Source: Verrucomicrobiaceae bacterium (lineage in GTDB: Bacteria > Verrucomicrobiota > Verrucomicrobiia > Verrucomicrobiales > Verrucomicrobiaceae). Taken from it: a stretch of 64,000 bases of DNA. This document shows positions 1 through 64,000 of the stretch, in pieces. The notes beneath the pieces are model-generated. The model did no database searches and was not told the origin of the DNA. It was given only the letters and a program-made list of their open reading frames with translations. A program made the position numbers and the translations under genes. The stretch's first letter is position 1, and each line of letters begins with the position of its first letter. The stretch is taken from positions 124,001 to 188,000 of the forward strand of contig JAIXYN010000014.1 in NCBI GenBank assembly GCA_027490195.1, given 5' to 3'.

Positions 1-643
1 TGATGGTTTCGAGATCGCGCAGCTCACTGATGATGATAACGTTCGCGTCCTGACGCAGCGCGCTGCGCAGGGCCTGCGCAAAGGAGTGCGTGTCACTGCC
101 CACCTGACGCTGCCGTATGAGGCTGCGCGAATGTTTGAACACATACTCAATGGGGTCTTCGATGCTGACGATGTTGGCCTGCCGCTCTCGTGAGATTTGC
201 TGCGTCATCGAACTCAGCGTGGTGGTCTTCCCGGCGTTGCTGGTGCCTGTGACGAGGATCAGCCCGTCGCGCAGGGTGCAGAGGCTTTCCACGGTCGGGC
301 CGTGCCCAAGATCACGCAGTTCCGGGATCACTTCTGGAATAAAGCGGAAGGAGGCTTCCACACGGCCGACTACGTAGCAGGCATTGCCACGGAAGCGGCC
401 CAAGTTTTCTACCTGAATGGCGAAATCCAGCTCCCAGTCCTGCTCCAGTTTGGCGCGCTGTGTTTCTTTCAAGGCACCAAAAACCAGATCGCGAACATCG
501 CCGATTTCGAGGATCTCATCCGTCAGCGGCTGTAGCTGGCCGAAGATGCGGGCTGTAGGCGCGGCACCCACGCTGAGATGCAGGTCCGAGCCGCCCTGAT
601 CCGTGACCATGGATAGGTATTCGATGAGGTCGTGTGAGCGCAT
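1..643 (-). CDS. PilT-family twitching ATPase (partial, C-terminus off the left edge)
   Basis: Retraction-type ATPase of type IV pili: a cytoplasmic hexamer that uses ATP to depolymerise pilin. Translating the minus strand from the ATG at 643 gives about 214 residues opening MRSHDLIEYLSMVTDQGGSD, a typical PilT start. A Walker A (GTSNAGKTTT), the Asp box (VSIEDPIEYVF) and the LRSALRQDANVIIISELRD Walker B stretch are visible. The stop lies beyond base 1. It starts 15 nt after the stop of the second PilT-like gene, so the two are probably co-transcribed. No Shine-Dalgarno sequence is obvious. PilT, as opposed to another GspE-like retraction ATPase, is the best family-level call. Confidence 0.85.
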   Translation of the reverse strand, partial: MRSHDLIEYLSMVTDQGGSDLHLSVGAAPTARIFGQLQPLTDEILEIGDVRDLVFGALKETQRAKLEQDWELDFAIQVENLGRFRGNACYVVGRVEASFRFIPEVIPELRDLGHGPTVESLCTLRDGLILVTGTSNAGKTTTLSSMTQQISRERQANIVSIEDPIEYVFKHSRSLIRQRQVGSDTHSFAQALRSALRQDANVIIISELRDLETI

Positions 644-658
644 GATAAATCAGGGGGA

Positions 659-1711
659 TCAGGAAATGCCGCGGGCTGCGCGGCGGAATTCAGCCTCGTT
701 GCCAGTGGCGGCGACGGCTTCGGCTTCGGAGATGATGCCGCTCTGGAAGGCTGCAACAGTGGACTGCAGGAAGGTGCGCGTATTGGGATCGCTGCCACGG
801 CTCATGTAGTCCGTGATGTTGGCCATGCTGCGCTTCGCGATCCAGTCGCGCGCTGCTCCGCCGTTTTCCAGGTATTCTGGGAGCATGAAGAGCCTGCCAT
901 GGACATTCTGGACGAGTTTCTGACACAGAACTCCGACCAGTTGGTGTGCCAGCATGTGCAGACCCATGCCGATCTGTTCAGGTGGGAACAGATTGACAAA
1001 ACGCTCCATCGTTTCGGAGACGGTGGCGGAATGCATCGAGGCGAGCACAAGGTGGCCTGTCTCACACGCCTGCAGCGCCGTGAGGGCCGTTTCCTGGTCG
1101 CGGATTTCTCCCACAAAAATCACATCCGGTGCCTGACGCATGGCACTGCGCAGCCCACGGGCAAACGTGGGTGTGTCGCGGCCCACTTCGCGCTGGGTGA
1201 ACAGGCAGCGGTTGTTGGAGAAGATGTACTCCACGGGATCCTCGATCGTCACCACGTGGCGGGCGATGTTTTCATTCATCCACTGCAGCAGCGCCGCCAG
1301 CGTGGTTGATTTGCCCTGACCCGTGGCGCCGGTGACGAGGATCATGCCGTTTTGTTTCTGCGCCCAGCGCTGCAGCAGCCAGTCTGGCGCGCCCAGGGTG
1401 TTCAGTGCCGGAATATCCGTGCGGATGCGGCGCAGCACGGCTGCCATGCGGCCCAGCACCTTGTGCAGATTGACACGGAAGCGTACGTGGGTGCGGGAGA
1501 CCAGTCCAGAGTCACGATCGGTGTCATTGAGCGTATCGCCACCACAGGCCTGCCAGAGCCCGGCCATCTGCGGTAGCAGCAGCAGCTCATCGCCAAATAT
1601 CATGAGCTGTTCGGCGATCTTCATTCGCGGCACCTCGCCCTCCTGCAGGAAAATATCGCTCGCCTGGTGCTCTTCAGCGGCTTGGAGGATGTCATCGATG
1701 GAAATGGCCAT
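659..1711 (-). CDS. PilT/PilU-type twitching motility ATPase
   Basis: Second retraction-type ATPase (350 aa, the usual PilT length). Visible motifs are Walker A GATGQGKS (about residues 128-135), Asp box IEDPVEYIF (156-164), Walker B around PDVIFVGEIRD (195-205) and a His box GHLVLASMHSATV (219-231). The acidic-to-basic N-terminus matches the PilT PAS-like domain, though the nucleotide-proximal part is shorter. It precedes a second PilT-like gene by 15 nt, reminiscent of pilT-pilU pairs, where the second protein supports the first. No pilin or pilus assembly gene is in the window. Which of the two is the main retraction motor cannot be decided from sequence alone. Confidence 0.85.
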   Translation of the reverse strand: MAISIDDILQAAEEHQASDIFLQEGEVPRMKIAEQLMIFGDELLLLPQMAGLWQACGGDTLNDTDRDSGLVSRTHVRFRVNLHKVLGRMAAVLRRIRTDIPALNTLGAPDWLLQRWAQKQNGMILVTGATGQGKSTTLAALLQWMNENIARHVVTIEDPVEYIFSNNRCLFTQREVGRDTPTFARGLRSAMRQAPDVIFVGEIRDQETALTALQACETGHLVLASMHSATVSETMERFVNLFPPEQIGMGLHMLAHQLVGVLCQKLVQNVHGRLFMLPEYLENGGAARDWIAKRSMANITDYMSRGSDPNTRTFLQSTVAAFQSGIISEAEAVAATGNEAEFRRAARGIS

Positions 1712-1769
1712 GGGTAATCTAAAGTTAGCGGGCGCCGCTTAGGTGCTCAAGCCTGCTCTCAGGGTTTTG

Positions 1770-2990
1770 TTACAAGGAATCTGATCGGATGCCAGGTTCT
1801 TCGAGCAATCGCCCGCAGTACCACAGCATGCGTGGCAGATGGAACGGTCCCTTCCAAAGGTTGCCCTTCAGCAGGGAGGAAGGAGTGCCGTCACGATGCA
1901 GATAGCCAAACCACTCTCCATGCTCTGGGTCAGGGAAATGCGCGAAGCTCCAGTCATGCGCCTGCTGGTGCCACTGCGCATATTTCGCATCTCCCGTGAT
2001 GTGCCAGGCCAGATGGGTGGCGATGATGGCCTCGTTATGCGGCCACCAGAATTTCATGTCGTGCCAATATTCCTGCACCGGTTTGCCCTGCACATCACGA
2101 AAATGGAAAATACCGCCGTGCTCCTCGTCCCAGCCGCGCTGCCACATGCAGTCGAGGATATCCAGACCGAGCTTGATGTAGCTGTTCTCACCACGCCAGC
2201 GGCCTTCATGCAGAATGAACCACGCACAATCCAGTGCATGGCCCGGGTTCAACGTGCGCCCGTCAAAATGATCTACAAGTGATCCATCTGGTGAAACGAC
2301 CTCCATCAACGCGCCGATGTCCGGTTTGAAGAAATACTGCTGAATCTCCAAAATAAAGCGGTCCACCCACTCCGTGCAGGTGTGGCCCGAAATCTTCACA
2401 TCCCCCAGGTTGGCGCGAAGTTCCTGCGCTGTGGCAATGCCAATCATCAAGGCACCGATGCCCATCATGGGTCGCGTGTTCGGCTCGATCTTCGGGTGCA
2501 TCAGCCCCTTCTCGAAGGAGAATTTCAAATAAGTGGCAAAGTCCTTCTTGGCATGCTCGGCATAGCTTTCATCGCCCGTTGCCTTTGCATAGGCTGCGTG
2601 TGCAATGGCCGCAAAGGCCTCGCTGAATACATAGCGGCGCATGCGCAGCGGCTTGCCTTCGCGTGTCACGGAGAAGAATAATTTTCCATCCGTCGAGTAG
2701 CCATGTTTCTCCAGAAAAGCCAGGCATGATCCCGCCGCCTCGATCCAATCACTGCGCTTCTCCACATGGTTGTAGAGCGTTGAGAGCATCCAAGCTGCCC
2801 GCCCTTGGAACCAGATGCTTTTGTCCGTGTCCAGGATTGATCCATCGCGGTCCAGGGATGTGATGATGCCATCAAACTCACGATCCATGCCGTGCTTCAT
2901 CCAGAAAGGCATCACGTCCTTGAGCAACGTGTCGCGGTAGAGCGCCTTCAGACTCTGGCGATAAACGGGATCAACAAGCGTGCGGTTCAT
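1770..2990 (-). CDS. AGE-family (N-acylglucosamine 2-epimerase-like) sugar epimerase/isomerase
   Basis: Cytoplasmic (alpha/alpha)6-barrel protein of the AGE family, which interconverts C2 epimers or aldose/ketose forms of sugars (GlcNAc/ManNAc, mannose/glucose, cellobiose). Family marks include WFQGRAAWMLSTLYN near the N-terminus, RRYVFSEAFAAIAHAAYA, NPGHALDCAWFILHE and a C-terminal PDPEHGEWFGYLHRDG segment. I chose the ATG at 2990 (406 aa) because its first bases form an ATGA overlap with the stop of the upstream gene; an in-frame ATG at 2999 is the alternative. The overlap implies translational coupling to the TrhO-RluA fusion gene. The true substrate is unknown. Confidence 0.8.
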   Translation of the reverse strand: MNRTLVDPVYRQSLKALYRDTLLKDVMPFWMKHGMDREFDGIITSLDRDGSILDTDKSIWFQGRAAWMLSTLYNHVEKRSDWIEAAGSCLAFLEKHGYSTDGKLFFSVTREGKPLRMRRYVFSEAFAAIAHAAYAKATGDESYAEHAKKDFATYLKFSFEKGLMHPKIEPNTRPMMGIGALMIGIATAQELRANLGDVKISGHTCTEWVDRFILEIQQYFFKPDIGALMEVVSPDGSLVDHFDGRTLNPGHALDCAWFILHEGRWRGENSYIKLGLDILDCMWQRGWDEEHGGIFHFRDVQGKPVQEYWHDMKFWWPHNEAIIATHLAWHITGDAKYAQWHQQAHDWSFAHFPDPEHGEWFGYLHRDGTPSSLLKGNLWKGPFHLPRMLWYCGRLLEEPGIRSDSL

Positions 2991-4780
2991 TTCGCCCATT
3001 CTGGCGACTCTGCAGCAAACGTCACGCGTTCCTTCGTCAAAGGATGCGTGAACGAGATGCGCAGGGCATGCAGGCAGAGTGGCGGATCTCCCACCGCCAG
3101 GGTCTGTGTCTCTCCCACTTCGCCATCGGCCAGATAGGCCGCGTCACCCACAATCGGGAAACCAAGATACCAGAGATGGATGCGGATTTGATTCGTCCGC
3201 CCGGTGAGCGGACGTGCCTCAAGGAGAGCCGTGCCATCGGCATCGCGCCGCAGCACGCAGAACTCTGTCCTAGCCTCCTGTCCTTCGGCATCAACGGAGC
3301 GACCACCCAGCTTGCCAGCCTCACCACTGATGGGCGCATCGCAAACAAAGGCATCCTGCGGCGGGTGCCCTTTCACGCGGGCGAGATAGAGTTTTTCGAC
3401 ATCACCACGCTCAAACTGCGGCTGCACAAAGCTGGCGAAATGCCGCGTCTTGCACAGCACGGTCACTCCAGTCGTGTTGGCATCCAAGCGGTGGACACTG
3501 CGCGGTTTCAGGGGATGCCACACGGTGTTGAGGATGAATTGCAGCGTGTTGCGATTGAACCTGCCGCCTACATGCACCGGCAACGGCGCAGGTTTGTTCA
3601 GCACGATGATGGCTTCATCCTCAAACAGCACGCGGATGTCCGCATTCACATCCGGCTCACGCTGTGCTGGCTTCAGGTGCAGGTAGCGCTCTCCGGCGCG
3701 CACAATTTGATGTGCCGGGACAATTGCCTGATCATCCGTCACGATGCGCCCCTCTTCACAGACCGCGAGCCATTGCTCACGTGGGATGTGTGGCATCACA
3801 TGGCACAGGCAGTCTAGAATGGTGGCGTGATCGCAGGCCTCCGGCACATTCAGCGGCCGCGTTTGATCATAAGGTACACTGCCGGGCAGTGGCGTTACCG
3901 CTTTGCGGATCGCCAAATGCCGTTGCGCCAGATTTTCGCGCTGCTGCTCCTCGGAGGTTTTGAAGCAGTACGGGCAGGAGACATGCTCCACATAGCGTGG
4001 ATCGGCCTGCTCTTCAGCAGTGAGCGGAGTCTGACAGGCAAAACACTGTGAGGAGGCCGTCTCATGCAGGCCGGGATCGACGCCCACACGTTGATCGAAG
4101 ACAAAGCATTCACCGTCGTAGTGCGCATTGCCGCATTCCTCAAAGTATTTCAAAATACCGCCCTCAAGCTGCCACACATGCTCAAAGCCCTCGCGTTCCA
4201 TGAAGGGAGCGGCTTTTTCGCAGCGGATGCCGCCAGTGCAGAAGGATACGATCTCCGCCTTCTTCATCTCCGCTGGTAGCTTGCGCACGGCCTCAGGAAA
4301 TTGGCGGAAGGAATCGACGCCCGCGATCACAGCGCCTTTGAAGGTGCCAAGCTTCACTTCGTAGTCGTTGCGTGTGTCATACAGAATGACCGGGCGGCCT
4401 TCATCCAGCCACTGCTTCAAAACTTTCGGCTCCAGGCGCGGTGAGGTGTACTTCGCTGGTTCGATGCCCCCGACACCGAAAGCGATGATCTCCTGCTTGA
4501 TGCGCACCAGCATGCGGCGGAACGGCTGCTCCGCGCTCTCGCTGTATTTCGGCTTCAGTCCTGCCAGACCGGGAATGGCGCGCAGTTCATCGACGAGTGT
4601 GTCAACATTCTCACGCACCCCGGCCACAAACATGTTGATGCCTTCCGTGCTCAGCAAAATCGTGCCCTTCAAGCCCAGTTTTTTGCATTGCTCCAGCAGC
4701 CGCGCGCGCATCTCCTTCAATCCGGAGAGTTCGGCGAATTGATAGCAGGAGATGTTGGTGATCGTGGCGATGGCTGGCAT
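2987..4780 (-). CDS. tRNA uridine hydroxylase (TrhO/YceA, rhodanese fold) fused to RluA-family pseudouridine synthase
   Basis: Two RNA-modifying modules in one 597-aa protein. Residues 1 to about 285 match TrhO/YceA, which hydroxylates U34 of tRNA: an N-terminal acylphosphatase-like part, then a rhodanese domain with catalytic Cys181 in CTGGIRCEKA and two CxxC pairs (about 246-249 and 269-272) that may bind zinc. Residues about 320-370 look like an S4-type RNA-binding segment. Residues 380-597 are an RluA-type pseudouridine synthase with HRLDANTTG and catalytic Asp433. The ATG at 4780 fits the family start; an upstream GTG at 4798 is less likely. TrhO is usually a stand-alone protein of about 300-350 aa, so the fusion is the notable point. 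The target of the synthase half (tRNA or 23S rRNA) is not shown. Confidence 0.88.
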   Translation of the reverse strand: MPAIATITNISCYQFAELSGLKEMRARLLEQCKKLGLKGTILLSTEGINMFVAGVRENVDTLVDELRAIPGLAGLKPKYSESAEQPFRRMLVRIKQEIIAFGVGGIEPAKYTSPRLEPKVLKQWLDEGRPVILYDTRNDYEVKLGTFKGAVIAGVDSFRQFPEAVRKLPAEMKKAEIVSFCTGGIRCEKAAPFMEREGFEHVWQLEGGILKYFEECGNAHYDGECFVFDQRVGVDPGLHETASSQCFACQTPLTAEEQADPRYVEHVSCPYCFKTSEEQQRENLAQRHLAIRKAVTPLPGSVPYDQTRPLNVPEACDHATILDCLCHVMPHIPREQWLAVCEEGRIVTDDQAIVPAHQIVRAGERYLHLKPAQREPDVNADIRVLFEDEAIIVLNKPAPLPVHVGGRFNRNTLQFILNTVWHPLKPRSVHRLDANTTGVTVLCKTRHFASFVQPQFERGDVEKLYLARVKGHPPQDAFVCDAPISGEAGKLGGRSVDAEGQEARTEFCVLRRDADGTALLEARPLTGRTNQIRIHLWYLGFPIVGDAAYLADGEVGETQTLAVGDPPLCLHALRISFTHPLTKERVTFAAESPEWAK

Positions 4781-4911
4781 GGGCAGTTGAAAAAGCACAA
4801 GAACTGGTGGACGGCGAGTGCAAACCGCACTTGCCGCACAGGAATGGAACAGTAGGGCGCAATCGAGATCAAGCTTGCCATTTCAGGCCGTTCCCGCTCC
4901 ATTCTGGGGAT

Positions 4912-6087
4912 ATGAAATCCACGCTCTTTTTCCTTCTTGCCGTCACCACCCTGCAAGCCGCTGACTGGCCGATTTGGCGCGGGCCCAATCATGACGGCAT
5001 TTCGAGTGAAAAACTGACTGGAACCACAGTCAAAAAGGTCTGGGAAGCGCAGATAGGCATCGGCTTTGCTTCCTTCACCGTGGCTGCCGGTCGTGTTTAC
5101 ACCACAGGGCATGCGGACGGCAAAGACACGGTTTTCTGCTTTGAAGCCACAAGTGGCAAAGAAGTATGGAAGCACGCCTATGCCGCCGATCTCGGCGACA
5201 AGTATTATGAAGGCGGCACCTCGGCCACGCCGACGATTGAAGACGGCAAGGCCTATCATCTGAGTCGCTGGGGCGATCTGTTTTGTTTCGATGCCGCCAC
5301 GGGCAAGGTCGTGTGGCAGAAAAACATCCAGAAGGAAACCGAGGCCGACATTCCGGACTGGGGTTTCGCAGGTTCGCCGTTGGTCACAGGCAAGCTATTG
5401 ATTGTAAACGTTGGCAAAGCCGGTACAGCGGTCGATAAAGCCACGGGGAAAACGGTTTGGACCAGCGACAAGGCCAACTCGGGCTACTGCACGCCGTATC
5501 CAATCACAGTGAATGGCAAGGCTCAGGTTGTGCTGAGTTCTGGCCGCGCCTACAAGGGGGTTGATCCCAGCAACGGCAGCGTGCTTTGGGAGCACACCTG
5601 GTCCACCAGCTACGGCGTGAACGCGGCGGATCCGATTCTCAGCGGCACCCAGCTCTTCATCTCCACCGGTTACAACAAAGGCTGCGCCTTGCTCGATCTC
5701 AGCTCCGCCGAACCCAAGGAAATCTGGCGCAGCCGGGTGATGAAAAACCAATTCAACTCCAGCGTGCTGATCGACGGCCATCTTTACGGCAGCGATGGCG
5801 ATTCAGATAAATCCGCCAGCCTGAAGTGCATCGACTTCGCCACAGGCACAGAAAAATGGAGCGCGGCAGACGTCGGTTTCTGCTCGCTGATGGCTGTCGA
5901 TGGCAAGCTCATCATCCTGACGGCCAAGGGTGAGCTCATCATCGCCAATGCCAGTGCGACCAAATTTGAGCCCCTCTCCCGCACCCCGGTACTCACCGGG
6001 CGCTGCTGGAGCGCTCCGGTGTTTGCCAACGGACATGTCTACGTGCGCAATGCCGCCAGTGACATGGTCTGCCTGAGCGTTCAGTAG
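4912..6087 (+). CDS. Exported PQQ-like beta-propeller repeat protein
   Basis: A 391-aa secreted protein with a signal peptide (residues 1-17, cut after LQA). It consists of PQQ-binding-like beta-propeller repeats such as VFCFEATSGKEVWKH, LFCFDAATGKVVWQK and TAVDKATGKTVW, with the family opening DWPIWRGPNHDGIS. Relatives are BamB-like or quinoprotein-like periplasmic proteins that are abundant in Planctomycetes and Verrucomicrobia. No dehydrogenase active-site disulfide or calcium site was recognised, so a scaffold or sugar/alcohol-binding role is as likely as catalysis. The ATG at 4912 is chosen because it starts the signal peptide; an in-frame start at 4807 would add a non-hydrophobic leader. 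Confidence 0.8.
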   Translation: MKSTLFFLLAVTTLQAADWPIWRGPNHDGISSEKLTGTTVKKVWEAQIGIGFASFTVAAGRVYTTGHADGKDTVFCFEATSGKEVWKHAYAADLGDKYYEGGTSATPTIEDGKAYHLSRWGDLFCFDAATGKVVWQKNIQKETEADIPDWGFAGSPLVTGKLLIVNVGKAGTAVDKATGKTVWTSDKANSGYCTPYPITVNGKAQVVLSSGRAYKGVDPSNGSVLWEHTWSTSYGVNAADPILSGTQLFISTGYNKGCALLDLSSAEPKEIWRSRVMKNQFNSSVLIDGHLYGSDGDSDKSASLKCIDFATGTEKWSAADVGFCSLMAVDGKLIILTAKGELIIANASATKFEPLSRTPVLTGRCWSAPVFANGHVYVRNAASDMVCLSVQ

Positions 6088-6176
6088 TCCATGTGCGTGG
6101 TTCATGCATTTTCTCAATACAAGCTCACAGACGGTCGATTGGTCAGACTGAGCTGACGGCTGGATGTTCCCTTTGC

Positions 6177-6845
6177 ATGAACACTCGCACTCGCCATTCC
6201 AAGGCCATCCCGCTCTGGCTCAAGCTCGCCTACACCGCCTTCATGGTGGTTTTGATACCTGTTTACTGGTATCACTACGGCCCGACGAACTTCCTCTACT
6301 TCTGCGATATCGCCCTGCTGCTCACGCTGGCCGGCGTGTGGTTGGAAAGACCGCTGCTCATCTCGCTGCCCGCCGTGGGAATCTTGATGCCGCAGGCGCT
6401 GTGGTGCGCGGATTATGCCGTGCAGCTCTGCGGCTTCAAAATGACAGGTATGACGGCCTACATGTTTGATGGCAGCAAGCCTCTGTTTCTGCGTGGCTTA
6501 TCGCTCTTTCATGGCTGGCTGCCGTTTCTGCTGACCTTCCTCGTCTTCAGGCTGGGCTATGACAAGCGTGCGCTCAAGGGCTGGACGGCCCTGGCCACTA
6601 GCCTCTGCCTCGTTGCCTATTTTTGGCTGCCGAAGGCTGGTGCTATTCTTTCAGACCCCAATCTGCCACGCAATGTGAACTACGTTTTCGGCATGGACGA
6701 TGCGCATCCTCAGACCTGGTTGAGCCACGAACTTTATCTCGTCACATGGCTTGCGCTGCTCATCTTCGTGGTCTTTGTGCCGACTCACTTCGTGCTGAAG
6801 AAAATCTGCCCCACGCCCGAACAAGCCGCCGCCAAACGCGCATGA
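6177..6845 (+). CDS. Multi-pass membrane protein of unknown function
   Basis: A 222-aa integral membrane protein with about six or seven hydrophobic segments (for example LAYTAFMVVLIPVYWY, IALLLTLAGVWL and LYLVTWLALLIFVVFVP). I recognise no catalytic motif; NVNYVFGMDDAHPQTWLS is a distinctive polar loop before the last helix. The start at 6177 gives a short basic N-terminus followed directly by the first helix. Its stop overlaps the start of the LplT-like transporter by ATGA (6842-6845), so the two are probably translationally coupled. Function unknown; the context suggests envelope or lipid handling. Confidence 0.7.
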   Translation: MNTRTRHSKAIPLWLKLAYTAFMVVLIPVYWYHYGPTNFLYFCDIALLLTLAGVWLERPLLISLPAVGILMPQALWCADYAVQLCGFKMTGMTAYMFDGSKPLFLRGLSLFHGWLPFLLTFLVFRLGYDKRALKGWTALATSLCLVAYFWLPKAGAILSDPNLPRNVNYVFGMDDAHPQTWLSHELYLVTWLALLIFVVFVPTHFVLKKICPTPEQAAAKRA

Positions 6846-8110
6846 ACGATTCTTCCCCTCCAACTTCTGAATCCAACTGGCAGCGTGGCTTCTGGAGCCT
6901 GATGGGCACGCAGTTTCAGGGGGCTTTCTCTGACAACGTGCTCAAGTGGCTCGTCATCTATCTGGTGATCGCGCAGAAGCTGCCCAAGGAGCAGCTCGAC
7001 GCGCTGGTCTCAGATTCAGGAATGTATTTCGCCATTCCGTTTCTCCTGCTCTCCATGTTCGGCGGTTGGATGGCGGATCGCTTCAGCAAACGGCATGTGA
7101 TGATCGGTGTGAAAACGATGGAGATCGGCATCATGATCTTCGCCACCTATGCGCTGGCCTCCGGCAGGATGGCCCTCCAACTCATCAGCATCTGCCTCAT
7201 GGGCGTTCACAGCGCGTTCTTTGCGGCATCCAAGTATGGCTCGCTGCCTGAAGTCGTGCCACCTGCCAAGCTCTCATGGGCCAATGGCGTGATCGAGATG
7301 CTTACCTTCCTCGCGGCTATCTTCGGCACGCTGGCCGCCGCGTGGTTGGCGGAAAGCTTTGCGGGCCAACCGGCATGGGCAGGCGGCATCCTTCTGGCTC
7401 TGGCCATGATCGGCTGGTTCATGAGCCTGGGCATCACGCGCGCGCCTGCCGCTAGCCCGGACAAGCCTCTGCGTCTCAATTTCCTCGGCGACCTGTGGCG
7501 TGAGTTTAAATGGATGCGCACAGATCGAGACCTCTGGCGCGCAAATCTCGGCAACACGGGTTTCTTTTTCATCGCCGTGCTCATTCAGATGAATCTGGTA
7601 CTCTACGCGGAGCAGGTGCTGCACATCAAGCCAATGGAAAACAGCGCGTTGCAGGTCGCACTCGCCGTTGGCATGGCGGCCGGCAGCATGCTCGCGGGGA
7701 AATTGAGCGGGGATCATGTGGAATACGGACTCATCCCTCTCGGGGCTTTCCTCATGGCTGCGATGGGCTTCGCTCTCGGGTTGGCTGACATCTCAAAATC
7801 GGTGTTCACCGTTTGCCTCACACTGCTTGGCATCGGTGGTGGCATGTTCATCGTGCCGTTGGCCGCAGTGCTGCAGCATCGGCCCCCGGCAGATCGCAAA
7901 GGCTCCGTGCAGGGTGCGGCCTCGTGGCTGTCTTGGGTGGGTATCAGTGCCGCCGCTGTGCTGCAAAAGGAGTTGAACACCCGCCTGGGCTGGACGCCGG
8001 GAGACATCTTTTGGTTCTGCGGTGCGAGCGCGGTGGTCGGCGGTATTTATGTGACGATGTCACGCCCTCAGGCCCTGCCTGCACTCCTCAAACGCTGGTC
8101 ACATGGCTGA
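6842..8110 (+). CDS. MFS transporter, LplT-like (lysophospholipid flippase family)
   Basis: A 422-aa major facilitator with about 12 predicted helices. The opening WSLMGTQFQGAFSDNVLKW resembles the LplT/Aas-associated MFS group, which flips lysophospholipids across the inner membrane for re-acylation. Other marks are GGWMADRFSKRHVMIGVK (the MFS loop 2-3 signature) and the AAFFAASKYGSLPE-like stretch typical of LplT. It is coupled by ATGA to the upstream membrane protein, and its end overlaps the glycosyltransferase start by 8 nt, giving a three-gene operon. Substrate assignment is by resemblance only; a different lipid or drug substrate is possible. Confidence 0.75.
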   Translation: MNDSSPPTSESNWQRGFWSLMGTQFQGAFSDNVLKWLVIYLVIAQKLPKEQLDALVSDSGMYFAIPFLLLSMFGGWMADRFSKRHVMIGVKTMEIGIMIFATYALASGRMALQLISICLMGVHSAFFAASKYGSLPEVVPPAKLSWANGVIEMLTFLAAIFGTLAAAWLAESFAGQPAWAGGILLALAMIGWFMSLGITRAPAASPDKPLRLNFLGDLWREFKWMRTDRDLWRANLGNTGFFFIAVLIQMNLVLYAEQVLHIKPMENSALQVALAVGMAAGSMLAGKLSGDHVEYGLIPLGAFLMAAMGFALGLADISKSVFTVCLTLLGIGGGMFIVPLAAVLQHRPPADRKGSVQGAASWLSWVGISAAAVLQKELNTRLGWTPGDIFWFCGASAVVGGIYVTMSRPQALPALLKRWSHG

Positions 8111-9371
8111 GATCCTCCTGCTTCCCTTCGGTAGTGCCGGCGATGTGTTTCCCTTCATCTGGCTGGGACGGCAGCTCATGGCGCGCGGACATCGCGTGAG
8201 GATGATCACGGCCTGTCTGTTTGAAGAGCAGGCGTGCAAAGCTGGCCTCGAATTCATTTCTCTGGGCGAAAGGGACGAGTTCGAGGCCATGATCCGAGAT
8301 CCCCGCATCTGGAAATCTGGCATTGGCACCAAGGTCGTTTTTGATTTCGCCGCCAAATCCGTGGAACCCTATCTTGCTGCCATCGAGAGCTGTGGGAAGG
8401 TCGATCTGATGTTGGCTCCCGTCACCGCCTTTGCCGGGCGTCTAGCTCGTGAAAAGCACGGCATCCCGCTGATCACCGTGCATCTGCAGCCCGCTGTTTT
8501 TTTGAGTGTGCATGAGACACCGCTGCTGCATCCAATCATGCACCTCTTCAACAAGCTACCGGTGTGGTGCAAAAAGCTGATCTTCGCATTGCCAAATCCG
8601 GTCGATCTCTTCGCGCTGCCCAAAGTGCGCCGCATCTGTCAAGCCAACGGCGTCAAACCTCCGCGCAGTCTGTGGCGTGAGTGGTGGGATTCACCGGACG
8701 GCGTGCTCGCCTTGTTTCCCGCTTGGTTTGCGCAGCCGCAGCCCGACTGGCCGGCGAACCTGCTGCAATGGACTTTTCCTCTCGAAGATCTGGCCACTGA
8801 GCAGACCCTTCAGTCTGAGTTGCAGGCGTTTCTCGCGAACGGCGAGCGCCCTGTCATCTTCACCCCTGGCAGTGCGAATGTGCAGGCATCCCGCTTTTTT
8901 GCGGTCGCTGCAGAAGCCGTGAAGCGCATCGGTTGCCGTGCGGTCTTTGTCACGCGCGAGCCGAAACAGGTGCCGCCGAATCTGCCTGAGAGTATCCTCA
9001 CTGTCGAATACGCGCCGTTCAGCACGCTCCTGAAACATGCCTCCGTTTTTGTACATCACGGCGGCATCGGTACCCTCTCACAGGGCTTTGCCGCGGGTGT
9101 GCCTCAGCTAATCATGGCGATGGCCCACGATCAGCCCGACAATGCGAATCGCCTGGAACGCCTCGGTGCTGGCACAGGTCTCAGCGTGCGGCAGTTCACA
9201 CCCGAGCGCGTGGCGCGTGAGTTGAAACAACTGCTGCAGGGTGTCGCGAATCGTCAGGCTGCACTTGCTTGTGCGGCGAAGATTCGTCAGGCACCTTCTT
9301 TTGAGGTTCTGATCGAGTGGATCGAGTCACGCATTCATGAAGATGTGCCATCGTTGGCAAAAGACGCTTGA
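8103..9371 (+). CDS. GT1-family glycosyltransferase (sterol/macrolide glucosyltransferase-like)
   Basis: A 422-aa GT-B fold enzyme that transfers a sugar from a nucleotide donor to a hydrophobic acceptor. The N-terminal Rossmann part opens EILLLPFGSAGDVFPFIWLG, as in UGT/sterol 3-beta-glucosyltransferases. The C-terminal donor-binding motif runs FVHHGGIGTLSQGFAAGVP and continues to the DQPDNANRLERLGAG signature. The start overlaps the LplT-like gene by 8 nt. With a putative lipid flippase directly upstream, a lipid acceptor is plausible but unproven. No signal peptide is seen; it is probably cytoplasmic or peripheral to the inner membrane. Confidence 0.82.
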   Translation: MAEILLLPFGSAGDVFPFIWLGRQLMARGHRVRMITACLFEEQACKAGLEFISLGERDEFEAMIRDPRIWKSGIGTKVVFDFAAKSVEPYLAAIESCGKVDLMLAPVTAFAGRLAREKHGIPLITVHLQPAVFLSVHETPLLHPIMHLFNKLPVWCKKLIFALPNPVDLFALPKVRRICQANGVKPPRSLWREWWDSPDGVLALFPAWFAQPQPDWPANLLQWTFPLEDLATEQTLQSELQAFLANGERPVIFTPGSANVQASRFFAVAAEAVKRIGCRAVFVTREPKQVPPNLPESILTVEYAPFSTLLKHASVFVHHGGIGTLSQGFAAGVPQLIMAMAHDQPDNANRLERLGAGTGLSVRQFTPERVARELKQLLQGVANRQAALACAAKIRQAPSFEVLIEWIESRIHEDVPSLAKDA

Positions 9372-9402
9372 TTTGGAGGCGCTGATTCGATGTAATGGCC
9401 CC

Positions 9403-9990
9403 ATGCATCGAATCCTCGCCTGCCTGCTGTTCTTCACTGCCGCTCTTAACGCCGGTGAGGTTGATTTCAAGGACAACACGATCGTGCTGGGCAAGCGAGT
9501 CGGCCTCATCAAGCCGGGCATGAGCGCCTCGGACATCGAGCGTGCCTACGGGAAGGAAAATCTCAAACTGCAGAAAATTCCCGGCGCAGAAGGCGAGGAA
9601 ATCGATGGCGCTAAGCTGTTTGCGGGCACGGATCGCGAACTGGAAATCGTGTGGGATCCGGACAACGAAAAGAAGCAGGTCGTGTTCGACATCCGCGTCA
9701 TGGGCAAGGCCTGGAAATTTGAAAACGGCCTCAAGTCGGGAATGACCGTCGCAGAAATCGAGAAGATCAACGGCAAGCCCTTCAAGATCGCCGGGTTTGA
9801 TTGGGACTACGGCGGTTACGCCAACTTTGAAGGCGGCAAACTGGATGGAAAGGTGAGCATTCGCTTCAGTCCTTCCACGGAAAATGTTCCTGAGTATCTC
9901 AGCGGCGACAAGCAGCTTTCCTCCTCCGACAAGCAGCTCCGTGCTGCCAAGCCTCTCGTTGACGAAGGTATCTCGGTCTTCATGAAGTGA
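9403..9990 (+). CDS. Small secreted protein with two BamE/OmlA-like repeat motifs
   Basis: A 195-aa exported protein with a signal peptide (residues 1-16, MHRILACLLFFTAALNAG). I recognise no named family. It contains two similar segments: GLIKPGMSASDIERAYGKEN and, about 80 residues later, NGLKSGMTVAEIEKINGKP. The GM(S/T)xx(D/E)IE...GKP pattern resembles the half-motif of SmpA/OmlA (BamE) folds, so two such units in tandem are possible. It lies 31 nt after the glycosyltransferase on the same strand and may be the last gene of that operon. It ends in an 11-nt convergent overlap with the DUF2071 gene. Confidence 0.6.
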   Translation: MHRILACLLFFTAALNAGEVDFKDNTIVLGKRVGLIKPGMSASDIERAYGKENLKLQKIPGAEGEEIDGAKLFAGTDRELEIVWDPDNEKKQVVFDIRVMGKAWKFENGLKSGMTVAEIEKINGKPFKIAGFDWDYGGYANFEGGKLDGKVSIRFSPSTENVPEYLSGDKQLSSSDKQLRAAKPLVDEGISVFMK

Positions 9991-10717
9991 GCGGATACAC
10001 CCGCACATCGACACCCGACGAGCCGATAATGTGATCGGGGGCTCGTTGCGGATCCTTGAATCCTGCCTGCAGCAGCGGATTCACATCCCATGTCTCCAAC
10101 TCAACCTCTGTGAGCGGGTAGGGCCTGTGGTGCACCTGACCGCAGCGGATACCGCGCGGTGTTTGGGAGAAGAGCAGGTAGCGCTCGGCGAGGAAGAATG
10201 CGAGCGAGTCTGGCTCTGCGGCCCGCGATTCTGCGGCGATCCGATAACGAAAGCGTGACTCGCTCGGCTCTCCGCGTCGCTGACAGCGGTAGTCGATGCA
10301 GCCATCGCTGATTTCCGCTCTCATGCGTGCATGCTGATACGGCAGGTGGAAAAAGGTGCGCGCAGTCCACACCGCGAACCGCTGATTGCAGTCCAGCGAG
10401 TAGAACCACACGCCTGCGCGGCCCTTCTCGTCATGCACATAGGTGCGCACATTGAGTTCGAGAAAGTCACTGATGCTAGGCACAGGCGGGCAGTAGCGCG
10501 GGCGAATGCCGCGCATGTAAAACGGCACGATGGCGAGCCATGCCTCACCCTGAAACGTATCCACGAACAAACCGGGTGGCAGCGTGCGCTGAATCTCCGC
10601 CACATCCCAGCGCCAGTGCAGGAAGGCAAGTTTCTCCCAACGCTGAAGCATCACATGCGAGCGCGATGGCTGTTCACGGACGCTGAGACGGGATTCGAGT
10701 GTGGGTATGACAGCCAT
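9980..10717 (-). CDS. DUF2071 (YqjF-family) protein
   Basis: A 245-aa cytoplasmic protein of the DUF2071/YqjF family, marked by WEKLAFLHWRWDVAEIQRTLP, FVDTFQGEAWLAIVPFYM and NVRTYVHDEKGRAGVWFYSL. The family adopts an acetoacetate-decarboxylase-like fold and has no settled general function. The ATG at 10717 is taken as the start because upstream in-frame starts lack family sequence. It is convergent with the small secreted gene and divergent from the lipocalin gene (57 nt apart), so a shared regulatory region is likely. Confidence 0.75.
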   Translation of the reverse strand: MAVIPTLESRLSVREQPSRSHVMLQRWEKLAFLHWRWDVAEIQRTLPPGLFVDTFQGEAWLAIVPFYMRGIRPRYCPPVPSISDFLELNVRTYVHDEKGRAGVWFYSLDCNQRFAVWTARTFFHLPYQHARMRAEISDGCIDYRCQRRGEPSESRFRYRIAAESRAAEPDSLAFFLAERYLLFSQTPRGIRCGQVHHRPYPLTEVELETWDVNPLLQAGFKDPQRAPDHIIGSSGVDVRVYPLTS

Positions 10718-10773
10718 GCAGAGATGATACGCTTGAATTGCGCCCATGCGCCGCTCTGAATCGTTCATCAGGC

Positions 10774-11313
10774 ATGAGCTTTCGATCAACCACCCTCGGT
10801 TTCCTGCTGCTATCGCTGCTCGGCCTCATCTCATGCTCCTCCATGAAACCCGCTCCTCTGCAAACGGTGTCTCACGTCGATCTGAAACGCTATGTGGGCG
10901 ACTGGTTCGTCTTTGCGCACATCCCGTACTCCCTTGAAAAGGGCAAGGTAGGCACGCTAGATCGCTACGCACTGCGCCCGGATGGCAGGATGGATAATAT
11001 CTTCCTCTTTCGACGCGGCAGCCTCTCCGCGCCGCTGGAGCAGTGGAAGGGTGTGGCCTGGGTTCACAACAAGGCCACCAATGCCGAGTGGCGCGTGCAG
11101 TTCGTCTGGCCGCTGCGGGTACCCTATCTCATCATAGACCTCGATCCAGACTACCAGTGGAGCGTGATTGGCTATCCCAATCGCAAATTGGCCTGGGTGC
11201 TCAGTCGCAAGCCGGTGCTCGATGAAGCCACTTATCGCGGCATTCTGGAGCGCATGGCGAAGCAGGGATACGACACCCGCTTGCTGGCAAAGGTGCCACA
11301 GAAGTCAGAGTAA
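10774..11313 (+). CDS. Lipocalin lipoprotein (Blc-like)
   Basis: A 179-aa outer-membrane-type lipoprotein. The lipobox LISC places the modified Cys at residue 21. The mature part is a lipocalin: DLKRYVGDWFVFAHIPYSLEKG carries the GxW signature, and YLIIDLDPDYQWSVIGYPNRKLAWVLSR is the second conserved region of bacterial lipocalins. Blc homologues bind lysophospholipids or fatty acids and are linked to membrane stress and repair. The start at 10774 gives a standard signal peptide. A lipid-binding role agrees with the LplT-like and GT1 genes upstream, but they are not shown to form a pathway. Confidence 0.85.
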   Translation: MSFRSTTLGFLLLSLLGLISCSSMKPAPLQTVSHVDLKRYVGDWFVFAHIPYSLEKGKVGTLDRYALRPDGRMDNIFLFRRGSLSAPLEQWKGVAWVHNKATNAEWRVQFVWPLRVPYLIIDLDPDYQWSVIGYPNRKLAWVLSRKPVLDEATYRGILERMAKQGYDTRLLAKVPQKSE

Positions 11314-11347
11314 ACAAAAAAGAGGCAGGACTTTCGTCCTGCCTCTT
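11314..11347 (-). terminator. Intrinsic terminator for the DUF1501 gene
   Basis: A perfect 12-bp stem (AAGAGGCAGGAC, 11320-11331, with its complement at 11336-11347) and a TTTC loop. Read on the minus strand the hairpin is followed by a T-rich tract (TTTTTTGTTTA), a classical rho-independent terminator 15 nt after the DUF1501 stop. On the plus strand only GGTTAAGG follows, so termination of the lipocalin transcript here would be weaker. Confidence 0.85.
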
Positions 11348-11361
11348 GGTTAAGGATTCGA

Positions 11362-12831
11362 TCAAGCAAACAGCTTCGTCACCGGCTTGGCTTTCACCAG
11401 CTCACGCGGCTGGTTGAGATGATTGTAAACAATCGTCTCGGGGTCGATGCCGACGGCGTGGTAGATGGTCGCGAGGAGCTCGGTCGGATGCACGGCGTCT
11501 TCAGCAGGGGCGGAGCCGGTGGCGTCCGATTTGCCGTGGACGTAGCCGCGCTTGATGCCGGCACCGCCGACGATGGCGGTGTAGCAGTATGGCCAGTGGT
11601 CACGACCGTCGGCGCTGTTGCCATTGCCGCTGGTGGACACGCCTTTTTCCGGGCTGCGACCGAATTCGCCAAGGGCCACAACGATGGTCTCGTCCAGCAG
11701 GCCACTGGCGTCCAGATCGTCAAACAAAGCGCTGAGGCCTTGGTCGAGCATCGGGCCGGACTTGGTCTTCATACGCTCGGTGAGGCCGACGTGGTGATCC
11801 CAGGAGTGGTTGTCGGAGTTGGCAACCTTGGGCCAGATGACTTCGACGACGCGGGTGCCGGCTTCGAGCAGGCGGCGGGCAAGCAGGCAGCTCTGACCGA
11901 AGGTGTTGCGGCCATAGCGGTCACGCAGTTTTTCAGGCTCACGGTCCAGGGCGAAGGCATCGCGCGCCCTGCCGCTGGAGATGAGGTTCAAGGCCTGGCT
12001 GTAGTAGCTGTCCAGGCTCATGTCCTTCACGGCAGCTTCGATCTGCGGCATCTGATCGTTGATAGCATCGCGCAGCTTGGCACGGCGCTCAAGACGCACA
12101 CTGAAGAGGTCGGGGCGCAGTTGGAGATCGTCGATCTTGATGCGGTCCATCTTGCCCATGTCGAGGTCATCGCCATCGGGGAAGAGCGTGTACGGCTCGT
12201 AGGCCTTGCCAAGGAAACCGGCACCACCGCCTTTGCCCACGACGTTCGATTCCTGCAACGGACGTGGCAACTGTACGAAGGGAAGCATTGGCTCCTGCAG
12301 CGGCTTGAGGCGCACGATGTTGCTGCCGAAGTTCGGGAAGTCTTTGGCGTTCGGTGGCTCAAGCTGGCCGGAGGGGCTGACCTTGTCGGTCGTATAGCCG
12401 GTCATGATTTGATAGATCGCCGCCGTGTGGTTGAAGAGACCATTCGGTGTGTAACTCATCGAATTGATCATGGTGAACTTGTCGTTCACCTTCGCGAGGC
12501 CCGGCAGGATCTCAGTGAAGTGCTTGCCGGGAACTTTCGTCGGGATCGTTTTGAAAGCGCTGCGCACCTTGTCCGGCACATTTTCCTTCGGGTCCCACAG
12601 GTCCAGATGGCTGGGGCCGCCTTGCAGATAAATCATGAGTACATGCTTGGCCTTGCCCCATCCTGCACGACCTGCGTTCGGAGAGGCTGCCGCCATGGCC
12701 TGGCCACGGAGGACGTTGTTGAGCGTGAGGCCCATCATGGAGCCACCGCCCACGCGCAGAATGTCACGGCGCGAGAAGCCGAGATTTTTGTCGCAAAGGT
12801 CTTTGCCGGGAACGCCTGGGATGCGGAACAT
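11362..12831 (-). CDS. DUF1501 (sulfatase-like) secreted protein
   Basis: A 489-aa protein of the DUF1501 family, alkaline-phosphatase/sulfatase-like proteins abundant in Planctomycetes and Verrucomicrobia. The N-terminus carries a Tat signal ([12 protein letters not shown], about residues 19-30), so it is exported folded. Family marks are [66 protein letters not shown] and [15 protein letters not shown], which hold the Asp and His metal ligands expected for this fold. DUF1501 genes usually sit beside a DUF1549/DUF1553 gene; here the neighbour is a PEP-CTERM gene and the nearest such partner starts at 21964. It ends in its own terminator. Substrate unknown. Confidence 0.88.
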
Positions 12832-12966
12832 GGTGTGCTAGGGGTGCGTGTTGAAGGATGCTTTCAGCGGCATGTACGGCCGCATCGGGCTGATCTTGCC
12901 GTTTAGGGCAATTTTGCGTCCCCGGAGCGGGAAAGTCCATGAGCCTGCGCGGGATCGGGCAAGACT

Positions 12967-13560
12967 TCAGGCCTGGCACCATCGGCGTGAGCGGCGGCAG
13001 ATCAAGCCACCGGCTCCGACCAGCAGCAGCAGGCCGTGGGAAGGTTCGGGCACAGCGGCAATTTGGTAGTCCATGCGGTAGGTGACCACGGACGCAACCT
13101 CCTGGAACCACGCGGTGTAAGTGCCTGGGCCGAGAGGATTGGTGATGCCCGTGGCACCGCTGTAAGATCCAGCCGCCATTGGTGCAAGGATATCGTAGAG
13201 GCCGGTGACGAGTGTATTGGCCAGATGTCCCGAGGGGTCCGTGATGCTGATGCTGGTGCCAGGTGCGATGGCATAAAAAGATTGGCCCAGTGGAGTAAAT
13301 GTGACGACGTCGATGGCGGTGAGCTGGAAGCCTGGATCGATGGTGAAGGTGAAAATGTCACGGTCGAGCGGGATGCCATCTCCAGGGTCGCCTCCCATGG
13401 TGCCCATGATGGTATTCGTGCCGGAGCTGAACGTCACTGAGGTCGGCGCATTGTGGTTGCCGGAGAGGTCGCCGGAGACGGCCTCATTCCAGAACGAGGC
13501 CGCGTTGGCGGCGGCGGTCCAGAGACTGAAAGTGATGAGGGAAATGAGAATGCTGTGCAT
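12967..13560 (-). CDS. Secreted PEP-CTERM protein of unknown function
   Basis: A 197-aa protein with a signal peptide (about residues 1-20) and a C-terminal PEP-CTERM tripartite signal: VPEPS, a hydrophobic stretch LLLLVGAGGLI and the basic tail RRSRR. The middle is beta-rich and repetitive in Gly, Ser and Thr (for example TSVTFSSGTNTIMG). PEP-CTERM proteins are sorted by an exosortase, which is not in this window. The start at 13560 gives the signal peptide. The gene lies downstream of the DUF839 PEP-CTERM gene but behind its terminator, so it probably has its own promoter. Confidence 0.75.
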   Translation of the reverse strand: MHSILISLITFSLWTAAANAASFWNEAVSGDLSGNHNAPTSVTFSSGTNTIMGTMGGDPGDGIPLDRDIFTFTIDPGFQLTAIDVVTFTPLGQSFYAIAPGTSISITDPSGHLANTLVTGLYDILAPMAAGSYSGATGITNPLGPGTYTAWFQEVASVVTYRMDYQIAAVPEPSHGLLLLVGAGGLICRRSRRWCQA

Positions 13561-13582
13561 GGCGGAGGATGGATGGAAGATC

Positions 13583-13621
13583 AAAAAACAGGGGTTCCCC
13601 GCTGTTGGCTGGGAACCCCTG
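13583..13621 (-). terminator. Intrinsic terminator of the DUF839 PEP-CTERM gene
   Basis: An 11-bp stem, CAGGGGTTCCC (13589-13599) pairing with 13611-13621, with an 11-nt loop. On the minus strand it is followed by six T residues (13588-13583). It is 44 nt downstream of the DUF839 stop and just upstream of the next PEP-CTERM gene. Confidence 0.8.
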
Positions 13622-13664
13622 CGGGTTGAGATGAGATCAAATCAACGGACGCGCCCGATTCGGA

Positions 13665-15314
13665 TTAAGCGCGGCGGCGGCGGAACAGCATCGCGCTGAA
13701 GCCAATGAGGGCCAGCAGAGCACGGGAAGGCTCAGGAACTGCCTGCACGGCAAGAAGCTGGCCACCTTCCACCTGGGCACCTCCGAGGGCGTAATGCTGC
13801 TGGTCGTCCATCAGGTACCAGCGCTCGTTGGGGTTGCCCGTATTGAGAGCGCTGTCTGCCATCAGGCTGGTGATGTCGATGACTCCAGAAAATTCTTCAT
13901 CATTGTTGAAGGGTGTGGTGGCGGCGATGCCAATGTCACCGTTGCGTGCTGGATCGTGTTTAGCCAGCAGCTCCAGGTTGCCCGAAGTTGGATTATACCT
14001 CCAGAGTTTGCCGTTGTGTGCCTGGCCGCCGACGTCTTCCACGATCAGGATGTTACCATCCAGATCCACCGCGATGTTGTCCATCATCTGCACTGCCTCG
14101 GTGCCATCCAGGAGCAGCTTGATGTTGCCGCCATTTTCTGGGTTGGCCATGTCGGAAAATTCCATTTCCCAGAGACGGCTGCGGCCGACTTGGCTGCCGA
14201 CACCATCCTTAACCTGATCGTAGCGATCCGTTGTGACGAAGTAGAACTTGTCGTTGGTCAGAGTGTCCCAGGCACCGTCCTCTGGGCGGAGAAATTCCGT
14301 GATGCCAGCCGTCACGCTTGTTGACTGGAGCGTCGCTCCACTGATGCCGGACACATCACCGGCCGTTCCCATGGCCACCATGCTGAAGGCGGTGCTGCCA
14401 TTTTTACCAATGCCGATGTCACCAACACGCAATTCGCTCGCAATGCTGCCGACCTTGATGCCATACAGGTTGCCATTCGTCAGACCAGCCTTTTCGACGT
14501 CGTTGCCGGTGGAGAGTTTGGTGCCCACATAAGCGTAAAGCTGGCCTGGCGTTGTGTCATCAAGCCCCATGACGAGCGTTTTGTCCTGCGCAAAGGGGCT
14601 GGCGAGCGCGTTTTCCCAGGAGAATTTCCCGAGGCGCGGCAGCTCATAGCTGGTTCCAGCGTTGGTGCCTGTGGCGATGTGGGCGAACACACGCCCTTCA
14701 TTGCCGATTTCCTCGCCGCTGAGGAACAGGCGCGAAGTCGTGCCGAGCGCACCGTGTGAGTAGGCGCTCACGGGAGCAAGATCAGCCGAGCAGAGACGAC
14801 CGATGGCGGCGTTGTAAACAGCCGCGCTGGCTGCGCCAGTGACGATTGGGTTGGCCGAATTAAAAGTGGTGTAACCAGAGCCGTTCCAGAGGTTGACGTT
14901 CTGGATCAGATCCTTGGCCCCCACGACTGCGAGTGTGTCCTTGTTAATGACCCACTGGGAGACGAAGGAACCTTTGCTGCCGTGATCACGAGTCACGCCC
15001 ACAGTGCTGCCGATCTCGTGGTTCATCAGCACGGTGAAGGTGCGGTCGCCATTGTCGAAGGCGCCGAGGCCGTCCGGAATACCGACCATGCTGTAAGCAC
15101 CGGTACCGTAAATCGGGCTGGTGCCGATGCGGGTGAAGGTGTCATCGGCAATGGACACGTTGTCCACCGTGGCGATGGAACGGACAAGAATGTTTGGATT
15201 GGAACCGATGCCATAGGGAGTGGAGCCGGTGGAAGGGCCTTGAAGCTGCGCTTGGGCAGTTCCTGCCACCAGCAGAGCGGCGGCAAGTGAGGTGAGTTTG
15301 AGCTTGGATTTCAT
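13665..15314 (-). CDS. DUF839 / PhoX-like secreted protein with PEP-CTERM anchor
   Basis: A 549-aa exported protein: signal peptide (about residues 1-23, ending in GTAQA), a DUF839 beta-propeller domain, and a PEP-CTERM tail (VPEPS, hydrophobic LLALIGFSAML, RRRRA). DUF839 includes the PhoX alkaline phosphatases and related phytase-like propellers. Supporting segments are LSGEEIGNEGRVFAH, GITEFLRPEDGAWD, DNIAVDLDGNILIVEDVGG and LWRYNPTSGNLELLAKHDP. Phosphatase activity is an inference from family; I did not verify the Fe/Ca-binding residues. The ATG at 15314 starts the signal peptide. A perfect hairpin lies 70 nt upstream of it, and a strong terminator follows the stop. Confidence 0.8.
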   Translation of the reverse strand: MKSKLKLTSLAAALLVAGTAQAQLQGPSTGSTPYGIGSNPNILVRSIATVDNVSIADDTFTRIGTSPIYGTGAYSMVGIPDGLGAFDNGDRTFTVLMNHEIGSTVGVTRDHGSKGSFVSQWVINKDTLAVVGAKDLIQNVNLWNGSGYTTFNSANPIVTGAASAAVYNAAIGRLCSADLAPVSAYSHGALGTTSRLFLSGEEIGNEGRVFAHIATGTNAGTSYELPRLGKFSWENALASPFAQDKTLVMGLDDTTPGQLYAYVGTKLSTGNDVEKAGLTNGNLYGIKVGSIASELRVGDIGIGKNGSTAFSMVAMGTAGDVSGISGATLQSTSVTAGITEFLRPEDGAWDTLTNDKFYFVTTDRYDQVKDGVGSQVGRSRLWEMEFSDMANPENGGNIKLLLDGTEAVQMMDNIAVDLDGNILIVEDVGGQAHNGKLWRYNPTSGNLELLAKHDPARNGDIGIAATTPFNNDEEFSGVIDITSLMADSALNTGNPNERWYLMDDQQHYALGGAQVEGGQLLAVQAVPEPSRALLALIGFSAMLFRRRRA

Positions 15315-15383
15315 GATCACAATAGCGCTGAATGTTTTGGGGTGAGAGTGCTTCCAACGCCTCTGCCTTTGAGTGCAGTGGCG

Positions 15384-15408
15384 TTCGATAGGCGTGAGGC
15401 CTATCGAA
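15384..15408. repeat. Perfect inverted repeat in the 5' region of the DUF839 gene
   Basis: TTCGATAGGC (15384-15393), a 5-nt spacer GTGAG, and its exact complement GCCTATCGAA (15399-15408). No T tract follows on either strand, so it is not an obvious terminator. It sits 70-94 nt upstream of the DUF839 start, in the 300-nt gene-free stretch 15315-15614. It could be an operator dyad or a 5'-UTR hairpin. The rest of that stretch shows nothing I recognise. Confidence 0.6.
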
Positions 15409-15614
15409 TCATCGCGATGAAACTCCAAGCAACGAAACCGCAACGAAGCCTCTGGAGGGTGCTCTTCACTAGGGGAACGCGACGAATGGAAACGATAATG
15501 TCGCATGGCTGCCGCTGAGATAGGTTATCTCCGCTGACGAAACTGTTGCACAATGGTTCCTAGCAACCGTGTGCCATTCTTGAACGTGAAAACCGTCCCA
15601 AGTTGCCGAGACGT

Positions 15615-16793
15615 TTATTTCGGCATGGTGGTGCTGCCAGCTTCCATCGGCATCTCGCTCACCCATCCGACATTGGGCACGGCGGCGATCTTTGCCCATC
15701 CATGCAGACGGCATTCATCATCCACAAAGATTTTCAGCGTCACCATCCCGCGCTTCTGCATGCCTGCCAGGTAGCGGGTGGCCTTGTCACCCTGCGTCAA
15801 GACCTCGGCGGGCAGGTAGGCGCTGAGGGTGGTCTGCTCGTCCGGGTGCGACAGTGTGAAGGCCAGTCCGCCCTCTTTGACTGGAAAGGGTGGTGTTGAT
15901 GCCGAGCGCTGGGCATTCACACGCATCAGAACCTGGCGGTTGGATGCGAGTTTAGGAACGTCGGCAAACTGGCTCTCGCACCACCCGGCAAAGCTCTCCC
16001 AGTCGAGACGTAAGGTAGCCTTGTCCACCTTTTCAAACGCGGCCAGCCGTGAGGAGCCATCCGCCATTGGCACACCGATCAAAAGGAAACGGTCTGTAGT
16101 GATGAATTTGGGGGCGGTCTGAAACTTTCCAGGACGTTCAATACCATGTGACTTGGTCCATTCTCGATACTTTGGCATCACCTCCTTCGGATGGCGAATG
16201 AGTCGCTCGATCTCACCCTCGCTACGCGCGATGAAAAAGGACTGAATCATGCGTGTGGCAGTCAGGAAATCATTTTTCACCTCAGATCGCAGCCCGATAT
16301 CTTTCGCTGTTGCCTCGACTGCCGCCTCCTTGGCTTCGTCGTTTGTTTTCTTCATTTCGACTGCCGCCTCCTTGGCTTTGTCGTTTGTTTTTTTCATTTC
16401 GGCTGCGAGTTCAACGGCCGCCTTCTTGGCATCGTCGTTTGTTTTTTTCATTTCGACGGCAAGTTCAACTGCCGCCGCTTTCGCCTCCTCGGTTTCCTTC
16501 GCCTTTTTTGTAGCGTCGCCGGTAGGCTTGGGGGCTGGCACTGCGGGTGCAGGCTTGTGGATAGTGGCCAATGGCGTTGGTGAAGCCGTGGACTTCTCCC
16601 CATTCGTGATGGGCATTGTTGGAGCGGACTCTTTTTCAGTGACCGATTCCTTCCTTGTGTTCAGTTCCGCGATCAATTTCCATGCTGTGAACGAAACAAT
16701 CGCGGAAATGAGCAGAATCACTGCCCAGGGCCAATGTTTGCGTTTCCTTCGGCGGCGAAGCTTAGGTTCTGCGGTTGTATCTGAAGATGACAT
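15615..16793 (-). CDS. Membrane-anchored coiled-coil protein with tandem repeats, unknown function
   Basis: A 392-aa protein I cannot assign. A very basic N-terminus (KLRRRRKRKHW) precedes one membrane helix (about residues 21-42), a Pro/Ala-rich spacer (55-95), then a charged helical repeat (104-162) built from units like AVELAxEMKKTNDxAKKA with lengths 18, 18 and 14. The C-terminal half (165-392) is a mixed domain with WESFAGWCESQFADVP and a hydrophobic-polar pattern. The orientation is probably N-in, with the repeat and domain outside the cytoplasm. The start uses the ATG at 16793; a TTG at 16796 is in frame. The repeat is also visible in the DNA at about 16306-16485. It is transcribed toward the DUF839 gene with a 300-nt gap. 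Confidence 0.65.
   Translation of the reverse strand: MSSSDTTAEPKLRRRRKRKHWPWAVILLISAIVSFTAWKLIAELNTRKESVTEKESAPTMPITNGEKSTASPTPLATIHKPAPAVPAPKPTGDATKKAKETEEAKAAAVELAVEMKKTNDDAKKAAVELAAEMKKTNDKAKEAAVEMKKTNDEAKEAAVEATAKDIGLRSEVKNDFLTATRMIQSFFIARSEGEIERLIRHPKEVMPKYREWTKSHGIERPGKFQTAPKFITTDRFLLIGVPMADGSSRLAAFEKVDKATLRLDWESFAGWCESQFADVPKLASNRQVLMRVNAQRSASTPPFPVKEGGLAFTLSHPDEQTTLSAYLPAEVLTQGDKATRYLAGMQKRGMVTLKIFVDDECRLHGWAKIAAVPNVGWVSEMPMEAGSTTMPK
16306..16485. repeat. In-frame tandem repeat encoding MKKTND coiled-coil units
   Basis: On the plus strand the phrase TCGTTTGTTTT(C/T)TTCATTTCG recurs three times, each copy with a GCCGCC-rich neighbour. The copies are 42 or 54 nt apart and keep the reading frame of the coiled-coil gene. 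One unit lacks four codons relative to the others, the pattern expected from slippage or unequal recombination. Confidence 0.75.
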
Positions 16794-16825
16794 CAAGCCA
16801 TCCGTTCAGCCGGTGCAGACGCCAT

Positions 16826-17626
16826 TCAAGACTCTCTATGTGGCGGTTTTGTCTCAAGCAGCCGCTGGCGAAACGGATGCCAAAGCTGCCCAAGGTAGTG
16901 CTGTGAGATTGGCTCATGAATACCGAAGGCCTCCGGCTCGTGATCGGGACAGCGGTAAGTGCCAAAGAGGATGTCCATCAGCGGCGAAATGTTCGCGTAG
17001 TTGCCCGCGTCACGCGCCTTGTCGTGGTGCCAGTGATGCAACGCCGGCGCGCCGAGGATCATTCCCAGGGGCCCAATGGGCAGGCGCACGTTCGAATGAA
17101 TGAAGATGGCCCACAGGCCACGAAAGGACAGGAACCCCGCCAGCGTCTCCAAGGGAAAGCCGAGGATGAACGCAGGCAGATTGATGATGCCCACCGTATA
17201 GATCGTATCGAGCGGATGCTCGCGGTGCGCCGCCAGCCAGTCCAGATGCTCCGCACTGTGATGGATCGAATGAAAACACCACAGGAACGGCACGGCGTGC
17301 TGTAGCCGATGCGCCCAGTAGATGAGAAAGTCGCTCAGCACGATCATCTCGATGGCCTGCAGCCACCAAGACTGCCCCGCGACGCCAGCCCGAAAGTGAG
17401 CCGGCACGATGCCATCCAGCCAGCCACGGAAGTGGTTCAACGTCCAGAACACCAGCCCGCTCCACAGCAGGTACTGGCCCAGCAGGAAACACAGATCCGT
17501 CCAGAACGCTGGTCGGAAAAACTTCTGCCCTTCCCGCGCAGGAAATAGCTTCTCCAAAGGTCGGAACAGCACCACGAGGAAGAGCAGGCTCAGGCCGGTG
17601 GTGAGGATGACGGATGGGAGGTTCAT
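16826..17626 (-). CDS. Sterol desaturase / fatty acid hydroxylase superfamily protein
   Basis: A 266-aa integral membrane di-iron enzyme. Several helices flank the three histidine clusters that bind the irons: HRLQH, HSIHHSAEH and HHWHHDKARDAGNYAN. The superfamily hydroxylates or desaturates sterols, fatty acids or carotenoids. ATGA overlap (17623-17626) couples it to the small upstream gene. It is the last gene of a four-gene operon running down from 18642. The substrate is unknown; the neighbouring genes do not reveal it. Confidence 0.85.
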   Translation of the reverse strand: MNLPSVILTTGLSLLFLVVLFRPLEKLFPAREGQKFFRPAFWTDLCFLLGQYLLWSGLVFWTLNHFRGWLDGIVPAHFRAGVAGQSWWLQAIEMIVLSDFLIYWAHRLQHAVPFLWCFHSIHHSAEHLDWLAAHREHPLDTIYTVGIINLPAFILGFPLETLAGFLSFRGLWAIFIHSNVRLPIGPLGMILGAPALHHWHHDKARDAGNYANISPLMDILFGTYRCPDHEPEAFGIHEPISQHYLGQLWHPFRQRLLETKPPHRES

Positions 17627-17856
17627 GGCTTTTGCGCTGGAGGTGCGGAAGGATCGGCAGCCGGGGTGTCTGATTCCACCTTTTGAGTTGAAAAGACGGG
17701 CTGGGTCAGAGCCTTGGAGCTTGGAAGCATGAATTTCTCCTCTGTTTGAGGAGACGCTAATCGACCTCTGAATTGCGAATGGATCACATAGGCCGTCAAA
17801 AGCGTGAGCGACGACACCAGTATCCCGATGCGGACGAGTTTAGATGGCGTCTTCAT
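17623..17856 (-). CDS. Small membrane-anchored protein, unknown function
   Basis: A 77-aa protein. One hydrophobic segment near the N-terminus (IGILVSSLTLLTAYVI) is followed by a Pro/Ala/Ser-rich polar tail ending PAADPSAPPAQKP. No family recognised. It overlaps the sterol-desaturase-like gene by 4 nt and the preceding gene by 17 nt, so its reality is supported by operon packing rather than by homology. Confidence 0.6.
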   Translation of the reverse strand: MKTPSKLVRIGILVSSLTLLTAYVIHSQFRGRLASPQTEEKFMLPSSKALTQPVFSTQKVESDTPAADPSAPPAQKP

Positions 17857-18412
17857 GGCTCATGGAAAGACTGTTCCAGTAAGAACTGCAGAATCTCCTA
17901 GTGGCATTCCATTGCAGTTGGCCGTCTTCCTGCAATAACTCTCGCGTGAATGCTGTGGAGCGTATGACGCTCGGCACTGGCAGAGGCTTCTTCCAGAAGG
18001 ATTCCCACGGCTTATCCTCGTGATAGCTGTAATGAAGCCAGTAGTTTCCCTGAACAGGTTCATAGGGTCGTTCAATAATCAACAGGCCTTCCGTTGTGAG
18101 CAGTTCTGCGAAGGCTTGATTCCAAATTCCCGGCGTGTGAGTGAGGTCTGTGAGTTTAGTATCAAGACTCAGTCTTTCCTGAAAGGGACGAAGCTCCTCA
18201 CCTGTCAGCCAGACAGGAGGTGAAAAGAGCAACTGCGGCACCGGTGCAGCGAGTCGGCGGACTTCATCCATTCCTGAATCAACCCAACGTTCGACATCGC
18301 TGCTGTTCACGGCGGCTGCAGTCATCGCTTGCAACGGCCACGCATGACCCGCCAGCAGCGCAAAAGCAGATGCCAGCAGGACGGAACGAAGACATTGGGA
18401 CGCCCTGATCAT
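17840..18412 (-). CDS. Secreted protein of unknown function
   Basis: A 190-aa protein with a signal peptide (about residues 1-30, SVLLASAFALLAGHAWPLQA). The mature part has MDEVRRLAAPVPQLLFSPPVWLTGEELRPF, WNQAFAELLTTEGLLIIERPYEP and NYWLHYSYHEDKPWESFWKK segments; I do not recognise the family. The ATG at 18412 overlaps the stop of the upstream small gene as ATGA (18409-18412), which supports this start over upstream in-frame codons. It is the second gene of the four-gene operon. Confidence 0.6.
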   Translation of the reverse strand: MIRASQCLRSVLLASAFALLAGHAWPLQAMTAAAVNSSDVERWVDSGMDEVRRLAAPVPQLLFSPPVWLTGEELRPFQERLSLDTKLTDLTHTPGIWNQAFAELLTTEGLLIIERPYEPVQGNYWLHYSYHEDKPWESFWKKPLPVPSVIRSTAFTRELLQEDGQLQWNATRRFCSSYWNSLSMSHEDAI

Positions 18413-18642
18413 GGCTTCACGGGCGGCAGCAGCGGCTTGTCGGTCTGCAAAGCACCTGAACTGATCGTGGTGCCGCCGGTGAACGATTTGCTGCCGGACA
18501 TGAGAATGGGACCGCTTTTGGAACCGGGCATCATGGCCGGATTGGCCTGCTTGTGGGCGAACCACGCGCAGCCGATGAGCAGACCAAGTGAAGAGCAGAC
18601 GGCGACACAACGCAGGCAGAAACGAGCACGGGGCGATTTCAT
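18409..18642 (-). CDS. Small membrane-anchored or lipoprotein-like protein
   Basis: A 77-aa protein. A basic N-terminus (MKSPRARF) precedes a hydrophobic stretch with LGLLIGC, a possible lipobox. The polar tail carries two GSKS motifs (MMPGSKSGPILMSGSKSF) and ends LLPPVKP. No family recognised. It is the first gene of the operon, coupled by ATGA to the next gene. A simple TM anchor is the alternative to lipidation. Confidence 0.55.
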   Translation of the reverse strand: MKSPRARFCLRCVAVCSSLGLLIGCAWFAHKQANPAMMPGSKSGPILMSGSKSFTGGTTISSGALQTDKPLLPPVKP

Positions 18643-18703
18643 GCCCTAAATGCTACTCGGATGAGTAGATCAGTGTCGAGAGCGAATTTTGGTAGGAAGA
18701 GCA

Positions 18704-21700
18704 TCAATCCTCAAACATGAACTCGTTGCTCATCAGCAGCACTTGCGCGAGCTGGCTGAGGGAGCTCTGGGGCCGGGCGCGGCCGATGGGCCAGCGGCTG
18801 GCGTCGCAGAAGTCGTTTTTGGAATGGGTGAGCACTTCGCCGGTGTCGGCGCGGCTGATGGTGGGCTGCCAGTCGAAGCTGTCGCTGTCGGTGCCGCCTT
18901 CGTTGTGAACGATGAAGTAGAGAGTGTCGCCGCGTTTCACGTCGGTGGTGAGCAGGACGGGGACTTTCTTGTTCTGCGGGGTGCAAAGCTGTTCGGCCAG
19001 GATGCCGGTGCGCTCATTGTAAATCCAGGCGCGGACGCCATCGCCACGCTCACTGTTGCGGCTGAGTACGCTGTCGATGAAGACCTTCATGTCGGTCGGC
19101 ACATGCCAGCGGGTGGTGACAACGTATTCGCTGGGGGCGGAGTGTGCGCCGTAGTTGGCCCAGAAGGCATGACCCCATTTAGGATCCGGGATTTTGGGGC
19201 CGGGGCTCCAGACTTTCTGGCCGCCGCCACCGCGATCTGTCAACTGCGTAAAAGCTTGGAATTCGGTGAAGGAAGGCTTGCCTTCGGGAGTGCGAGTGAA
19301 CTTCATCGAGCCGTAGCTCCAGCGGAAGGGCTTATCGGCATTGAGCGCGGTGGCATCAGCCGCGAAGCGCTGGGCCAGTTCGACTTCATCTGGCTTCGGA
19401 TCGCGGGCCAGCACGCGGCGGTACATCGCGCGGATGGCTTCTGAATCGAGCGTAGTGCCTGCCTGCGGTGTCTCTTTGGCGATGGCATCGGCACGGGCAC
19501 GCATGAAGGGGCTGTTCATCAAAAAGAGCGCCTGCTGCGGCACGGTGGTGTTGAAGCGCTGCGGGCTGTGGCCGTCCGGATTGGCGAAGTCAAACATCGC
19601 AGGCACGCTGGCCTGATCGTAGCGGTCCACTTTCAGATAAACGGTGCGCAGGGTGTCAGCTTCCTTCGCATTCAGCTCCACGGGACGTCCACCATGCTTA
19701 TGCATATCCAGTTCGCCGGTGGCTGACAGAATGGCATCGCGCATCGTTTCATAATCGAGGCGCTGACGGTTGAAGCGGCTGAGCAGATCGTTCTCAGCGT
19801 CTTTCGTGGCTTTTTCCGGCGTGGCATGGCTGCTCTGCTGGAACGTGCGCGAGGTGAGGATCAGCGTGTGAAGCTTCTTCAAGCTCCAGCCGTTTTCCAT
19901 GAAGGTGGCGGCGAGGTAGTCGAGGAGATCTGCCTGCACGGGCTTTGAGGTCTGCACACCGAAATCGCTGGTCTGAGAAACGAGCGGCTTGCCGAAATGC
20001 TGCAGCCACACGCGGTTCACAATGACGCGCGCGGTGAGCGGATTGTCCTTGTTGGCGATGTGCTTGGCGAGTTCGAGACGGCCGCTGCCGTCGGTGAATT
20101 TTTCGCCGCCGAACATCGTGAGCCACGCACGCGGTGCGGGATCGCCCTGCCGCGCCGGATTGCCGCGGATATAGACGCGAACGTCCTGCGGCTTCGGTTT
20201 GTCCACCATCACCATGGCGCGTGGCGGCGCGCCGGGATGGGTGCTGTCGAGTTTGGTGCGCTCGTTGTTGAGCTTCACCACAGTCTCGCTGTCCTTGCGG
20301 GTGAAGAAGGCATTGGCACCTTCCACCGGCACCGACATGGGCGAATGCTTGTCCTGCATGAGCTGACGCATGGGCTCCACCTTGCTGTCGAGAATGATGC
20401 GTGCGTAGGCCACGGCGACCTCCTTCATCGACCTCGGAGGCGACTGCACGAAGGCGGCGGCGATCTCCGGCGTGCAGCCGCTTTCCGGTTTGGCCAGCTC
20501 TTGCGCAATGGCTGTAGATTTAGCGGCAAACTCCGCCTCAGGAAGTTTGGAGAAGCGATTCCAGGCAACCATCGTCGCGTGAGGCTTCGCACTTAAAGCG
20601 TAGCGATTCAGGAAATCGCGCCATTGAGTGGCCACACGGTCACGCAGCTTCATCTGACCGGCCTTGCCTATGAAAACAGTGGTATCTTTGATGGCCACGG
20701 AATCTTGGGCGAATGCGAGGTATTCAGCCAGACGCTCCGGTTTGCGGAACTCGTCATAGACGGTGCGTTTGAAGTCGAGTTCCTTCTTCGCGATTTCGGC
20801 CGCCTTGGCATCGTAGTCTTGGCCATCCTTTTCGTTCGCCGCCTTGCCGATGATGGGCATCACGGTGTCATCCGGTTCGTCGCTGCTGTTCAGGATGCTG
20901 TACATCGCATAGTAGTCACGGCTCGGGATCGGATCGAATTTGTGATCGTGGCAGCGTGCGCAGGCAACTGTGAGACCGAGGAGGCCGCGGCCGATGACAT
21001 CGATGCGGTCATCAGCGATGAGCAGGCGGTCATTGATGAAGCGCTCGCCGACGTTGTAGAAGCCCAACGCCGCGAGATTGGGCGAATTGGGTGTGGCTGA
21101 GGTCATGCGGTCCGCCGCGAGCTGATAGCTCACGAACTGGTCGTAGGGCATGTCATCGTTCAGAGCCTTCACGATCCAGTCGCGGTAGGTGTAGGCAAAA
21201 GGGTAGTAGTTGCTGCGGCCAGCCACCTGGTAGCCATTCGTGTCGGCATAGCGCACCACATCCAGCCAGAAGCGCGCCCAGCGCTCGCCATAGGAAGGTT
21301 GGGAGAGGAGATGTGGGATCAGCGTCTGAGGAGTCGGATTCTTCTGCAAATCGTCAAAAGTCGGCGGCAATCCGGTGAGCGTGAGGTGGATGCGGCGCGT
21401 CAGCGTGGCAGGCTCGGCAGGTGCGGCGAAATCGAGTCCGGCAGCCTTGAGTTTTTCACCCACAAATGCGTCGATGGGATTGCCGGTGAAACCAGCAGGC
21501 AGCGCAGGTTTTTGCACCGGCTTGTACGCCCAGTGCTGCATCGGGTCCGCTTTGGTGTGTTCAGCCACAACGGCCTCCACCGGCCATGGCAGGCCCATGC
21601 TGATCCACTTTTCGATCGCCGCGATCTGCGGAGCAGGCAGCTTTTCACCCTTCTTGGGCATCGCCTCGACACCTGCGACGTGGTTGATGGCCTTGATCAG

Positions 21701-21964
21701 CTTGCTGGCGCTCGGATTGCCGGCTTCCACAACCTTGCCGTAATCGCTGCCTTGAATGACAGCCGCTCTCGAGTCGAGACGCAGGCCGTTTTGATGCTTG
21801 TGTGAGCCGTGGCAATCGTAGCAGCGCTCCGCGAGCACGGGACGGATGTTTTTCTCAAAGAACTCGATTTGGTCAGGCGGAAAGGTCTCGGCGGCTGATG
21901 CAAGGGAACTTGCGACGGCAAGGCCGCCCAAAACGAGAGAGGGAAACTGGAAACGCAGGGTCAT
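18704..21964 (-). CDS. PSCyt1-DUF1549-DUF1553 (PSD1) secreted cytochrome protein
   Basis: A 1086-aa exported protein of the type expanded in Planctomycetes and Verrucomicrobia. A signal peptide (1-25) precedes a cytochrome c-like PSCyt1 domain with heme site C48YDCH52 (ERCYDCHGSHKHQNGLRLDS). DUF1549 follows (NPIDAFVGEKLKAAGL, RFWLDVVRYADTNGY, YDQFVSYQLAADRM), and DUF1553 occupies the C-terminal half (NPLTARVIVNRVWLQHFG, FMENGWSLKKLHTLILTSR, QRLDYETMRDAIL, LLMSNEFMFED end). These proteins are usually paired with a DUF1501 gene. No such partner is adjacent; the two DUF1501 genes of the window start at 12831 and 31130. A role in polysaccharide breakdown is widely proposed but unproven. Confidence 0.9.
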   Translation of the reverse strand: MTLRFQFPSLVLGGLAVASSLASAAETFPPDQIEFFEKNIRPVLAERCYDCHGSHKHQNGLRLDSRAAVIQGSDYGKVVEAGNPSASKLIKAINHVAGVEAMPKKGEKLPAPQIAAIEKWISMGLPWPVEAVVAEHTKADPMQHWAYKPVQKPALPAGFTGNPIDAFVGEKLKAAGLDFAAPAEPATLTRRIHLTLTGLPPTFDDLQKNPTPQTLIPHLLSQPSYGERWARFWLDVVRYADTNGYQVAGRSNYYPFAYTYRDWIVKALNDDMPYDQFVSYQLAADRMTSATPNSPNLAALGFYNVGERFINDRLLIADDRIDVIGRGLLGLTVACARCHDHKFDPIPSRDYYAMYSILNSSDEPDDTVMPIIGKAANEKDGQDYDAKAAEIAKKELDFKRTVYDEFRKPERLAEYLAFAQDSVAIKDTTVFIGKAGQMKLRDRVATQWRDFLNRYALSAKPHATMVAWNRFSKLPEAEFAAKSTAIAQELAKPESGCTPEIAAAFVQSPPRSMKEVAVAYARIILDSKVEPMRQLMQDKHSPMSVPVEGANAFFTRKDSETVVKLNNERTKLDSTHPGAPPRAMVMVDKPKPQDVRVYIRGNPARQGDPAPRAWLTMFGGEKFTDGSGRLELAKHIANKDNPLTARVIVNRVWLQHFGKPLVSQTSDFGVQTSKPVQADLLDYLAATFMENGWSLKKLHTLILTSRTFQQSSHATPEKATKDAENDLLSRFNRQRLDYETMRDAILSATGELDMHKHGGRPVELNAKEADTLRTVYLKVDRYDQASVPAMFDFANPDGHSPQRFNTTVPQQALFLMNSPFMRARADAIAKETPQAGTTLDSEAIRAMYRRVLARDPKPDEVELAQRFAADATALNADKPFRWSYGSMKFTRTPEGKPSFTEFQAFTQLTDRGGGGQKVWSPGPKIPDPKWGHAFWANYGAHSAPSEYVVTTRWHVPTDMKVFIDSVLSRNSERGDGVRAWIYNERTGILAEQLCTPQNKKVPVLLTTDVKRGDTLYFIVHNEGGTDSDSFDWQPTISRADTGEVLTHSKNDFCDASRWPIGRARPQSSLSQLAQVLLMSNEFMFED

Positions 21965-22065
21965 GTGGGGGGGCGACGGGGGATTCTACATCACTTCCCG
22001 TCAAAAACCAAACGCGCAGCGAATGTGCCAGCTTGCAGGCGACAAAATGCGGTTTTTGTCACCTT

Positions 22066-23385
22066 TCAGACCTGATTTGCCTTGAGCACTCGCAGCATGT
22101 TCCCGCCGATGACCTGCCGGATTGTCTCATCGCTGTGGCCGCGCATGATCATACCGAGGGTGAAAAGCGGCCAGTTTGACCAGGCGACGCTTTGTTCCGC
22201 TGTCAGGGTCGTCACGAAGTCGTCCTTGGGCCAGAGGTGCTCCCATTTGTCGGCACTGCCGCCGGGGGCTTTGAGCAGCTTGGCCCGCTCCTCTTTGTCA
22301 AAACGGGAGGTGTAGGCCACGTCGCAGCCGATGGCGGCGTGTTTGGCCCCGAATTTCTTGATGAGGTGGTCGAGGTGATCGAGCAGCGCGGTGATGTCTC
22401 CTTTGCCACCGAGGAAGCGGGGGATGCAGCAGATACCGACCAAGCCGTCGGTGTCGCAGATGGCCTTAATGGTGTCGTCCGGCTTGCCGCGGAAGTGCTC
22501 ATAAACTCCGCAGCAGGTGGTGTGGCTGGCCACCATGGGCCGCGTGCTGCTCTTTGCTGCATCGTAGGCTGTCTTCCAGCCACTGTGTGCAACATCGGCG
22601 ATGACACCGATCTTGTTCATCTCAGCGACCGCGGCGCGGCCAAAATCACTCAGACCGCCATCGTGCGGTTCTCCGGCACCATCACCCAGCGGATTCCGCC
22701 GGTTGTAGGTCACGTGCATCATGCGGGTGCCCAGTTCGTGGAAAATGCGCACAAATCGCAGCTCATCGCGCACATTTTCCCAGTCTTGCATCAAGGGGAC
22801 CCCGTTGGTGGTGAAGCATAGGCCGACGTTTCCGGCCTTCTTGAGTGCTACAATTTCCTCGGACAAAACGACCTTGGAGAGTGTCGGATTCAGCAAGTCT
22901 GTGGCCTTGGTGAAGTGGGCGAGGCGTTTGATGAGCCGCAGCGGGTCGCTGCCTTCTTCGCCGGTGTTTTGGAAAATGCAGGTCACACCGGCGGCGTGGA
23001 AGGCATCGAGGAATTCCTTGCGCTCGCGTTCATTAGTCGCGTTGCGGTTCATGGACATGGACTCGCGCAGGTCGGTGATCTCGTCGGCGCCCATGCCGGA
23101 TTTGATCGCTTCGTTCATTGCTTCCGCATCGATGGCACAGCGGGGGGCGAAGCCGTAGCTTTCAAAGACGACGGAGCCGAAATGAAGCTCCCAGGCGTGT
23201 TCGATCTGCGCCTGCGTGGGCTTTAGCAGGCTCAGTGCGACTTCACGAGGCTTGTCGATGGCTGGATTACCGGTGATCCAGGATTTTTTCGACTCCTCGG
23301 AGCGAACATGGATGTGGAAACTGCCTGCGCATGCCGCGAGCGGTAGTGTTTGAAGCAGGCGGCGTCGAGTCAAAGGGGCGTTCAT
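22066..23385 (-). CDS. Membrane dipeptidase (peptidase family M19) homologue, probably with a degenerate metal site
   Basis: A 439-aa exported protein. The N-terminus (LTRRRLLQTLPLAACAGS) looks like a Tat or Sec signal. The amidohydrolase-fold part shows GLSDFGRAAVAEMNKIG, GVIADVAHSG and ASHTTCCG, typical of renal-dipeptidase (M19) proteins. By eye the first metal motif (HxD near the N-terminus) appears as ELHFGSVVFE, and the bridging Glu of IEGGH appears as LCFTTNGVP, so two usual zinc ligands may be absent while the later His residues remain. The ATG at 23385 is preferred over a TTG at 23397. The function is therefore uncertain; it could be a non-canonical hydrolase. Confidence 0.75.
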   Translation of the reverse strand: MNAPLTRRRLLQTLPLAACAGSFHIHVRSEESKKSWITGNPAIDKPREVALSLLKPTQAQIEHAWELHFGSVVFESYGFAPRCAIDAEAMNEAIKSGMGADEITDLRESMSMNRNATNERERKEFLDAFHAAGVTCIFQNTGEEGSDPLRLIKRLAHFTKATDLLNPTLSKVVLSEEIVALKKAGNVGLCFTTNGVPLMQDWENVRDELRFVRIFHELGTRMMHVTYNRRNPLGDGAGEPHDGGLSDFGRAAVAEMNKIGVIADVAHSGWKTAYDAAKSSTRPMVASHTTCCGVYEHFRGKPDDTIKAICDTDGLVGICCIPRFLGGKGDITALLDHLDHLIKKFGAKHAAIGCDVAYTSRFDKEERAKLLKAPGGSADKWEHLWPKDDFVTTLTAEQSVAWSNWPLFTLGMIMRGHSDETIRQVIGGNMLRVLKANQV

Positions 23386-23416
23386 GTATGGGAACAAACG
23401 CGCCTTAGCCGGAGTT

Positions 23417-25135
23417 TTAGCGGCGAAGCTTTTTCTTCAGGCGCATCCAAGTGGGGACGTCGAGGTCCTCACCTTGCACGATCGAAGGTTCGGTGTCCTT
23501 GAAGCGGCCACGGTCTTCTTCGCCGAGACTGAAGGTCTGCTGGCTTTCAGCCGTGGACTTGCGGGCGAGGACGGCAGTAGCGCGGATCGTCGAAGACTCA
23601 GACTCGGGCTCTTCAAAGGAAATGAGGTCATCCTGTGCTGCAGCGGCTTCGGTCTGCAAGGTGACGCTGCGTGCCACGACGGCGGCGAGGGTGGATTCCT
23701 TGCTGCTGCGGGCGGCGTCGGCCAGTTCCTTGGCGGCAGGGGTGCGCACTGGGATGCGTGCCGTTTCCGGAGTGGGGACGATCACTGGAGCGACGGGTTC
23801 AACAAATGCATCAAAATCAGCAAACGCTGGTGGCTCTTCCTCATAGGCCACGGGTTCTTCCACGGGCGGCAATTTGGCTGCCTCCGCATGAAGGCTGGTC
23901 AACGGGAAGGTTTCACCGACGGCAGGGACGGAGGCGAACTCCTCGGACTTGAAGAGCAGGTCAGGGGGCGATGCCACAGGGGCTGGGGGCGCGTATGGAG
24001 AAGGCGCTTTCTTCACCGCAGCCTCGCGTCTGGGTGCAGGTGCAGGGGCGGCCACTGGAGCCGGAGCTGGGGCCGCGACAGGAGCAGGTGCAGGCAGTTC
24101 AGCGCGGGGCTGGAGCATTTCCGAAGGTGGTGCTGCGGTGGCGTGAGCGTTGAGCTGGTTGAGCCCAAGCGAACTGATGAGAGTGACGGCGACGGCGTCT
24201 CCCAGCTTCGCATCGACCCCGAGGCCGAAGAGAATGTGGGTTTGGTCCGGTACGTGGCGTCCGAGCTGCTTCATGACATTCTCGACTTCGACCAGTGTGA
24301 GCGATTCGCCGCCAGCGACGTGAACCAAGAGGTTCTTCGTCTGGTGCAGGAGACGGCCGGAGTCGATGAGCGGGCTCTTGAGCGCTTTCTTGAGCGCTTC
24401 GGCACCACGGTTCTGACCGCGGGCTTCGCCGAAACCAAAGAGGCAGCGGCCATTGGCATTGGCCAGAGCGGAGGTGAGGTCGTCGAGGCCGAGTTTCACG
24501 AGGCCCGGAGTGATGGTGATGGTGGAGATGGCACGCAGGCTCTGGGCAATGAGCTGGTCCGCCTGATTGAAGGCTTTCTGAATGCCGTCCTTCGGCAGGA
24601 TGAGCTCACCCATGCGGTTGTTTTCAAACAGGACGAGGGCATCCGCACGCTTTTGCAGCAGTTCGAGCGCCTCTTCGGCCTGGGCCAGACGACGGCGGCC
24701 TTCGAAACTGAATGGCATGGTGGCGACGACGAGCACCAGCGCGCCGGTGTTTTTAGCGATCTCAGCAATGACTGGAGCCGCACCGCTGCCGGTGCCGCCG
24801 CCGAGTCCGGCGCTGATGAAAATGATGTCGTGATTTTCGATGGCCTGACGGATCTGATCGCGCGAGAACAGCGCGGCCTCACGCCCGAGATCGGGATCAC
24901 CGCCGGCACCAATGCCCTTCATGAGCTCGGCACCCAACTGGATCTTCACCGGTGCCATGGAATGACCGAGCACCCGCACATCGGTATGCGCGCAGACCAG
25001 GGTGGCATCCACGATACGGTCTAGGGTGATGCGATCGACAACGTTGGAACCGGCGCCGCCGACACCGACGATGCAGATGCGCGGTGCCGCCATGCTGGCA
25101 CCTTCAGGTGATTGGGAGCGGTCGTATTCTACCAT
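23417..25135 (-). CDS. ftsZ: Cell division protein FtsZ (divergent, long linker)
   Basis: Tubulin-like GTPase that forms the cytokinetic ring. The core (residues about 16-335) has the T1 glycine loop VGVGGAGSN (23-31), the tubulin signature GGGTGSG (112-118) and [11 protein letters not shown]. At about 340-555 lies an unusually long Pro/Ala-rich linker, and the last residues, [14 protein letters not shown], match the FtsZ C-terminal peptide that binds FtsA. The total is 572 aa against about 350-400 in most bacteria. Two hallmark sites differ: AHTD replaces the NTD motif, and the T7 loop reads VKLGLDDL where the consensus is NxDFAD. It is the third gene of ftsQ-ftsA-ftsZ. A second in-frame ATG at 25093 is possible. 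Confidence 0.95.
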
Positions 25136-25172
25136 AATCGTGGGTGGTTAAGGCTGGGCTGCTGTCTTTAAA

Positions 25173-26390
25173 CTAAAGTGTGACGGATGAGAGGAGTTCC
25201 TGCATGCGTCGGCCGAGGCGCTTCAGGGGAGAGAGAAAGGGCTTCTCGCTGTCAAGAATCTGCGCATAGCGAATGAGGCCGATCGGAGCGGAGTATTGCG
25301 GGTTCTCGAAAGTGGCGGTGATGCCGCTGACGGGAGCCGAACCTGCGCGCGTGACTTTGATTCCAAACACTTCACGAGCCACCACGTCAATCCCTTTCAT
25401 CATGCTGACGCCACCTGTGAGATAAATGCCTGCACCGAGACGGCCGAGGTGATCCTCCACCCGGACCCGCACCTGGATAAGTATTTCTTTAGTGCGGAGG
25501 TTCATGACCTCGTTCAAAAACGCGCGTTCGATCTCGCCAAGAATCAAGCCGGTGTCGTCCTCGATGCTGAGCATTTCACCTTCAGGCACCTCGTCATACA
25601 AGACGCTGCCTTCCTCCACCTTGAGGCGTTCGGCACGCCCGTTTGGGATCTGCAGCGCCATCGAGACATCATTGGTGATGTGATCGCCACCGAGAGGGAC
25701 GCAGCCGGAGGCGGTGATCATGCCGTCTTCGTACAAGACGTAGTCACAAGTGCCTGCGCCGAAGTCGATCATGAGAGCACCCTGCATTTTCGCTTCACGA
25801 GTCAGCACGACCTGTGCCGCAGCGACGGGATTGAAGACCACGTCCTCCACTTCGAGCGGAATTTCACGCACGCAGCGGATGGCATTTTGTACACGGCCGC
25901 GCACGCCATGGATGATGTGGTAGTCCGCTTCAAGCACGCGGCCCTCGCGCCCGATCGGCTGGCGCACGGCTTCCTGCCCGTCCACGATGTACTGCCGTGT
26001 GACGCTGTGAAGAAAGACATTTGACTGAGGGATCGAGACGCTGCGGGCGATCTCCTTCGCCTCCTCCACGTCGTCTTCGCTGATTTCTGTCTGTTCGTCC
26101 GGCAGGCGGTGACGGCCGCGATTGTTCAAGCTCTCGATGTGCGCGCCGGTGACGCCGAGGAAGACATTGCGGATCATCACATCGCTGCGGTCTTCCGCAC
26201 GCACGAGCGCATCGTTCACACAGGTCTGCACCTTTTCGAAATCCACGATCTCGCCTTTGCGTACACCACGGGAAGGAGCCTGGCCGACGCCGAGAATCTT
26301 GATGGCTCCATCGCGCTTGGCTTCACCCACGACGACGCAGATTTTATGCGTTCCGATTTCAAGACCTGCGTAAATGGTGCTTTTGGCCAT
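25173..26390 (-). CDS. ftsA: Cell division protein FtsA
   Basis: A 405-aa actin-like ATPase that tethers FtsZ to the membrane. It opens with YAGLEIGTHKICVVVGEA (phosphate 1) and has ALMIDFGAGTCDYVLYEDG (phosphate 2), IYLTGGVSMMKGID (adenosine motif) and a C-terminal amphipathic tail FLSPLKRLGRRMQELLSSVTL, the expected membrane-targeting helix. Its stop is 37 nt before the ftsZ start and its start is 5 nt after the ftsQ stop, the conserved ftsQ-ftsA-ftsZ order. Confidence 0.96.
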   Translation of the reverse strand: MAKSTIYAGLEIGTHKICVVVGEAKRDGAIKILGVGQAPSRGVRKGEIVDFEKVQTCVNDALVRAEDRSDVMIRNVFLGVTGAHIESLNNRGRHRLPDEQTEISEDDVEEAKEIARSVSIPQSNVFLHSVTRQYIVDGQEAVRQPIGREGRVLEADYHIIHGVRGRVQNAIRCVREIPLEVEDVVFNPVAAAQVVLTREAKMQGALMIDFGAGTCDYVLYEDGMITASGCVPLGGDHITNDVSMALQIPNGRAERLKVEEGSVLYDEVPEGEMLSIEDDTGLILGEIERAFLNEVMNLRTKEILIQVRVRVEDHLGRLGAGIYLTGGVSMMKGIDVVAREVFGIKVTRAGSAPVSGITATFENPQYSAPIGLIRYAQILDSEKPFLSPLKRLGRRMQELLSSVTL

Positions 26391-26395
26391 GAGAT

Positions 26396-27352
26396 TCAGC
26401 GTGCGGGTGGAGTTGAGGCGGTGGTCGCCAAATTCAGCCCGGTGACATCCGGCGTTTCATGAAAGGTGACGGGGGTGTTGATGCTGGCGATCAGGTTCAG
26501 TGTGGCGACACGCCATTTGCGCGCGCGTGCCTCGACCATGACGCGGTCAAAGCGCGCCAGCTGCGGATCGAGGTCATCGACGCCGAAGGTGATCTTGGTG
26601 TCACCGTTGAAATGTGCGACGAGCGACCACGGATTGGGAATTTCGATCACTTCCAGTGCGGGATGGGCATCATGAGTGCGGCTTTGCAGTTTCTCCATCA
26701 GGCGCAGCGCCGCGTGAACCTGCATGTCTGGCGACGGCCTGCCGGGGATGGCTTCGCTGAGGTCCGGGAATTGGATGCGGGGCATCGCGAGATACTCGCG
26801 GGTGATGACGTTGCAGGGAACCAGCGCCCCTTCGGCATCGATCAGGCATCCTTTGCCGCTCAGGGGGCCCAAAAGCTTATGCTTGGGGCATTCCATCCAG
26901 GCCACTGGCATGCGCTGCACGATATCGAGCGTGAGCTTGCCGTGGTAGTCGCGCTGAATCACTGCCGACTTCACCTGGGGCAGGCGTTCGATCTTGGCGC
27001 GCACTTCACGCAGGTTCATGGTGAGCAAGTTGGTGGCTTCGGTGAGGCCGGTGGCGGCCACGAGCTGCTGGCGCGTGAGGGTGCCCTCCGTGTTCACCTC
27101 CACGGTCTTCAGCATGAACTGAGAATTCTTTTCGAGCGCTTCATGCCAAGTCACCCAACCGATGCCGACGACGATCATCGCTGTGATCAGCCACATGGCG
27201 GTGCGAAAGCCACGGCGGCGGCGCTCCACGGCCTCATGCTCGCGAATGACTGGGGATTCCGGTAGATAGTCGATTACGTGGGTGCCCGTTCCCTTGCGCT
27301 TGCGGGAAGGGCGCTTGGCTGATTTTTTCGAGCCATTCTTGGCAGAAGACAT
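26396..27352 (-). CDS. ftsQ: Cell division protein FtsQ/DivIB
   Basis: A 318-aa bitopic divisome protein. A basic cytoplasmic N-terminus (KNGSKKSAKRPSRKRKG) is followed by one membrane helix (about residues 50-70, TAMWLITAMIVVGIGWV), a POTRA segment (VEVNTEGTLTRQQLVAATGL, IERLPQVKSAVIQRDY) and the FtsQ beta-domain. It is expected to hold FtsB/FtsL at the divisome. The ATG at 27352 is preferred over a GTG at 27385. Upstream, the usual murC/ddl genes are absent; a DUF1080 gene lies there instead, with two DnaA-box-like sequences in the gap. Confidence 0.9.
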   Translation of the reverse strand: MSSAKNGSKKSAKRPSRKRKGTGTHVIDYLPESPVIREHEAVERRRRGFRTAMWLITAMIVVGIGWVTWHEALEKNSQFMLKTVEVNTEGTLTRQQLVAATGLTEATNLLTMNLREVRAKIERLPQVKSAVIQRDYHGKLTLDIVQRMPVAWMECPKHKLLGPLSGKGCLIDAEGALVPCNVITREYLAMPRIQFPDLSEAIPGRPSPDMQVHAALRLMEKLQSRTHDAHPALEVIEIPNPWSLVAHFNGDTKITFGVDDLDPQLARFDRVMVEARARKWRVATLNLIASINTPVTFHETPDVTGLNLATTASTPPAR

Positions 27353-27468
27353 GAGCAGGCGGGCAAAAAGGCCAGTTCCGAACACAGGCGGAATTGGTAG
27401 TTAATGAGTCCTAAATAATAGATTCTCAGTCCGATTGCCATAATTATTCGCGAAAAAATGCGACCCCT

Positions 27469-27496
27469 GTATTCACAGCCGGGTGGGTTATTCACA
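27469..27496. promoter_or_regulatory. Two DnaA-box-like direct repeats upstream of ftsQAZ
   Basis: On the plus strand TTATTCACA (27488-27496) fits the DnaA box TTATNCACA exactly, and GTATTCACA (27469-27477) fits with one mismatch. Both point the same way and start 19 nt apart. They lie 117-144 nt upstream of the ftsQ ATG, next to an AT-rich tract (about 27400-27460). DnaA binding is an inference. In E. coli, DnaA boxes near ftsQ have been tied to ftsQAZ expression. Confidence 0.45.
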
Positions 27497-27547
27497 ATTT
27501 TGCGGCGCAATTGGCCTTTTTAACCTGCTGCAAATGCGACGTCAGCG

Positions 27548-28540
27548 TTACTTTTTCACAACCCAGATATTGCGGTAGCGGACTGGATTGCCGTGGTTCT
27601 GGAGGTGGACCGGACCCGGCGTTGGGGCCTCTTTATTGGGGGCTGAGGTCGTTGCGCCGGGCAGTTCCTGATTCTCGTGAATCAGCACGCCGTTGTGTTT
27701 GACCGTGATCTTTGCATTCGCGGTTTTCTGGCCTCCGGCATCGTATTTGGCAGCGATGAAGTCGATGTCATAGGTTTGCCAGGTCAGTGGAGGAAGGCAC
27801 ATGTTCACCTTTGGAGAAGCGATTTTGTAAAGCCCGCCGCACTCGTTGTCCTTGCCTTCGAGGGCGAAGCTGTCAAGCATCTGCACCTCGTAGCGGCCTT
27901 GCAGATAGAGGCCGCTGTTGCCCCGGCCCTGACCTCGGGCATCGGGCGTGTAGGGCAGGAGGAACTCCGCATGCAGGCTGCAATCGCCAAAGGTGTCTTC
28001 GCTGGTGATGCCCTCCATCAGAGCGCCGATTTTCTCATCCACACGCGAATTGGGGAAACGGTTCACGCCCTTGCCATCAAACAGCACCACCGCGTTCTCC
28101 GGTGGCTGGGCACCCAGGGTGGGCGATGCGCGGTTCGTGCGGTTAAGCTCCATGATTTTCAGCCCGTCGGCATTGTTCACCAGGATGCTGGTGCCGTTTA
28201 CCTCGGCCTTGATGCTCCCGTCTGGCGAGGTGAACGAGGCATTCTTTTCGCCTGCGGCGCGTGCGCCGATCACTCGGGTGATCGTGCTTCGATCACCATC
28301 CCACCCCGCGCCCGGCAGGCCGCCGAGATGGCTCACAGCCTCAAATTTGCCGCCGCCCTGCGCCCAGATTTGCACCCCGTAGGACTTGCCGTCAATTTCA
28401 CCGATATACTCGCCCTGAATCGCAAAATCCTCGTCCGTCTGTGCCGGATCGGTGAAGGCCTTCGGTTTCGGCTTTGGCGCAGCAGGCTGCTGGGCATGAA
28501 TGACTGTGGCAAACAGAAGGGTGGTGAGGATGAGGCGCAT
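27548..28540 (-). CDS. DUF1080 (3-keto-disaccharide hydrolase-like) secreted protein
   Basis: A 330-aa exported protein. A signal peptide (1-16, ending in VIHA) and a Pro/Lys linker precede a concanavalin-like DUF1080 domain. Marks are NAVVLFDGKGVNRF, FGDCSLHAEFLLPYTPDARG, GNSGLYLQGRYEVQMLDSF, TWQTYDIDFIAAKYD and GPVHLQNHGNPVRYRNIWV, the last being the typical C-terminal signature. Family members in Planctomycetes and Verrucomicrobia act on 3-keto sugars or other glycans; the substrate here is unknown. It lies just upstream of ftsQ on the same strand, but the 195-nt gap with its own regulatory features suggests separate transcription. Confidence 0.85.
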   Translation of the reverse strand: MRLILTTLLFATVIHAQQPAAPKPKPKAFTDPAQTDEDFAIQGEYIGEIDGKSYGVQIWAQGGGKFEAVSHLGGLPGAGWDGDRSTITRVIGARAAGEKNASFTSPDGSIKAEVNGTSILVNNADGLKIMELNRTNRASPTLGAQPPENAVVLFDGKGVNRFPNSRVDEKIGALMEGITSEDTFGDCSLHAEFLLPYTPDARGQGRGNSGLYLQGRYEVQMLDSFALEGKDNECGGLYKIASPKVNMCLPPLTWQTYDIDFIAAKYDAGGQKTANAKITVKHNGVLIHENQELPGATTSAPNKEAPTPGPVHLQNHGNPVRYRNIWVVKK

Positions 28541-28693
28541 GGTGGGTAAATCTGGCAAGAGTACTGGTTTGCGCCAGTTCTTCGAGAACACCTGAACTCA
28601 AGGCGGCTGGATTGTGGAACGGGGAGTAACTTCCTCGTCACCGCTTCGGGCAAACAATCCAAATCTCCCGCCGCAGGCAGCACTGGCCTAGGA

Positions 28694-28835
28694 GCGCGGA
28701 CTCCGAGTCCGCATCTGGTGGCTCTGCCTACCCAACGGCTGGTAAGCACGAGCGGGCACTGAGTCTACGGAGCTGAAGGGGCATCGCGCGGAGCTGTGGG
28801 TGTTTGCGGAGTGCTGCGGACTCGGAGGTCCGCGC
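28694..28835. repeat. REP-like pair of inverted palindromic units
   Basis: Unit 1 holds the palindrome GCGGACTCCGAGTCCGC (28696-28712, 8-bp arms). Unit 2 holds GCGGACTCGGAGGTCCGC (28816-28833, 6-bp arms). Read on the opposite strand, unit 2 matches unit 1 over about 20 nt (GCGCGGAC[C]TCCGAGTCCGCA) apart from one extra base, so the two form an inverted pair 100 nt apart, as in REP/BIME-type elements. No transposase is nearby. A genome-wide copy number is needed to call it a family. Confidence 0.6.
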
Positions 28836-28946
28836 GCCGAGGACGCTTTGGTCTTCGGCGCTGCATGGCGCGACCATTCCCTTCACCCGGTAAGGGTGCT
28901 GCATCACAGATGCGATAGGATTTAAAACTTACCGCGGGGGTCTTCT

Positions 28947-28975
28947 CCCCCTGCCTCCACCCGCCGGGCAGGGGG
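28947..28975 (-). terminator. GC-rich hairpin after vapC (terminator-like)
   Basis: CCCCCTGCC (28947-28955) pairs with GGCAGGGGG (28967-28975) around an 11-nt loop. It begins 14 nt after the vapC stop. No clear T tract follows on the minus strand, so it may be a transcript-stabilising hairpin or a weak terminator. Confidence 0.4.
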
Positions 28976-28989
28976 CGCTATCTTGAACT

Positions 28990-29403
28990 TTAAGGCACCT
29001 TCACGCCCACCAACTTCAATCCAGGTACATCCTTGAAGTCCTTCTCATTGGCGGTGAGCAGGGTGAAGTCTCTCTGAATGGACTGGGCTGCCAGCCATAG
29101 ATCTTGAATGCGAAAATCTGCACCTCGGCCCGTTTGGCTAAGCTGGGCGGCGATCATGCCGAAGACCTCTGCTGTCTCGCCAGTGATGCGGAGAAGGGGT
29201 TTGCGGCGCATGCGGCGAAGGGTGGTCATGGCACGCTGCTTCTGCTTACCGTTCTTCATCAGGTCGATACCGAAACGAATTTCGGCAATGTTGACGGGTG
29301 AGAGATAGATCGGTGATTGCCTGGTGACCGCATGAATGTCTGCAGCGCTGAGCTTGCCGCGCTCAATGGCGATCCAGAGGTTCGTGTCGATCAGAAAGCC
29401 CAT
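28990..29403 (-). CDS. VapC-type PIN-domain toxin
   Basis: A 137-aa PIN-domain ribonuclease, toxin of a type II toxin-antitoxin pair. The acidic metal-binding residues are Asp6 (FLIDTNLWI), Glu41 (NIAEIRFGI), and Asp96/Asp101 (GADFRIQDLWLAAQS), with the conserved LLTANEKDF near the end. Targets of this family are usually tRNA or rRNA. It starts inside the antitoxin gene (13-nt overlap), so translation is coupled. Confidence 0.88.
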   Translation of the reverse strand: MGFLIDTNLWIAIERGKLSAADIHAVTRQSPIYLSPVNIAEIRFGIDLMKNGKQKQRAMTTLRRMRRKPLLRITGETAEVFGMIAAQLSQTGRGADFRIQDLWLAAQSIQRDFTLLTANEKDFKDVPGLKLVGVKVP

Positions 29404-29666
29404 GGATTGCGCAACTCGTTGAGGCTACCGCGTTTAGTGTTCTTGCTGGAATGGACGGCTTCGGCCAGAGCATCTGCCGTCTCATCATCAAGCGTGCGGT
29501 AGAGGTCGCCGAGGAATTCCAAGGCATTTTGTGCCTGTGGCTCGGGTATAAGCCGTGCGACTGGCTTGTGATTCCTCATGAGCACGATCTCCTCCTGGTC
29601 GGCTTCGACACCACTCATGACAGAACTGAAGTTTCGGGCCACCTCGGTGACGGTCAGCGTTTTCAT
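29391..29666 (-). CDS. Phd/YefM-family antitoxin
   Basis: A 91-aa antitoxin. The N-terminal DNA-binding part (MKTLTVTEVARNFSSVMSGV, then EEIVLMRNHKPVARLIPEP) is the Phd/YefM fold, and the charged C-terminal part would bind and block the PIN toxin. It precedes the toxin gene with overlap. A palindrome lies 12 nt upstream of its start codon, fitting autorepression by the antitoxin/toxin complex. Confidence 0.88.
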   Translation of the reverse strand: MKTLTVTEVARNFSSVMSGVEADQEEIVLMRNHKPVARLIPEPQAQNALEFLGDLYRTLDDETADALAEAVHSSKNTKRGSLNELRNPWAF

Positions 29667-29677
29667 GGGTGAAGACT

Positions 29678-29694
29678 ATCAGATCGAATCTGAT
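29678..29694. promoter_or_regulatory. Candidate operator palindrome of the toxin-antitoxin module
   Basis: ATCAGAT (29678-29684), spacer CGA, ATCTGAT (29688-29694): perfect 7-bp arms, 12 nt upstream of the antitoxin ATG. Phd/YefM antitoxins repress their own promoters through such dyads. Binding is inferred. Confidence 0.65.
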
Positions 29695-29729
29695 TTGGCA
29701 AGACAGCGGCACCCGAATGCCGGGGATTC

Positions 29730-31130
29730 TCAAACCAACTCACGCAACGGCGCACCCTGATCCACGATGAAGTTGGGCCTGCCTTGATGATCGGTGTAGG
29801 TCGCATCAAGCGGGACACCCATGTGCTGGTAGATGGTGGCGGCGAGGTCGCCGGGGGTGACGGGGCGTTCGTCGATCTGGCCGCCGTCTTTGTCAGAGGA
29901 GCCGATGACTTGGCCGTGACGGAAGCCGCCGCCGGCGAGGGACATGGACATGACGTGCGGCCAGTGGTTGCGACCGTCGGTGCTGCCCTGTGTTCCGAGT
30001 GTGGGCGTGCGGCCAAACTCGCCCATGGTGATGACCAGGGTATCGTCGAGCATGCCGCGTTCGGCGAGGTCGCTGACGAGCGTGGTTATCACGTGATCGA
30101 ACACTGGCAGCAGCGGGCGCAGTCCATTCCAGATGCCACCGTAGGGTGGGATGTTGTCGCCGTGATTGTCCCAGGTGCCGGAGGCGCTGTGATTGCTGAG
30201 ATCAATGGTGACGAAGGATGAGCCGCGCTCCACGAGCCGACGTGCGAGCAGCGCCTGCTTGGCCCAGTCATGCTCGCCGTAGCGATCGCGAACTTTTTGT
30301 GGTTCCTTGCTGAGATCAAAAGCCTCCTGGGCCCGGCCGCCGGCGACGATGTCGAAGGCGGTCTGCGAGAAGCTGTCCATGGCGCTCATCATGCCGCTGG
30401 CATCGATCTCTGAGCGCAGGCCATCCATTTGCCGGCTCAGCGTCTGGCGTGATTGAAGGCGGTCCATGCTGAGGCCGGAGGGAAGCTGGAAGAGCTTTGT
30501 GGCGCTGCTGCCGTCGAAGGGATCATACTGCGTGCCGAGATAGCCGCCCCATGCGACGTGCGAGCGCGATTTCATGTTGAGCACGACATAGGGCGGCATG
30601 GATGGATGATTCGCCCCGTGATGCTTTGCCACAATGCTGCCGAATGATGGGTAGTACTTCGCCTTTGGATTGGTGCGCGGCTCATTGGCGAGATTTGCGG
30701 TCTGCATGACCATGTTGGGCTCATGATTGCTGAAGCGGCAGTCCACCGAGCGGATGAGTGTGAACTTATCGAGCATGGCGGCTTGCTTGGGCAAATACTC
30801 GCAGATGTGCGTACCGGGCAGCTTGGTGGGGATCGTTTTGAAGGGGCCGCGAATCTCACGCGGGCGGTCGGGCTTCGGGTCCCAGGTGTCGATCTGCGAG
30901 GGGCCGCCGGTCATCCAGAGCAGGATCACCGATTTGCCGCCTTTCGTGACTTTGCCTTCTGCGCGCAGCTTCATGAGCGCAGGCAGGGTGAGGCCGCCCA
31001 GGCCTGCGAGGCTTGTTTTCAAAACCGAGCGCCGACTGTGGACGACCACGCCATCCCGCACACGCGGGTTCATGAACGTGAATGCATGCGGGGCGCTGTG
31101 GCCGGAGCAGGGATGATCGGGAGATGACAT
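29730..31130 (-). CDS. DUF1501 (sulfatase-like) secreted protein
   Basis: A second, distinct DUF1501 protein (466 aa). A Tat-type signal (HSRRSVLKTSLAGLGG, about residues 31-46) sits behind a longer leader. Family segments are VILLWMTGGPSQIDTWDPKP, FTLIRSVDCRFSNHEPN, FVTIDLSNHSASGTWDNHGDN, LVITMGEFGRTP and GRNHWPHVMSMSLAGGG. It follows the giant ceramidase-cytochrome gene by 61 nt on the same strand, so the two are probably co-transcribed and may act on one substrate, in place of the more common DUF1549/DUF1553 partner. A start further inside is possible, since the first 20 residues are not conserved in the family. Confidence 0.88.
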   Translation of the reverse strand: MSSPDHPCSGHSAPHAFTFMNPRVRDGVVVHSRRSVLKTSLAGLGGLTLPALMKLRAEGKVTKGGKSVILLWMTGGPSQIDTWDPKPDRPREIRGPFKTIPTKLPGTHICEYLPKQAAMLDKFTLIRSVDCRFSNHEPNMVMQTANLANEPRTNPKAKYYPSFGSIVAKHHGANHPSMPPYVVLNMKSRSHVAWGGYLGTQYDPFDGSSATKLFQLPSGLSMDRLQSRQTLSRQMDGLRSEIDASGMMSAMDSFSQTAFDIVAGGRAQEAFDLSKEPQKVRDRYGEHDWAKQALLARRLVERGSSFVTIDLSNHSASGTWDNHGDNIPPYGGIWNGLRPLLPVFDHVITTLVSDLAERGMLDDTLVITMGEFGRTPTLGTQGSTDGRNHWPHVMSMSLAGGGFRHGQVIGSSDKDGGQIDERPVTPGDLAATIYQHMGVPLDATYTDHQGRPNFIVDQGAPLRELV

Positions 31131-31191
31131 CGGAGTTCAATACGCAGAGCCATGAGTAACTCTAACCGCACACTTCAAATCCACTTTGCAT

Positions 31192-34100
31192 TCACTTCGG
31201 CACCTTCAGATACGCGATCAAATCCGCCAGGGACTGCGGCGTGAGCGCGGCTTCGAGGCCTTCGGGCATCAGGGAGGTGCCCGTGCTCTGCAAACTGGCG
31301 ATCTCGCTGCGCAGCACGGACTTCGTCAGGTTTCCCGCCAGCTTCAGCGTGAGGCTAGCGCTCGTTTCCGTGGCGATGACTCCATAGAGCTGTTCGCCGC
31401 TTTTGAGCGTGCAGTTGTACGCCATGAATCCGGGCTCGATGATCGCGCTTGGGTCGAGGATGGAGTTCATGAGTTTCTCCGCATCATGCTGTACCACGCT
31501 GCGCAGATCAGGGCCCAGCTCGATGCCAACACCGTCCAGTTTGTGGCAGCTGATGCACACCTGAGCAAACATCGCCTTGCCCTTGGTCGCGTCGCCCATC
31601 AGCTTCAGGGCTGGTTTGAACTTCTCGACCACTGCTGCGCGTGTGGCGCTCGTGGCATCTGCAAACACGGCGGATGCCTGCTTTGCGATTTCCTTTTTCG
31701 GGTGTTTCGTCAGCCGTGCGCGCAGCGCTGCGTCACATGCTTTTGCCTCGGGCCGCTTCAGCAGCGCCAGAGTCCATGCGTCATTGGAGAGCAGGGTCTC
31801 GATGATCTGCATCCGCACAGTAGGTGTTCGTTCATTCCAGCCAGCTAGCAGGAATTCGGGTCCGTCCTTGGGCTGCAGTTTTGCCACCAAACGCAGCACT
31901 TCGGTGCTTGCAGACTTCTTCCAGAGTTCTGGCAGCAGCGTCTTCACCATTTCGCGATGTTCACGGTCTGAGGCCAGGAGCGCCAGATCTTCCATGTGAG
32001 TGGCCCCCTTGGCTGCTTTGACTTTCTCTGCTGCCGTGTGGAGCAGGTCCGCCATTTTCTTTAATCCTTGCTGTGCTTCTGCTGACGTCACCTGTCGCGT
32101 GAGCTCGGACAGTGAGAGGCCTTTTTCATCAAGGACAGTGAGAAGCTCTGCGGCATGCATCTTTGCTTCCAGGTGTGACAGCAGTGCGGCGAGCGCGGGC
32201 TCATTTTTCACTGCCAAAGCGCATTGAAAGAGCATGCCGATGACGCGGTTGTTTTCCGGCTCCGCTCTCTCAGGGAAACTTTTGCAAACACCTTCCAAAT
32301 GAGGCACCACCGAACTCAGTGCTGCGCCTTGAAGAGAGGAACCTGCTGGGGCCGCATGCAGCTGTTGCGCCAGCAGATCAGCCGCCCAGTCTCCTTTTAG
32401 TTCACCGAGGGTGCAGGCCAGTTGAAGCTGCACTTTCTCGTCCTTGTCGTTCACGAGATGAGCCAGTGTTTTTTGCAGTGATGATGATTCGTTGTCTTTC
32501 CAATCCAGTTTCTCCGCCATTTGCAATGCCTGCTCACGCACCCGTGGCGATTCATGCCGCAGGAGTGCCAGGCACGCATCGTTGGTTAGTTTGACTTGTT
32601 GAAGAGCAAGCCAGCCTGACTGCGCGGTGGCCGCTGGATTCGTGTTCGGTTGCAATGAATTGAGGGCTTCGTTCAGCGCAGGTTCGCTGTTCAGCCATGA
32701 AAGCTGCATTTGTGTTTTGTCTCTGAGCCAGCCATTCGAGCTGTTCAGCCAAGACTCCCATGCCTCAGGCCATTTCGTTATTTCATCTTTCTTTGGTGTC
32801 TTGACCACCTTCCAAATCCTGCCCTTGTCATCCCCTACGCGGTAATGCGGCAGCAGTTCGTCCTTGCCGTTCTGCGGTAGCCACTGTGGGTGCTCGATCA
32901 TGTAGCGGTACATGTCTGCCACCCACAGTGCGCCATCGGGTCCGGTGCGGACCATGACGGGGCGGCACCAGCGGTCTTCGCTGGCGAGGAAGTCCATCTT
33001 TGACTCGGCGGGATCGCGCACGGCTTTGAAAGTGACGCCGTCGTCTTCGAGAATGTGATGCTGCACGACGTTGTGGAAGGGCTCGCAGGTGAAGGCGTGG
33101 GTTTTGCCATCGTCGAACAGCATGCGGTCGCGATACACTTCGATGCCGCAGGCGCTGGTGAAGCGACCGGCTTGATCGAAGCTGTGAAAGCGCTTCTCCA
33201 TGCTGCTGGCGGGATAGACGGGCGGATTGCGCGGGAAGAGCTGGTGGATCGGGTCGGGCGGGATGACGTGCGGATTGCGGCGCAGGTAGTGGTCCTGCAG
33301 CACGTAGTGCCAGAGCGGAAAGCTGTTCTGCACGCCGAACCAGTGGCCCCAGTCATCGTGCGCACGACCAAACTGCGAGGGGCCGCTTTGTGGATCAAAC
33401 TCGCCCGTGTCCGGCTTGAAGCGGAAATCGCGGCTGCCGAGGTCGATCTTTTGGCCGGTGAGCTTGGATTCAATCTGCGTGCCTTTGTTGTAGCCGCCGT
33501 GATGCGCGCCCGCTGCGCAGTAGACCCAGCCGTCCATGCCCCAGCGCAGGCCGTTGACGCGGAGTTGCTGATTGCCCGTGCTGAAGCCGGTGAAGAGCAC
33601 CTGCTTTTCGCCGTTCGGCTTGATGAAGAAAATGTCCGGCGCGGCGGTCACGATGACGCCATCGCGCCAGGTCAGGATGCCGGTGGGATAGCTAAGATCA
33701 TTCACGATGACCGTGCGCTTGTCGTAGCGGCCATCGGCGTTGGTGTCTTCGAGCATCACCACGCGTCCGCCGGCTTTGCCGTTGCCGTCCATGCCCAGGG
33801 GGTAGTCGGCCATCTCGATGACCCATAGTCGTCCCTTTTCATCCCAGTCAAAGGCCACGGGATCCAGCACCACGGGCTCTGCTGCGACGAGTTCGATGCG
33901 GTAGCCCTCGTGCAGATGCCACTTCTTCGCTGACTCTTCGGGTGAGAGCGGTGGTGTGGCGGTTTGCAGTTTGGCGGGCGCGGGTGGCGCCATGCCGCTG
34001 GCTTTGTAATGCGCTGCCGTTTCATCTGCGGTGAGCGCGTCATTGTAGAAGGCTACTTCGTCGATCTTGCCTTCGAAATTGAACAGGTTGTCGCTGCGCC

Positions 34101-36099
34101 CGCCGATGAACCATTGGTCCTTGGGCGTGTGAGTGATGTCGAGTTCACCTTCGATCTCAGGTTTGCCGTCCAGAAACACCTGGAGCCGTTTTCCGGAGCG
34201 GTTTAATACCACGTGATGCCATTGCTTGAGTGCCAGCTTGGTGTTGCCTGAGATCAGGCCCTTCGCAGAGTTGCCATTGTAAAGGAACAGGCAGCCTGAT
34301 GTGGCATCGGCTTGCGTGCCACCGATGCCGAGATGGTCTCCGGGGCAGGTCTTGTCGCCATCTGGGCCACGGGAAAACAGATAGCCAGTCACTGCACGTG
34401 CATCTGTGGGCAGAGCATTCCAGAACCAGAACTCCACGCTGTAGTCGCTGCCGGTCATTGGAAAACCGTCCACGCGGCCTCCTGCAAAGTGGGGTGCGCG
34501 ATTGATGCCCTTGCCGGAGAAGGCCTCGCCCTGCGGTCCTTCCAGATAGCGGGCGACACGGGGCTCGTAGTGTGGCCCTTCGCCGCGCCAGTCATTGACG
34601 GGATAGAGTGAGTCGCCTGCGATTTCGTCCATGCGCCAGTACGATGTGGGATTGGAAGCCAAGACGGCCTGCGGGTAAGAGCCCAGAGTGTGGGTGATGA
34701 TCTGGCGGTTTTTGCCCGTGATCTCCTCCAGGGCATCGAGCAGTGTTTCGACCATCTTCGGCTCTGCCTGCACTTCGAGGCCTGCGGTGCGTGCCGGCCA
34801 GGTGGTGTAGCCGCCCAGCGCGTGCTGCTCGGGTGGCGGGATGTAGCCTTCGCCGCCATTGGCGAGTTCGATGTTGATCGTGGTCGGCAGCGGGCTTTGC
34901 GCCTTCAACTTGAGGCCGGTGATGGCATACACTTCATTTGGCAGCGTGGTGATGGCCAGATCGCCGATGCGGATGGCCTGCAGTTTGATCTGCGTGTTCT
35001 GCCGTTCGTGCAGAATGAGAGCCTCACGTGCATACACCTCTTGCTTGTCCTTCGGAACATCGTTCACGATCTTCGCTGCAATGGGCCGCGCCCAGGCAAG
35101 GCGTTTTTCATCCGGCACGCGGTAGTTCAGCGTGAGCAACTTTTCCGCCATCGCGATGGGGGCTTGTTTCTGATGCTGAATTATTGCGTAAGCCTCCATG
35201 GCTTTCTTTGCCACTTCTTCGGCATACGCATCCATGGTGATCTGCGGGCGTGGCTTGCTGTAGTCCATCCATTGCTGATCGCCGCTGGTGCCCTGCGTCA
35301 TCGCGGCGACAAACTCCGGCCCCTCGCTGCTGCTTTGTTTCAAGAGTTTTGCGATGTGTCGTGCGAAGGCGCCGTAGTAGTCCGACGAGATCGCCTTTGC
35401 CCCGAAGTAATGCATCGAGTAGTTGGCAAAGAACGCCATCGGTTTGCCGTCCGTAGTTTGGACTGAGATGACTGACAAACCAGGATCCGACGGCCCGGAA
35501 GGTCCGGTGACATAGGGGCTCTCGTGCCCAGGGTGCATGTTTGCGCGTGCGGTGAGTTCACCGAAGGGATCAGCGATCATTTTGTCCGGCTTGCGGATCC
35601 AGCGCCGTGTGTGCGTGTGCTCCCAGTCATCCACTACGCCCCAGCCGATCTTGGCAGGTAGCAAACGCTTGTGTGCGGTCACGATGCCTTCGGCGATCTT
35701 TGGCACGAGGAACTTGGCGTAGTCCACATCCAGCCGCGTGCCGAGGCAACCCATGGCCGCTGGGGCCGAATGTGTGTGGGTAGCGGAGACGAGCATGCGA
35801 TCCGTCGGAATGCTCGTTTGAGTGCTCGCCAGGGCCTTGGCTTCATCAATCAGCGAACGCGTCATCATGCACGTGTCCACGATGACGATCGCGATCTGCG
35901 TTTTGCCATCGTCCAGCACCAAGCTGCGCGTGTGTAGCTTGTCGGTGATCGTTGACGACTGAGCCTCGATGAATCCGCCTGCGATGATCCGTGGGAAAGT
36001 CGTCGGCGTGATGTCGATGGCGGAGACGCCTGCGCGGAAAGTCGGTTGCGCCTGTGCGGTGATGGCAGCGAGGCCGAGAAAAAGCAGGAGGGACTTCAT
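31192..36099 (-). CDS. Giant secreted fusion: neutral ceramidase-like, LamG, PVC-type heme dehydrogenase, HEAT repeats, cytochrome c
   Basis: A 1635-aa exported protein. A signal peptide (1-17) is followed by an alkaline/neutral-ceramidase-like domain (about 20-450) with SATHTHSAPAAMG and FANYSMHYFGAKAIS, and a LamG/concanavalin-like domain (about 485-700, GSDYSVEFWFWNALP). A PVC-type membrane-bound dehydrogenase propeller spans about 720-1075 (HEGYRIELVAAEPVVLDP, DWDEKGRLWVIEMADYP, WVADMYRYMIEHPQW). Helical HEAT-like repeats (about 1150-1490) and a C-terminal cytochrome c (CISCH at about 1513) complete it, ending in LADLIAYLKVPK. The ATG at 36099 is preferred over a TTG at 36117. The PVC heme part is known from Planctomycetes/Verrucomicrobia; a ceramidase-like front end is what stands out. 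The substrate is unknown. Confidence 0.88.
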   Translation of the reverse strand: MKSLLLFLGLAAITAQAQPTFRAGVSAIDITPTTFPRIIAGGFIEAQSSTITDKLHTRSLVLDDGKTQIAIVIVDTCMMTRSLIDEAKALASTQTSIPTDRMLVSATHTHSAPAAMGCLGTRLDVDYAKFLVPKIAEGIVTAHKRLLPAKIGWGVVDDWEHTHTRRWIRKPDKMIADPFGELTARANMHPGHESPYVTGPSGPSDPGLSVISVQTTDGKPMAFFANYSMHYFGAKAISSDYYGAFARHIAKLLKQSSSEGPEFVAAMTQGTSGDQQWMDYSKPRPQITMDAYAEEVAKKAMEAYAIIQHQKQAPIAMAEKLLTLNYRVPDEKRLAWARPIAAKIVNDVPKDKQEVYAREALILHERQNTQIKLQAIRIGDLAITTLPNEVYAITGLKLKAQSPLPTTINIELANGGEGYIPPPEQHALGGYTTWPARTAGLEVQAEPKMVETLLDALEEITGKNRQIITHTLGSYPQAVLASNPTSYWRMDEIAGDSLYPVNDWRGEGPHYEPRVARYLEGPQGEAFSGKGINRAPHFAGGRVDGFPMTGSDYSVEFWFWNALPTDARAVTGYLFSRGPDGDKTCPGDHLGIGGTQADATSGCLFLYNGNSAKGLISGNTKLALKQWHHVVLNRSGKRLQVFLDGKPEIEGELDITHTPKDQWFIGGRSDNLFNFEGKIDEVAFYNDALTADETAAHYKASGMAPPAPAKLQTATPPLSPEESAKKWHLHEGYRIELVAAEPVVLDPVAFDWDEKGRLWVIEMADYPLGMDGNGKAGGRVVMLEDTNADGRYDKRTVIVNDLSYPTGILTWRDGVIVTAAPDIFFIKPNGEKQVLFTGFSTGNQQLRVNGLRWGMDGWVYCAAGAHHGGYNKGTQIESKLTGQKIDLGSRDFRFKPDTGEFDPQSGPSQFGRAHDDWGHWFGVQNSFPLWHYVLQDHYLRRNPHVIPPDPIHQLFPRNPPVYPASSMEKRFHSFDQAGRFTSACGIEVYRDRMLFDDGKTHAFTCEPFHNVVQHHILEDDGVTFKAVRDPAESKMDFLASEDRWCRPVMVRTGPDGALWVADMYRYMIEHPQWLPQNGKDELLPHYRVGDDKGRIWKVVKTPKKDEITKWPEAWESWLNSSNGWLRDKTQMQLSWLNSEPALNEALNSLQPNTNPAATAQSGWLALQQVKLTNDACLALLRHESPRVREQALQMAEKLDWKDNESSSLQKTLAHLVNDKDEKVQLQLACTLGELKGDWAADLLAQQLHAAPAGSSLQGAALSSVVPHLEGVCKSFPERAEPENNRVIGMLFQCALAVKNEPALAALLSHLEAKMHAAELLTVLDEKGLSLSELTRQVTSAEAQQGLKKMADLLHTAAEKVKAAKGATHMEDLALLASDREHREMVKTLLPELWKKSASTEVLRLVAKLQPKDGPEFLLAGWNERTPTVRMQIIETLLSNDAWTLALLKRPEAKACDAALRARLTKHPKKEIAKQASAVFADATSATRAAVVEKFKPALKLMGDATKGKAMFAQVCISCHKLDGVGIELGPDLRSVVQHDAEKLMNSILDPSAIIEPGFMAYNCTLKSGEQLYGVIATETSASLTLKLAGNLTKSVLRSEIASLQSTGTSLMPEGLEAALTPQSLADLIAYLKVPK

Positions 36100-36148
36100 G
36101 AGATTGGCTGAAACCAACGCTCATGAAGTTCCATTGCTTGCCTTTCGA

Positions 36149-37438
36149 TCAGGCGATCAGCGGGCCGATGGCAGGCTCGGCGAGCAACCTTTGCACTTCT
36201 TCAACTAGGCCGGTCACGGGCACTGAGCTCTGTGAGCGTGCGAGCAGGTTCTTGATGACGACCTCGGGGTATTCGGCACCGAAGACAATGGCGAAACGGG
36301 CTTTGCGGTCCTCGGCGGCTTGAAACTGCTTGCCGGCTTTTTGAGCGCCAAAGCTGTAGTCGATGCGGATGCCTGCGGCACGCAGGGCCTGCACGGCGGC
36401 GAGCGCGTGAGGGCGCTGTGCTTCGTCCACAACCACGACGTAGGCATCGATGCTGCTGGCAGCCAGCAGGGCGCAGGTGAGCTTCATTTGCGCGCCGGGG
36501 GTCTTTTCGAGAAGCAGTTTGAGCACCACGTCGCCCATGGCGAAACCTGCGGCGGGCATGTCCACCTTGCCGTCGCTCATCAGGGAGCAGAGCTTGTCAT
36601 AGCGGCCGCCGCCGGCCACGGCGCGGAGGCCGTGCTTGCGGTCGAATACTTCAAATACGGTGCCCGTGTAATAGGCCAGGCCGCGAACGATGGTGGCATC
36701 GATGCGGACGTGCTGCCAGATGCCGCGTGCAGTGAGGTTTTCGCGCAGTGCGGCGAAGGCCGGGTGATTTTCATCGGCGGAGGCCATGAAGGTGCGCACA
36801 TCCGCCAGCGTGAGGCCGATGCCATTGAGCTTCTTCTCCGTCTCTTCGGAACGGGCACGCTCGATCTTGTCGATGATCTGGAGGAAGGTGGGCGTGTGTT
36901 CGGCGGTGATGTTGAACTGGGCCAGGAAGCCGTTCCAGATTTCGCGGTTGCTAAGGCGGATTTCGAAGTCCTCCGAGCTGACGCCAAACTCGCGCATCAC
37001 GTCAATGGCCATCGCGATCAGTTCTGCATCCGTTGCAGGCGAGGCATCGCCAAGGATGTCGGCATTGAACTGTACAAACTCGCGCGTGCGTCCTGCCTGC
37101 GGCGCCTCATAGCGGAAGCAGGAGCCGATTTGAAACCACTTGATGGGTTTCTTGAAGTCACGCTGACGTGCGGTGGCCATGCGTGCCAGGGAAGGGGTCA
37201 CCTCCGGGCGCAGGGAGACATCATCCTTGCCTTGAGTGGTGAAACAAAAAAGCTGGCTGGTGATCTCGTCACCGCTCTTCTTGCGAAACAGGTCAGTGTT
37301 CTCAAGCACCGGGCCTTCATACTCCATGAAACCATAGCGGCGTGCGACGGAGCGCCAGGTGTCGAAAATGTAATTACGCACGGCGCATTCTTCAGGGAAG
37401 AAGTCACGAAAGCCTTTGACTGTTTGGATGGGTTCCAT
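36149..37438 (-). CDS. hisS: Histidyl-tRNA synthetase
   Basis: A 429-aa class II aminoacyl-tRNA synthetase that charges tRNA-His. Motif 2 is GSCFRYEAPQAGRTREF, the HisRS-specific stretch is RGLAYYTGTVFEVFDR, and motif 3 lies in GGGRYDKL with FAMGDVVLKLLL. The C-terminal anticodon-binding domain is present (AYVVVVDEAQRPHALAAVQ). The start at 37438 (MEPIQTVKGFRDFFPEE) is the standard HisRS N-terminus; the frame extends further upstream without family sequence. Divergent from recF with 76 nt between starts. Confidence 0.95.
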   Translation of the reverse strand: MEPIQTVKGFRDFFPEECAVRNYIFDTWRSVARRYGFMEYEGPVLENTDLFRKKSGDEITSQLFCFTTQGKDDVSLRPEVTPSLARMATARQRDFKKPIKWFQIGSCFRYEAPQAGRTREFVQFNADILGDASPATDAELIAMAIDVMREFGVSSEDFEIRLSNREIWNGFLAQFNITAEHTPTFLQIIDKIERARSEETEKKLNGIGLTLADVRTFMASADENHPAFAALRENLTARGIWQHVRIDATIVRGLAYYTGTVFEVFDRKHGLRAVAGGGRYDKLCSLMSDGKVDMPAAGFAMGDVVLKLLLEKTPGAQMKLTCALLAASSIDAYVVVVDEAQRPHALAAVQALRAAGIRIDYSFGAQKAGKQFQAAEDRKARFAIVFGAEYPEVVIKNLLARSQSSVPVTGLVEEVQRLLAEPAIGPLIA

Positions 37439-37514
37439 AGAGGGGCGGGATTCATCTTCATGCCACTCAGGTACGCAACCGGAAATGCGGTGGGTGACGT
37501 AACCTCCTGATTGC

Positions 37515-38585
37515 ATGCTCTCCGACCTGTTTGTGCGCGATTTCCGCTGCTTCGCCGAGGCGAAGGTGGAGTTGCATCCCGATGTGACGCTGCTGGTGGG
37601 GCGGAATGCCCAGGGGAAAACATCTCTCATCGAGGCGGCGTGCGTGCTGCTGCGCCTGCAGTCGCCCAGGACTTCGAATCGCAGCGAACTGGTGCGTTTT
37701 GGAGCAGCCACTTGCTTGGTGGAGGCGCACTGGCACGGCAAACGGCTGCGCTATGCGCAGTCAGCCACGACGCGGCGGCTGGCCGTCGATGGTGCTACTT
37801 GTGGCAAGTCTGCGGACTATCTGGCCGCATCGGGTGTCGTGGTGTGGATGGATCATCGCGACATGAATTTGCTGCGTGGTGGTGCGGAGCATCGGCGCAG
37901 GTTTCTCGATTTCGCCGCGAGCCAGATGTTTCCTGATTACCTGCATGCGCTGCGTGGTTATGAGCGCGCACTGCGTGGCCGCAATCATGTGTTGAAGAGG
38001 GATGCCAGCATCGCGTGGAAGCAGGCGGATGCCTTTGCGCGAGTGATGGACGGCTTTGCCCAAACGCTTTGGCAGCGGCGCGCAGAATTGTGCGCCGCAA
38101 TGGAGCCGGAGGTGTCGCTGGCGCATTCGAAGCTGAGTGAAGGTGTGGAGAATGTATGCATCGCGTATCAGCGCACGAGTGATGCTGCGCTGAGTTTGTT
38201 TGAGGCATTGCTGACCATGCGAGATGAAGAAGCACGCACGCGTTCCACGGCTTTCGGACCGCATCGTGATGACATCGGGATGCGCTTGAACGATCTTGAT
38301 GCGACCACCTTTGCCTCTGAAGGCCAGCAGAGGTCGTTTGCACTGGCCTTGAAACTCGCCCAGGCGCAGGTGCTGGAACATGCCTGTGGTTCAGCGCCGC
38401 TGATGCTGATGGATGATGTCTTTGGCGAACTGGATGCCCACCGCCGAAGGGCTCTGCTGTCCTGTTTGCCGCCGGGAACGCAAAAGATCATCACCACGAC
38501 GAATTTGGACTGGGCGGACGCGGATCAGCTGGCGGGGCGGGTCTATGGGATCGAAAAGTCGATTTTCAGCCGAATTCGGGGCTGA
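37515..38585 (+). CDS. recF: DNA repair and recombination protein RecF
   Basis: A 356-aa SMC-like ATPase that helps load RecA at gapped DNA. Walker A is GRNAQGKTSLIEA (about residues 29-41), the signature motif is SEGQQRSFALALK, and Walker B is PLMLMDDVFGELD. The end, KIITTTNLDWADADQLAGRVYGIE, is typical of RecF. dnaA, dnaN and gyrB are not adjacent, so it is separated from the classical origin cluster. A hairpin follows the stop. Confidence 0.95.
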   Translation: MLSDLFVRDFRCFAEAKVELHPDVTLLVGRNAQGKTSLIEAACVLLRLQSPRTSNRSELVRFGAATCLVEAHWHGKRLRYAQSATTRRLAVDGATCGKSADYLAASGVVVWMDHRDMNLLRGGAEHRRRFLDFAASQMFPDYLHALRGYERALRGRNHVLKRDASIAWKQADAFARVMDGFAQTLWQRRAELCAAMEPEVSLAHSKLSEGVENVCIAYQRTSDAALSLFEALLTMRDEEARTRSTAFGPHRDDIGMRLNDLDATTFASEGQQRSFALALKLAQAQVLEHACGSAPLMLMDDVFGELDAHRRRALLSCLPPGTQKIITTTNLDWADADQLAGRVYGIEKSIFSRIRG

Positions 38586-38592
38586 AAAGGGC

Positions 38593-38623
38593 GGCATTTT
38601 GCCCGGAAAGGCTCGAAAATGCC
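38593..38623 (+). terminator. Hairpin after recF (terminator-like)
   Basis: GGCATTTT (38593-38600) pairs with AAAATGCC (38616-38623); an inner GCC/GGC pairing can extend it. It begins 8 nt after the recF stop. No T tract follows, so it is only a candidate. The remaining 176 nt up to mreB contain TTGACG (38650) and TTGACA (38677), but no well-spaced -10 that I can defend. Confidence 0.35.
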
Positions 38624-38799
38624 AATTCCAAGCTTCCTAGAAACATCCCTTGACGCAATTTCAGGCGGTTTTAGCTTTGACATGGGTTAGAATGCCGTGC
38701 GCGCGTTGCTTTTCGTGATTCTCAAAACAGTTGGAATTCCCCGCTGCGCATTTGGATTCTGATACCTGTTCGCATCAACACCTTTCCCATTTATTCTCA

Positions 38800-39831
38800 A
38801 TGTTCGGCAAACTTTTCGGCTTCGTCGCCCAAGACATCGGCATCGATCTCGGCACGGCAAACACCCTCGTCTATGTCAAAGATCACGGCATCGTCCTCAG
38901 AGAACCTTCAGTGGTGGCGGTTAAAACCGGCACCAACGAAGTGGTCGCAGTGGGAGATGATGCCAAGCGCATGCTCGGGCGAACCCCGGGTGGCATCACG
39001 GCCATCCGCCCGTTGAAAGACGGCGTGATCGCCGATTTTCGTGTGACGGAGGCCATGCTGCGCCACTTCATCAAAAAAGTGCAGGGTGGCGGGCGCAAGA
39101 TGCGCGGGCCACGCGTGGTCATCGCCGTTCCCTCCGGCATCACGGAAGTCGAGAAGCGTGCGGTGAAAGAGAGTGCGGAGCAGGCCGGCGCGCGCGAAGT
39201 TTATCTGATCGAAGAACCGATGGCAGCGGCCATTGGTGTGGGTCTGCCAGTGCAGGAAGCTGCGGGCAACATGATCGTTGATATCGGCGGTGGCACCACG
39301 GAAGTGGCCATCATCTCCCTCTCGGGCATTGTTTACAGCCGCAGCGTGCGCGTTGCGGGTGATGAACTCGACGAAGCGATCATCAATTACATGAAGCGTG
39401 CCTACAATCTCATGATTGGCGAGCGCACTGCGGAAGAGATCAAGCTGCGCATTGGTTCCGCCTTCCCGCTGGGCAAGGAAACGACCATGGAAGTCAAAGG
39501 ACGCGACATGGTGGCCGGTCTGCCAAAGACCATCACCATCACGAGCCAGGAAGTCCGTGAGGCCATGCTTGAGCCGCTCAATGCGATCATCGACGCCGTG
39601 CGCACGACGCTGGAACGCTGCCCGCCGGAACTCTCTGCCGACTTGGTGGACCGCGGCATCATGCTTGCCGGTGGCGGTGCTCTGCTGCGCGGCCTCGACA
39701 AATTGCTGCAGGAAGAAACAGCGCTCCCAGTGCATGTGGCGGAAGATCCGCTCAGCGCCGTCGGCGAAGGCACCGGACGGGTGCTGAGTGAGTTGGAATT
39801 CCTGCGCAAAGTGAGCACGACCGAAGTCTGA
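38800..39831 (+). CDS. mreB: Rod shape-determining protein MreB
   Basis: A 343-aa bacterial actin that orients lateral wall synthesis. Phosphate 1 is [15 protein letters not shown], phosphate 2 is [18 protein letters not shown] and the adenosine motif is [15 protein letters not shown]. Length and sequence are standard for the family. The ATG at 38800 ([18 protein letters not shown]) fits the family; the upstream in-frame ATG at 38731 does not. It heads the mreB-mreC-mreD-mrdA cluster. Confidence 0.97.
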
Positions 39832-39896
39832 TGACCATTTCGCGCTGCACTGTGTCCGCTTGAAAGCATTCGCCGAAAAGCACCGCAACCAGCCCG

Positions 39897-39904
39897 GAGG
39901 AAAG
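39897..39904 (+). promoter_or_regulatory. Strong Shine-Dalgarno of mreC
   Basis: GGAGGAAA, 7 nt before the mreC ATG at 39912. Most genes of this window lack an obvious Shine-Dalgarno sequence, so this one stands out and fixes the start. Confidence 0.8.
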
Positions 39905-39911
39905 GCCAATC

Positions 39912-40763
39912 ATGAAAAAGCTCAACATCCTCGCGCTTCTGATCTTCGTGGCAGGGTTGGTTGCCGTGTTCACCTTTGACACTGCGACCACCCGGCAGAT
40001 CCAGTCTCGTGTCATGAGCCTGCTGTCTCCTTTCATCCACAGTAGTGCGGCGATGGAGCAGGCGGCGGAGTCTGCCGTGGCTCCGCAGATCAATGCGGTC
40101 GAAATGAAACGGGAAAATGATGAGCAGCGCGTCCAGCTGGAGCGGTTGCGCATCATTCAGCAGAAGTACAATCAGATCATCGAGGAGAACGCCAAGCTGC
40201 GCCAGCTTATTGAATTCAAGCAGTCGGCCCCTTTTAAAATGACGGCCGCCAAGGTGATCCGTCGCAGTTCCGGCACTTGGTGGAACAATTTGATTATCGA
40301 TAAAGGTTCGCTGGATGGCGTCGGCACGGACAGCCCGGTGATCACCTCGGTCGGTCTGGTGGGAAAGACCTCCACGCTGTCTCCACACATGGCCAAGGTG
40401 ATTTTGCTGACGGATGAAATGTGTCGTGTGTCGGCTAAAATCGAAGGGACGCTGGAGCAGGGAATTCTCGGTGGCGAACGTGCCGCGCTGGAAGTGCGCC
40501 CAGAACTGCATCTGCGTTTTCTCCATCGCAATTCGAACATCAACGCCGGTGCGGGGGTTTACTCCTCCGGGGAAGGCGGGGTGTTTCCTGCGGATCTGCT
40601 GCTGGGCCGTGTGAAGCGATTTGAAAACCGTGAGATTTCTGGAGAGGCCGTCGTCGAACCTGCCGTTGACTTCTCTACCTTGGATTATGTCTTTGTGATT
40701 GAAATGCAGGTTGCCGAGCCCACGCCGGAGCCTGCAGCGACACCGGCACGCGCCAAGCCCTGA
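39912..40763 (+). CDS. mreC: Rod shape-determining protein MreC
   Basis: A 283-aa inner-membrane protein with a periplasmic domain that links MreB to PBP2. An N-terminal helix (LNILALLIFVAGLVAVF) precedes a coiled coil (about 50-95, ENDEQRVQLERLRIIQQKYN) and the MreC beta-domain (TWWNNLIIDKGSLDGVG, VITSVGLVGKTS, FPADLLLGRVKRF). The tail PEPAATPARAKP is a short Pro/Ala extension. A good Shine-Dalgarno precedes it, and mreD starts 6 nt after its stop. Confidence 0.93.
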   Translation: MKKLNILALLIFVAGLVAVFTFDTATTRQIQSRVMSLLSPFIHSSAAMEQAAESAVAPQINAVEMKRENDEQRVQLERLRIIQQKYNQIIEENAKLRQLIEFKQSAPFKMTAAKVIRRSSGTWWNNLIIDKGSLDGVGTDSPVITSVGLVGKTSTLSPHMAKVILLTDEMCRVSAKIEGTLEQGILGGERAALEVRPELHLRFLHRNSNINAGAGVYSSGEGGVFPADLLLGRVKRFENREISGEAVVEPAVDFSTLDYVFVIEMQVAEPTPEPAATPARAKP

Positions 40764-40769
40764 GCCGCC

Positions 40770-41384
40770 ATGTTGTTCCACCCGATCTCCATCATTCTGC
40801 TGCTGCTCACCTTCATGGTGCAGGAGTTCATTCCTGGGCTGGAGATCGCCCAGTTTGCCACGCTGTTTCTGCCGGCGGTGTTTTTCTTCAGTGCTTCCGT
40901 GGCCGCACCGTTTTCGATGATGCTGCTGCTCGCGTTCATCACCGGTTTTTTGTGGGATGCCCGCCATCTTCCCGGAGTCATGGAGAGCCTGTCGGGTGCG
41001 AGGGATGTGTTTGGCACTGGTGCCGATGTTGAACTGGGCGCAGGCAGCCACCCGCTGCCTTTTGGACTTTCCATCGTACTGTTTGGCATGCTTGGCACCC
41101 TGTTGCAGGGTATCCGCCCGTTGTTCAAACGTGGCCGCCTTGAACTCCCGGTGCTCATGGTGGGACTGGCCATTTTTGCGTGGCTGCTGGCGCAGTATCT
41201 CATCATCACGTTCCTACGTGGTTCTCTTCAGTTTCCGGCGGGCGTTTGGTCAAAGATGATCACCGACTCCCTGCTTGCCATGCTCGCAGCGCCGCTCATC
41301 TTTTTGCTACTCTATTCACTCGCCCGCCTGTCGAGTTATGAAATCAAATACGAAGGCCTGAGGTACCGTTTCGATGGTCGTTAA
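40770..41384 (+). CDS. mreD: Rod shape-determining protein MreD
   Basis: A 204-aa multi-pass membrane protein, called mainly by position between mreC and mrdA and by its topology (five or six hydrophobic segments, for example ISIILLLLTFMVQEFI, FSMMLLLAFITGFLWDARH and LAMLAAPLIFLLLYSL). The sequence is weakly conserved, as is usual for MreD. It overlaps mrdA by 11 nt. Confidence 0.8.
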   Translation: MLFHPISIILLLLTFMVQEFIPGLEIAQFATLFLPAVFFFSASVAAPFSMMLLLAFITGFLWDARHLPGVMESLSGARDVFGTGADVELGAGSHPLPFGLSIVLFGMLGTLLQGIRPLFKRGRLELPVLMVGLAIFAWLLAQYLIITFLRGSLQFPAGVWSKMITDSLLAMLAAPLIFLLLYSLARLSSYEIKYEGLRYRFDGR

Positions 41385-43659
41385 ATATCGCTTTCGCCTC
41401 TATCTGTTCTCCCTCGCGATGATGTGCGGGTTTGGACTGCTTGTGTTCAGACTGTGGTCGCTGCAGATTGACCGCCAGGAGGAGTTTGCCAAAATGATCC
41501 CTGGGGCGAAAAAGGAACGCGCGCGCATTCCCGGCCCGCGCGGGGAGATCAAGGACCGCAACGGCGTCGTGCTTGCCACCAACAAGGCAAGCTTTGAAGT
41601 TCGCATCAATCTTGCCGAGGTCGTCACCGAGTACAAGCGCCTCGCCAAGATCAAGAAGACATCCGTGCCTGAGATCACCTTTGAGATCTCTGAAAGGGGC
41701 ATCAAGCGGATGAAGCCCGAACTCGACATCTACAAAATTTTCGAAGAGACGATCACCGCTCGCATGCTCGAGATGGGGGTTCATAAGGACTACTCGGTGG
41801 AATCCCTGCGCGTGCATTACCGCAGCTTTGGTGGGGCGGTGCCGTGGGTCTATCGTGATGATCTGACCTTCGCTGAGTTCAGTCGCATCGCCGAACACAA
41901 TCTGGGACTTCCTGGGGTCACAGTCGCCGAACGTGCTTCGCGCGTGTATCCACTGAAATCAGTCGCCTGCCATATTCTCGGCTACGTGCGCTTGCCGGAT
42001 GACCAGCGTGCCTCGACTGAAGACCGAAAAGGCTGGGACTACTACGTGCCGGATGACTTCGGCGGTGCTGGCGTGGAGAAAAGCTTCGACAATTACCTGC
42101 GTGGCAAGCCCGGCGTGCGTGTGATGCAGCGTGACCAGCGCGGCCGACCCGTCGGTGAAGTGGATGAAGAGTACGAAGAGCCTCGCAAGGGCAACGACGT
42201 CTATCTGACGCTTGATGCGCGCATGCAGATCATTGCCGACAAGGCTCTGCGTGACGCCAAGATCGGACGTGGGGCGGTGGCCGTGATCGATCCAAACTCC
42301 GGCGAGGTGCTGGCGATGGTTTCCGTGCCCTCATTCGATCCCAATCAGTTCATCCCCAGCATCCAGCAGACCGACTGGGATGCGCTGCTGGATAACAAAA
42401 CCGTACCGCTGCTCAACCGTGCGGTGAAAGGCCATGTGCCGGGCTCGACCTTCAAAATTCCGATCTCGTTTGCTGGTTGTCTGGCGGGCATCAACCTGAA
42501 CCACTTCAACTGCAGCGGCAGCGTCACCTACGGCACCAAGGCCATGCAGTGCTGGATTCAGCGCCAGAGCGGCGGCTCTCATGGCACGCTGGGTCTCAGT
42601 GACGCCATCAAATATTCCTGCAACTGCTTCTTCTACCGCTATGGCAATGCGGCGGGGATAGGCAACATCACCAAGGTGGGCAAAATTCTCGGCCTCGGCA
42701 CGCGAACCGGCATTGAACTTGAAGACGAGAGCCCTGGCATTCTGCCCAACCCGGACTGGCTTCGTGCGAATCACCCTGCTGAGCGCTGGAGTGACGGCTT
42801 CACTGCCAACACCTCCATCGGGCAGGGCTTTGTGCTCGCTTCCCCCCTGCAAATGGCCTCGGTCAGCGCCACGGTCGCCAATGGTGGCAAGGCATGGAGT
42901 CCGCATCTGCTGAAACGGGTGATGGATCATGATCAGGCAGTGCTCGAAAATCCACCCAGTCTCCGGGGCGATCTTTCTGCCAGTGTGAAACCCGAGGAGA
43001 TCGAAGTCATTCGAAGGGGCATGTGGAAGGTGGTCAATGATCCCTCAGGTACAGGCAAAGGTGCCCGTATCACCGGCGTGGAGGTTGCTGGCAAGACCGG
43101 CACGGCCCAGAACTGGCGCCTCGACGAGAAGCGCGTCAAGCATGACGACAATCACACCTGGTTCATCTGTTTCGCTCCTTACAAGGACCCCAAATTTGCC
43201 GTGGCCGTCCTCGTGCAAAATGGCAAGTCCGGCGGTGGCTGTGCCGCGCCTGTGGCGCGCCGAGTGCTGGAGCAATGTCTGGCTTTGGACAATCCGAACT
43301 ACATCGTGGACGTCACTCCGATGGAGCCTGCGGAAGGTCATTTCAATCATATTGCATCCGTGCAATACGACGTCGCCGCAGTGCCAGAGGAACTTGGTGC
43401 GGAAGAAGATTTAGACGTGGGCACGGGTGTGTCTGCGCCAGAACCGGCTGATGCTGATGCACCGCGTGGAAACGCGAGGCCCAACATCAAACCGAGGGCC
43501 GATTCAGCGGGATCGGCGGGAAGCAGCTCCGAACAGAATGTGCCCAAAGCCGTGCCAGTGCGCAAGGCTGGTATCTTCAGCCGGGGAAGCTCCCAAGAGA
43601 ACCAACCATCCGATTCCGCTCCCAGCGGCGGCGGATTTTTCCGCAAGCTCTTTCGCTGA
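41374..43659 (+). CDS. mrdA: Penicillin-binding protein 2 (elongasome transpeptidase)
   Basis: A 761-aa class B PBP of the rod complex. One N-terminal helix (LYLFSLAMMCGFGLLVFRLW) is followed by the pedestal region (RIPGPRGEIKDRNGVVLATN, SRVYPLKSVACHILGYV) and the transpeptidase domain with Ser358 in STFK, S415-C-N417, and K574-T-G-T. A long, low-complexity Pro/Ala/Ser C-terminal tail (about 665-761, ending GGGFFRKLFR) follows the catalytic domain. E. coli PBP2 is about 633 aa, so the tail is an extra. RodA, the usual glycosyltransferase partner, is not encoded next to it. Confidence 0.94.
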   Translation: MVVKYRFRLYLFSLAMMCGFGLLVFRLWSLQIDRQEEFAKMIPGAKKERARIPGPRGEIKDRNGVVLATNKASFEVRINLAEVVTEYKRLAKIKKTSVPEITFEISERGIKRMKPELDIYKIFEETITARMLEMGVHKDYSVESLRVHYRSFGGAVPWVYRDDLTFAEFSRIAEHNLGLPGVTVAERASRVYPLKSVACHILGYVRLPDDQRASTEDRKGWDYYVPDDFGGAGVEKSFDNYLRGKPGVRVMQRDQRGRPVGEVDEEYEEPRKGNDVYLTLDARMQIIADKALRDAKIGRGAVAVIDPNSGEVLAMVSVPSFDPNQFIPSIQQTDWDALLDNKTVPLLNRAVKGHVPGSTFKIPISFAGCLAGINLNHFNCSGSVTYGTKAMQCWIQRQSGGSHGTLGLSDAIKYSCNCFFYRYGNAAGIGNITKVGKILGLGTRTGIELEDESPGILPNPDWLRANHPAERWSDGFTANTSIGQGFVLASPLQMASVSATVANGGKAWSPHLLKRVMDHDQAVLENPPSLRGDLSASVKPEEIEVIRRGMWKVVNDPSGTGKGARITGVEVAGKTGTAQNWRLDEKRVKHDDNHTWFICFAPYKDPKFAVAVLVQNGKSGGGCAAPVARRVLEQCLALDNPNYIVDVTPMEPAEGHFNHIASVQYDVAAVPEELGAEEDLDVGTGVSAPEPADADAPRGNARPNIKPRADSAGSAGSSSEQNVPKAVPVRKAGIFSRGSSQENQPSDSAPSGGGFFRKLFR

Positions 43660-43678
43660 AGAGCTGCATCACATTTTC

Positions 43679-43685
43679 AGGGAGA
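43679..43685 (+). promoter_or_regulatory. Shine-Dalgarno of the RNase E/G gene
   Basis: AGGGAGA, 9 nt before the ATG at 43695. It supports that start and suggests efficient translation after the mrdA stop, 36 nt upstream. Confidence 0.65.
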
Positions 43686-43694
43686 TTTTACACC

Positions 43695-45281
43695 ATGGCA
43701 TTGACCTTCGTTCAAAGAATCAAAGAACTGCTCACAGGCAAACGTGACATCAAAAGCGGTGTGCGCCTCGTCATCAACTGCGAGAAACTGGAGAACCGCG
43801 TGGCCTTGCTCGACAAGGGCGTCGTTGAAGAATACAACATCGAGCGTGTTGGCACCCAGAGCCTCATCGGCAGTGTCTTCAAAGGCCGCATCCGCAACAT
43901 TGAGCAGGGCCTCAAGGCCATGTTCATCGACATTGGGTTCGACAAAAACGCCTTCCTGCATTTCTGGGACGCCATTCCGGCCGCGCTGGATGCCGGCCTG
44001 GAGGAGATCAATCGCGGCGGTAGCAAAAAGAAGAAACGCATTGAGGCCAAGGATATCCCCACGCTGTACCCCATCGGTTCCGAGATCATGGTGCAGGTCA
44101 CCAAAGGTCCGGTGGGCAACAAGGGCCCGCGCGTTACCACCAACATCTCTCTCGCGGGTCGTTTGCTCGTCTTGATGCCGCTGAACGACACCTGCGGTAT
44201 CTCGCGCAAGATCGAGGATCCGAAGGAGCGCTCCCGCCTGCGCAAGATCATCGAAAAAATCAGCCTGCCTGAAGGCATGGGCATCATTCTGCGTACCGAA
44301 GCTTCCGGCAAGCGTGCGCGTCACATCGTGCGCGATCTGAACATCCTCCTCGACGAGTGGGACCAGATCGTCGCCAAGCGTGACGGTCAGAACGCTCCGG
44401 TCTGCTGCTTCCAGGAGCCGGATCTCGTCGAGCGCACGGTGCGTGATTTTCTCACCGAAGACATCGATGAAGTCGCCTGCGATGACGCCGCCACCGTCGA
44501 GCGCATGCAGCGCATGGCTGCGCACATCTCCGGCCGTGCGAAACGCCGGATCAATCTCTACCAGGGCCAAAGCGCTATCTTTGAGCACTACGGGATTCAA
44601 AAGCAGATCGATAACGCCTTCTATCGCCAGGTCTGGATGCCGTGCGGTGGCTACATCGTGATTGATCAAACCGAGGCGCTCGTCTCCATTGACGTCAACA
44701 CCGGCCGCAACAAGGGCCACAAGGACGTCGATAAACTCCTGCTCGAAACCAACCTCGAAGCCGCCGCCGAAGTCGCACGCCAGCTCCGCCTGCGCAACAT
44801 GGGCGGCCTCATTGTGGTGGACTTCATCGACATGAAACACCGCCGCGACCAGCAGGCCGTGTACAAGCTCATGATTGATCATCTCAAGCGTGACAAGGCC
44901 AAGACCCAGGTGCTGCCCATCTCGCAGTTTGGTCTGATGGAGATGACCCGTCAGCGTCTCAATGAGAGCCTCGGCACCACGCTCTATGAACCCTGCCCGT
45001 ACTGCAAAGGCAACGGCCAGGTCAAGACGCCGCTCACCATGAGCGTCGAGTTGCAGCGTCGGCTTGTCGCGGTGCTGGGGCGTGCCAAGGACGATCAGAA
45101 GAGCCTCATCGTCATCGTTCATCCTGAGGTGCTGACCCGCCTCAAGACCGAGGATGGTGAACTGCTGGTCGATCTCGAGCGCAAGTATCAGGCGCGCCTC
45201 ACCTTCCGCAGTGATCCTGCCTTCCACCGTGAGCAGATCACGCTGGCGAATGCGACCACTGGCGAAGAAGTTCGCCCCTGA
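43695..45281 (+). CDS. rng: Ribonuclease E/G family endoribonuclease
   Basis: A 528-aa endonuclease acting on rRNA and mRNA 5' leaders, nearer RNase G than RNase E because it lacks the long C-terminal degradosome scaffold. An S1-like domain lies near the N-terminus (IGSVFKGRIRNIEQGLKAMF), split by a lysine-rich insertion (GGSKKKKRIE). The catalytic core has VSIDVNTGRNKGHKD and GGLIVVDFIDMKHRRDQ (the Asp residues that hold Mg), and the zinc-link CPYCKGNG dimerises the protein. It follows mrdA by 36 nt, so it is likely read through with the shape genes. mreBCD-rng neighbourhoods are also known in proteobacteria. Confidence 0.92.
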   Translation: MALTFVQRIKELLTGKRDIKSGVRLVINCEKLENRVALLDKGVVEEYNIERVGTQSLIGSVFKGRIRNIEQGLKAMFIDIGFDKNAFLHFWDAIPAALDAGLEEINRGGSKKKKRIEAKDIPTLYPIGSEIMVQVTKGPVGNKGPRVTTNISLAGRLLVLMPLNDTCGISRKIEDPKERSRLRKIIEKISLPEGMGIILRTEASGKRARHIVRDLNILLDEWDQIVAKRDGQNAPVCCFQEPDLVERTVRDFLTEDIDEVACDDAATVERMQRMAAHISGRAKRRINLYQGQSAIFEHYGIQKQIDNAFYRQVWMPCGGYIVIDQTEALVSIDVNTGRNKGHKDVDKLLLETNLEAAAEVARQLRLRNMGGLIVVDFIDMKHRRDQQAVYKLMIDHLKRDKAKTQVLPISQFGLMEMTRQRLNESLGTTLYEPCPYCKGNGQVKTPLTMSVELQRRLVAVLGRAKDDQKSLIVIVHPEVLTRLKTEDGELLVDLERKYQARLTFRSDPAFHREQITLANATTGEEVRP

Positions 45282-45283
45282 TC

Positions 45284-45303
45284 TCAGCGGGTTGAACCGC
45301 TGA
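45284..45303. terminator. Hairpin at the convergent rng / GH-like junction
   Basis: TCAGCGG (45284-45290), loop GTTGAA, CCGCTGA (45297-45303): a 7-bp stem that includes the stop codon of the minus-strand gene. No T tract on either side, so it would be a weak bidirectional terminator at best. The two stops are only 2 nt apart. Confidence 0.3.
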
Positions 45304-47260
45304 CGCTCAATTCATCCAAGTCGAAACTCCCCTGCGCTCCAGCAGCGCCGGGGACGATCACGACTTTGCCGATGTGCTGAATCGTGTCGGCCCATGAGAA
45401 GCTGTTGGCCGCACGTTTCCAGCCTGCGGCCAGCGCTTCGGCATCGTCCCAGTCATAGCGCAATGCGGCTGTGGCCTTGCTCCACTCAGGTGAAAAGGTG
45501 GTCTGCGTCTCGAACTGCCACTGCGCTACATCATTCGCGAACAGCTCAATCATCACACGACCTCCCGCCTTTGCTGAACGAACTTGGCAGGTGATCTCGG
45601 CGCCCTTGCCGCCGATGATCCGAGACCAATCACCTGCCAGCGGTGATTCTTTGGCCGTCACCGGGGAGAGGGCAATGGGCAGCGACCTGCCAATGCGTGA
45701 GACATGAATGAAACCGCCTTTCATGCCTCCTGAGGCATGATGTTCGAGTTGATCGACGCCCTTCCAGCCCTGGGCATCTGCATCGAACGAAATCGTTTTT
45801 GTCGTTGGTGGATGGGTTGCACGCGTCGCTGACTTCAAAGGATTTTCAGGAAGAGGCAGTTCTTGTTGCACCAAATCGCCACCGCTGATGGCATACAACA
45901 CCGCATGGTCCAGTTCGATCCGGAAACGCGCCGCCGGGGCTGTTAATGCGCCCTTGTTCCATTTCAGGGCCGTATCTGTGACAGAGGTCGAAATTGGCTC
46001 CGCCGCGTCCAGCACGGTGCCTTGATCATCCACGGCCAGGATACGCAGGCTGCCGCCAGGGGGGACATCGGCGGTGATGCACACGGGCTCCGATGTCAGT
46101 CGCAGTGCTCGTGTTAGCACATGGGCGGGCTTGCCGGCCTCGACGGGTATGTAGCCTGCAAATCCATCAGGACGCAGCGTCGCCAGACAGGGCAGGCAAT
46201 GACGCTTCCAGCCGGTGTGTGGGAAGTCATCGCCGCCGTAGTAGATCATGAGCTTGCCGTCTCTCAAAATGGGCGGGCCTGCCATCGCGTAGATGCATTC
46301 GCTGTCATAACCGCCCTTCGCCCCACGGGGTATGAACGGCGTTCCGGGTGATACGCGCTGCCAATGCAGGCCGTCGTGACTCCACGCCAGTTCGCAATCG
46401 ACTGAGCGGCCGTTGCCGACGTGGTACATCATCACATAGCTCAGGTAGATGCTGCCGTAACGGAAGACCGGCATGCAGTAGGTTTGGCTGGCGCGGCCTT
46501 CTGCAAGGCTGGAGCGCAACACGAGGCCGTTGTTTTTCCAATGGAGGAAGTCATCACTCTCAAAGCGGGAGACGAGTCGCTCCCCGAGGTAGAGCTTGGT
46601 GAACCACAGGTACTTGCCGCTGCGTTCGTCCCAGAGCGCATTGTTGTGGGTGTCGCCGTTCTGAGCGCCGAAGCCGTGGGCGGCCAGGGCTTCACCCCAA
46701 TGAATGCCATCGGCTGAGAAACGCACCTGCGGCTTGCCGAGGCCGACATCACTGACCATTTTGTAGCGGCGTGCCGGATCGGCATCGTGAAGGTCTTTAA
46801 ATACGCCGACGTTGGGGCAATCACGGGCTACGATGTTGTTGGCGCTGCTGCCCGCGAATTTGTGGATGCCCAGTTCAGGCTTGTCCCAGTGAATGCCGTC
46901 TCTGGAAGTGGCGTAGAGCAGATACCAGCCGACATCATGCACCGTGCTGGGCTGATCCATCTGCGCGATCACTTCCTTGTCAGCCAGAACGCACTTGTAC
47001 CAGAGTTTGAAGAGTTGCGCTTCCTCATCCCAGATCACATTGGGGTAGAGGTTGTTCATTGAATTCTCCCACGGTTTGTCCGCTTGAATCAGAGGATTGG
47101 CCGGATGCTTCTGCGGCGTGCCGAGGACGAGTCTGGCATTCACCGCCGCCTCAACCACACGTGAATCGAGCAGAAGGTGCTTCTGCTGGTGGGGCACAGG
47201 TATCGGAGTTTGCGCTGCGAGGACAGAGGCCGCGAGTAAAAAAGCGAGCAGGGATTTCAT
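45284..47260 (-). CDS. Secreted GH32/GH43-like five-bladed propeller protein
   Basis: A 658-aa exported protein with a signal peptide (1-16, ending in VLAAQ). The central part (about 60-400) has the repeating blade pattern of glycosidases of the beta-fructosidase type: NLYPNVIWDEEAQLFKLWYK, YLLYATSRDGIHWDKPELG, VRFSADGIHWGEA, ESDDFLHWKNNG, LAWSHDGLHWQRVSPG and KLMIYYGGDDFPHTGWKRH. The C-terminal region is a separate beta-rich module. I did not identify the catalytic acids with confidence, and many such proteins in Verrucomicrobia are annotated only as hypothetical glycosidase-like. Confidence 0.72.
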   Translation of the reverse strand: MKSLLAFLLAASVLAAQTPIPVPHQQKHLLLDSRVVEAAVNARLVLGTPQKHPANPLIQADKPWENSMNNLYPNVIWDEEAQLFKLWYKCVLADKEVIAQMDQPSTVHDVGWYLLYATSRDGIHWDKPELGIHKFAGSSANNIVARDCPNVGVFKDLHDADPARRYKMVSDVGLGKPQVRFSADGIHWGEALAAHGFGAQNGDTHNNALWDERSGKYLWFTKLYLGERLVSRFESDDFLHWKNNGLVLRSSLAEGRASQTYCMPVFRYGSIYLSYVMMYHVGNGRSVDCELAWSHDGLHWQRVSPGTPFIPRGAKGGYDSECIYAMAGPPILRDGKLMIYYGGDDFPHTGWKRHCLPCLATLRPDGFAGYIPVEAGKPAHVLTRALRLTSEPVCITADVPPGGSLRILAVDDQGTVLDAAEPISTSVTDTALKWNKGALTAPAARFRIELDHAVLYAISGGDLVQQELPLPENPLKSATRATHPPTTKTISFDADAQGWKGVDQLEHHASGGMKGGFIHVSRIGRSLPIALSPVTAKESPLAGDWSRIIGGKGAEITCQVRSAKAGGRVMIELFANDVAQWQFETQTTFSPEWSKATAALRYDWDDAEALAAGWKRAANSFSWADTIQHIGKVVIVPGAAGAQGSFDLDELSVSGSTR

Positions 47261-47298
47261 GGCAGAAGAGCGACGGAAACCTTGCCGTCGTCGTCTTC

Positions 47299-49449
47299 TT
47301 AACGCTGCGAAACCTTGCCGCCTTCGAGCAGTTTTTCGAGATTGGGGTCGGGGCGGACACCCTTTTTGATCGCCTCACCGTATTCAGCACGCGCCTTGTC
47401 CCACTGAGGGGGATCCCAGGTAATGTAGAGCACTGCCAGATTGAAATGGGCTTCGCCGTAGGCGGGGTCAATGGCCAGCGCGGTCTTGAATTCGCGCTCG
47501 GCACGCTCGATCAGGTTCAGCTTGGTGGCGATGATGCCGAGGTAATGCCTGCCACTGGCGTTGTCGGGGCGTTTGGCGAGGCTCTTCTCGAAATAGGTCA
47601 TCGCATCCTTCCAGCGCTCCTGTTTGAAATAGGTGACGCCGAGCGCGAATGAGGCGGGTTCGTTAGTCGGATCATAGGCCAGAGCTTTCTGTAGAGACAC
47701 TTCGGCGTCGGCGTGTTTGTTTTCACGCTGACGGGTGATGCCCAGGCCGATGAGGGCGGTGACATTTTTGGGTTCAGCCCGCAGGGCGTCCTGGTAAAGC
47801 TTGGCCGCGCTTTCGAAATCCTTGTTCATGTAGGTTTCGTTGGCTTGGCTGATGAGTTTTTCGACGGAGGTCGGTGCAGGAGGCGCCACTTTTTTATCGC
47901 TGTCCGGTGATGCGTTGGCGATGAGGGTGGCCTGCATGCCGCCCTTGGAACCCAAGAGTTCCCGCACGACGGGGTCGGAGAAGAGTTTTTCCTCCTCCGG
48001 TGTCAGAATCATGCGCGCGCTCTTCATTTCTTCGACCTGTTTGACGAGATCGTTGGAGGCGCTCTCCATTTTCTGCAGTTCAGCGATCATGAGATCCTTG
48101 GCGGCTTGCTGACGATGCTGGGTGCGCAGCTGGCGCATGATGATGCCGCGCAGCATTTCATTTTCCTTGGTGAGCTCAGGCGTGGTGGCGATCTTGCCCT
48201 CCATGCCGCTCTGGACCTCTTTTAACTGCTTGGTCAGTTCGGCCACCTGAGTCTGGTAGGTGGCGCTTTCTTTGCGCAGTTCGGCCATCTGGCCCTGCAA
48301 GCCGGTGAGCTGGCCGCGCAGGGCGACGATTTCCTGGTCCTTGCGTCCGACATCCGCCTTCAGGGTTTCCACCTGCTTCTGCGCTTCGGCGATCTCCTTT
48401 TTCAAGCGCTCGTTCTCGGCGATGAGGCGCTTCATTTCGGCACTGCCGGTTTTCTTTTTCAGATCATCCACCTCGGCCTGCAATCCCAGGCTGCGGGCGC
48501 TTGCGGCATCACGTTCCTTGACGGCCGATTCGCGCTGTTTCACCGCGTCATTGCGCTGAGTGACCGCGTCCTCGCGCTCCTTCACAATCTGCTCACGTTC
48601 CTTGATGAGCTTGTCACGCTCCTGCTGCACGGCTGCTATTTGGGTGGAGGCATCCGCCAGTTTTTGCGAGGCTTCCTTGGCTGCGGCTTCGGCGGCCATC
48701 AGACGCTGGGCGTTTTTGCGCACCTCCAAATCCACCGCCATTTTTTCTTCCATCAGCTTGCCCATTTGAGCCTGTGCGGCGCGGCCTTCCTCCACTTCTT
48801 TGCCCATGGCGAGGAGGCTCTGCTCCAGGGCGGTGGCCTTCTTGCCAAGGGCGTCGTTTTGCGCGCGCGCGGTGGTGATTTCGCCGGAGGCCCACTGGTA
48901 CCAGTTCTGCCATTTGCCGAGGTCAACCTGCTGCTGGTTGGTCTTCGCCTCCAGTTCAAGAACCCGCTGCTTGTGCATCTGTTCCCATTGGCTCAGCAAG
49001 TCGTTGAGACTGGGCAGGGAACCAGGGGTGGTGGGGATGGCGGCGGCAGGTTGCGCCAGCACACCGGGAGCTGGAATGGTGGCCACTGGCATGGTGGGGG
49101 CTGCGGCCGTGGTGGGTATCGCTGCGGCCGCTTGTGCCTGTGAAGTGCGTGATTGCAGCCGTGTGAGGGCATCCTGAATTTTTTGCTGACGTGCAGCGCG
49201 CATTTCCGGCTGCCAAGTCGGGTAATTCCGGGCAATGCTTTCCATGATCTCGCCAGCCTGTTTGAATTTGGTCTGTGCGAGCGTGAAGTCGCCGGCGGTT
49301 TCGAGTGATGCGGCCTCATTGTTAAGGACGAAGCCGCGGAAGTACTGGTCTGCCACTTCAGTGCTGGCATCAATGGACTGGGCATGCGACACCGGTGCGG
49401 CAAGTACAAGCGCCGCCAAGAAGGTGAGGACGTAAAAAAGGCGAGTCAT
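47299..49449 (-). CDS. Secreted coiled-coil and TPR protein
   Basis: A 716-aa exported protein. A signal peptide (1-24, ending in SHAQ) and an Ala/Pro/Thr-rich stretch (about 105-140) are followed by a long coiled coil (about 150-480, such as ERDKLIKEREQIVKERED and QRNDAVKQRESAVKERD). Four or more TPR units (about 535-716) follow: KDFESAAKLYQDALRAEP, KHADAEVSLQKALAYDP, RWKDAMTYFEKSLAKRP and IERAEREFKTALAIDP. The fold suggests a periplasmic scaffold that gathers partner proteins. No enzyme motif. It is read in the same direction as the GH-like gene, 38 nt upstream of it. Confidence 0.8.
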   Translation of the reverse strand: MTRLFYVLTFLAALVLAAPVSHAQSIDASTEVADQYFRGFVLNNEAASLETAGDFTLAQTKFKQAGEIMESIARNYPTWQPEMRAARQQKIQDALTRLQSRTSQAQAAAAIPTTAAAPTMPVATIPAPGVLAQPAAAIPTTPGSLPSLNDLLSQWEQMHKQRVLELEAKTNQQQVDLGKWQNWYQWASGEITTARAQNDALGKKATALEQSLLAMGKEVEEGRAAQAQMGKLMEEKMAVDLEVRKNAQRLMAAEAAAKEASQKLADASTQIAAVQQERDKLIKEREQIVKEREDAVTQRNDAVKQRESAVKERDAASARSLGLQAEVDDLKKKTGSAEMKRLIAENERLKKEIAEAQKQVETLKADVGRKDQEIVALRGQLTGLQGQMAELRKESATYQTQVAELTKQLKEVQSGMEGKIATTPELTKENEMLRGIIMRQLRTQHRQQAAKDLMIAELQKMESASNDLVKQVEEMKSARMILTPEEEKLFSDPVVRELLGSKGGMQATLIANASPDSDKKVAPPAPTSVEKLISQANETYMNKDFESAAKLYQDALRAEPKNVTALIGLGITRQRENKHADAEVSLQKALAYDPTNEPASFALGVTYFKQERWKDAMTYFEKSLAKRPDNASGRHYLGIIATKLNLIERAEREFKTALAIDPAYGEAHFNLAVLYITWDPPQWDKARAEYGEAIKKGVRPDPNLEKLLEGGKVSQR

Positions 49450-49518
49450 GGAATATTGGGGGAAGGGAAGGAGTTTACCGCTTTGCGGGGTCCTTGTAAA
49501 TGGTCTTGGCAGCCTGTC

Positions 49519-50106
49519 TCAGGCCTGCCGCCGCCTCAAAACAGCCACCCAGCGGTCCACAGACTTGCCCGGGGCGTCCTGTAGAGCCCGGCTGTTCTTG
49601 TTGCGCTTGTTGCTGACGACTTCCATCCCGAGGGACTCCAGGGCACGCAGCGCGAGACGGTGTTCGACATCGAAATAGCTGGTGATGACCAGCATGCCGT
49701 CAGGGCGCAGCTTGGCGATTCCCTGGTCAAAAATCTTCTTCCACAGCTCCTGCCCGTGCCAGAAGTTCTGGTGGCGCAGGAAGACCATGCTGAAGTCATC
49801 ATTCAACTCTTTGTGCTGATCGATCTTGGTGGCGTCCTCGATCAAAAACTGAGCGGGCAGGTGTCCATGCGTTTCACGCGCCTGCCGGATTTCGCGGATG
49901 CGAATGTCCGCGCCGATCATTTCGACCCCACCACCCTGAGTGAGTTCGGAACCGACTTTGATCAAGGTCTCCGCTTCATCACAGCGCCCACAGGCCAGAT
50001 TGAGAATGCGCATGTCTTTCTGCGCCGCAGGCAGATGCGGCGAGAGCGAGTCATGCAGCAGCGATTTCAGCTGGGACATGTCTTCGGCTATCGGAGCGGG
50101 CAGCAT
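49519..50106 (-). CDS. SAM-dependent methyltransferase (class I fold)
   Basis: A 195-aa protein with a class I methyltransferase core: motif I MRILNLACGRCDEAETL, an acidic end of strand 2 (MIGADIRI), motif II/III around FLIEDATKIDQ, and KLRPDGMLVITSYFD. The acceptor is unknown. Its start lies 3 nt after the trpB stop, so it is co-transcribed with trpB. No tryptophan-pathway role is known for such a protein, so the pairing may be incidental. A second ATG at 50079 is in frame. Confidence 0.75.
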   Translation of the reverse strand: MLPAPIAEDMSQLKSLLHDSLSPHLPAAQKDMRILNLACGRCDEAETLIKVGSELTQGGGVEMIGADIRIREIRQARETHGHLPAQFLIEDATKIDQHKELNDDFSMVFLRHQNFWHGQELWKKIFDQGIAKLRPDGMLVITSYFDVEHRLALRALESLGMEVVSNKRNKNSRALQDAPGKSVDRWVAVLRRRQA

Positions 50107-50109
50107 ACC

Positions 50110-51336
50110 TCAAAACTTCAATTCCTCGCCTAAGATCAAGCGTGCTGCCTGCGCAACGTCCTTGTCCCCGCGACCTGAGAGATTCACGAGGATGATCTGA
50201 TCTTTGCGCATGGTGGGGGCCACTTTGTGGACTTCGGCGATGGCATGGCTGCTTTCGAGGGCGGGGATGATGCCTTCGACCTGGCTGAGTTCCTGGAACG
50301 CGGCGAGGGCCTCGTCATCGGTGGCGTAATTGTAGGTCACACGGCCCTGCTCGTGCAGCCAGGCGTGTTCGGGGCCGATGGCGGCGTAGTCGAGGCCAGC
50401 GCTGACGCTGTGGGTGAGCTCGATTTGGCCGTCGGCGTTGGCAAGCAGCCAAGTCTTGGTGCCTTGCAGGACGCCGAGACGACCGCCTTGGAAGCGTGCA
50501 GCGTGGCGTTCCGGGATGATGCCGTCACCGCCCGCTTCGACGCCCGTCATGCGCACCTCTTTGTCATTCAGGAAAGGGTGGAAGAGACCGATGCTGTTGC
50601 TGCCGCCACCGACGCATGCGACGAGGAGATCCGGCAGGCGTTCCTCGCGCTCCAAGATCTGGCGGCGTGCCTCGACGCCGATGATGCGATGGAAATCACG
50701 TACCATCATGGGGAAGGGATGGGAGCCGAGAGCTGAACCGAGGATGTAATGCGTGGTGCGCACATTGGTCACCCAGTCGCGCATGGCCTCATTCACGGCC
50801 TCCTTAAGCGTTGCCTGCCCAGCCGTTACGGCGACGACCTTGGCCCCGAGGAAACGCATGCGCGCAACGTTCAGCGCCTGGCGCTCCATGTCCACCTTAC
50901 CCATGTAGATGACGCATTCGCAGCCAAAACGTGCGCACACCGTGGCGGTGGCGACACCGTGCTGGCCGGCACCCGTTTCGGCGATGATGCGCTTCTTGCC
51001 CAGACGCTGGGCGAGCAGGATCTGCCCGAGGGCATTGTTGATCTTGTGCGCGCCAGTGTGCAGCAGGTCTTCGCGTTTGAGGTAAATTTTGGCGCCACCG
51101 AGCTTTTCGGTCCAGCGTTCAGCAAAATAGAGCGGCGTGGGGCGGCCGACATATTCGTGGAGCAGGCGGTCGAGTTCCTTCTGGAAGGCGGGATCGGCTT
51201 TCGCCTTCTCATAATGATCCGACAGTTCGGTCAGCGCCGCCATGAGCGTCTCTGGTACAAACATGCCGCCGTACTGGCCAAAGTGGCCGTGGCGATCGGG
51301 CATCACGGGGAGTGGGAGAATAGAGGCAGCGGTCAT
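50110..51336 (-). CDS. trpB: Tryptophan synthase beta subunit
   Basis: A 408-aa PLP enzyme that joins indole and serine to make tryptophan. The Lys that binds PLP is K98 in HTGAHKINN, the phosphate loop is [11 protein letters not shown], and the N-terminal [14 protein letters not shown] and C-terminal [11 protein letters not shown] are standard TrpB1 marks. trpA and the rest of the trp pathway are not next to it, so the alpha subunit is presumably encoded elsewhere. It lies 75 nt downstream of lpxD. Confidence 0.96.
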
Positions 51337-51411
51337 GGGGGGGAGAAGTTAGAACGAAGACCGGCTCTTGGCAACGTCCGCGCGGGTCTCAGGCAAAGTT
51401 ACGAACCTTGA

Positions 51412-52473
51412 TCAAGAATGGGCAGCTCCGCTTTCGAGAGCGGCGATTTTTTTCTCCAAAGCGCGCACGCGCTCAAGCAAGTCGGGGATCTTGGCCGGAA
51501 GGCTGAGCATCTTGCGTCCCTCCATGAGGGGGCGGGCGGGATAACCGGTGTAGGCCCCTGCCTCGAGAATGCTTTTGGTGACGCCGGATTTGGCGAAGAA
51601 CATGACCTTGTCGCCGATTTCGAGGTGACCGGCCACGCCGACTTGACCACCCATGGTGACGTAGTTGCCCAGGCGGGTGCTGCCGGAAATGCCTGTTTGA
51701 GAGACGATGATGCAGTGCTTCCCCAGCGCGCAGTTGTGACCGATCTGCACCAGATTGTCGATCTTGCAGCCTTCGCCGATCCAGGTGCGGCCGAAGCGGG
51801 CGCGGTCAATGGTGGTGCAGGAACCGATTTCGACATCGTCATCAATCTGCACAATGCCGACCTGGTCAATTTTCTGGTGGCGGCCTTGAACCTGTTCATA
51901 ACCAAAGCCGTCGCTGCCGATCACGGAACCGCTGTGGAGAATGACGCGCTGACCCAGAATGCAGTATTCCTTGATGACGGTGTTGGCGTGAATGACGCAG
52001 TTGGCGCCGATTTTGACTCCACGACCGATATAGGCACCGGCATGGATCGTGCAGCCATCACCGAGATGCACTCCGCACTCAATGACGGAATGCGGACCGA
52101 TGCTGACCTTCTGCGGGTCGTATATCACATCACTGGCAACAGTGGCGGTGGGATGCACGCCAGGCACAAATTCAAGGGCGGGAGGGCCAAAGAAACGAAT
52201 GACATTGGAAAAGGCGAGCGTGGGATTTTTGAGGCGAATGAGAGCAAGCCCTTCCCGAGCGTCTTCAGTGTCAAGATCCTCCGGCACGAGGGCGGCGGAG
52301 GCACGGGTGGTTTTGAGCGCTGGTAGGTAGCGCGCGTTGCCAAGGAAGGTCACTTCACCTTGACTGGCTTCGAGGATGGAGTTCAGGCCGGAAATGATGA
52401 GTTCCGGGCTGCCCACAGAGAGTGTGCCTCCGACGAGTTCAGTGAGTTCCTGCAGGGTGATGGAGTTGCTCAT
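51412..52473 (-). CDS. lpxD: UDP-3-O-acylglucosamine N-acyltransferase
   Basis: A 353-aa trimeric acyltransferase of lipid A synthesis; it adds the N-linked acyl chain to UDP-3-O-acyl-glucosamine. The N-terminal uridine-binding part (SNSITLQELTELVGGTL) precedes the left-handed beta-helix of hexapeptide repeats (VSIGPHSVIECGVHLGDG and onward), with the catalytic His in LVQIGHNCALG. The end has a coiled trimer tail (LLERVRALEKKIAALESG). The ATG at 52473 is used. It follows skp/ompH but is separated from it by a strong terminator, so it likely has its own promoter. Confidence 0.95.
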   Translation of the reverse strand: MSNSITLQELTELVGGTLSVGSPELIISGLNSILEASQGEVTFLGNARYLPALKTTRASAALVPEDLDTEDAREGLALIRLKNPTLAFSNVIRFFGPPALEFVPGVHPTATVASDVIYDPQKVSIGPHSVIECGVHLGDGCTIHAGAYIGRGVKIGANCVIHANTVIKEYCILGQRVILHSGSVIGSDGFGYEQVQGRHQKIDQVGIVQIDDDVEIGSCTTIDRARFGRTWIGEGCKIDNLVQIGHNCALGKHCIIVSQTGISGSTRLGNYVTMGGQVGVAGHLEIGDKVMFFAKSGVTKSILEAGAYTGYPARPLMEGRKMLSLPAKIPDLLERVRALEKKIAALESGAAHS

Positions 52474-52502
52474 GGCGCAGATTGATTCATTTACGCTGGA
52501 AC

Positions 52503-52539
52503 AAAAAAAGGCACGTCGCAAATACTTGCGACGTGCCTT
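52503..52539 (-). terminator. Intrinsic terminator of the skp/ompH gene
   Basis: AAGGCACGTCGCAA (52508-52521) pairs with its exact complement at 52526-52539: a 14-bp stem with a 4-nt loop. On the minus strand it is followed by T residues (52509-52503). It lies 20 nt after the ompH stop and before lpxD. Confidence 0.88.
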
Positions 52540-52559
52540 GGAAAACTAACAGCCGAAGG

Positions 52560-53198
52560 CTATTTTTTGGGCTCTTCAGCCTTGGGCGCTGGAGCGGCGG
52601 CATCTTCCTTCTTGGGCTCGGCTCCCGGAGGTGGCGCGTCCTTGTTTAGCTCGACGATGAGCTGGTCGGTGAGGTCGGTGGCGAAACCTTCCCGGACGTG
52701 CAGGATGATAGGCACGGTGGAAAGACTGACGCCAGTTTTGTCAAAAACCATGTCGTAGGCATCTGCTTTGGAACGGTCACGGACGACCACGAGAATTTCC
52801 TCGTAGAGGCCTTTGCGGATCTGCATGTCTTCCTGCTTGAGCTGCTGCTGGCGACGGTCTGCGAATTCCTGCATTTCCATTTCCAGGGCGCGGATTTCTT
52901 TCACTTTTTCACCCAGTTCAGCACCGTACTTCGCACGCTGTTCGGGGGTGATGATCGGATCCTGCGCGATTTTCTGAAGCTTTTGGGCCTCTGCAGCCAG
53001 GTTTTTATACGTGTTCTGACGCTCAGTCATTTCCTGGGCGGCTTTTTCGTAATTGGCCTTGTACTTGTCCGCAGCGGTTTTGGTTTTGTGGAACTCCTGG
53101 AAGACTTTGGACATGTCGATGACACCGATTTTAAGATCGGCGGCATGAAGAGTGGTGACGGTGGCGAGGAGAAGGGCGATGAACGCGCTGCGAATCAT
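52560..53198 (-). CDS. Periplasmic chaperone Skp/OmpH family
   Basis: A 212-aa exported protein. A signal peptide (1-19, ending in TLHA) is followed by the OmpH/Skp pattern: DLKIGVIDMSKVFQEFHKTK, a long charged coiled coil (about 40-130), and VFDKTGVSLSTVPIILHV. The C-terminus has an Ala/Pro/Glu/Lys tail. Skp carries unfolded outer-membrane proteins to the BAM complex. It sits between bamA (upstream) and lpxD, the conserved order in Gram-negative bacteria. Confidence 0.88.
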   Translation of the reverse strand: MIRSAFIALLLATVTTLHAADLKIGVIDMSKVFQEFHKTKTAADKYKANYEKAAQEMTERQNTYKNLAAEAQKLQKIAQDPIITPEQRAKYGAELGEKVKEIRALEMEMQEFADRRQQQLKQEDMQIRKGLYEEILVVVRDRSKADAYDMVFDKTGVSLSTVPIILHVREGFATDLTDQLIVELNKDAPPPGAEPKKEDAAAPAPKAEEPKK

Positions 53199-53261
53199 AA
53201 GTGTGTGAGGTTGGAAAGTGATTGAAGGGGCGGACAACAGAGCTGTCCAAATAACATGCTA

Positions 53262-55613
53262 TTAGAACTTGTAGCCCATGTTGAACTGGAAGCGACCACC
53301 GGAGCCCGATGTGGCGTCCTTGCCGATTGGAACCGCGTAGTCGACACGGATGGGGCCGACAGGAAGGAAGAGGCGGAGACCGATACCTGCATCGGAGTAG
53401 ATGGCACCATTGCCATAGGAGGCACCAGTGGCCCCCCCGATGGAGCCGACGTCACCGAAGACCACCACACGGGGTGACTTCTCCGTGTTGGCGGTGATGT
53501 GCACCGGAACGGAAAATTCACTGGAGGCGTAGATGGATGTCAGGCCGCCGATGGGCTCACCCGTGGCGTCCTTAGGACCGGCATGACGGAAATTGAAACC
53601 GCGCAGGTTGTTGGCACCGCCGAGGAATTGACGCTCAAAAATGGGCACCCTGTCGTTGTTCCAACTGTTGACGACACGGAACATGCCTTCAAAGCTCAGA
53701 ATGGTGTCTCCAGGCAGGTTGAAATACTGCTGGCCACCGATGTTGGCACCATAAACCGGGACATCTCCCCCTAGACCCGACAGCAGGATTCCTGCTTCGA
53801 GCTTGTGGCCGCTGCGAGTGATGAAGACACTGTCTCGAGTGTCGTGAACAAAGTTCGTGTCAATTTTGCTTTGAAGGTATGATCCTTTTTCTTGCGCGAT
53901 CAGAGCCGAGGCGCCGCTGGCAATGTCGCCGACTGTGACGTCCTGAAGGGTGTAGGTGCTCTCAATGTAGGCGTGCTCACCGAGACGTTTGCGCAAACCG
54001 GCCGAGACGCCCACGTTGGTCTGATTGAAGAAGTTGGAGAGGTAGAAGAGGTTGTGATAGAAAGCCTCAACAGTGAGAGCCAGTTCGCGACCCATGAACC
54101 ACGGTTCGGTCCAGCTGATGGTGACGTCACGACGAAGTGCACCGGCACGAATGTTGGCGTTGAAACGCTGACCACCTCCGCGGAAATCCTTCCAGTCGTT
54201 GATGTCAAAGTTGGTCTGGGTCACCTGAATGAATCCAGTGATGCTGTCGATGGAACTGAAGCCGGCACCGAAGTTCACCGTGCCGGTGGACTGCTCCTGG
54301 ACATTGATGTCCACATCCTTGTAGCCAGGGGCGGTGGTGGGCGTGTTGCGCATGTCCACCGAACTGAAGTAGTTCAGGTTTTGCAGGCGGTTTTTTCCAG
54401 CCTCGATTTTCACGGTGTTCAACTCCTCACCTGGAGCAAAGGGAAGTTCGCGGCGGATGACTTCGTCCTTGGTGACCGAGTTTCCGGAAATGTTGACCTT
54501 GCTGATGTAGGACTTGGTGCCTTCCACGATGTTGTAGGCCACGGCAACCTGCCCGGCGCTGGTCTCCAAAATGCTGGTTTCCACGCGCGCATCAGCGTAG
54601 CCACGGGAGCCGTAGTAATCTTGAATCATTTTTTCATCAGCCTTGATGAAGCTGCCGACATAAGCGAATCCGGGTTCCGTCTTGATGCCCTGCATCAACA
54701 CATCATTGGTGAAAATGGTGTTGCCGGAGATCTTGACCGCCGAGACGTCATACTTGGCACCTTCATTGATCACATAGACGAGGTCCATCTGCTTGGAGGA
54801 CACCGGTTCACGCCGCACCTCGGTCACTTTGGCATAAACAAAACCCTTGTCCTGAAAGGCCTGCTCGATCTTCTTGATGTCTTCCTGCAGATCCTGATTG
54901 CTCAGCTTGCCTTTTTTGCCCCACAAGTTCCAGATGTGGTGCTCCTGAGATTTGATCTGACCGCGCAGCACACGCGACTTGATGGCGGTGTTGCCTTCGA
55001 AGCGGATGTCATGAATGATGCCACGAGCACCTTCATCAATCTTAAAGGTCACTGTGGAGAACCCTTCACGGGCTGACGGAGTGATGTCATAGCTTGCGAT
55101 GACGTCGGAGAAGCCCTTCTTCTCATACAATTCCACAATCTTCTGCTGTGCAGCAGAAAGCTTGATGTCATCCACCGGGTCACCGACTTTGACCGCGATG
55201 TCCTTGCGCAGCTTGCTGTTGTCGATGGCGGTGTTGCCAATAAAATTGATTTCGGCAATACCACCGCGGCCAATGATTTCGACGATGACTTTCACGCCGC
55301 CCGCCACGTCCACTGCTTGGATGTCCAGGTTTTCTACCGCCCCAGTGCTGTAAAGTGCACGGATGTCACGTTCCACCGACTCATTGCTGAACGGCTGGCC
55401 CACACGGGTGGACAGTTGGCTGCGAATGCGATTTTCATCCAGCTTGACTGCGCCTTTGATGACGACTTGAACATCCTGCACGATCTTTTTTACCGAGGGG
55501 GCAGCCGGGAGGCCCGTTTGTGCGAGTACCTGCTGCGTCGTGGCCACCAAGAGTGTGATAGCCACGATAGATAAAAGTGTCAGGCGAGACAGAGTGGAAG
55601 TTCCGTGATTCAT
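53262..55613 (-). CDS. bamA: Outer membrane protein assembly factor BamA (Omp85)
   Basis: A 783-aa outer-membrane insertase. A signal peptide (about 1-31) is followed by POTRA domains to about residue 400 (QDVQVVIKGAVKLDENRIRS, IAEINFIGNTAIDNSKL, IHDIRFEGNTAIKSRVL, VSAVKISGNTIFTNDVL, ISKVNISGNSVTKDEVI). The beta-barrel includes ERQFLGGANNLRGFNFRHAG, and the barrel end has GPIRVDYAVPIG and a C-terminal Phe (FQFNMGYKF), as required for BAM-type barrels. The ATG at 55613 gives the signal peptide. Confidence 0.96.
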   Translation of the reverse strand: MNHGTSTLSRLTLLSIVAITLLVATTQQVLAQTGLPAAPSVKKIVQDVQVVIKGAVKLDENRIRSQLSTRVGQPFSNESVERDIRALYSTGAVENLDIQAVDVAGGVKVIVEIIGRGGIAEINFIGNTAIDNSKLRKDIAVKVGDPVDDIKLSAAQQKIVELYEKKGFSDVIASYDITPSAREGFSTVTFKIDEGARGIIHDIRFEGNTAIKSRVLRGQIKSQEHHIWNLWGKKGKLSNQDLQEDIKKIEQAFQDKGFVYAKVTEVRREPVSSKQMDLVYVINEGAKYDVSAVKISGNTIFTNDVLMQGIKTEPGFAYVGSFIKADEKMIQDYYGSRGYADARVETSILETSAGQVAVAYNIVEGTKSYISKVNISGNSVTKDEVIRRELPFAPGEELNTVKIEAGKNRLQNLNYFSSVDMRNTPTTAPGYKDVDINVQEQSTGTVNFGAGFSSIDSITGFIQVTQTNFDINDWKDFRGGGQRFNANIRAGALRRDVTISWTEPWFMGRELALTVEAFYHNLFYLSNFFNQTNVGVSAGLRKRLGEHAYIESTYTLQDVTVGDIASGASALIAQEKGSYLQSKIDTNFVHDTRDSVFITRSGHKLEAGILLSGLGGDVPVYGANIGGQQYFNLPGDTILSFEGMFRVVNSWNNDRVPIFERQFLGGANNLRGFNFRHAGPKDATGEPIGGLTSIYASSEFSVPVHITANTEKSPRVVVFGDVGSIGGATGASYGNGAIYSDAGIGLRLFLPVGPIRVDYAVPIGKDATSGSGGRFQFNMGYKF

Positions 55614-55865
55614 AGGCGGGGCAGATTTGGCAGACGGGATAAAGACTGGGCAGCAAGGCACGCCCGGATTGGAGCATGACAAGCCTGCATTACTGCTACC
55701 GCACCGCTCCACGTCAAGGCGTAAGTTCTAAGGGGGTTCTTGCTATTTTTTGCGGCCACATGATGAATAGACGGCAGTCTGGAGGTTTTCGTCCTTATTG
55801 AGAGGGTGGTAAAATGAAGGCTTCCATCAGCTGTAAAGGCTGGAGCAACAATTTCGTCACCTAGC

Positions 55866-56747
55866 ATGTCCCGTTCCAATGTTCGCAATTACATCCAGCT
55901 GCATCTAGTCGTGCTGGCTTGGGGGCTTACGGCGATTTTGGGCAAGCTGATCCTGCTGCCGCCTGTGGACGTGGTGCTCTGGCGTACGGCGCTTGCGGTG
56001 CTCTGCTTTGCGGCTCTGGCCCATCATCTGAGGCATTCACTTTGGGTTTCTCAGCGCAGAATTTTGGCCATGCTCGCCGTGGGCGTCATTCTTGGATTGC
56101 ACTGGGTTTTGTTCTTCTGGTCGGCCCGGCTGGCCACCGCCTCCGTTTGTCTGGCGGCGATGCCCACTTCCATGCTCTGGTGCTCGCTGATCGAGCCTGT
56201 CATTGATGGTTCACGGCGCTGGCGGTTTGCCGAACTTCTGGTGGGCGCGGTCATGGTGGGGGCCGTGTGGCTTATCTATCAGGTGGAAATACATTACTGG
56301 CTCGGCTTCTCCGTTGCCATCGCCGCCGCCGTGCTGGCCGCCTTCTTTGCCACCTTGAGCAAGCAGCAGGTCGCCCGGGATACGCACTGGAGCGTCATCG
56401 GCTTTTATCAGATGAGCGGTGCCTGCCTCGCCGCCTGCATTTCACGCCCTTTTCTTGAAAATGGACTCACGCCGAGTCTGCCGGATGCTGCATCCGCGCT
56501 GTGGCTCGGTGTGCTGGCCCTGGTTTGCACCGTGGCCGCCTATGCGGGGTTCATGGACGCGCTGCGCAGCGTCAGTGTCTTTACGGTGAACGTCGTTTAT
56601 AATATGGAGCCGGTTTATGGCATCGTGCTCGCAGCTTTGGTGTTTGGGAAGGCCGAGTTCATGAGTGCGGGATTCTATCTTGGCGCATCGGTCATCATTG
56701 CCGTCGTGCTGACTTTACCTTGGATTCGGCGCTGGGTGGAAAGGTGA
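55866..56747 (+). CDS. EamA-family (DMT superfamily) transporter
   Basis: A 293-aa membrane protein with ten predicted helices in two EamA halves (LVVLAWGLTAILGKLIL at the start, ALWLGVLALVCTVAAYAGFMDAL in the second half). The pattern VYNMEPVYGIVLAALVFG near the end is typical of the family. Substrate unknown. It is divergent from bamA, with 252 nt between the start codons and no feature I can name there. Confidence 0.82.
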   Translation: MSRSNVRNYIQLHLVVLAWGLTAILGKLILLPPVDVVLWRTALAVLCFAALAHHLRHSLWVSQRRILAMLAVGVILGLHWVLFFWSARLATASVCLAAMPTSMLWCSLIEPVIDGSRRWRFAELLVGAVMVGAVWLIYQVEIHYWLGFSVAIAAAVLAAFFATLSKQQVARDTHWSVIGFYQMSGACLAACISRPFLENGLTPSLPDAASALWLGVLALVCTVAAYAGFMDALRSVSVFTVNVVYNMEPVYGIVLAALVFGKAEFMSAGFYLGASVIIAVVLTLPWIRRWVER

Positions 56748-56791
56748 GAGTGCTGGACATGGTGCACCGCGTGGGCTTGCATCGCTGACAC

Positions 56792-59700
56792 GTGAACCGC
56801 CTCCGCCACATTCTTGTCTCCGCCTCTGCAGGTTCCGGAAAAACCTACCAATTGGTGCGGCGGCACCTGCATCTGCTCGCACTCGGGCAGCGGCCGGAGG
56901 GCCTCGCGGCGATGACCTTCACGCGCAAGGCGGCGGGCGAGTTTTTCCAGCGCATCTTGCAGCGCCTGTCCGTGCTCTCACAGCACGGTGAGCAGCCGGA
57001 GCACTACTTCGAGGGCATGGCGCCGTTGCCGGAGCAGTGGCCGGAATTTGTCCTGCTCCTGCGCAAGGTCACGCAACGGCTCCACCGCCTGCGCCTTGGG
57101 ACGATGGACAGTTTTTTCGCCAACATTACCGCCTGCTTTCCGCTGGAGCTCGGCCTGCCTCTCGGTGCCAGTGTGATGGCCGAAAATGAATCGGCGCAGG
57201 CGCGGCGGGAGGCGCTGGATGCGCTGCTGGAACGCATTCATTCCTCGCGCGATGACCACGCGGGGCGTGCGCTGCTCGAAGGTTTCAAGCAGGCCACTTT
57301 TGGCATTGAGGAGCGCAGCGCGGCGAGCAGCCTGGAGTCCTGGATCAACGATCATCACGCCACCTGGCTGGACAGCGGGGATGGTTCACCTTGGGGCAGG
57401 CTGCCAGGGCTGGAGCTGGCAGGCGCTGGGAATCTCACGGCTGCGCTCGATGACCTGCGGGACCGTTTTGTGCCGCGCACCGATGAGGGGGCCCTGTTTT
57501 TGGAGCAATTCATCTCTCAAGCCTCGGCCATGGAGCCGGGGGCCACACTGCCACTGAGAGTGAAGTACTTTTTGGATAAAACGACGGCCGTCTGGGAGGA
57601 TTTAAAGTCGGGCAGGGCTGAAATCGGCTGGGGGCGGGGCAAGAAATCTGAGCTCACCGGGCAAACAGCGCGTGCCTGGGTGCGTGTTGCCGGGGCAATT
57701 CTTGACCTGGAATTGATCTGCCGTGTGCAGCGCACTCGGGGTATGGCGGCGCTGATGGCGCTGTATGAAGCCGAGTACGCTCGTCGTGTGCGTTCACGCG
57801 GTCGGTTATCCTTTGCTGATGTGCAGCGCCTGCTGGCAGCGGCGACAGCTGATGGCTCGGAGTGGGCGGATGGTGAAAGCGGCGATCTGTGGTTCCGGCT
57901 GGACGGACGCTATGACCACTGGCTGTTTGATGAGTTTCAGGACACCAGCCGCGTGCAGTGGAATGTCGTGCGCGGTCTGGTGGATGAGGTGATGCAGGAT
58001 GATACCGGCAGGCGCAGCTTCTACGCCGTGGGGGACCCGAAACAGTCCATCTACCTCTGGCGGCAGGCTGAGCCGGGGCTGTTTGACGATGTGCTGCACG
58101 AATGGCCGCATCAGGACCAGGACGGGCTGGAACCGCAGACTCTCAGTCAGTCCTTCCGCAGTGCTCCGGCTGTGCTGAACGCGGTGAACGCGGTGTTTGC
58201 AAACGCCGCTGGCATCGAGGCGGTCCTACCGGGCTGCACGGCCGGGTTTGCTTTCAGAGAGCACGTGGCAGCGGAGAGGAATCGGCGGCTCAGCGGTTAC
58301 GCGGCGCTGCTGAGTGTGTGCCAGGAAGAGGGGCAGCGCAATCCTTCCACCACACCCACGGTGACGGCTCTGCTGAACGAGATCCGCCCCTTGGAAAGTG
58401 GGCTGACCTGCGCGGTGCTGGTGCGCGGCAACAAGAATGCCAATGACGTTGCGGAAGAACTGCGGGCGACCACGGGCATGGAGATCGTGTGCGAATCGCA
58501 GATCCATCCGGCCACGGACAATGCGGTGACGCTCGCCTTGCTTTCGCTGCTGCAACTGGCGGCGCATCCGGGCGACACCCTCGCGCTGGAGCATCTCAAA
58601 ATGACGCCGCTGTGGCCGCAGATTGATTTTGCGGGGCAGGGATGGGCGCTGACCTGTCATCAGGTGCGTGAGTCTGTGTTTGAGCGCGGGTTTGTCGGCT
58701 TCACAGAAGTCTGGACGCGGCATGTGCGCGCACTGCTGCCGGAGATGGATGCCTTTCACGAGCTGCGGCTGCGTCAGTTCGGTGAAATGGCTGCTGAATT
58801 TGATGCAGGCGGTTCACGCGACATCGATGCGTTTCTGCTGCATGCGCGTGATGCACCGATGCAGGTGCGGGGGGCTGCAAACGCGGTGCAGGTGATGACC
58901 GTGCACAAGGCCAAGGGCCTGGAGTTCGATGTGGTCATTTTGCCGGACCTCAATGGCGACGCGATGGACAACGTGCGGCGGCGTTCGCTGATCGTGAATC
59001 GTGATGCGCAGGGCATTTCCTGGGTTTTGCAGGAGCCGCCGCGCATTTTTGCACCGTTGCACGAGGCTTTGAACGAAGAGCTGGAGGTCTCGAAGCAGCG
59101 CTCGGGTTTTGAATCGCTCTGCCGACTGTATGTGGCGATGACGCGGGCCAAGCGCGGTCTGTATCTGATCGCTGAACCACCGCCGAAGTCGAAAGAGCCA
59201 TCTATGAAAGAGGCGCAGTTTTTGCGCCGGATGCTTGGCGTGGCGGGTGAAGCCGAAGCAGGAGCTGCGTATCTGACGGAGTGGCAGACGGGGGATGCGC
59301 AGTGGTTTGCCGCATCGACTGGCGGAACGTCCCGGCCGCCGGAGACTGCGGTGGTGTCGCGTCCGCTGGGGGAGTTGCTGCGGGAGTTCCAGCCTCTGGC
59401 CAAGCGCATGACGCCTTCGGGAGAAGAAGCTTTTCAAGTGAAGGGCAGCATGCTCTTTAGCGCGGGGCGCGAGCCGGGGCGGAGACTGGGCAATCTGGTG
59501 CACGAGCTGCTGGCCCACGTGGAGTGGTGGGATGCCACGTCGAGCATGGCTGAAATCGAATCGCGCTGGCAGGCCTCGGGTTTGCTGCGTGGGGAGGCGG
59601 TTGAAGCGACGGCGTTGGCAATGGTGCGCGGAGTTCTGCTTTCAGCGGCTGCTGAGTCTGCCTTTGCCAAACCTGCAGATGAGGCTCAGGCGTGGAGGGA

Positions 59701-59965
59701 GCGGCCATTTGACCTGATCCATGAGGGGAGCTGGATCAGCGGCGTGTTTGACCGGGTGGTGGTCCAGCGTGACTCGGTGCAACTCATTGATTTTAAGACG
59801 GATGAGGTGCCGAACGAGGAGGCTTTGGCCGAAAAAGTGGCGGGATATCGCCCGCAGATCATGCTGTATCGCCAGGCATTGGTGCGGCTGACGGGCCTGA
59901 AACTGGAGCAGATCGAATCTGCCCTGCTGTTCACCCGGAACTGCGTTCTGGTGGACGTAAAGTGA
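56792..59965 (+). CDS. AddA-like UvrD/PcrA-type helicase with a C-terminal nuclease domain
   Basis: A 1057-aa protein with a GTG start (56792). Helicase motifs are Walker A SASAGSGKTY (about residues 10-19), Walker B DEFQDTSRVQW, motif III VGDPKQSIYLWRQAEPG, motif V VMTVHKAKGLEFDVVILPDL and motif VI LYVAMTRAKRGLYL. The C-terminal part has a PD-(D/E)xK nuclease core (GRRLGNLVHELLAHVE, VFDRVVVQRDSVQLIDFKTDE, GYRPQIMLYRQAL). This is the AddA/RecB arrangement used in double-strand-break end processing. An AddB/RexB-type partner gene is not adjacent, so its partner is outside the window or missing. Confidence 0.87.
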   Translation: MNRLRHILVSASAGSGKTYQLVRRHLHLLALGQRPEGLAAMTFTRKAAGEFFQRILQRLSVLSQHGEQPEHYFEGMAPLPEQWPEFVLLLRKVTQRLHRLRLGTMDSFFANITACFPLELGLPLGASVMAENESAQARREALDALLERIHSSRDDHAGRALLEGFKQATFGIEERSAASSLESWINDHHATWLDSGDGSPWGRLPGLELAGAGNLTAALDDLRDRFVPRTDEGALFLEQFISQASAMEPGATLPLRVKYFLDKTTAVWEDLKSGRAEIGWGRGKKSELTGQTARAWVRVAGAILDLELICRVQRTRGMAALMALYEAEYARRVRSRGRLSFADVQRLLAAATADGSEWADGESGDLWFRLDGRYDHWLFDEFQDTSRVQWNVVRGLVDEVMQDDTGRRSFYAVGDPKQSIYLWRQAEPGLFDDVLHEWPHQDQDGLEPQTLSQSFRSAPAVLNAVNAVFANAAGIEAVLPGCTAGFAFREHVAAERNRRLSGYAALLSVCQEEGQRNPSTTPTVTALLNEIRPLESGLTCAVLVRGNKNANDVAEELRATTGMEIVCESQIHPATDNAVTLALLSLLQLAAHPGDTLALEHLKMTPLWPQIDFAGQGWALTCHQVRESVFERGFVGFTEVWTRHVRALLPEMDAFHELRLRQFGEMAAEFDAGGSRDIDAFLLHARDAPMQVRGAANAVQVMTVHKAKGLEFDVVILPDLNGDAMDNVRRRSLIVNRDAQGISWVLQEPPRIFAPLHEALNEELEVSKQRSGFESLCRLYVAMTRAKRGLYLIAEPPPKSKEPSMKEAQFLRRMLGVAGEAEAGAAYLTEWQTGDAQWFAASTGGTSRPPETAVVSRPLGELLREFQPLAKRMTPSGEEAFQVKGSMLFSAGREPGRRLGNLVHELLAHVEWWDATSSMAEIESRWQASGLLRGEAVEATALAMVRGVLLSAAAESAFAKPADEAQAWRERPFDLIHEGSWISGVFDRVVVQRDSVQLIDFKTDEVPNEEALAEKVAGYRPQIMLYRQALVRLTGLKLEQIESALLFTRNCVLVDVK

Positions 59966-60080
59966 CTTTTTTTGAATCCAGAGCGCCTTTGCTAACGCAA
60001 AAACTTGTGTGATCGCATTAGCTCTGGCATGGAATCCGCGCATCGTAGCCTTTTCGGCGCGATCTGTGCCCAAACCCATC

Positions 60081-60647
60081 ATGAGCCAGTCAGAACTTAG
60101 CGAAGAAGACCTGCTCCAGCGTGCTGGACGCGGGGATTCGCGTGCGTTCGACCAGCTCTATGACCGGATGGCGCCACGGCTTTTTGGCCTTCTGCGCCAG
60201 ATGCTGCATGACGAGCGCGAAGCCGAGGACATCCTACAGGATGGTTTTGTGCAGTTGTGGGAGCGTGCATCGACCTTTGAGGCCGAGCGCAGCAAGGCGT
60301 TTACATGGGCGGTGATGCTGTTCCGCCACAAGGCGATCGACCGCATGCGCATGCTGGGCCGGCGCAATCGACTGGTAGAAAGTGCCGTGCTGGAACAGAC
60401 CATTTTGGGGGCGTCCTCCCATGCATCTGCAGACGATGAAGTGCAGGCCAACGAACGCGGAGTGGTGGTGCGAGAAGCGCTGAACGAACTGCCGAAAGAG
60501 CAGCGACAGCTGATTGAATTCGCATTCTTAAAGGGCCTTACCCATCACGTGATCGCTGAATCGATGGGCATTCCCCTTGGTACAGTGAAGACTAACATCC
60601 GCCGTGGGCTGCTGCGCCTGCGTGATCTTTTGAAAGGAGGCGCATGA
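60081..60647 (+). CDS. ECF-type RNA polymerase sigma factor
   Basis: A 188-aa sigma-70 family factor of the ECF type: region 2 (AFDQLYDRMAPRLFGLLRQ, EAEDILQDGFVQLWERA, AFTWAVMLFRHKAIDRMR) and region 4 (LPKEQRQLIEFAFLKGLTHHVIA, GIPLGTVKTNIRRGLLRLRDLL). It is followed by a RskA-like membrane anti-sigma factor overlapping by ATGA, the usual paired arrangement, so its activity is probably held by that partner. The ATG at 60081 is chosen; an upstream in-frame start at 60009 has a non-conserved leader. Its regulon is not visible. Confidence 0.9.
   Translation: MSQSELSEEDLLQRAGRGDSRAFDQLYDRMAPRLFGLLRQMLHDEREAEDILQDGFVQLWERASTFEAERSKAFTWAVMLFRHKAIDRMRMLGRRNRLVESAVLEQTILGASSHASADDEVQANERGVVVREALNELPKEQRQLIEFAFLKGLTHHVIAESMGIPLGTVKTNIRRGLLRLRDLLKGGA
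60633..60640 (+). promoter_or_regulatory. Shine-Dalgarno of the anti-sigma factor gene
   Basis: AAAGGAGG lies 3 nt before the ATG at 60644 and 6 nt before the ATG at 60647. The second ATG has the better spacing, so translation may start there, one residue shorter. Confidence 0.6.
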
Positions 60648-61564
60648 TGGACCAGGAACGTTTTGAAGAACTGGCCGCCATGAATGCGCTCGGCATGCTG
60701 GAGAACGACGAAAAGCGTGCTCTGGATGGTGCCGTCGCGCGCGACAAAGAGCTACGCACGCTCACCACGGAACTGGAGCAGACGACAGCAGAGCTGGCCT
60801 ATCTCATCGTGCCGGTGGAACCACCTGCGAACATGAAGAAGCGCATCCGTGCCAAGATGCGCGCCACTGGAGTGAAGGGTGCGGGTGTCTCACGTGGCGT
60901 CGTTATTGGTGGCATTGGCTGGGCGCTGGCGGCCAGCTTTGCCGTGGCCTCGGTATGGCTGTGGCGCGAACAAGCCGGCTTGACCCAGCAGCTTGCTGCG
61001 GCCTCGCGGGCTATGGCCCCGGTGAACAACCCTGCCACTCCCGTGGTGGATGATGGCAAGACGCGTACGCTTGAGGAAGAACTCAAAAAGCGGCGGGATG
61101 AATTCGAGGCGCAGAAGCAGGCACTGATGACGAAAATCGAATCTCTGCACAAGCAGGAGACCGATGCGAGTGCACAAATCGCCAAGCTCACTGCCGAAGT
61201 GGCGGCGCTGAAAGAGCAGGAGCAGCAGTCGCAGCTCCAGATCGCCACCCTGCAAAGCAAGGTTTGGGAATACCGCCGCAGCGAGATGCTTGTCGTCTGG
61301 GATCAGAAACGCAGTCAGGGCGTCGTGGTGCTCGACAAGATGCCGAAGGTGGAGTCTGACCAAGATTACCAGCTGTGGGTCGTGGATCCGAACAAGCCCG
61401 ACCCGGTGAGTGCGGGCGTGGTAACGGTCGATGCGAAAGGCTCTGTGAAGACCAGCTTCAAACCGGTCGAATCAGTGACCGGCGAGGCCAAGTTTGCGCT
61501 CAGCGTCGAGAAAAAAGGCGGCGTGCCGAAGAGTGAAGGTCAGCTTTTGATGGTGGGGCCGTGA
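60644..61564 (+). CDS. RskA-like anti-sigma factor with an extracytoplasmic coiled coil
   Basis: A 306-aa single-pass membrane protein. A cytoplasmic part (about 1-80, LAAMNALGMLENDEKRALDGAV) resembles the zinc-less anti-sigma domain of RskA. A membrane helix (about 86-107) precedes an unusually long, charged coiled coil (about 142-208, EELKKRRDEFEAQKQALMTK) and then a RskA-type C-terminal domain (212-306, VVLDKMPKVESDQDYQLWVVDPNKPDPVSAG). Most relatives lack such a long coiled coil between the helix and the RskA domain. It is translationally coupled to the ECF sigma gene and likely sequesters it at the membrane. Confidence 0.85.
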   Translation: MMDQERFEELAAMNALGMLENDEKRALDGAVARDKELRTLTTELEQTTAELAYLIVPVEPPANMKKRIRAKMRATGVKGAGVSRGVVIGGIGWALAASFAVASVWLWREQAGLTQQLAAASRAMAPVNNPATPVVDDGKTRTLEEELKKRRDEFEAQKQALMTKIESLHKQETDASAQIAKLTAEVAALKEQEQQSQLQIATLQSKVWEYRRSEMLVVWDQKRSQGVVVLDKMPKVESDQDYQLWVVDPNKPDPVSAGVVTVDAKGSVKTSFKPVESVTGEAKFALSVEKKGGVPKSEGQLLMVGP

Positions 61565-61598
61565 TGCAGGTTTAGCATTCCGACTGACCGCCTTTCGT

Positions 61599-62990
61599 TC
61601 AGCCGTTCCAACCGCCGCCCATGGCTTTGTAAATGCGAACCCAAGCGGTTGCGACACGGGTGCGGCTGAGGGCGATGTCGTTTTGGGCACCGAGGGCGAC
61701 GCGTTCTGCATCTAGCACAGTGAGGAAATCAGCAATGCCGTCCTGGTAGCGCTTGCGTGCCAGGGTGGCGGCTTCGCGGGCTGAGGAGGCAGAGACTTCA
61801 AGATGGTGCAGGCGGACTCGTTCACGGTCATAAGACGTGAGTGCGTTTTCGGTTTCTTCGAGGGCGAGGAGAACCGTCTGCTCATAGCGGGCGAGCGCGG
61901 CGTCGGCGCGGCGTCCGGCGGCGGCGATCTGCTGACGCACGCGGCCGAGATTGAAGGCGGCCCAAGTGATGCGCGGGCCAAGGCTGAAGCCATCGGAATT
62001 GCGGTCTCCCATGTAGGCCAGGGTGGCCGCCTCTATGCCGATGCGACCGTTGAATGTGACACGCGGAAACAAATCCGCGACCGCGATACCAATGCGGGCC
62101 GTTTCTGCCGCCAGAATGTTTTCGGCGACACGAATGTCAGGCCGGCGACGCAGCAGTTCTTCGGGTTTGACGATGCCGATCCGGGCGGGTGCGACAGGCT
62201 GCTTTTTGCTGCTTTGCAGCCGGGGGCGGAGTTCGGAGGGATTTTGTCCGCACAAGACGGCGATGCGATGGATGGACCTAGCGATGTTTTCCTGATGCGT
62301 GGGGATTTGCGCCAAGGTGGTGTTCCAGAGCGCGTTGGCCCGGGCAACATCGAACTGCGTGCCACGTCCACCTTTGAGCGAAGCCTCGGCGATGTGGAGG
62401 GCGTCGGACTGATTGCCGGCGTTTTCATTCGCCACGTTGAGCTGGGCCTGGGCTCCGCGCAGTTCCAGGTAGTTGATGGCAATCTCGGACTGCAAGGAAA
62501 TCAGCAGATCATGCAGGTTGGCATCCATGGCCCCCGAGTTTGCCTTGGCGGCTTTGACGGAGTTGCGGATGCGCCCAAAAAAGTCCAGCTCCCAGTCGGC
62601 ATCAAACCCGGTGCGGTAAAGCTCGAAATCGCGGTTGCGGAAACCTGTGAATGAGGTGGCTCCATTGCGGACGCTGTCATAGGTCGAGCCGAGAGTGACG
62701 GTGGGGGCGTAGTTGAAGGTGGATTCACGCCAAAGGGCGCGTGCTTCGAGGAGGCGTGAGCGTGCGGCGCTGAGATCTTTGTTCTGGGTGTCGGCGAGTG
62801 CGACCAGCTCGTTCAGTGTGCTGTCGTTCAGCTTGCGCCACCAGGCGGCATCCACCTCGGCAGCACGCGCTGCATCCGCCCGCGAGGCGAAGTCGGCAGG
62901 CATCTTGGGCTGCGGTTTGAGGATTTTCGGCCCGACGGTGCAGCTGGAAAGCGTGCAAAGGATGAGCAGGAAAGGCTTAATGGGCTGCAT
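61599..62990 (-). CDS. RND efflux outer-membrane channel lipoprotein (OprM/NodT family)
   Basis: A 463-aa TolC-type outer-membrane factor. A lipobox (LSSC, Cys17) follows a short signal peptide. Two OEP repeats are visible: the first around DAAWWRKLNDSTLNELVALA and NKDLSAARSRLLEARAL, the second around PARIGIVKPEELLRRRPDIRVAE and YEQTVLLALEETENALTSYD. The ATG at 62990 overlaps the end of the AcrB-type pump gene by 14 nt, so the two are co-transcribed. It is convergent with the anti-sigma gene. Confidence 0.92.
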   Translation of the reverse strand: MQPIKPFLLILCTLSSCTVGPKILKPQPKMPADFASRADAARAAEVDAAWWRKLNDSTLNELVALADTQNKDLSAARSRLLEARALWRESTFNYAPTVTLGSTYDSVRNGATSFTGFRNRDFELYRTGFDADWELDFFGRIRNSVKAAKANSGAMDANLHDLLISLQSEIAINYLELRGAQAQLNVANENAGNQSDALHIAEASLKGGRGTQFDVARANALWNTTLAQIPTHQENIARSIHRIAVLCGQNPSELRPRLQSSKKQPVAPARIGIVKPEELLRRRPDIRVAENILAAETARIGIAVADLFPRVTFNGRIGIEAATLAYMGDRNSDGFSLGPRITWAAFNLGRVRQQIAAAGRRADAALARYEQTVLLALEETENALTSYDRERVRLHHLEVSASSAREAATLARKRYQDGIADFLTVLDAERVALGAQNDIALSRTRVATAWVRIYKAMGGGWNG

Positions 62991-64000
62991 GAGGCGTGGG
63001 GGAGGGGGCGGCGGACTGACGACGTTCAACGAAAGCGCGCAGGATGACATAGAAAACGGGGGTGAAGAGCAGTCCGAAGATGGTGACGCCGATCATGCCA
63101 AAGAACACCGCTGTGCCGAGAGCCTGGCGCATTTCTGCACCCGCGCCGCTGGCGAGCACAAGCGGCAAGACGCCGAGAATGAAGGCAAAGCTGGTCATCA
63201 AGATGGGGCGCAGGCGCAGGCGGCAGGCCTCGACGGCGGCTTTGACACGGTCCATGCCCGTGTCCTGCAACTGCTTGGCAAATTCAACAATGAGGATGGC
63301 GTTTTTGGCCGCGAGACCGACGAGCACGACGAGCCCGATCTGAGTGAAGATGTTGTTGTCCTGCCCACGCAGCCACACGCCGCCGATGGCGGAGAGCAGA
63401 CACATGGGCACGATCAGAATGATGGCCATGGGCATGCTCCAGCTTTCATACTGCGCGGAGAGCACCAAGAAGACAAAGATGACGCAGAGCGGAAAGATGT
63501 ACATGAGCGTGTCACCGGCGAGGATCTGCTGATAGGTGAGGTCGGTCCATTCGATGGCAAAACCGGTGGGAAGGTTGTCTTTGGCCAGACGTTCGATTTT
63601 CTCGATCATCTGGCCGGAACTGACGCCTGGCAGCGTGTTGCCATTGATGTCGGCGGAGTAGTAGAGGTTGTAGCGCTGCACACGGTCCGCACCGCCGGTC
63701 TTGATGACTTTGACGAGCGCGGCAAGCGGCACCATGTCGCCGGCTTGATTGCGAATCTTGATGCGGCCGACATCCGTTGGGTCTTTGCGGTAGGTCGGTT
63801 CAGCCTGCGCGGTGACCTGATAGGTGCGGCCGAAGAGGTTGAAGTCATTCACATAGACCGAGCCGAGGTAAACCTGGAGGGCTTCGTTTAGATCGGCCAA
63901 GGAGACGCCCATGGTTTTGGCCTGTGCGCGGTTGATTTCGAGTTTGAACTGCGGCGTCTTGGCGCGGAATCCGGTGATGAGAGAGATCAGACCCGGCTCC
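62977..64000 (-). CDS. RND efflux pump permease, AcrB/HAE1 family (partial, N-terminus off the right edge)
   Basis: C-terminal third of an inner-membrane proton-driven exporter; the frame is open to the right edge and continues upstream of the internal Met at 63912 with the family stretch PQFKLEINRAQAKTMGVSLADLNEALQ. Visible hallmarks are LGSVYVNDFNLFGRTYQV, VPLAALVKVIKTGGADRVQRYN, LVLSAQYESWSMPMAIILIVP, NIFTQIGLVVLVGLAAKNAILIVEFAKQL and a C-terminal FTPVFYVIL. It would work with a membrane-fusion protein outside the window and the OprM-type channel downstream. Substrates (drugs, detergents or other amphiphiles) are not determined. Confidence 0.94.
   Translation of the reverse strand, partial: EPGLISLITGFRAKTPQFKLEINRAQAKTMGVSLADLNEALQVYLGSVYVNDFNLFGRTYQVTAQAEPTYRKDPTDVGRIKIRNQAGDMVPLAALVKVIKTGGADRVQRYNLYYSADINGNTLPGVSSGQMIEKIERLAKDNLPTGFAIEWTDLTYQQILAGDTLMYIFPLCVIFVFLVLSAQYESWSMPMAIILIVPMCLLSAIGGVWLRGQDNNIFTQIGLVVLVGLAAKNAILIVEFAKQLQDTGMDRVKAAVEACRLRLRPILMTSFAFILGVLPLVLASGAGAEMRQALGTAVFFGMIGVTIFGLLFTPVFYVILRAFVERRQSAAPSPTPHAAH

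Follow-up and report, generated by a model that had tools for sequence, protein, structure and literature searches.

The gene described here encodes an exported protein of 1,635 residues in which a ceramidase-like domain and a LamG domain precede the propeller, HEAT region, and cytochrome c of the PVC-type redox proteins, and we see it as a variant of those proteins, not as a system of a new kind. It lies in a 64,000-nucleotide stretch of DNA from a Verrucomicrobiaceae bacterium, referred to below as the window. The fusion is a widespread Verrucomicrobia architecture and apparently an undescribed one. What is new is that, as judged from sequence comparison, about the first 300 residues of the ceramidase-like domain have a history unlike that of the rest of the gene.

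RESULTS

Domain organization of the fusion protein

The fusion gene and its domains are as follows; CER denotes the ceramidase-like domain and DH the DUF7133/TIGR02604 propeller.

31192..36099, minus strand: fusion gene, 1,635 aa (signal peptide, CER, LamG, DUF7133 propeller, HEAT, cytochrome c)
34690..36051, minus strand: ceramidase-like domain CER, aa 17-470 (Pfam; structural match to 2ZWS)
34021..34461, minus strand: LamG/concanavalin-like domain, aa 547-693 (Pfam Laminin_G_3, 60.2 bits)
32800..33945, minus strand: DUF7133/TIGR02604 beta-propeller, aa 719-1100 (Pfam DUF7133, 473.4 bits)
32344..32571, minus strand: HEAT_2 match, aa 1177-1252, within a helical region of about aa 1110-1490 (26.4 bits)
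31204..31596, minus strand: cytochrome c domain TIGR02603, aa 1502-1632 (NCBIfam, 129.1 bits; cut-off, 68.15)

The minus-strand reading frame may start at a TTG (31192-36117) or at the ATG that gives the 1,635-residue protein (31192-36099). Its N-terminus, MKSLLLFLGLAAITAQAQ, reads by eye as a Sec signal peptide, in keeping with the export proposed in the first-pass annotation. Pfam and NCBIfam profiles recover all the domains named in that annotation, in the named order and on one chain. Ceramidase_alk (PF04734) matches aa 21-274 at 46.6 bits (cut-off, 32.1), TIGR02604 scores 260.5 bits against an NCBIfam cut-off of 122.2, and Pfam Cytochrom_C matches aa 1505-1631 at 27.8 bits. HEAT_2 falls slightly below its Pfam cut-off of 27.7; the predicted model nevertheless shows helices across this region, and designed HEAT-like repeats match its profile.

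TIGR02604 followed by TIGR02603, each above its NCBIfam cut-off, is the order of the PVC-type CxxCH proteins (TIGR02604, HEAT, and TIGR02603), and the C-terminal half of the fusion has the same domains in the same order. One of these proteins, the verrucomicrobial Lac161_ORF7, by its published description consists of three domains, with no ceramidase or LamG part (PMC5342196).

Between the window and its relatives at L039, L038, L041, L054, and L045, pN/pS is 0.05 to 0.10 for the DH and cytochrome domains, 0.07 to 0.37 for CER, and 0.25 to 0.64 for HEAT; against the more distant L055 it is 0.105 for DH, 0.159 for the cytochrome, and 0.365 for CER. The fusion protein is under purifying selection, and the low pN/pS values, together with the recurrence of the domain order in other genomes, identify the fusion as a real gene.

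The ceramidase-like domain

In the predicted model of the CER-LamG part (pLDDT 83), CER superimposes on the Pseudomonas aeruginosa neutral ceramidase 2ZWS with a VIA Z score of 34.1 (rmsd 3.6, 394 residues aligned) and on the human enzyme 4WGK with a Z score of 31.8, and the best three VIA matches of the CER-LamG model are all neutral ceramidases. The fold is the same, with 17 to 18% identity in the structural alignment. Profile alignment places the following zinc and pocket residues.

35770..35778, minus strand: H108 and H110, zinc ligand H97 and pocket H99 of the P. aeruginosa ceramidase (alignment to 2ZWS/4WGK)
35605..35607, minus strand: R165, R160 of 2ZWS (R257 in human by inference; alignment to the Pseudomonas chain only)
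35410..35412, minus strand: H230, zinc ligand H204 of 2ZWS
34933..34935, minus strand: E389, zinc ligand E411 of 2ZWS
34843..34845, minus strand: Y419, zinc ligand Y448 of 2ZWS
34807..34809, minus strand: Y431, Y460 of 2ZWS and Y591 in human

The numbering used here for the Pseudomonas enzyme agrees with the aligned chain positions; for Ser274 it does so with an offset of 24. Whether the zinc site is intact had been a question for the first-pass annotation, and the zinc-binding residues are all present: none of the seven zinc and pocket residues varies among the 44 CER domains from frames of at least 1,290 aa ("fused" in these counts refers to this frame length), among the 10 close ones from shorter frames, or among the 24 rows of a CER alignment. 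Domains covering less than 85% of the model were excluded, identical ones were counted once, and six divergent ones (scores up to 400) were kept apart. Among these six, the arginine is kept in four, the second zinc histidine in five, and the other five residues in all.

For human neutral ceramidase, a review describes critical roles for H196, R257, Y579, and Y591 and a role for Ser354 in stabilizing the position of Arg257 (PMC6952831). The equivalents of the four critical residues are invariant in the fusion CER domains. Ser is present in 0 of 54 close CER domains at the column of Ser274/Ser354, which is occupied by Met, His, Gln, Trp, Ala, Asn, or Tyr, as placed by a profile alignment whose local register is uncertain; Ser occurs there in one of the six divergent domains. 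An invariant Ser in a GTSGD motif lies four residues before this column in the close domains and could take the place of Ser274/Ser354, given a one-residue gap. In the ceramidases this serine sits in a G[DN]xSPN motif.

The NCBIfam neutral ceramidase equivalog NF041649 scores 23.3 bits against a cut-off of 1200, and the Ceramidase_alk model is matched over its N-terminal half only (1-253 of 509). Because Ser is absent from the aligned ceramidase column and the equivalog score is far below its cut-off, we call the domain ceramidase-like and do not assign it as a ceramidase. The same features make it improbable that CER is a true lipid enzyme, cleaving ceramide or another N-acyl lipid, with the redox half acting on the lipid so released or on its glycan headgroup. 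The ceramidase fold and the retention of all seven zinc and pocket residues are what such an enzyme would have, but the equivalog score, the half-length Pfam match with LamG following it, and the lack of Ser at the 274/354 column in all 54 close domains speak against it, as do the neighbors of informative family, among which sulfatase and PSCyt genes occur at some loci and no lipid gene was recognized. We give very little credence to the opposite proposal, that CER is an inactive binding module that travels with the redox half; it would account for the absence of Ser from the expected column and for the faster evolution of CER than of the propeller in five of six comparisons, but it fits poorly with catalytic and ligand residues that do not vary in any of the 44 long-frame domains and with a CER pN/pS of at most 0.37.

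LamG, propeller, and cytochrome

The LamG model matches domain 4 of the arabinanase AbnA (VIA Z 22.3), a domain also solved with arabino-oligosaccharide. In the predicted model of the C-terminal half (mean pLDDT 75.9), the best VIA match of the propeller is the PQQ sugar dehydrogenase 3a9g (Z 23.6, rmsd 3.3, 281 residues aligned). The top six matches are PQQ-type or putative sugar dehydrogenases, DFPase-type propellers come next at Z 21.2, and the fungal AA12 pyranose dehydrogenase 6h7t, at Z 20.8, has the same six-bladed fold. The likeness is one of fold, with degenerate motifs and no sequence-profile match: DUF7133 has no convincing hhalign match to the GSDH profiles of its own genome (probability 6.8, from shallow alignments), and the propeller alone finds nothing in the PDB by phmmer at E <= 1. 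AA12 enzymes also carry a cytochrome and a sugar-binding module; the heme in this PQQ/AA12 comparison is of the b type, and that of the fusion is of the c type.

The three GSDH proteins of the same genome have an invariant propeller His, and in soluble glucose dehydrogenase H144 and R228 are functionally important. None of 19 distinct rows from fused genes has a His in the stretch aligned to the GSDH His. Among the listed propeller rows from frames without CER, with duplicate and gappy rows omitted, 19 of 25 have a His at one of two neighboring columns; L014, L025, L031, L033, and L036 are counted here as lacking CER since the stretch examined shows no CER domain. Of the six rows without this His, L014 comes from a fused gene at a contig end, being its far half, the stand-alone propeller at L044 shares the fused-gene sequence type, and L088 has a His two columns earlier. 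At the presumed PQQ-binding Arg motif, the window propeller reads GVQNS where the three GSDHs have GxRNP, in a register that hhalign did not confirm. A propeller without the His of most of its paralogs can be called a dehydrogenase only putatively.

The heme-binding residues of the cytochrome are as follows.

31543..31557, minus strand: CISCH heme-binding motif, aa 1515-1519, invariant in 24 of 24 cytochrome rows
31267-31269, minus strand: distal Met M1611, aligned to M292 of Kustd1711, invariant in 24 of 24 rows

Among solved structures, the fusion cytochrome is closest in sequence to the C-terminal domain of Kustd1711 of Kuenenia (7ZS0), which has CxxCH and Met, with M292 as the Met ligand (PMC11791136), and also matches in fold. 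Kustd1711 is a separate diheme protein; the fusion carries a single heme, at the terminus of a large enzyme. By this alignment, the heme c site (CxxCH plus Met) is complete.

The first-pass annotation proposed that the fusion and the DUF1501 gene could together oxidize a substrate and feed electrons to the cytochrome. The complete heme site favors this, the lack of the His found in 19 of the 25 CER-less rows counts against it, and we regard it as possible. A competing reading has the propeller half as a glycosidase-like or binding module and not a dehydrogenase, with the cytochrome serving in redox sensing or docking. It draws on the sole experimental precedent that we found for this half, the hydrolysis of lactose by purified Lac161_ORF7 (PMC5342196), and also on the His distribution between fused and CER-less rows and on the DFPase-type propellers scoring almost as high as the PQQ enzymes. 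The composition of the six best structural matches and a heme site complete in 24 of 24 rows run contrary to it, and we consider it doubtful, though worth keeping in view.

Distribution and variants

The fusion of a ceramidase-like front end to the redox half had been thought unusual, and this did not hold: it is common in the order. Within the genus, 43 of 48 genomes match some part of the fusion protein at E <= 1e-100, and within the family 54 of 68 match it at E <= 1e-150; some well-assembled genus and family members, such as G001, G002, and G059 (99% completeness), have no match at E <= 1e-150. In the order, a CER-domain query matches 133 of 288 genomes at E <= 1e-90, and by hand count at least 61 of the 288 hold CER in a frame of at least 1,479 aa, including G159, with two internal stops in its frame, and G009, whose frame ends before the cytochrome. 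A profile search for CER, LamG, DH, and cytochrome (HEAT being outside this search) confirmed their order in four families:

family f1: loci L063-L067
family f2: loci L068, L069, and L073
family f3: loci L072 and L075
family f4: loci L070, L071, and L074

Across the phylum, the CER domain finds a match at E <= 1e-100 in 10 of 387 genomes; frames longer than 1,600 aa occur in five, all from f1 or f2, and the other five have frames of 501 to 903 aa, too short for the fusion. A scan of genome contigs gave 18 loci. Four full fusions at 47 to 51% identity are in records titled as Verrucomicrobiales, Opitutae, or Akkermansia MAGs, and the fusion may possibly reach beyond its own order if these titles are correct. 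At L049 and L051 (titled Planctomycetota and Planctomycetales) and L050 (Verrucomicrobia), CER-LamG is found with no DH or cytochrome gene in the stretches examined, so no split version of the pair is seen there. L052 and L053, both near contig ends, likewise have CER-LamG without the remaining domains in the stretch examined.

Many genus members have two LamG segments (frames of 1,797 to 1,961 aa). The longest variants, of 2,134 and 2,170 aa, are in f4 at L070 (6213-12614) and L071 (6643-13152), and both have a second, divergent CER domain after the cytochrome that is absent from L074 of the same family. The genome of the window also has a stand-alone CER-LamG paralog, 48% identical over residues 6-695, and stand-alone DH-cytochrome paralogs. 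At L046 (7992-13324, in G009), the frame stops within the HEAT region after 1,479 aa, and the cytochrome is in an overlapping second frame, which is either a frameshift or a true split.

Common as it is, the domain order appears not to have been characterized: no published description was found, and among the open-license PMC papers listed, no title or abstract describes the fusion. The multidomain PSCyt/PSD proteins of freshwater Verrucomicrobia likewise join cytochrome domains to LamG-type modules, and their functions are described as unknown (PMC5615132); their cytochrome families differ from that of the fusion. The word "ceramidase" has no occurrence in the main text of that paper.

Mosaic history of the CER front end

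The gene was compared at 28 related loci, given by 30 rows, with the repeated row of L123 counted once and likewise L055 and L116, which are the same contig; 18 of the 28 were taken into trees. The window and L039 share a CER type (94% identical; G026 is also 94% identical to the window) that is 67 to 74% identical to those of seven other loci, themselves 85 to 93% identical. Along CER, the window and L038 are 45 to 80% identical in segments before about residue 300 and 83 to 92% after it, which delimits the following segment.

35152-36051, minus strand: first ~300 residues of CER, with a history unlike the rest of the gene

The tree of the first 300 codons sets the window and L039 apart from the others (100/100) and rejects (p-AU 2.7e-48) a grouping of the window with L041, L045, and L046, as the neighboring hisS gene would suggest. 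The DH tree rejects the pairing of the window with L039 (p-AU 0.0002); there the window groups best with L045 and L046, with weak support (75/77). Between the window and L045, Ks is 0.43 for DH, 0.37 for DUF1501, and 1.44 for CER, and the HEAT regions are 35% identical. For most of the species pairs compared, divergence is greater in CER and HEAT than in DH, cytochrome, and DUF1501. On these trees and distances, domain-scale replacement by recombination would explain the history of the CER front end, which seems to have been swapped between species; a donor was not found among the sequences compared.

The hisS gene beside the fusion (36149-37441 in the window, and at L039, L038, L041, L045, L046, and L054) occurs in two types, 97 to 98% identical within and 82 to 83% between across the seven loci. 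These types do not simply track the DUF1501 or DH distances, and perhaps hisS has also been replaced by recombination.

Genomic neighborhood

The following genes of the window were considered with the fusion.

29730..31130, minus strand: DUF1501 gene, 466 aa, twin-arginine-like N-terminus by eye (307 bits)
28990-29666, minus strand: PIN-domain gene (28990-29403) and a preceding small ORF
27548..28591, minus strand: 3-keto-disaccharide hydrolase (DUF1080-type) gene (113.5 bits)
18704-21964, minus strand: PSCyt1-PSCyt2-PSD1 gene
11362-12831, minus strand: second DUF1501 gene

The gene pair named in the first-pass annotation is real as an adjacency, the DUF1501 gene following the fusion after 61 nt (31131-31191). 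A DUF1501 gene 92 to 96% identical to that of the window follows the fusion at 8 of the 28 related loci, the window included; among the 20 where none is seen, the contig ends too early in G037, G010, and G028. The genome of the window (G000, 7.0 Mb) has 93 DUF1501 matches, 32 TIGR02603 matches (31 over the cut-off), and 15 Ceramidase_alk matches (7 over the cut-off). With 93 DUF1501 copies in the genome, adjacency alone carries little meaning, and the case for a functional partnership is weak. Clustering of CER with DUF1501 genes in this genome was considered and set aside (5 of 15 within 5 kb, against at most ~15% of the genome; binomial p of ~0.06 by hand estimate), and CER lies near TIGR02603 genes at 2 of 14 non-fused loci in the same genome (within 6 kb), which is not beyond chance.

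The downstream 3-keto-disaccharide hydrolase gene of the window recurs at L039, L040, L041, L045, L046, and L054, at the last of these immediately after DUF1501. In the window, the PIN-domain gene and the small ORF, which by eye looks like an antitoxin, are situated between DUF1501 and the hydrolase gene and are presumably a VapBC-like pair.

A neighbor scan of 20 proteins at 12 loci found sulfatases beside the fusion at two loci (L044, and L065, which has two), PSCyt and DUF1501 genes at two (L044 and L064), and an acetyl-xylan-esterase-like gene at one (L042). At L044, the row reads fusion, DH-HEAT-cytochrome gene, sulfatase, PSCyt1-PSCyt2-LamG-PSD1 gene, DUF1501. Neighbors at several loci have no glycan link (SecDF, EF-G, an S13 peptidase, a GntR regulator, an amine oxidase, or a protein of no family). 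A function read from the neighbors was set aside: they vary between loci, so only a leaning toward glycans is kept. Indirect support for a glycan context comes from the sulfatases at 2 of 12 loci, the nearby 3-keto-disaccharide hydrolase gene in close relatives, and the lactose hydrolysis by Lac161_ORF7.

DISCUSSION

The reading that we tentatively favor is that the fusion is an exported enzyme of modular build, present mainly in Verrucomicrobiales-type genomes, and that outside the cytoplasm it acts on a substrate linked to carbohydrate. LamG, to judge from its fold, would bind a glycan. CER, with one zinc held by two His, a Glu, and a Tyr, would then cleave an amide or comparable acyl bond, such as one that attaches an N-acyl group to an amino sugar or a glycolipid. 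The propeller may bind or convert the freed sugar, either by oxidation with electrons passing to the fused heme c or by assisted cleavage, and the C-terminal cytochrome, whose CxxCH and Met are present, would hand electrons to the respiratory chain. The glycan substrate, the N-acyl hydrolysis, and the electron flow are what we infer from the parts. In the species compared, the propeller-cytochrome core is nearly constant, and the CER front end, the number of LamG segments, and HEAT vary, as expected if these set the substrate.

It is a bolder and, in our estimation, unlikely proposal that the fusion represents a new self-contained enzyme class, coupling zinc-dependent N-acyl removal to a redox propeller wired to its own cytochrome, with a substrate range changed by front-end swaps between species. 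If that were so, one family would go further still, with the second ceramidase-like domain at the C-terminus in L070 and L071.

PVC bacteria have many DUF1501, PSCyt, and TIGR02603 genes without known function. A redox module joined in one chain to a hydrolase whose zinc site can be read would offer a direct handle on the substrates of such systems, and the apparently swapped front end points to where substrate specificity may be located.
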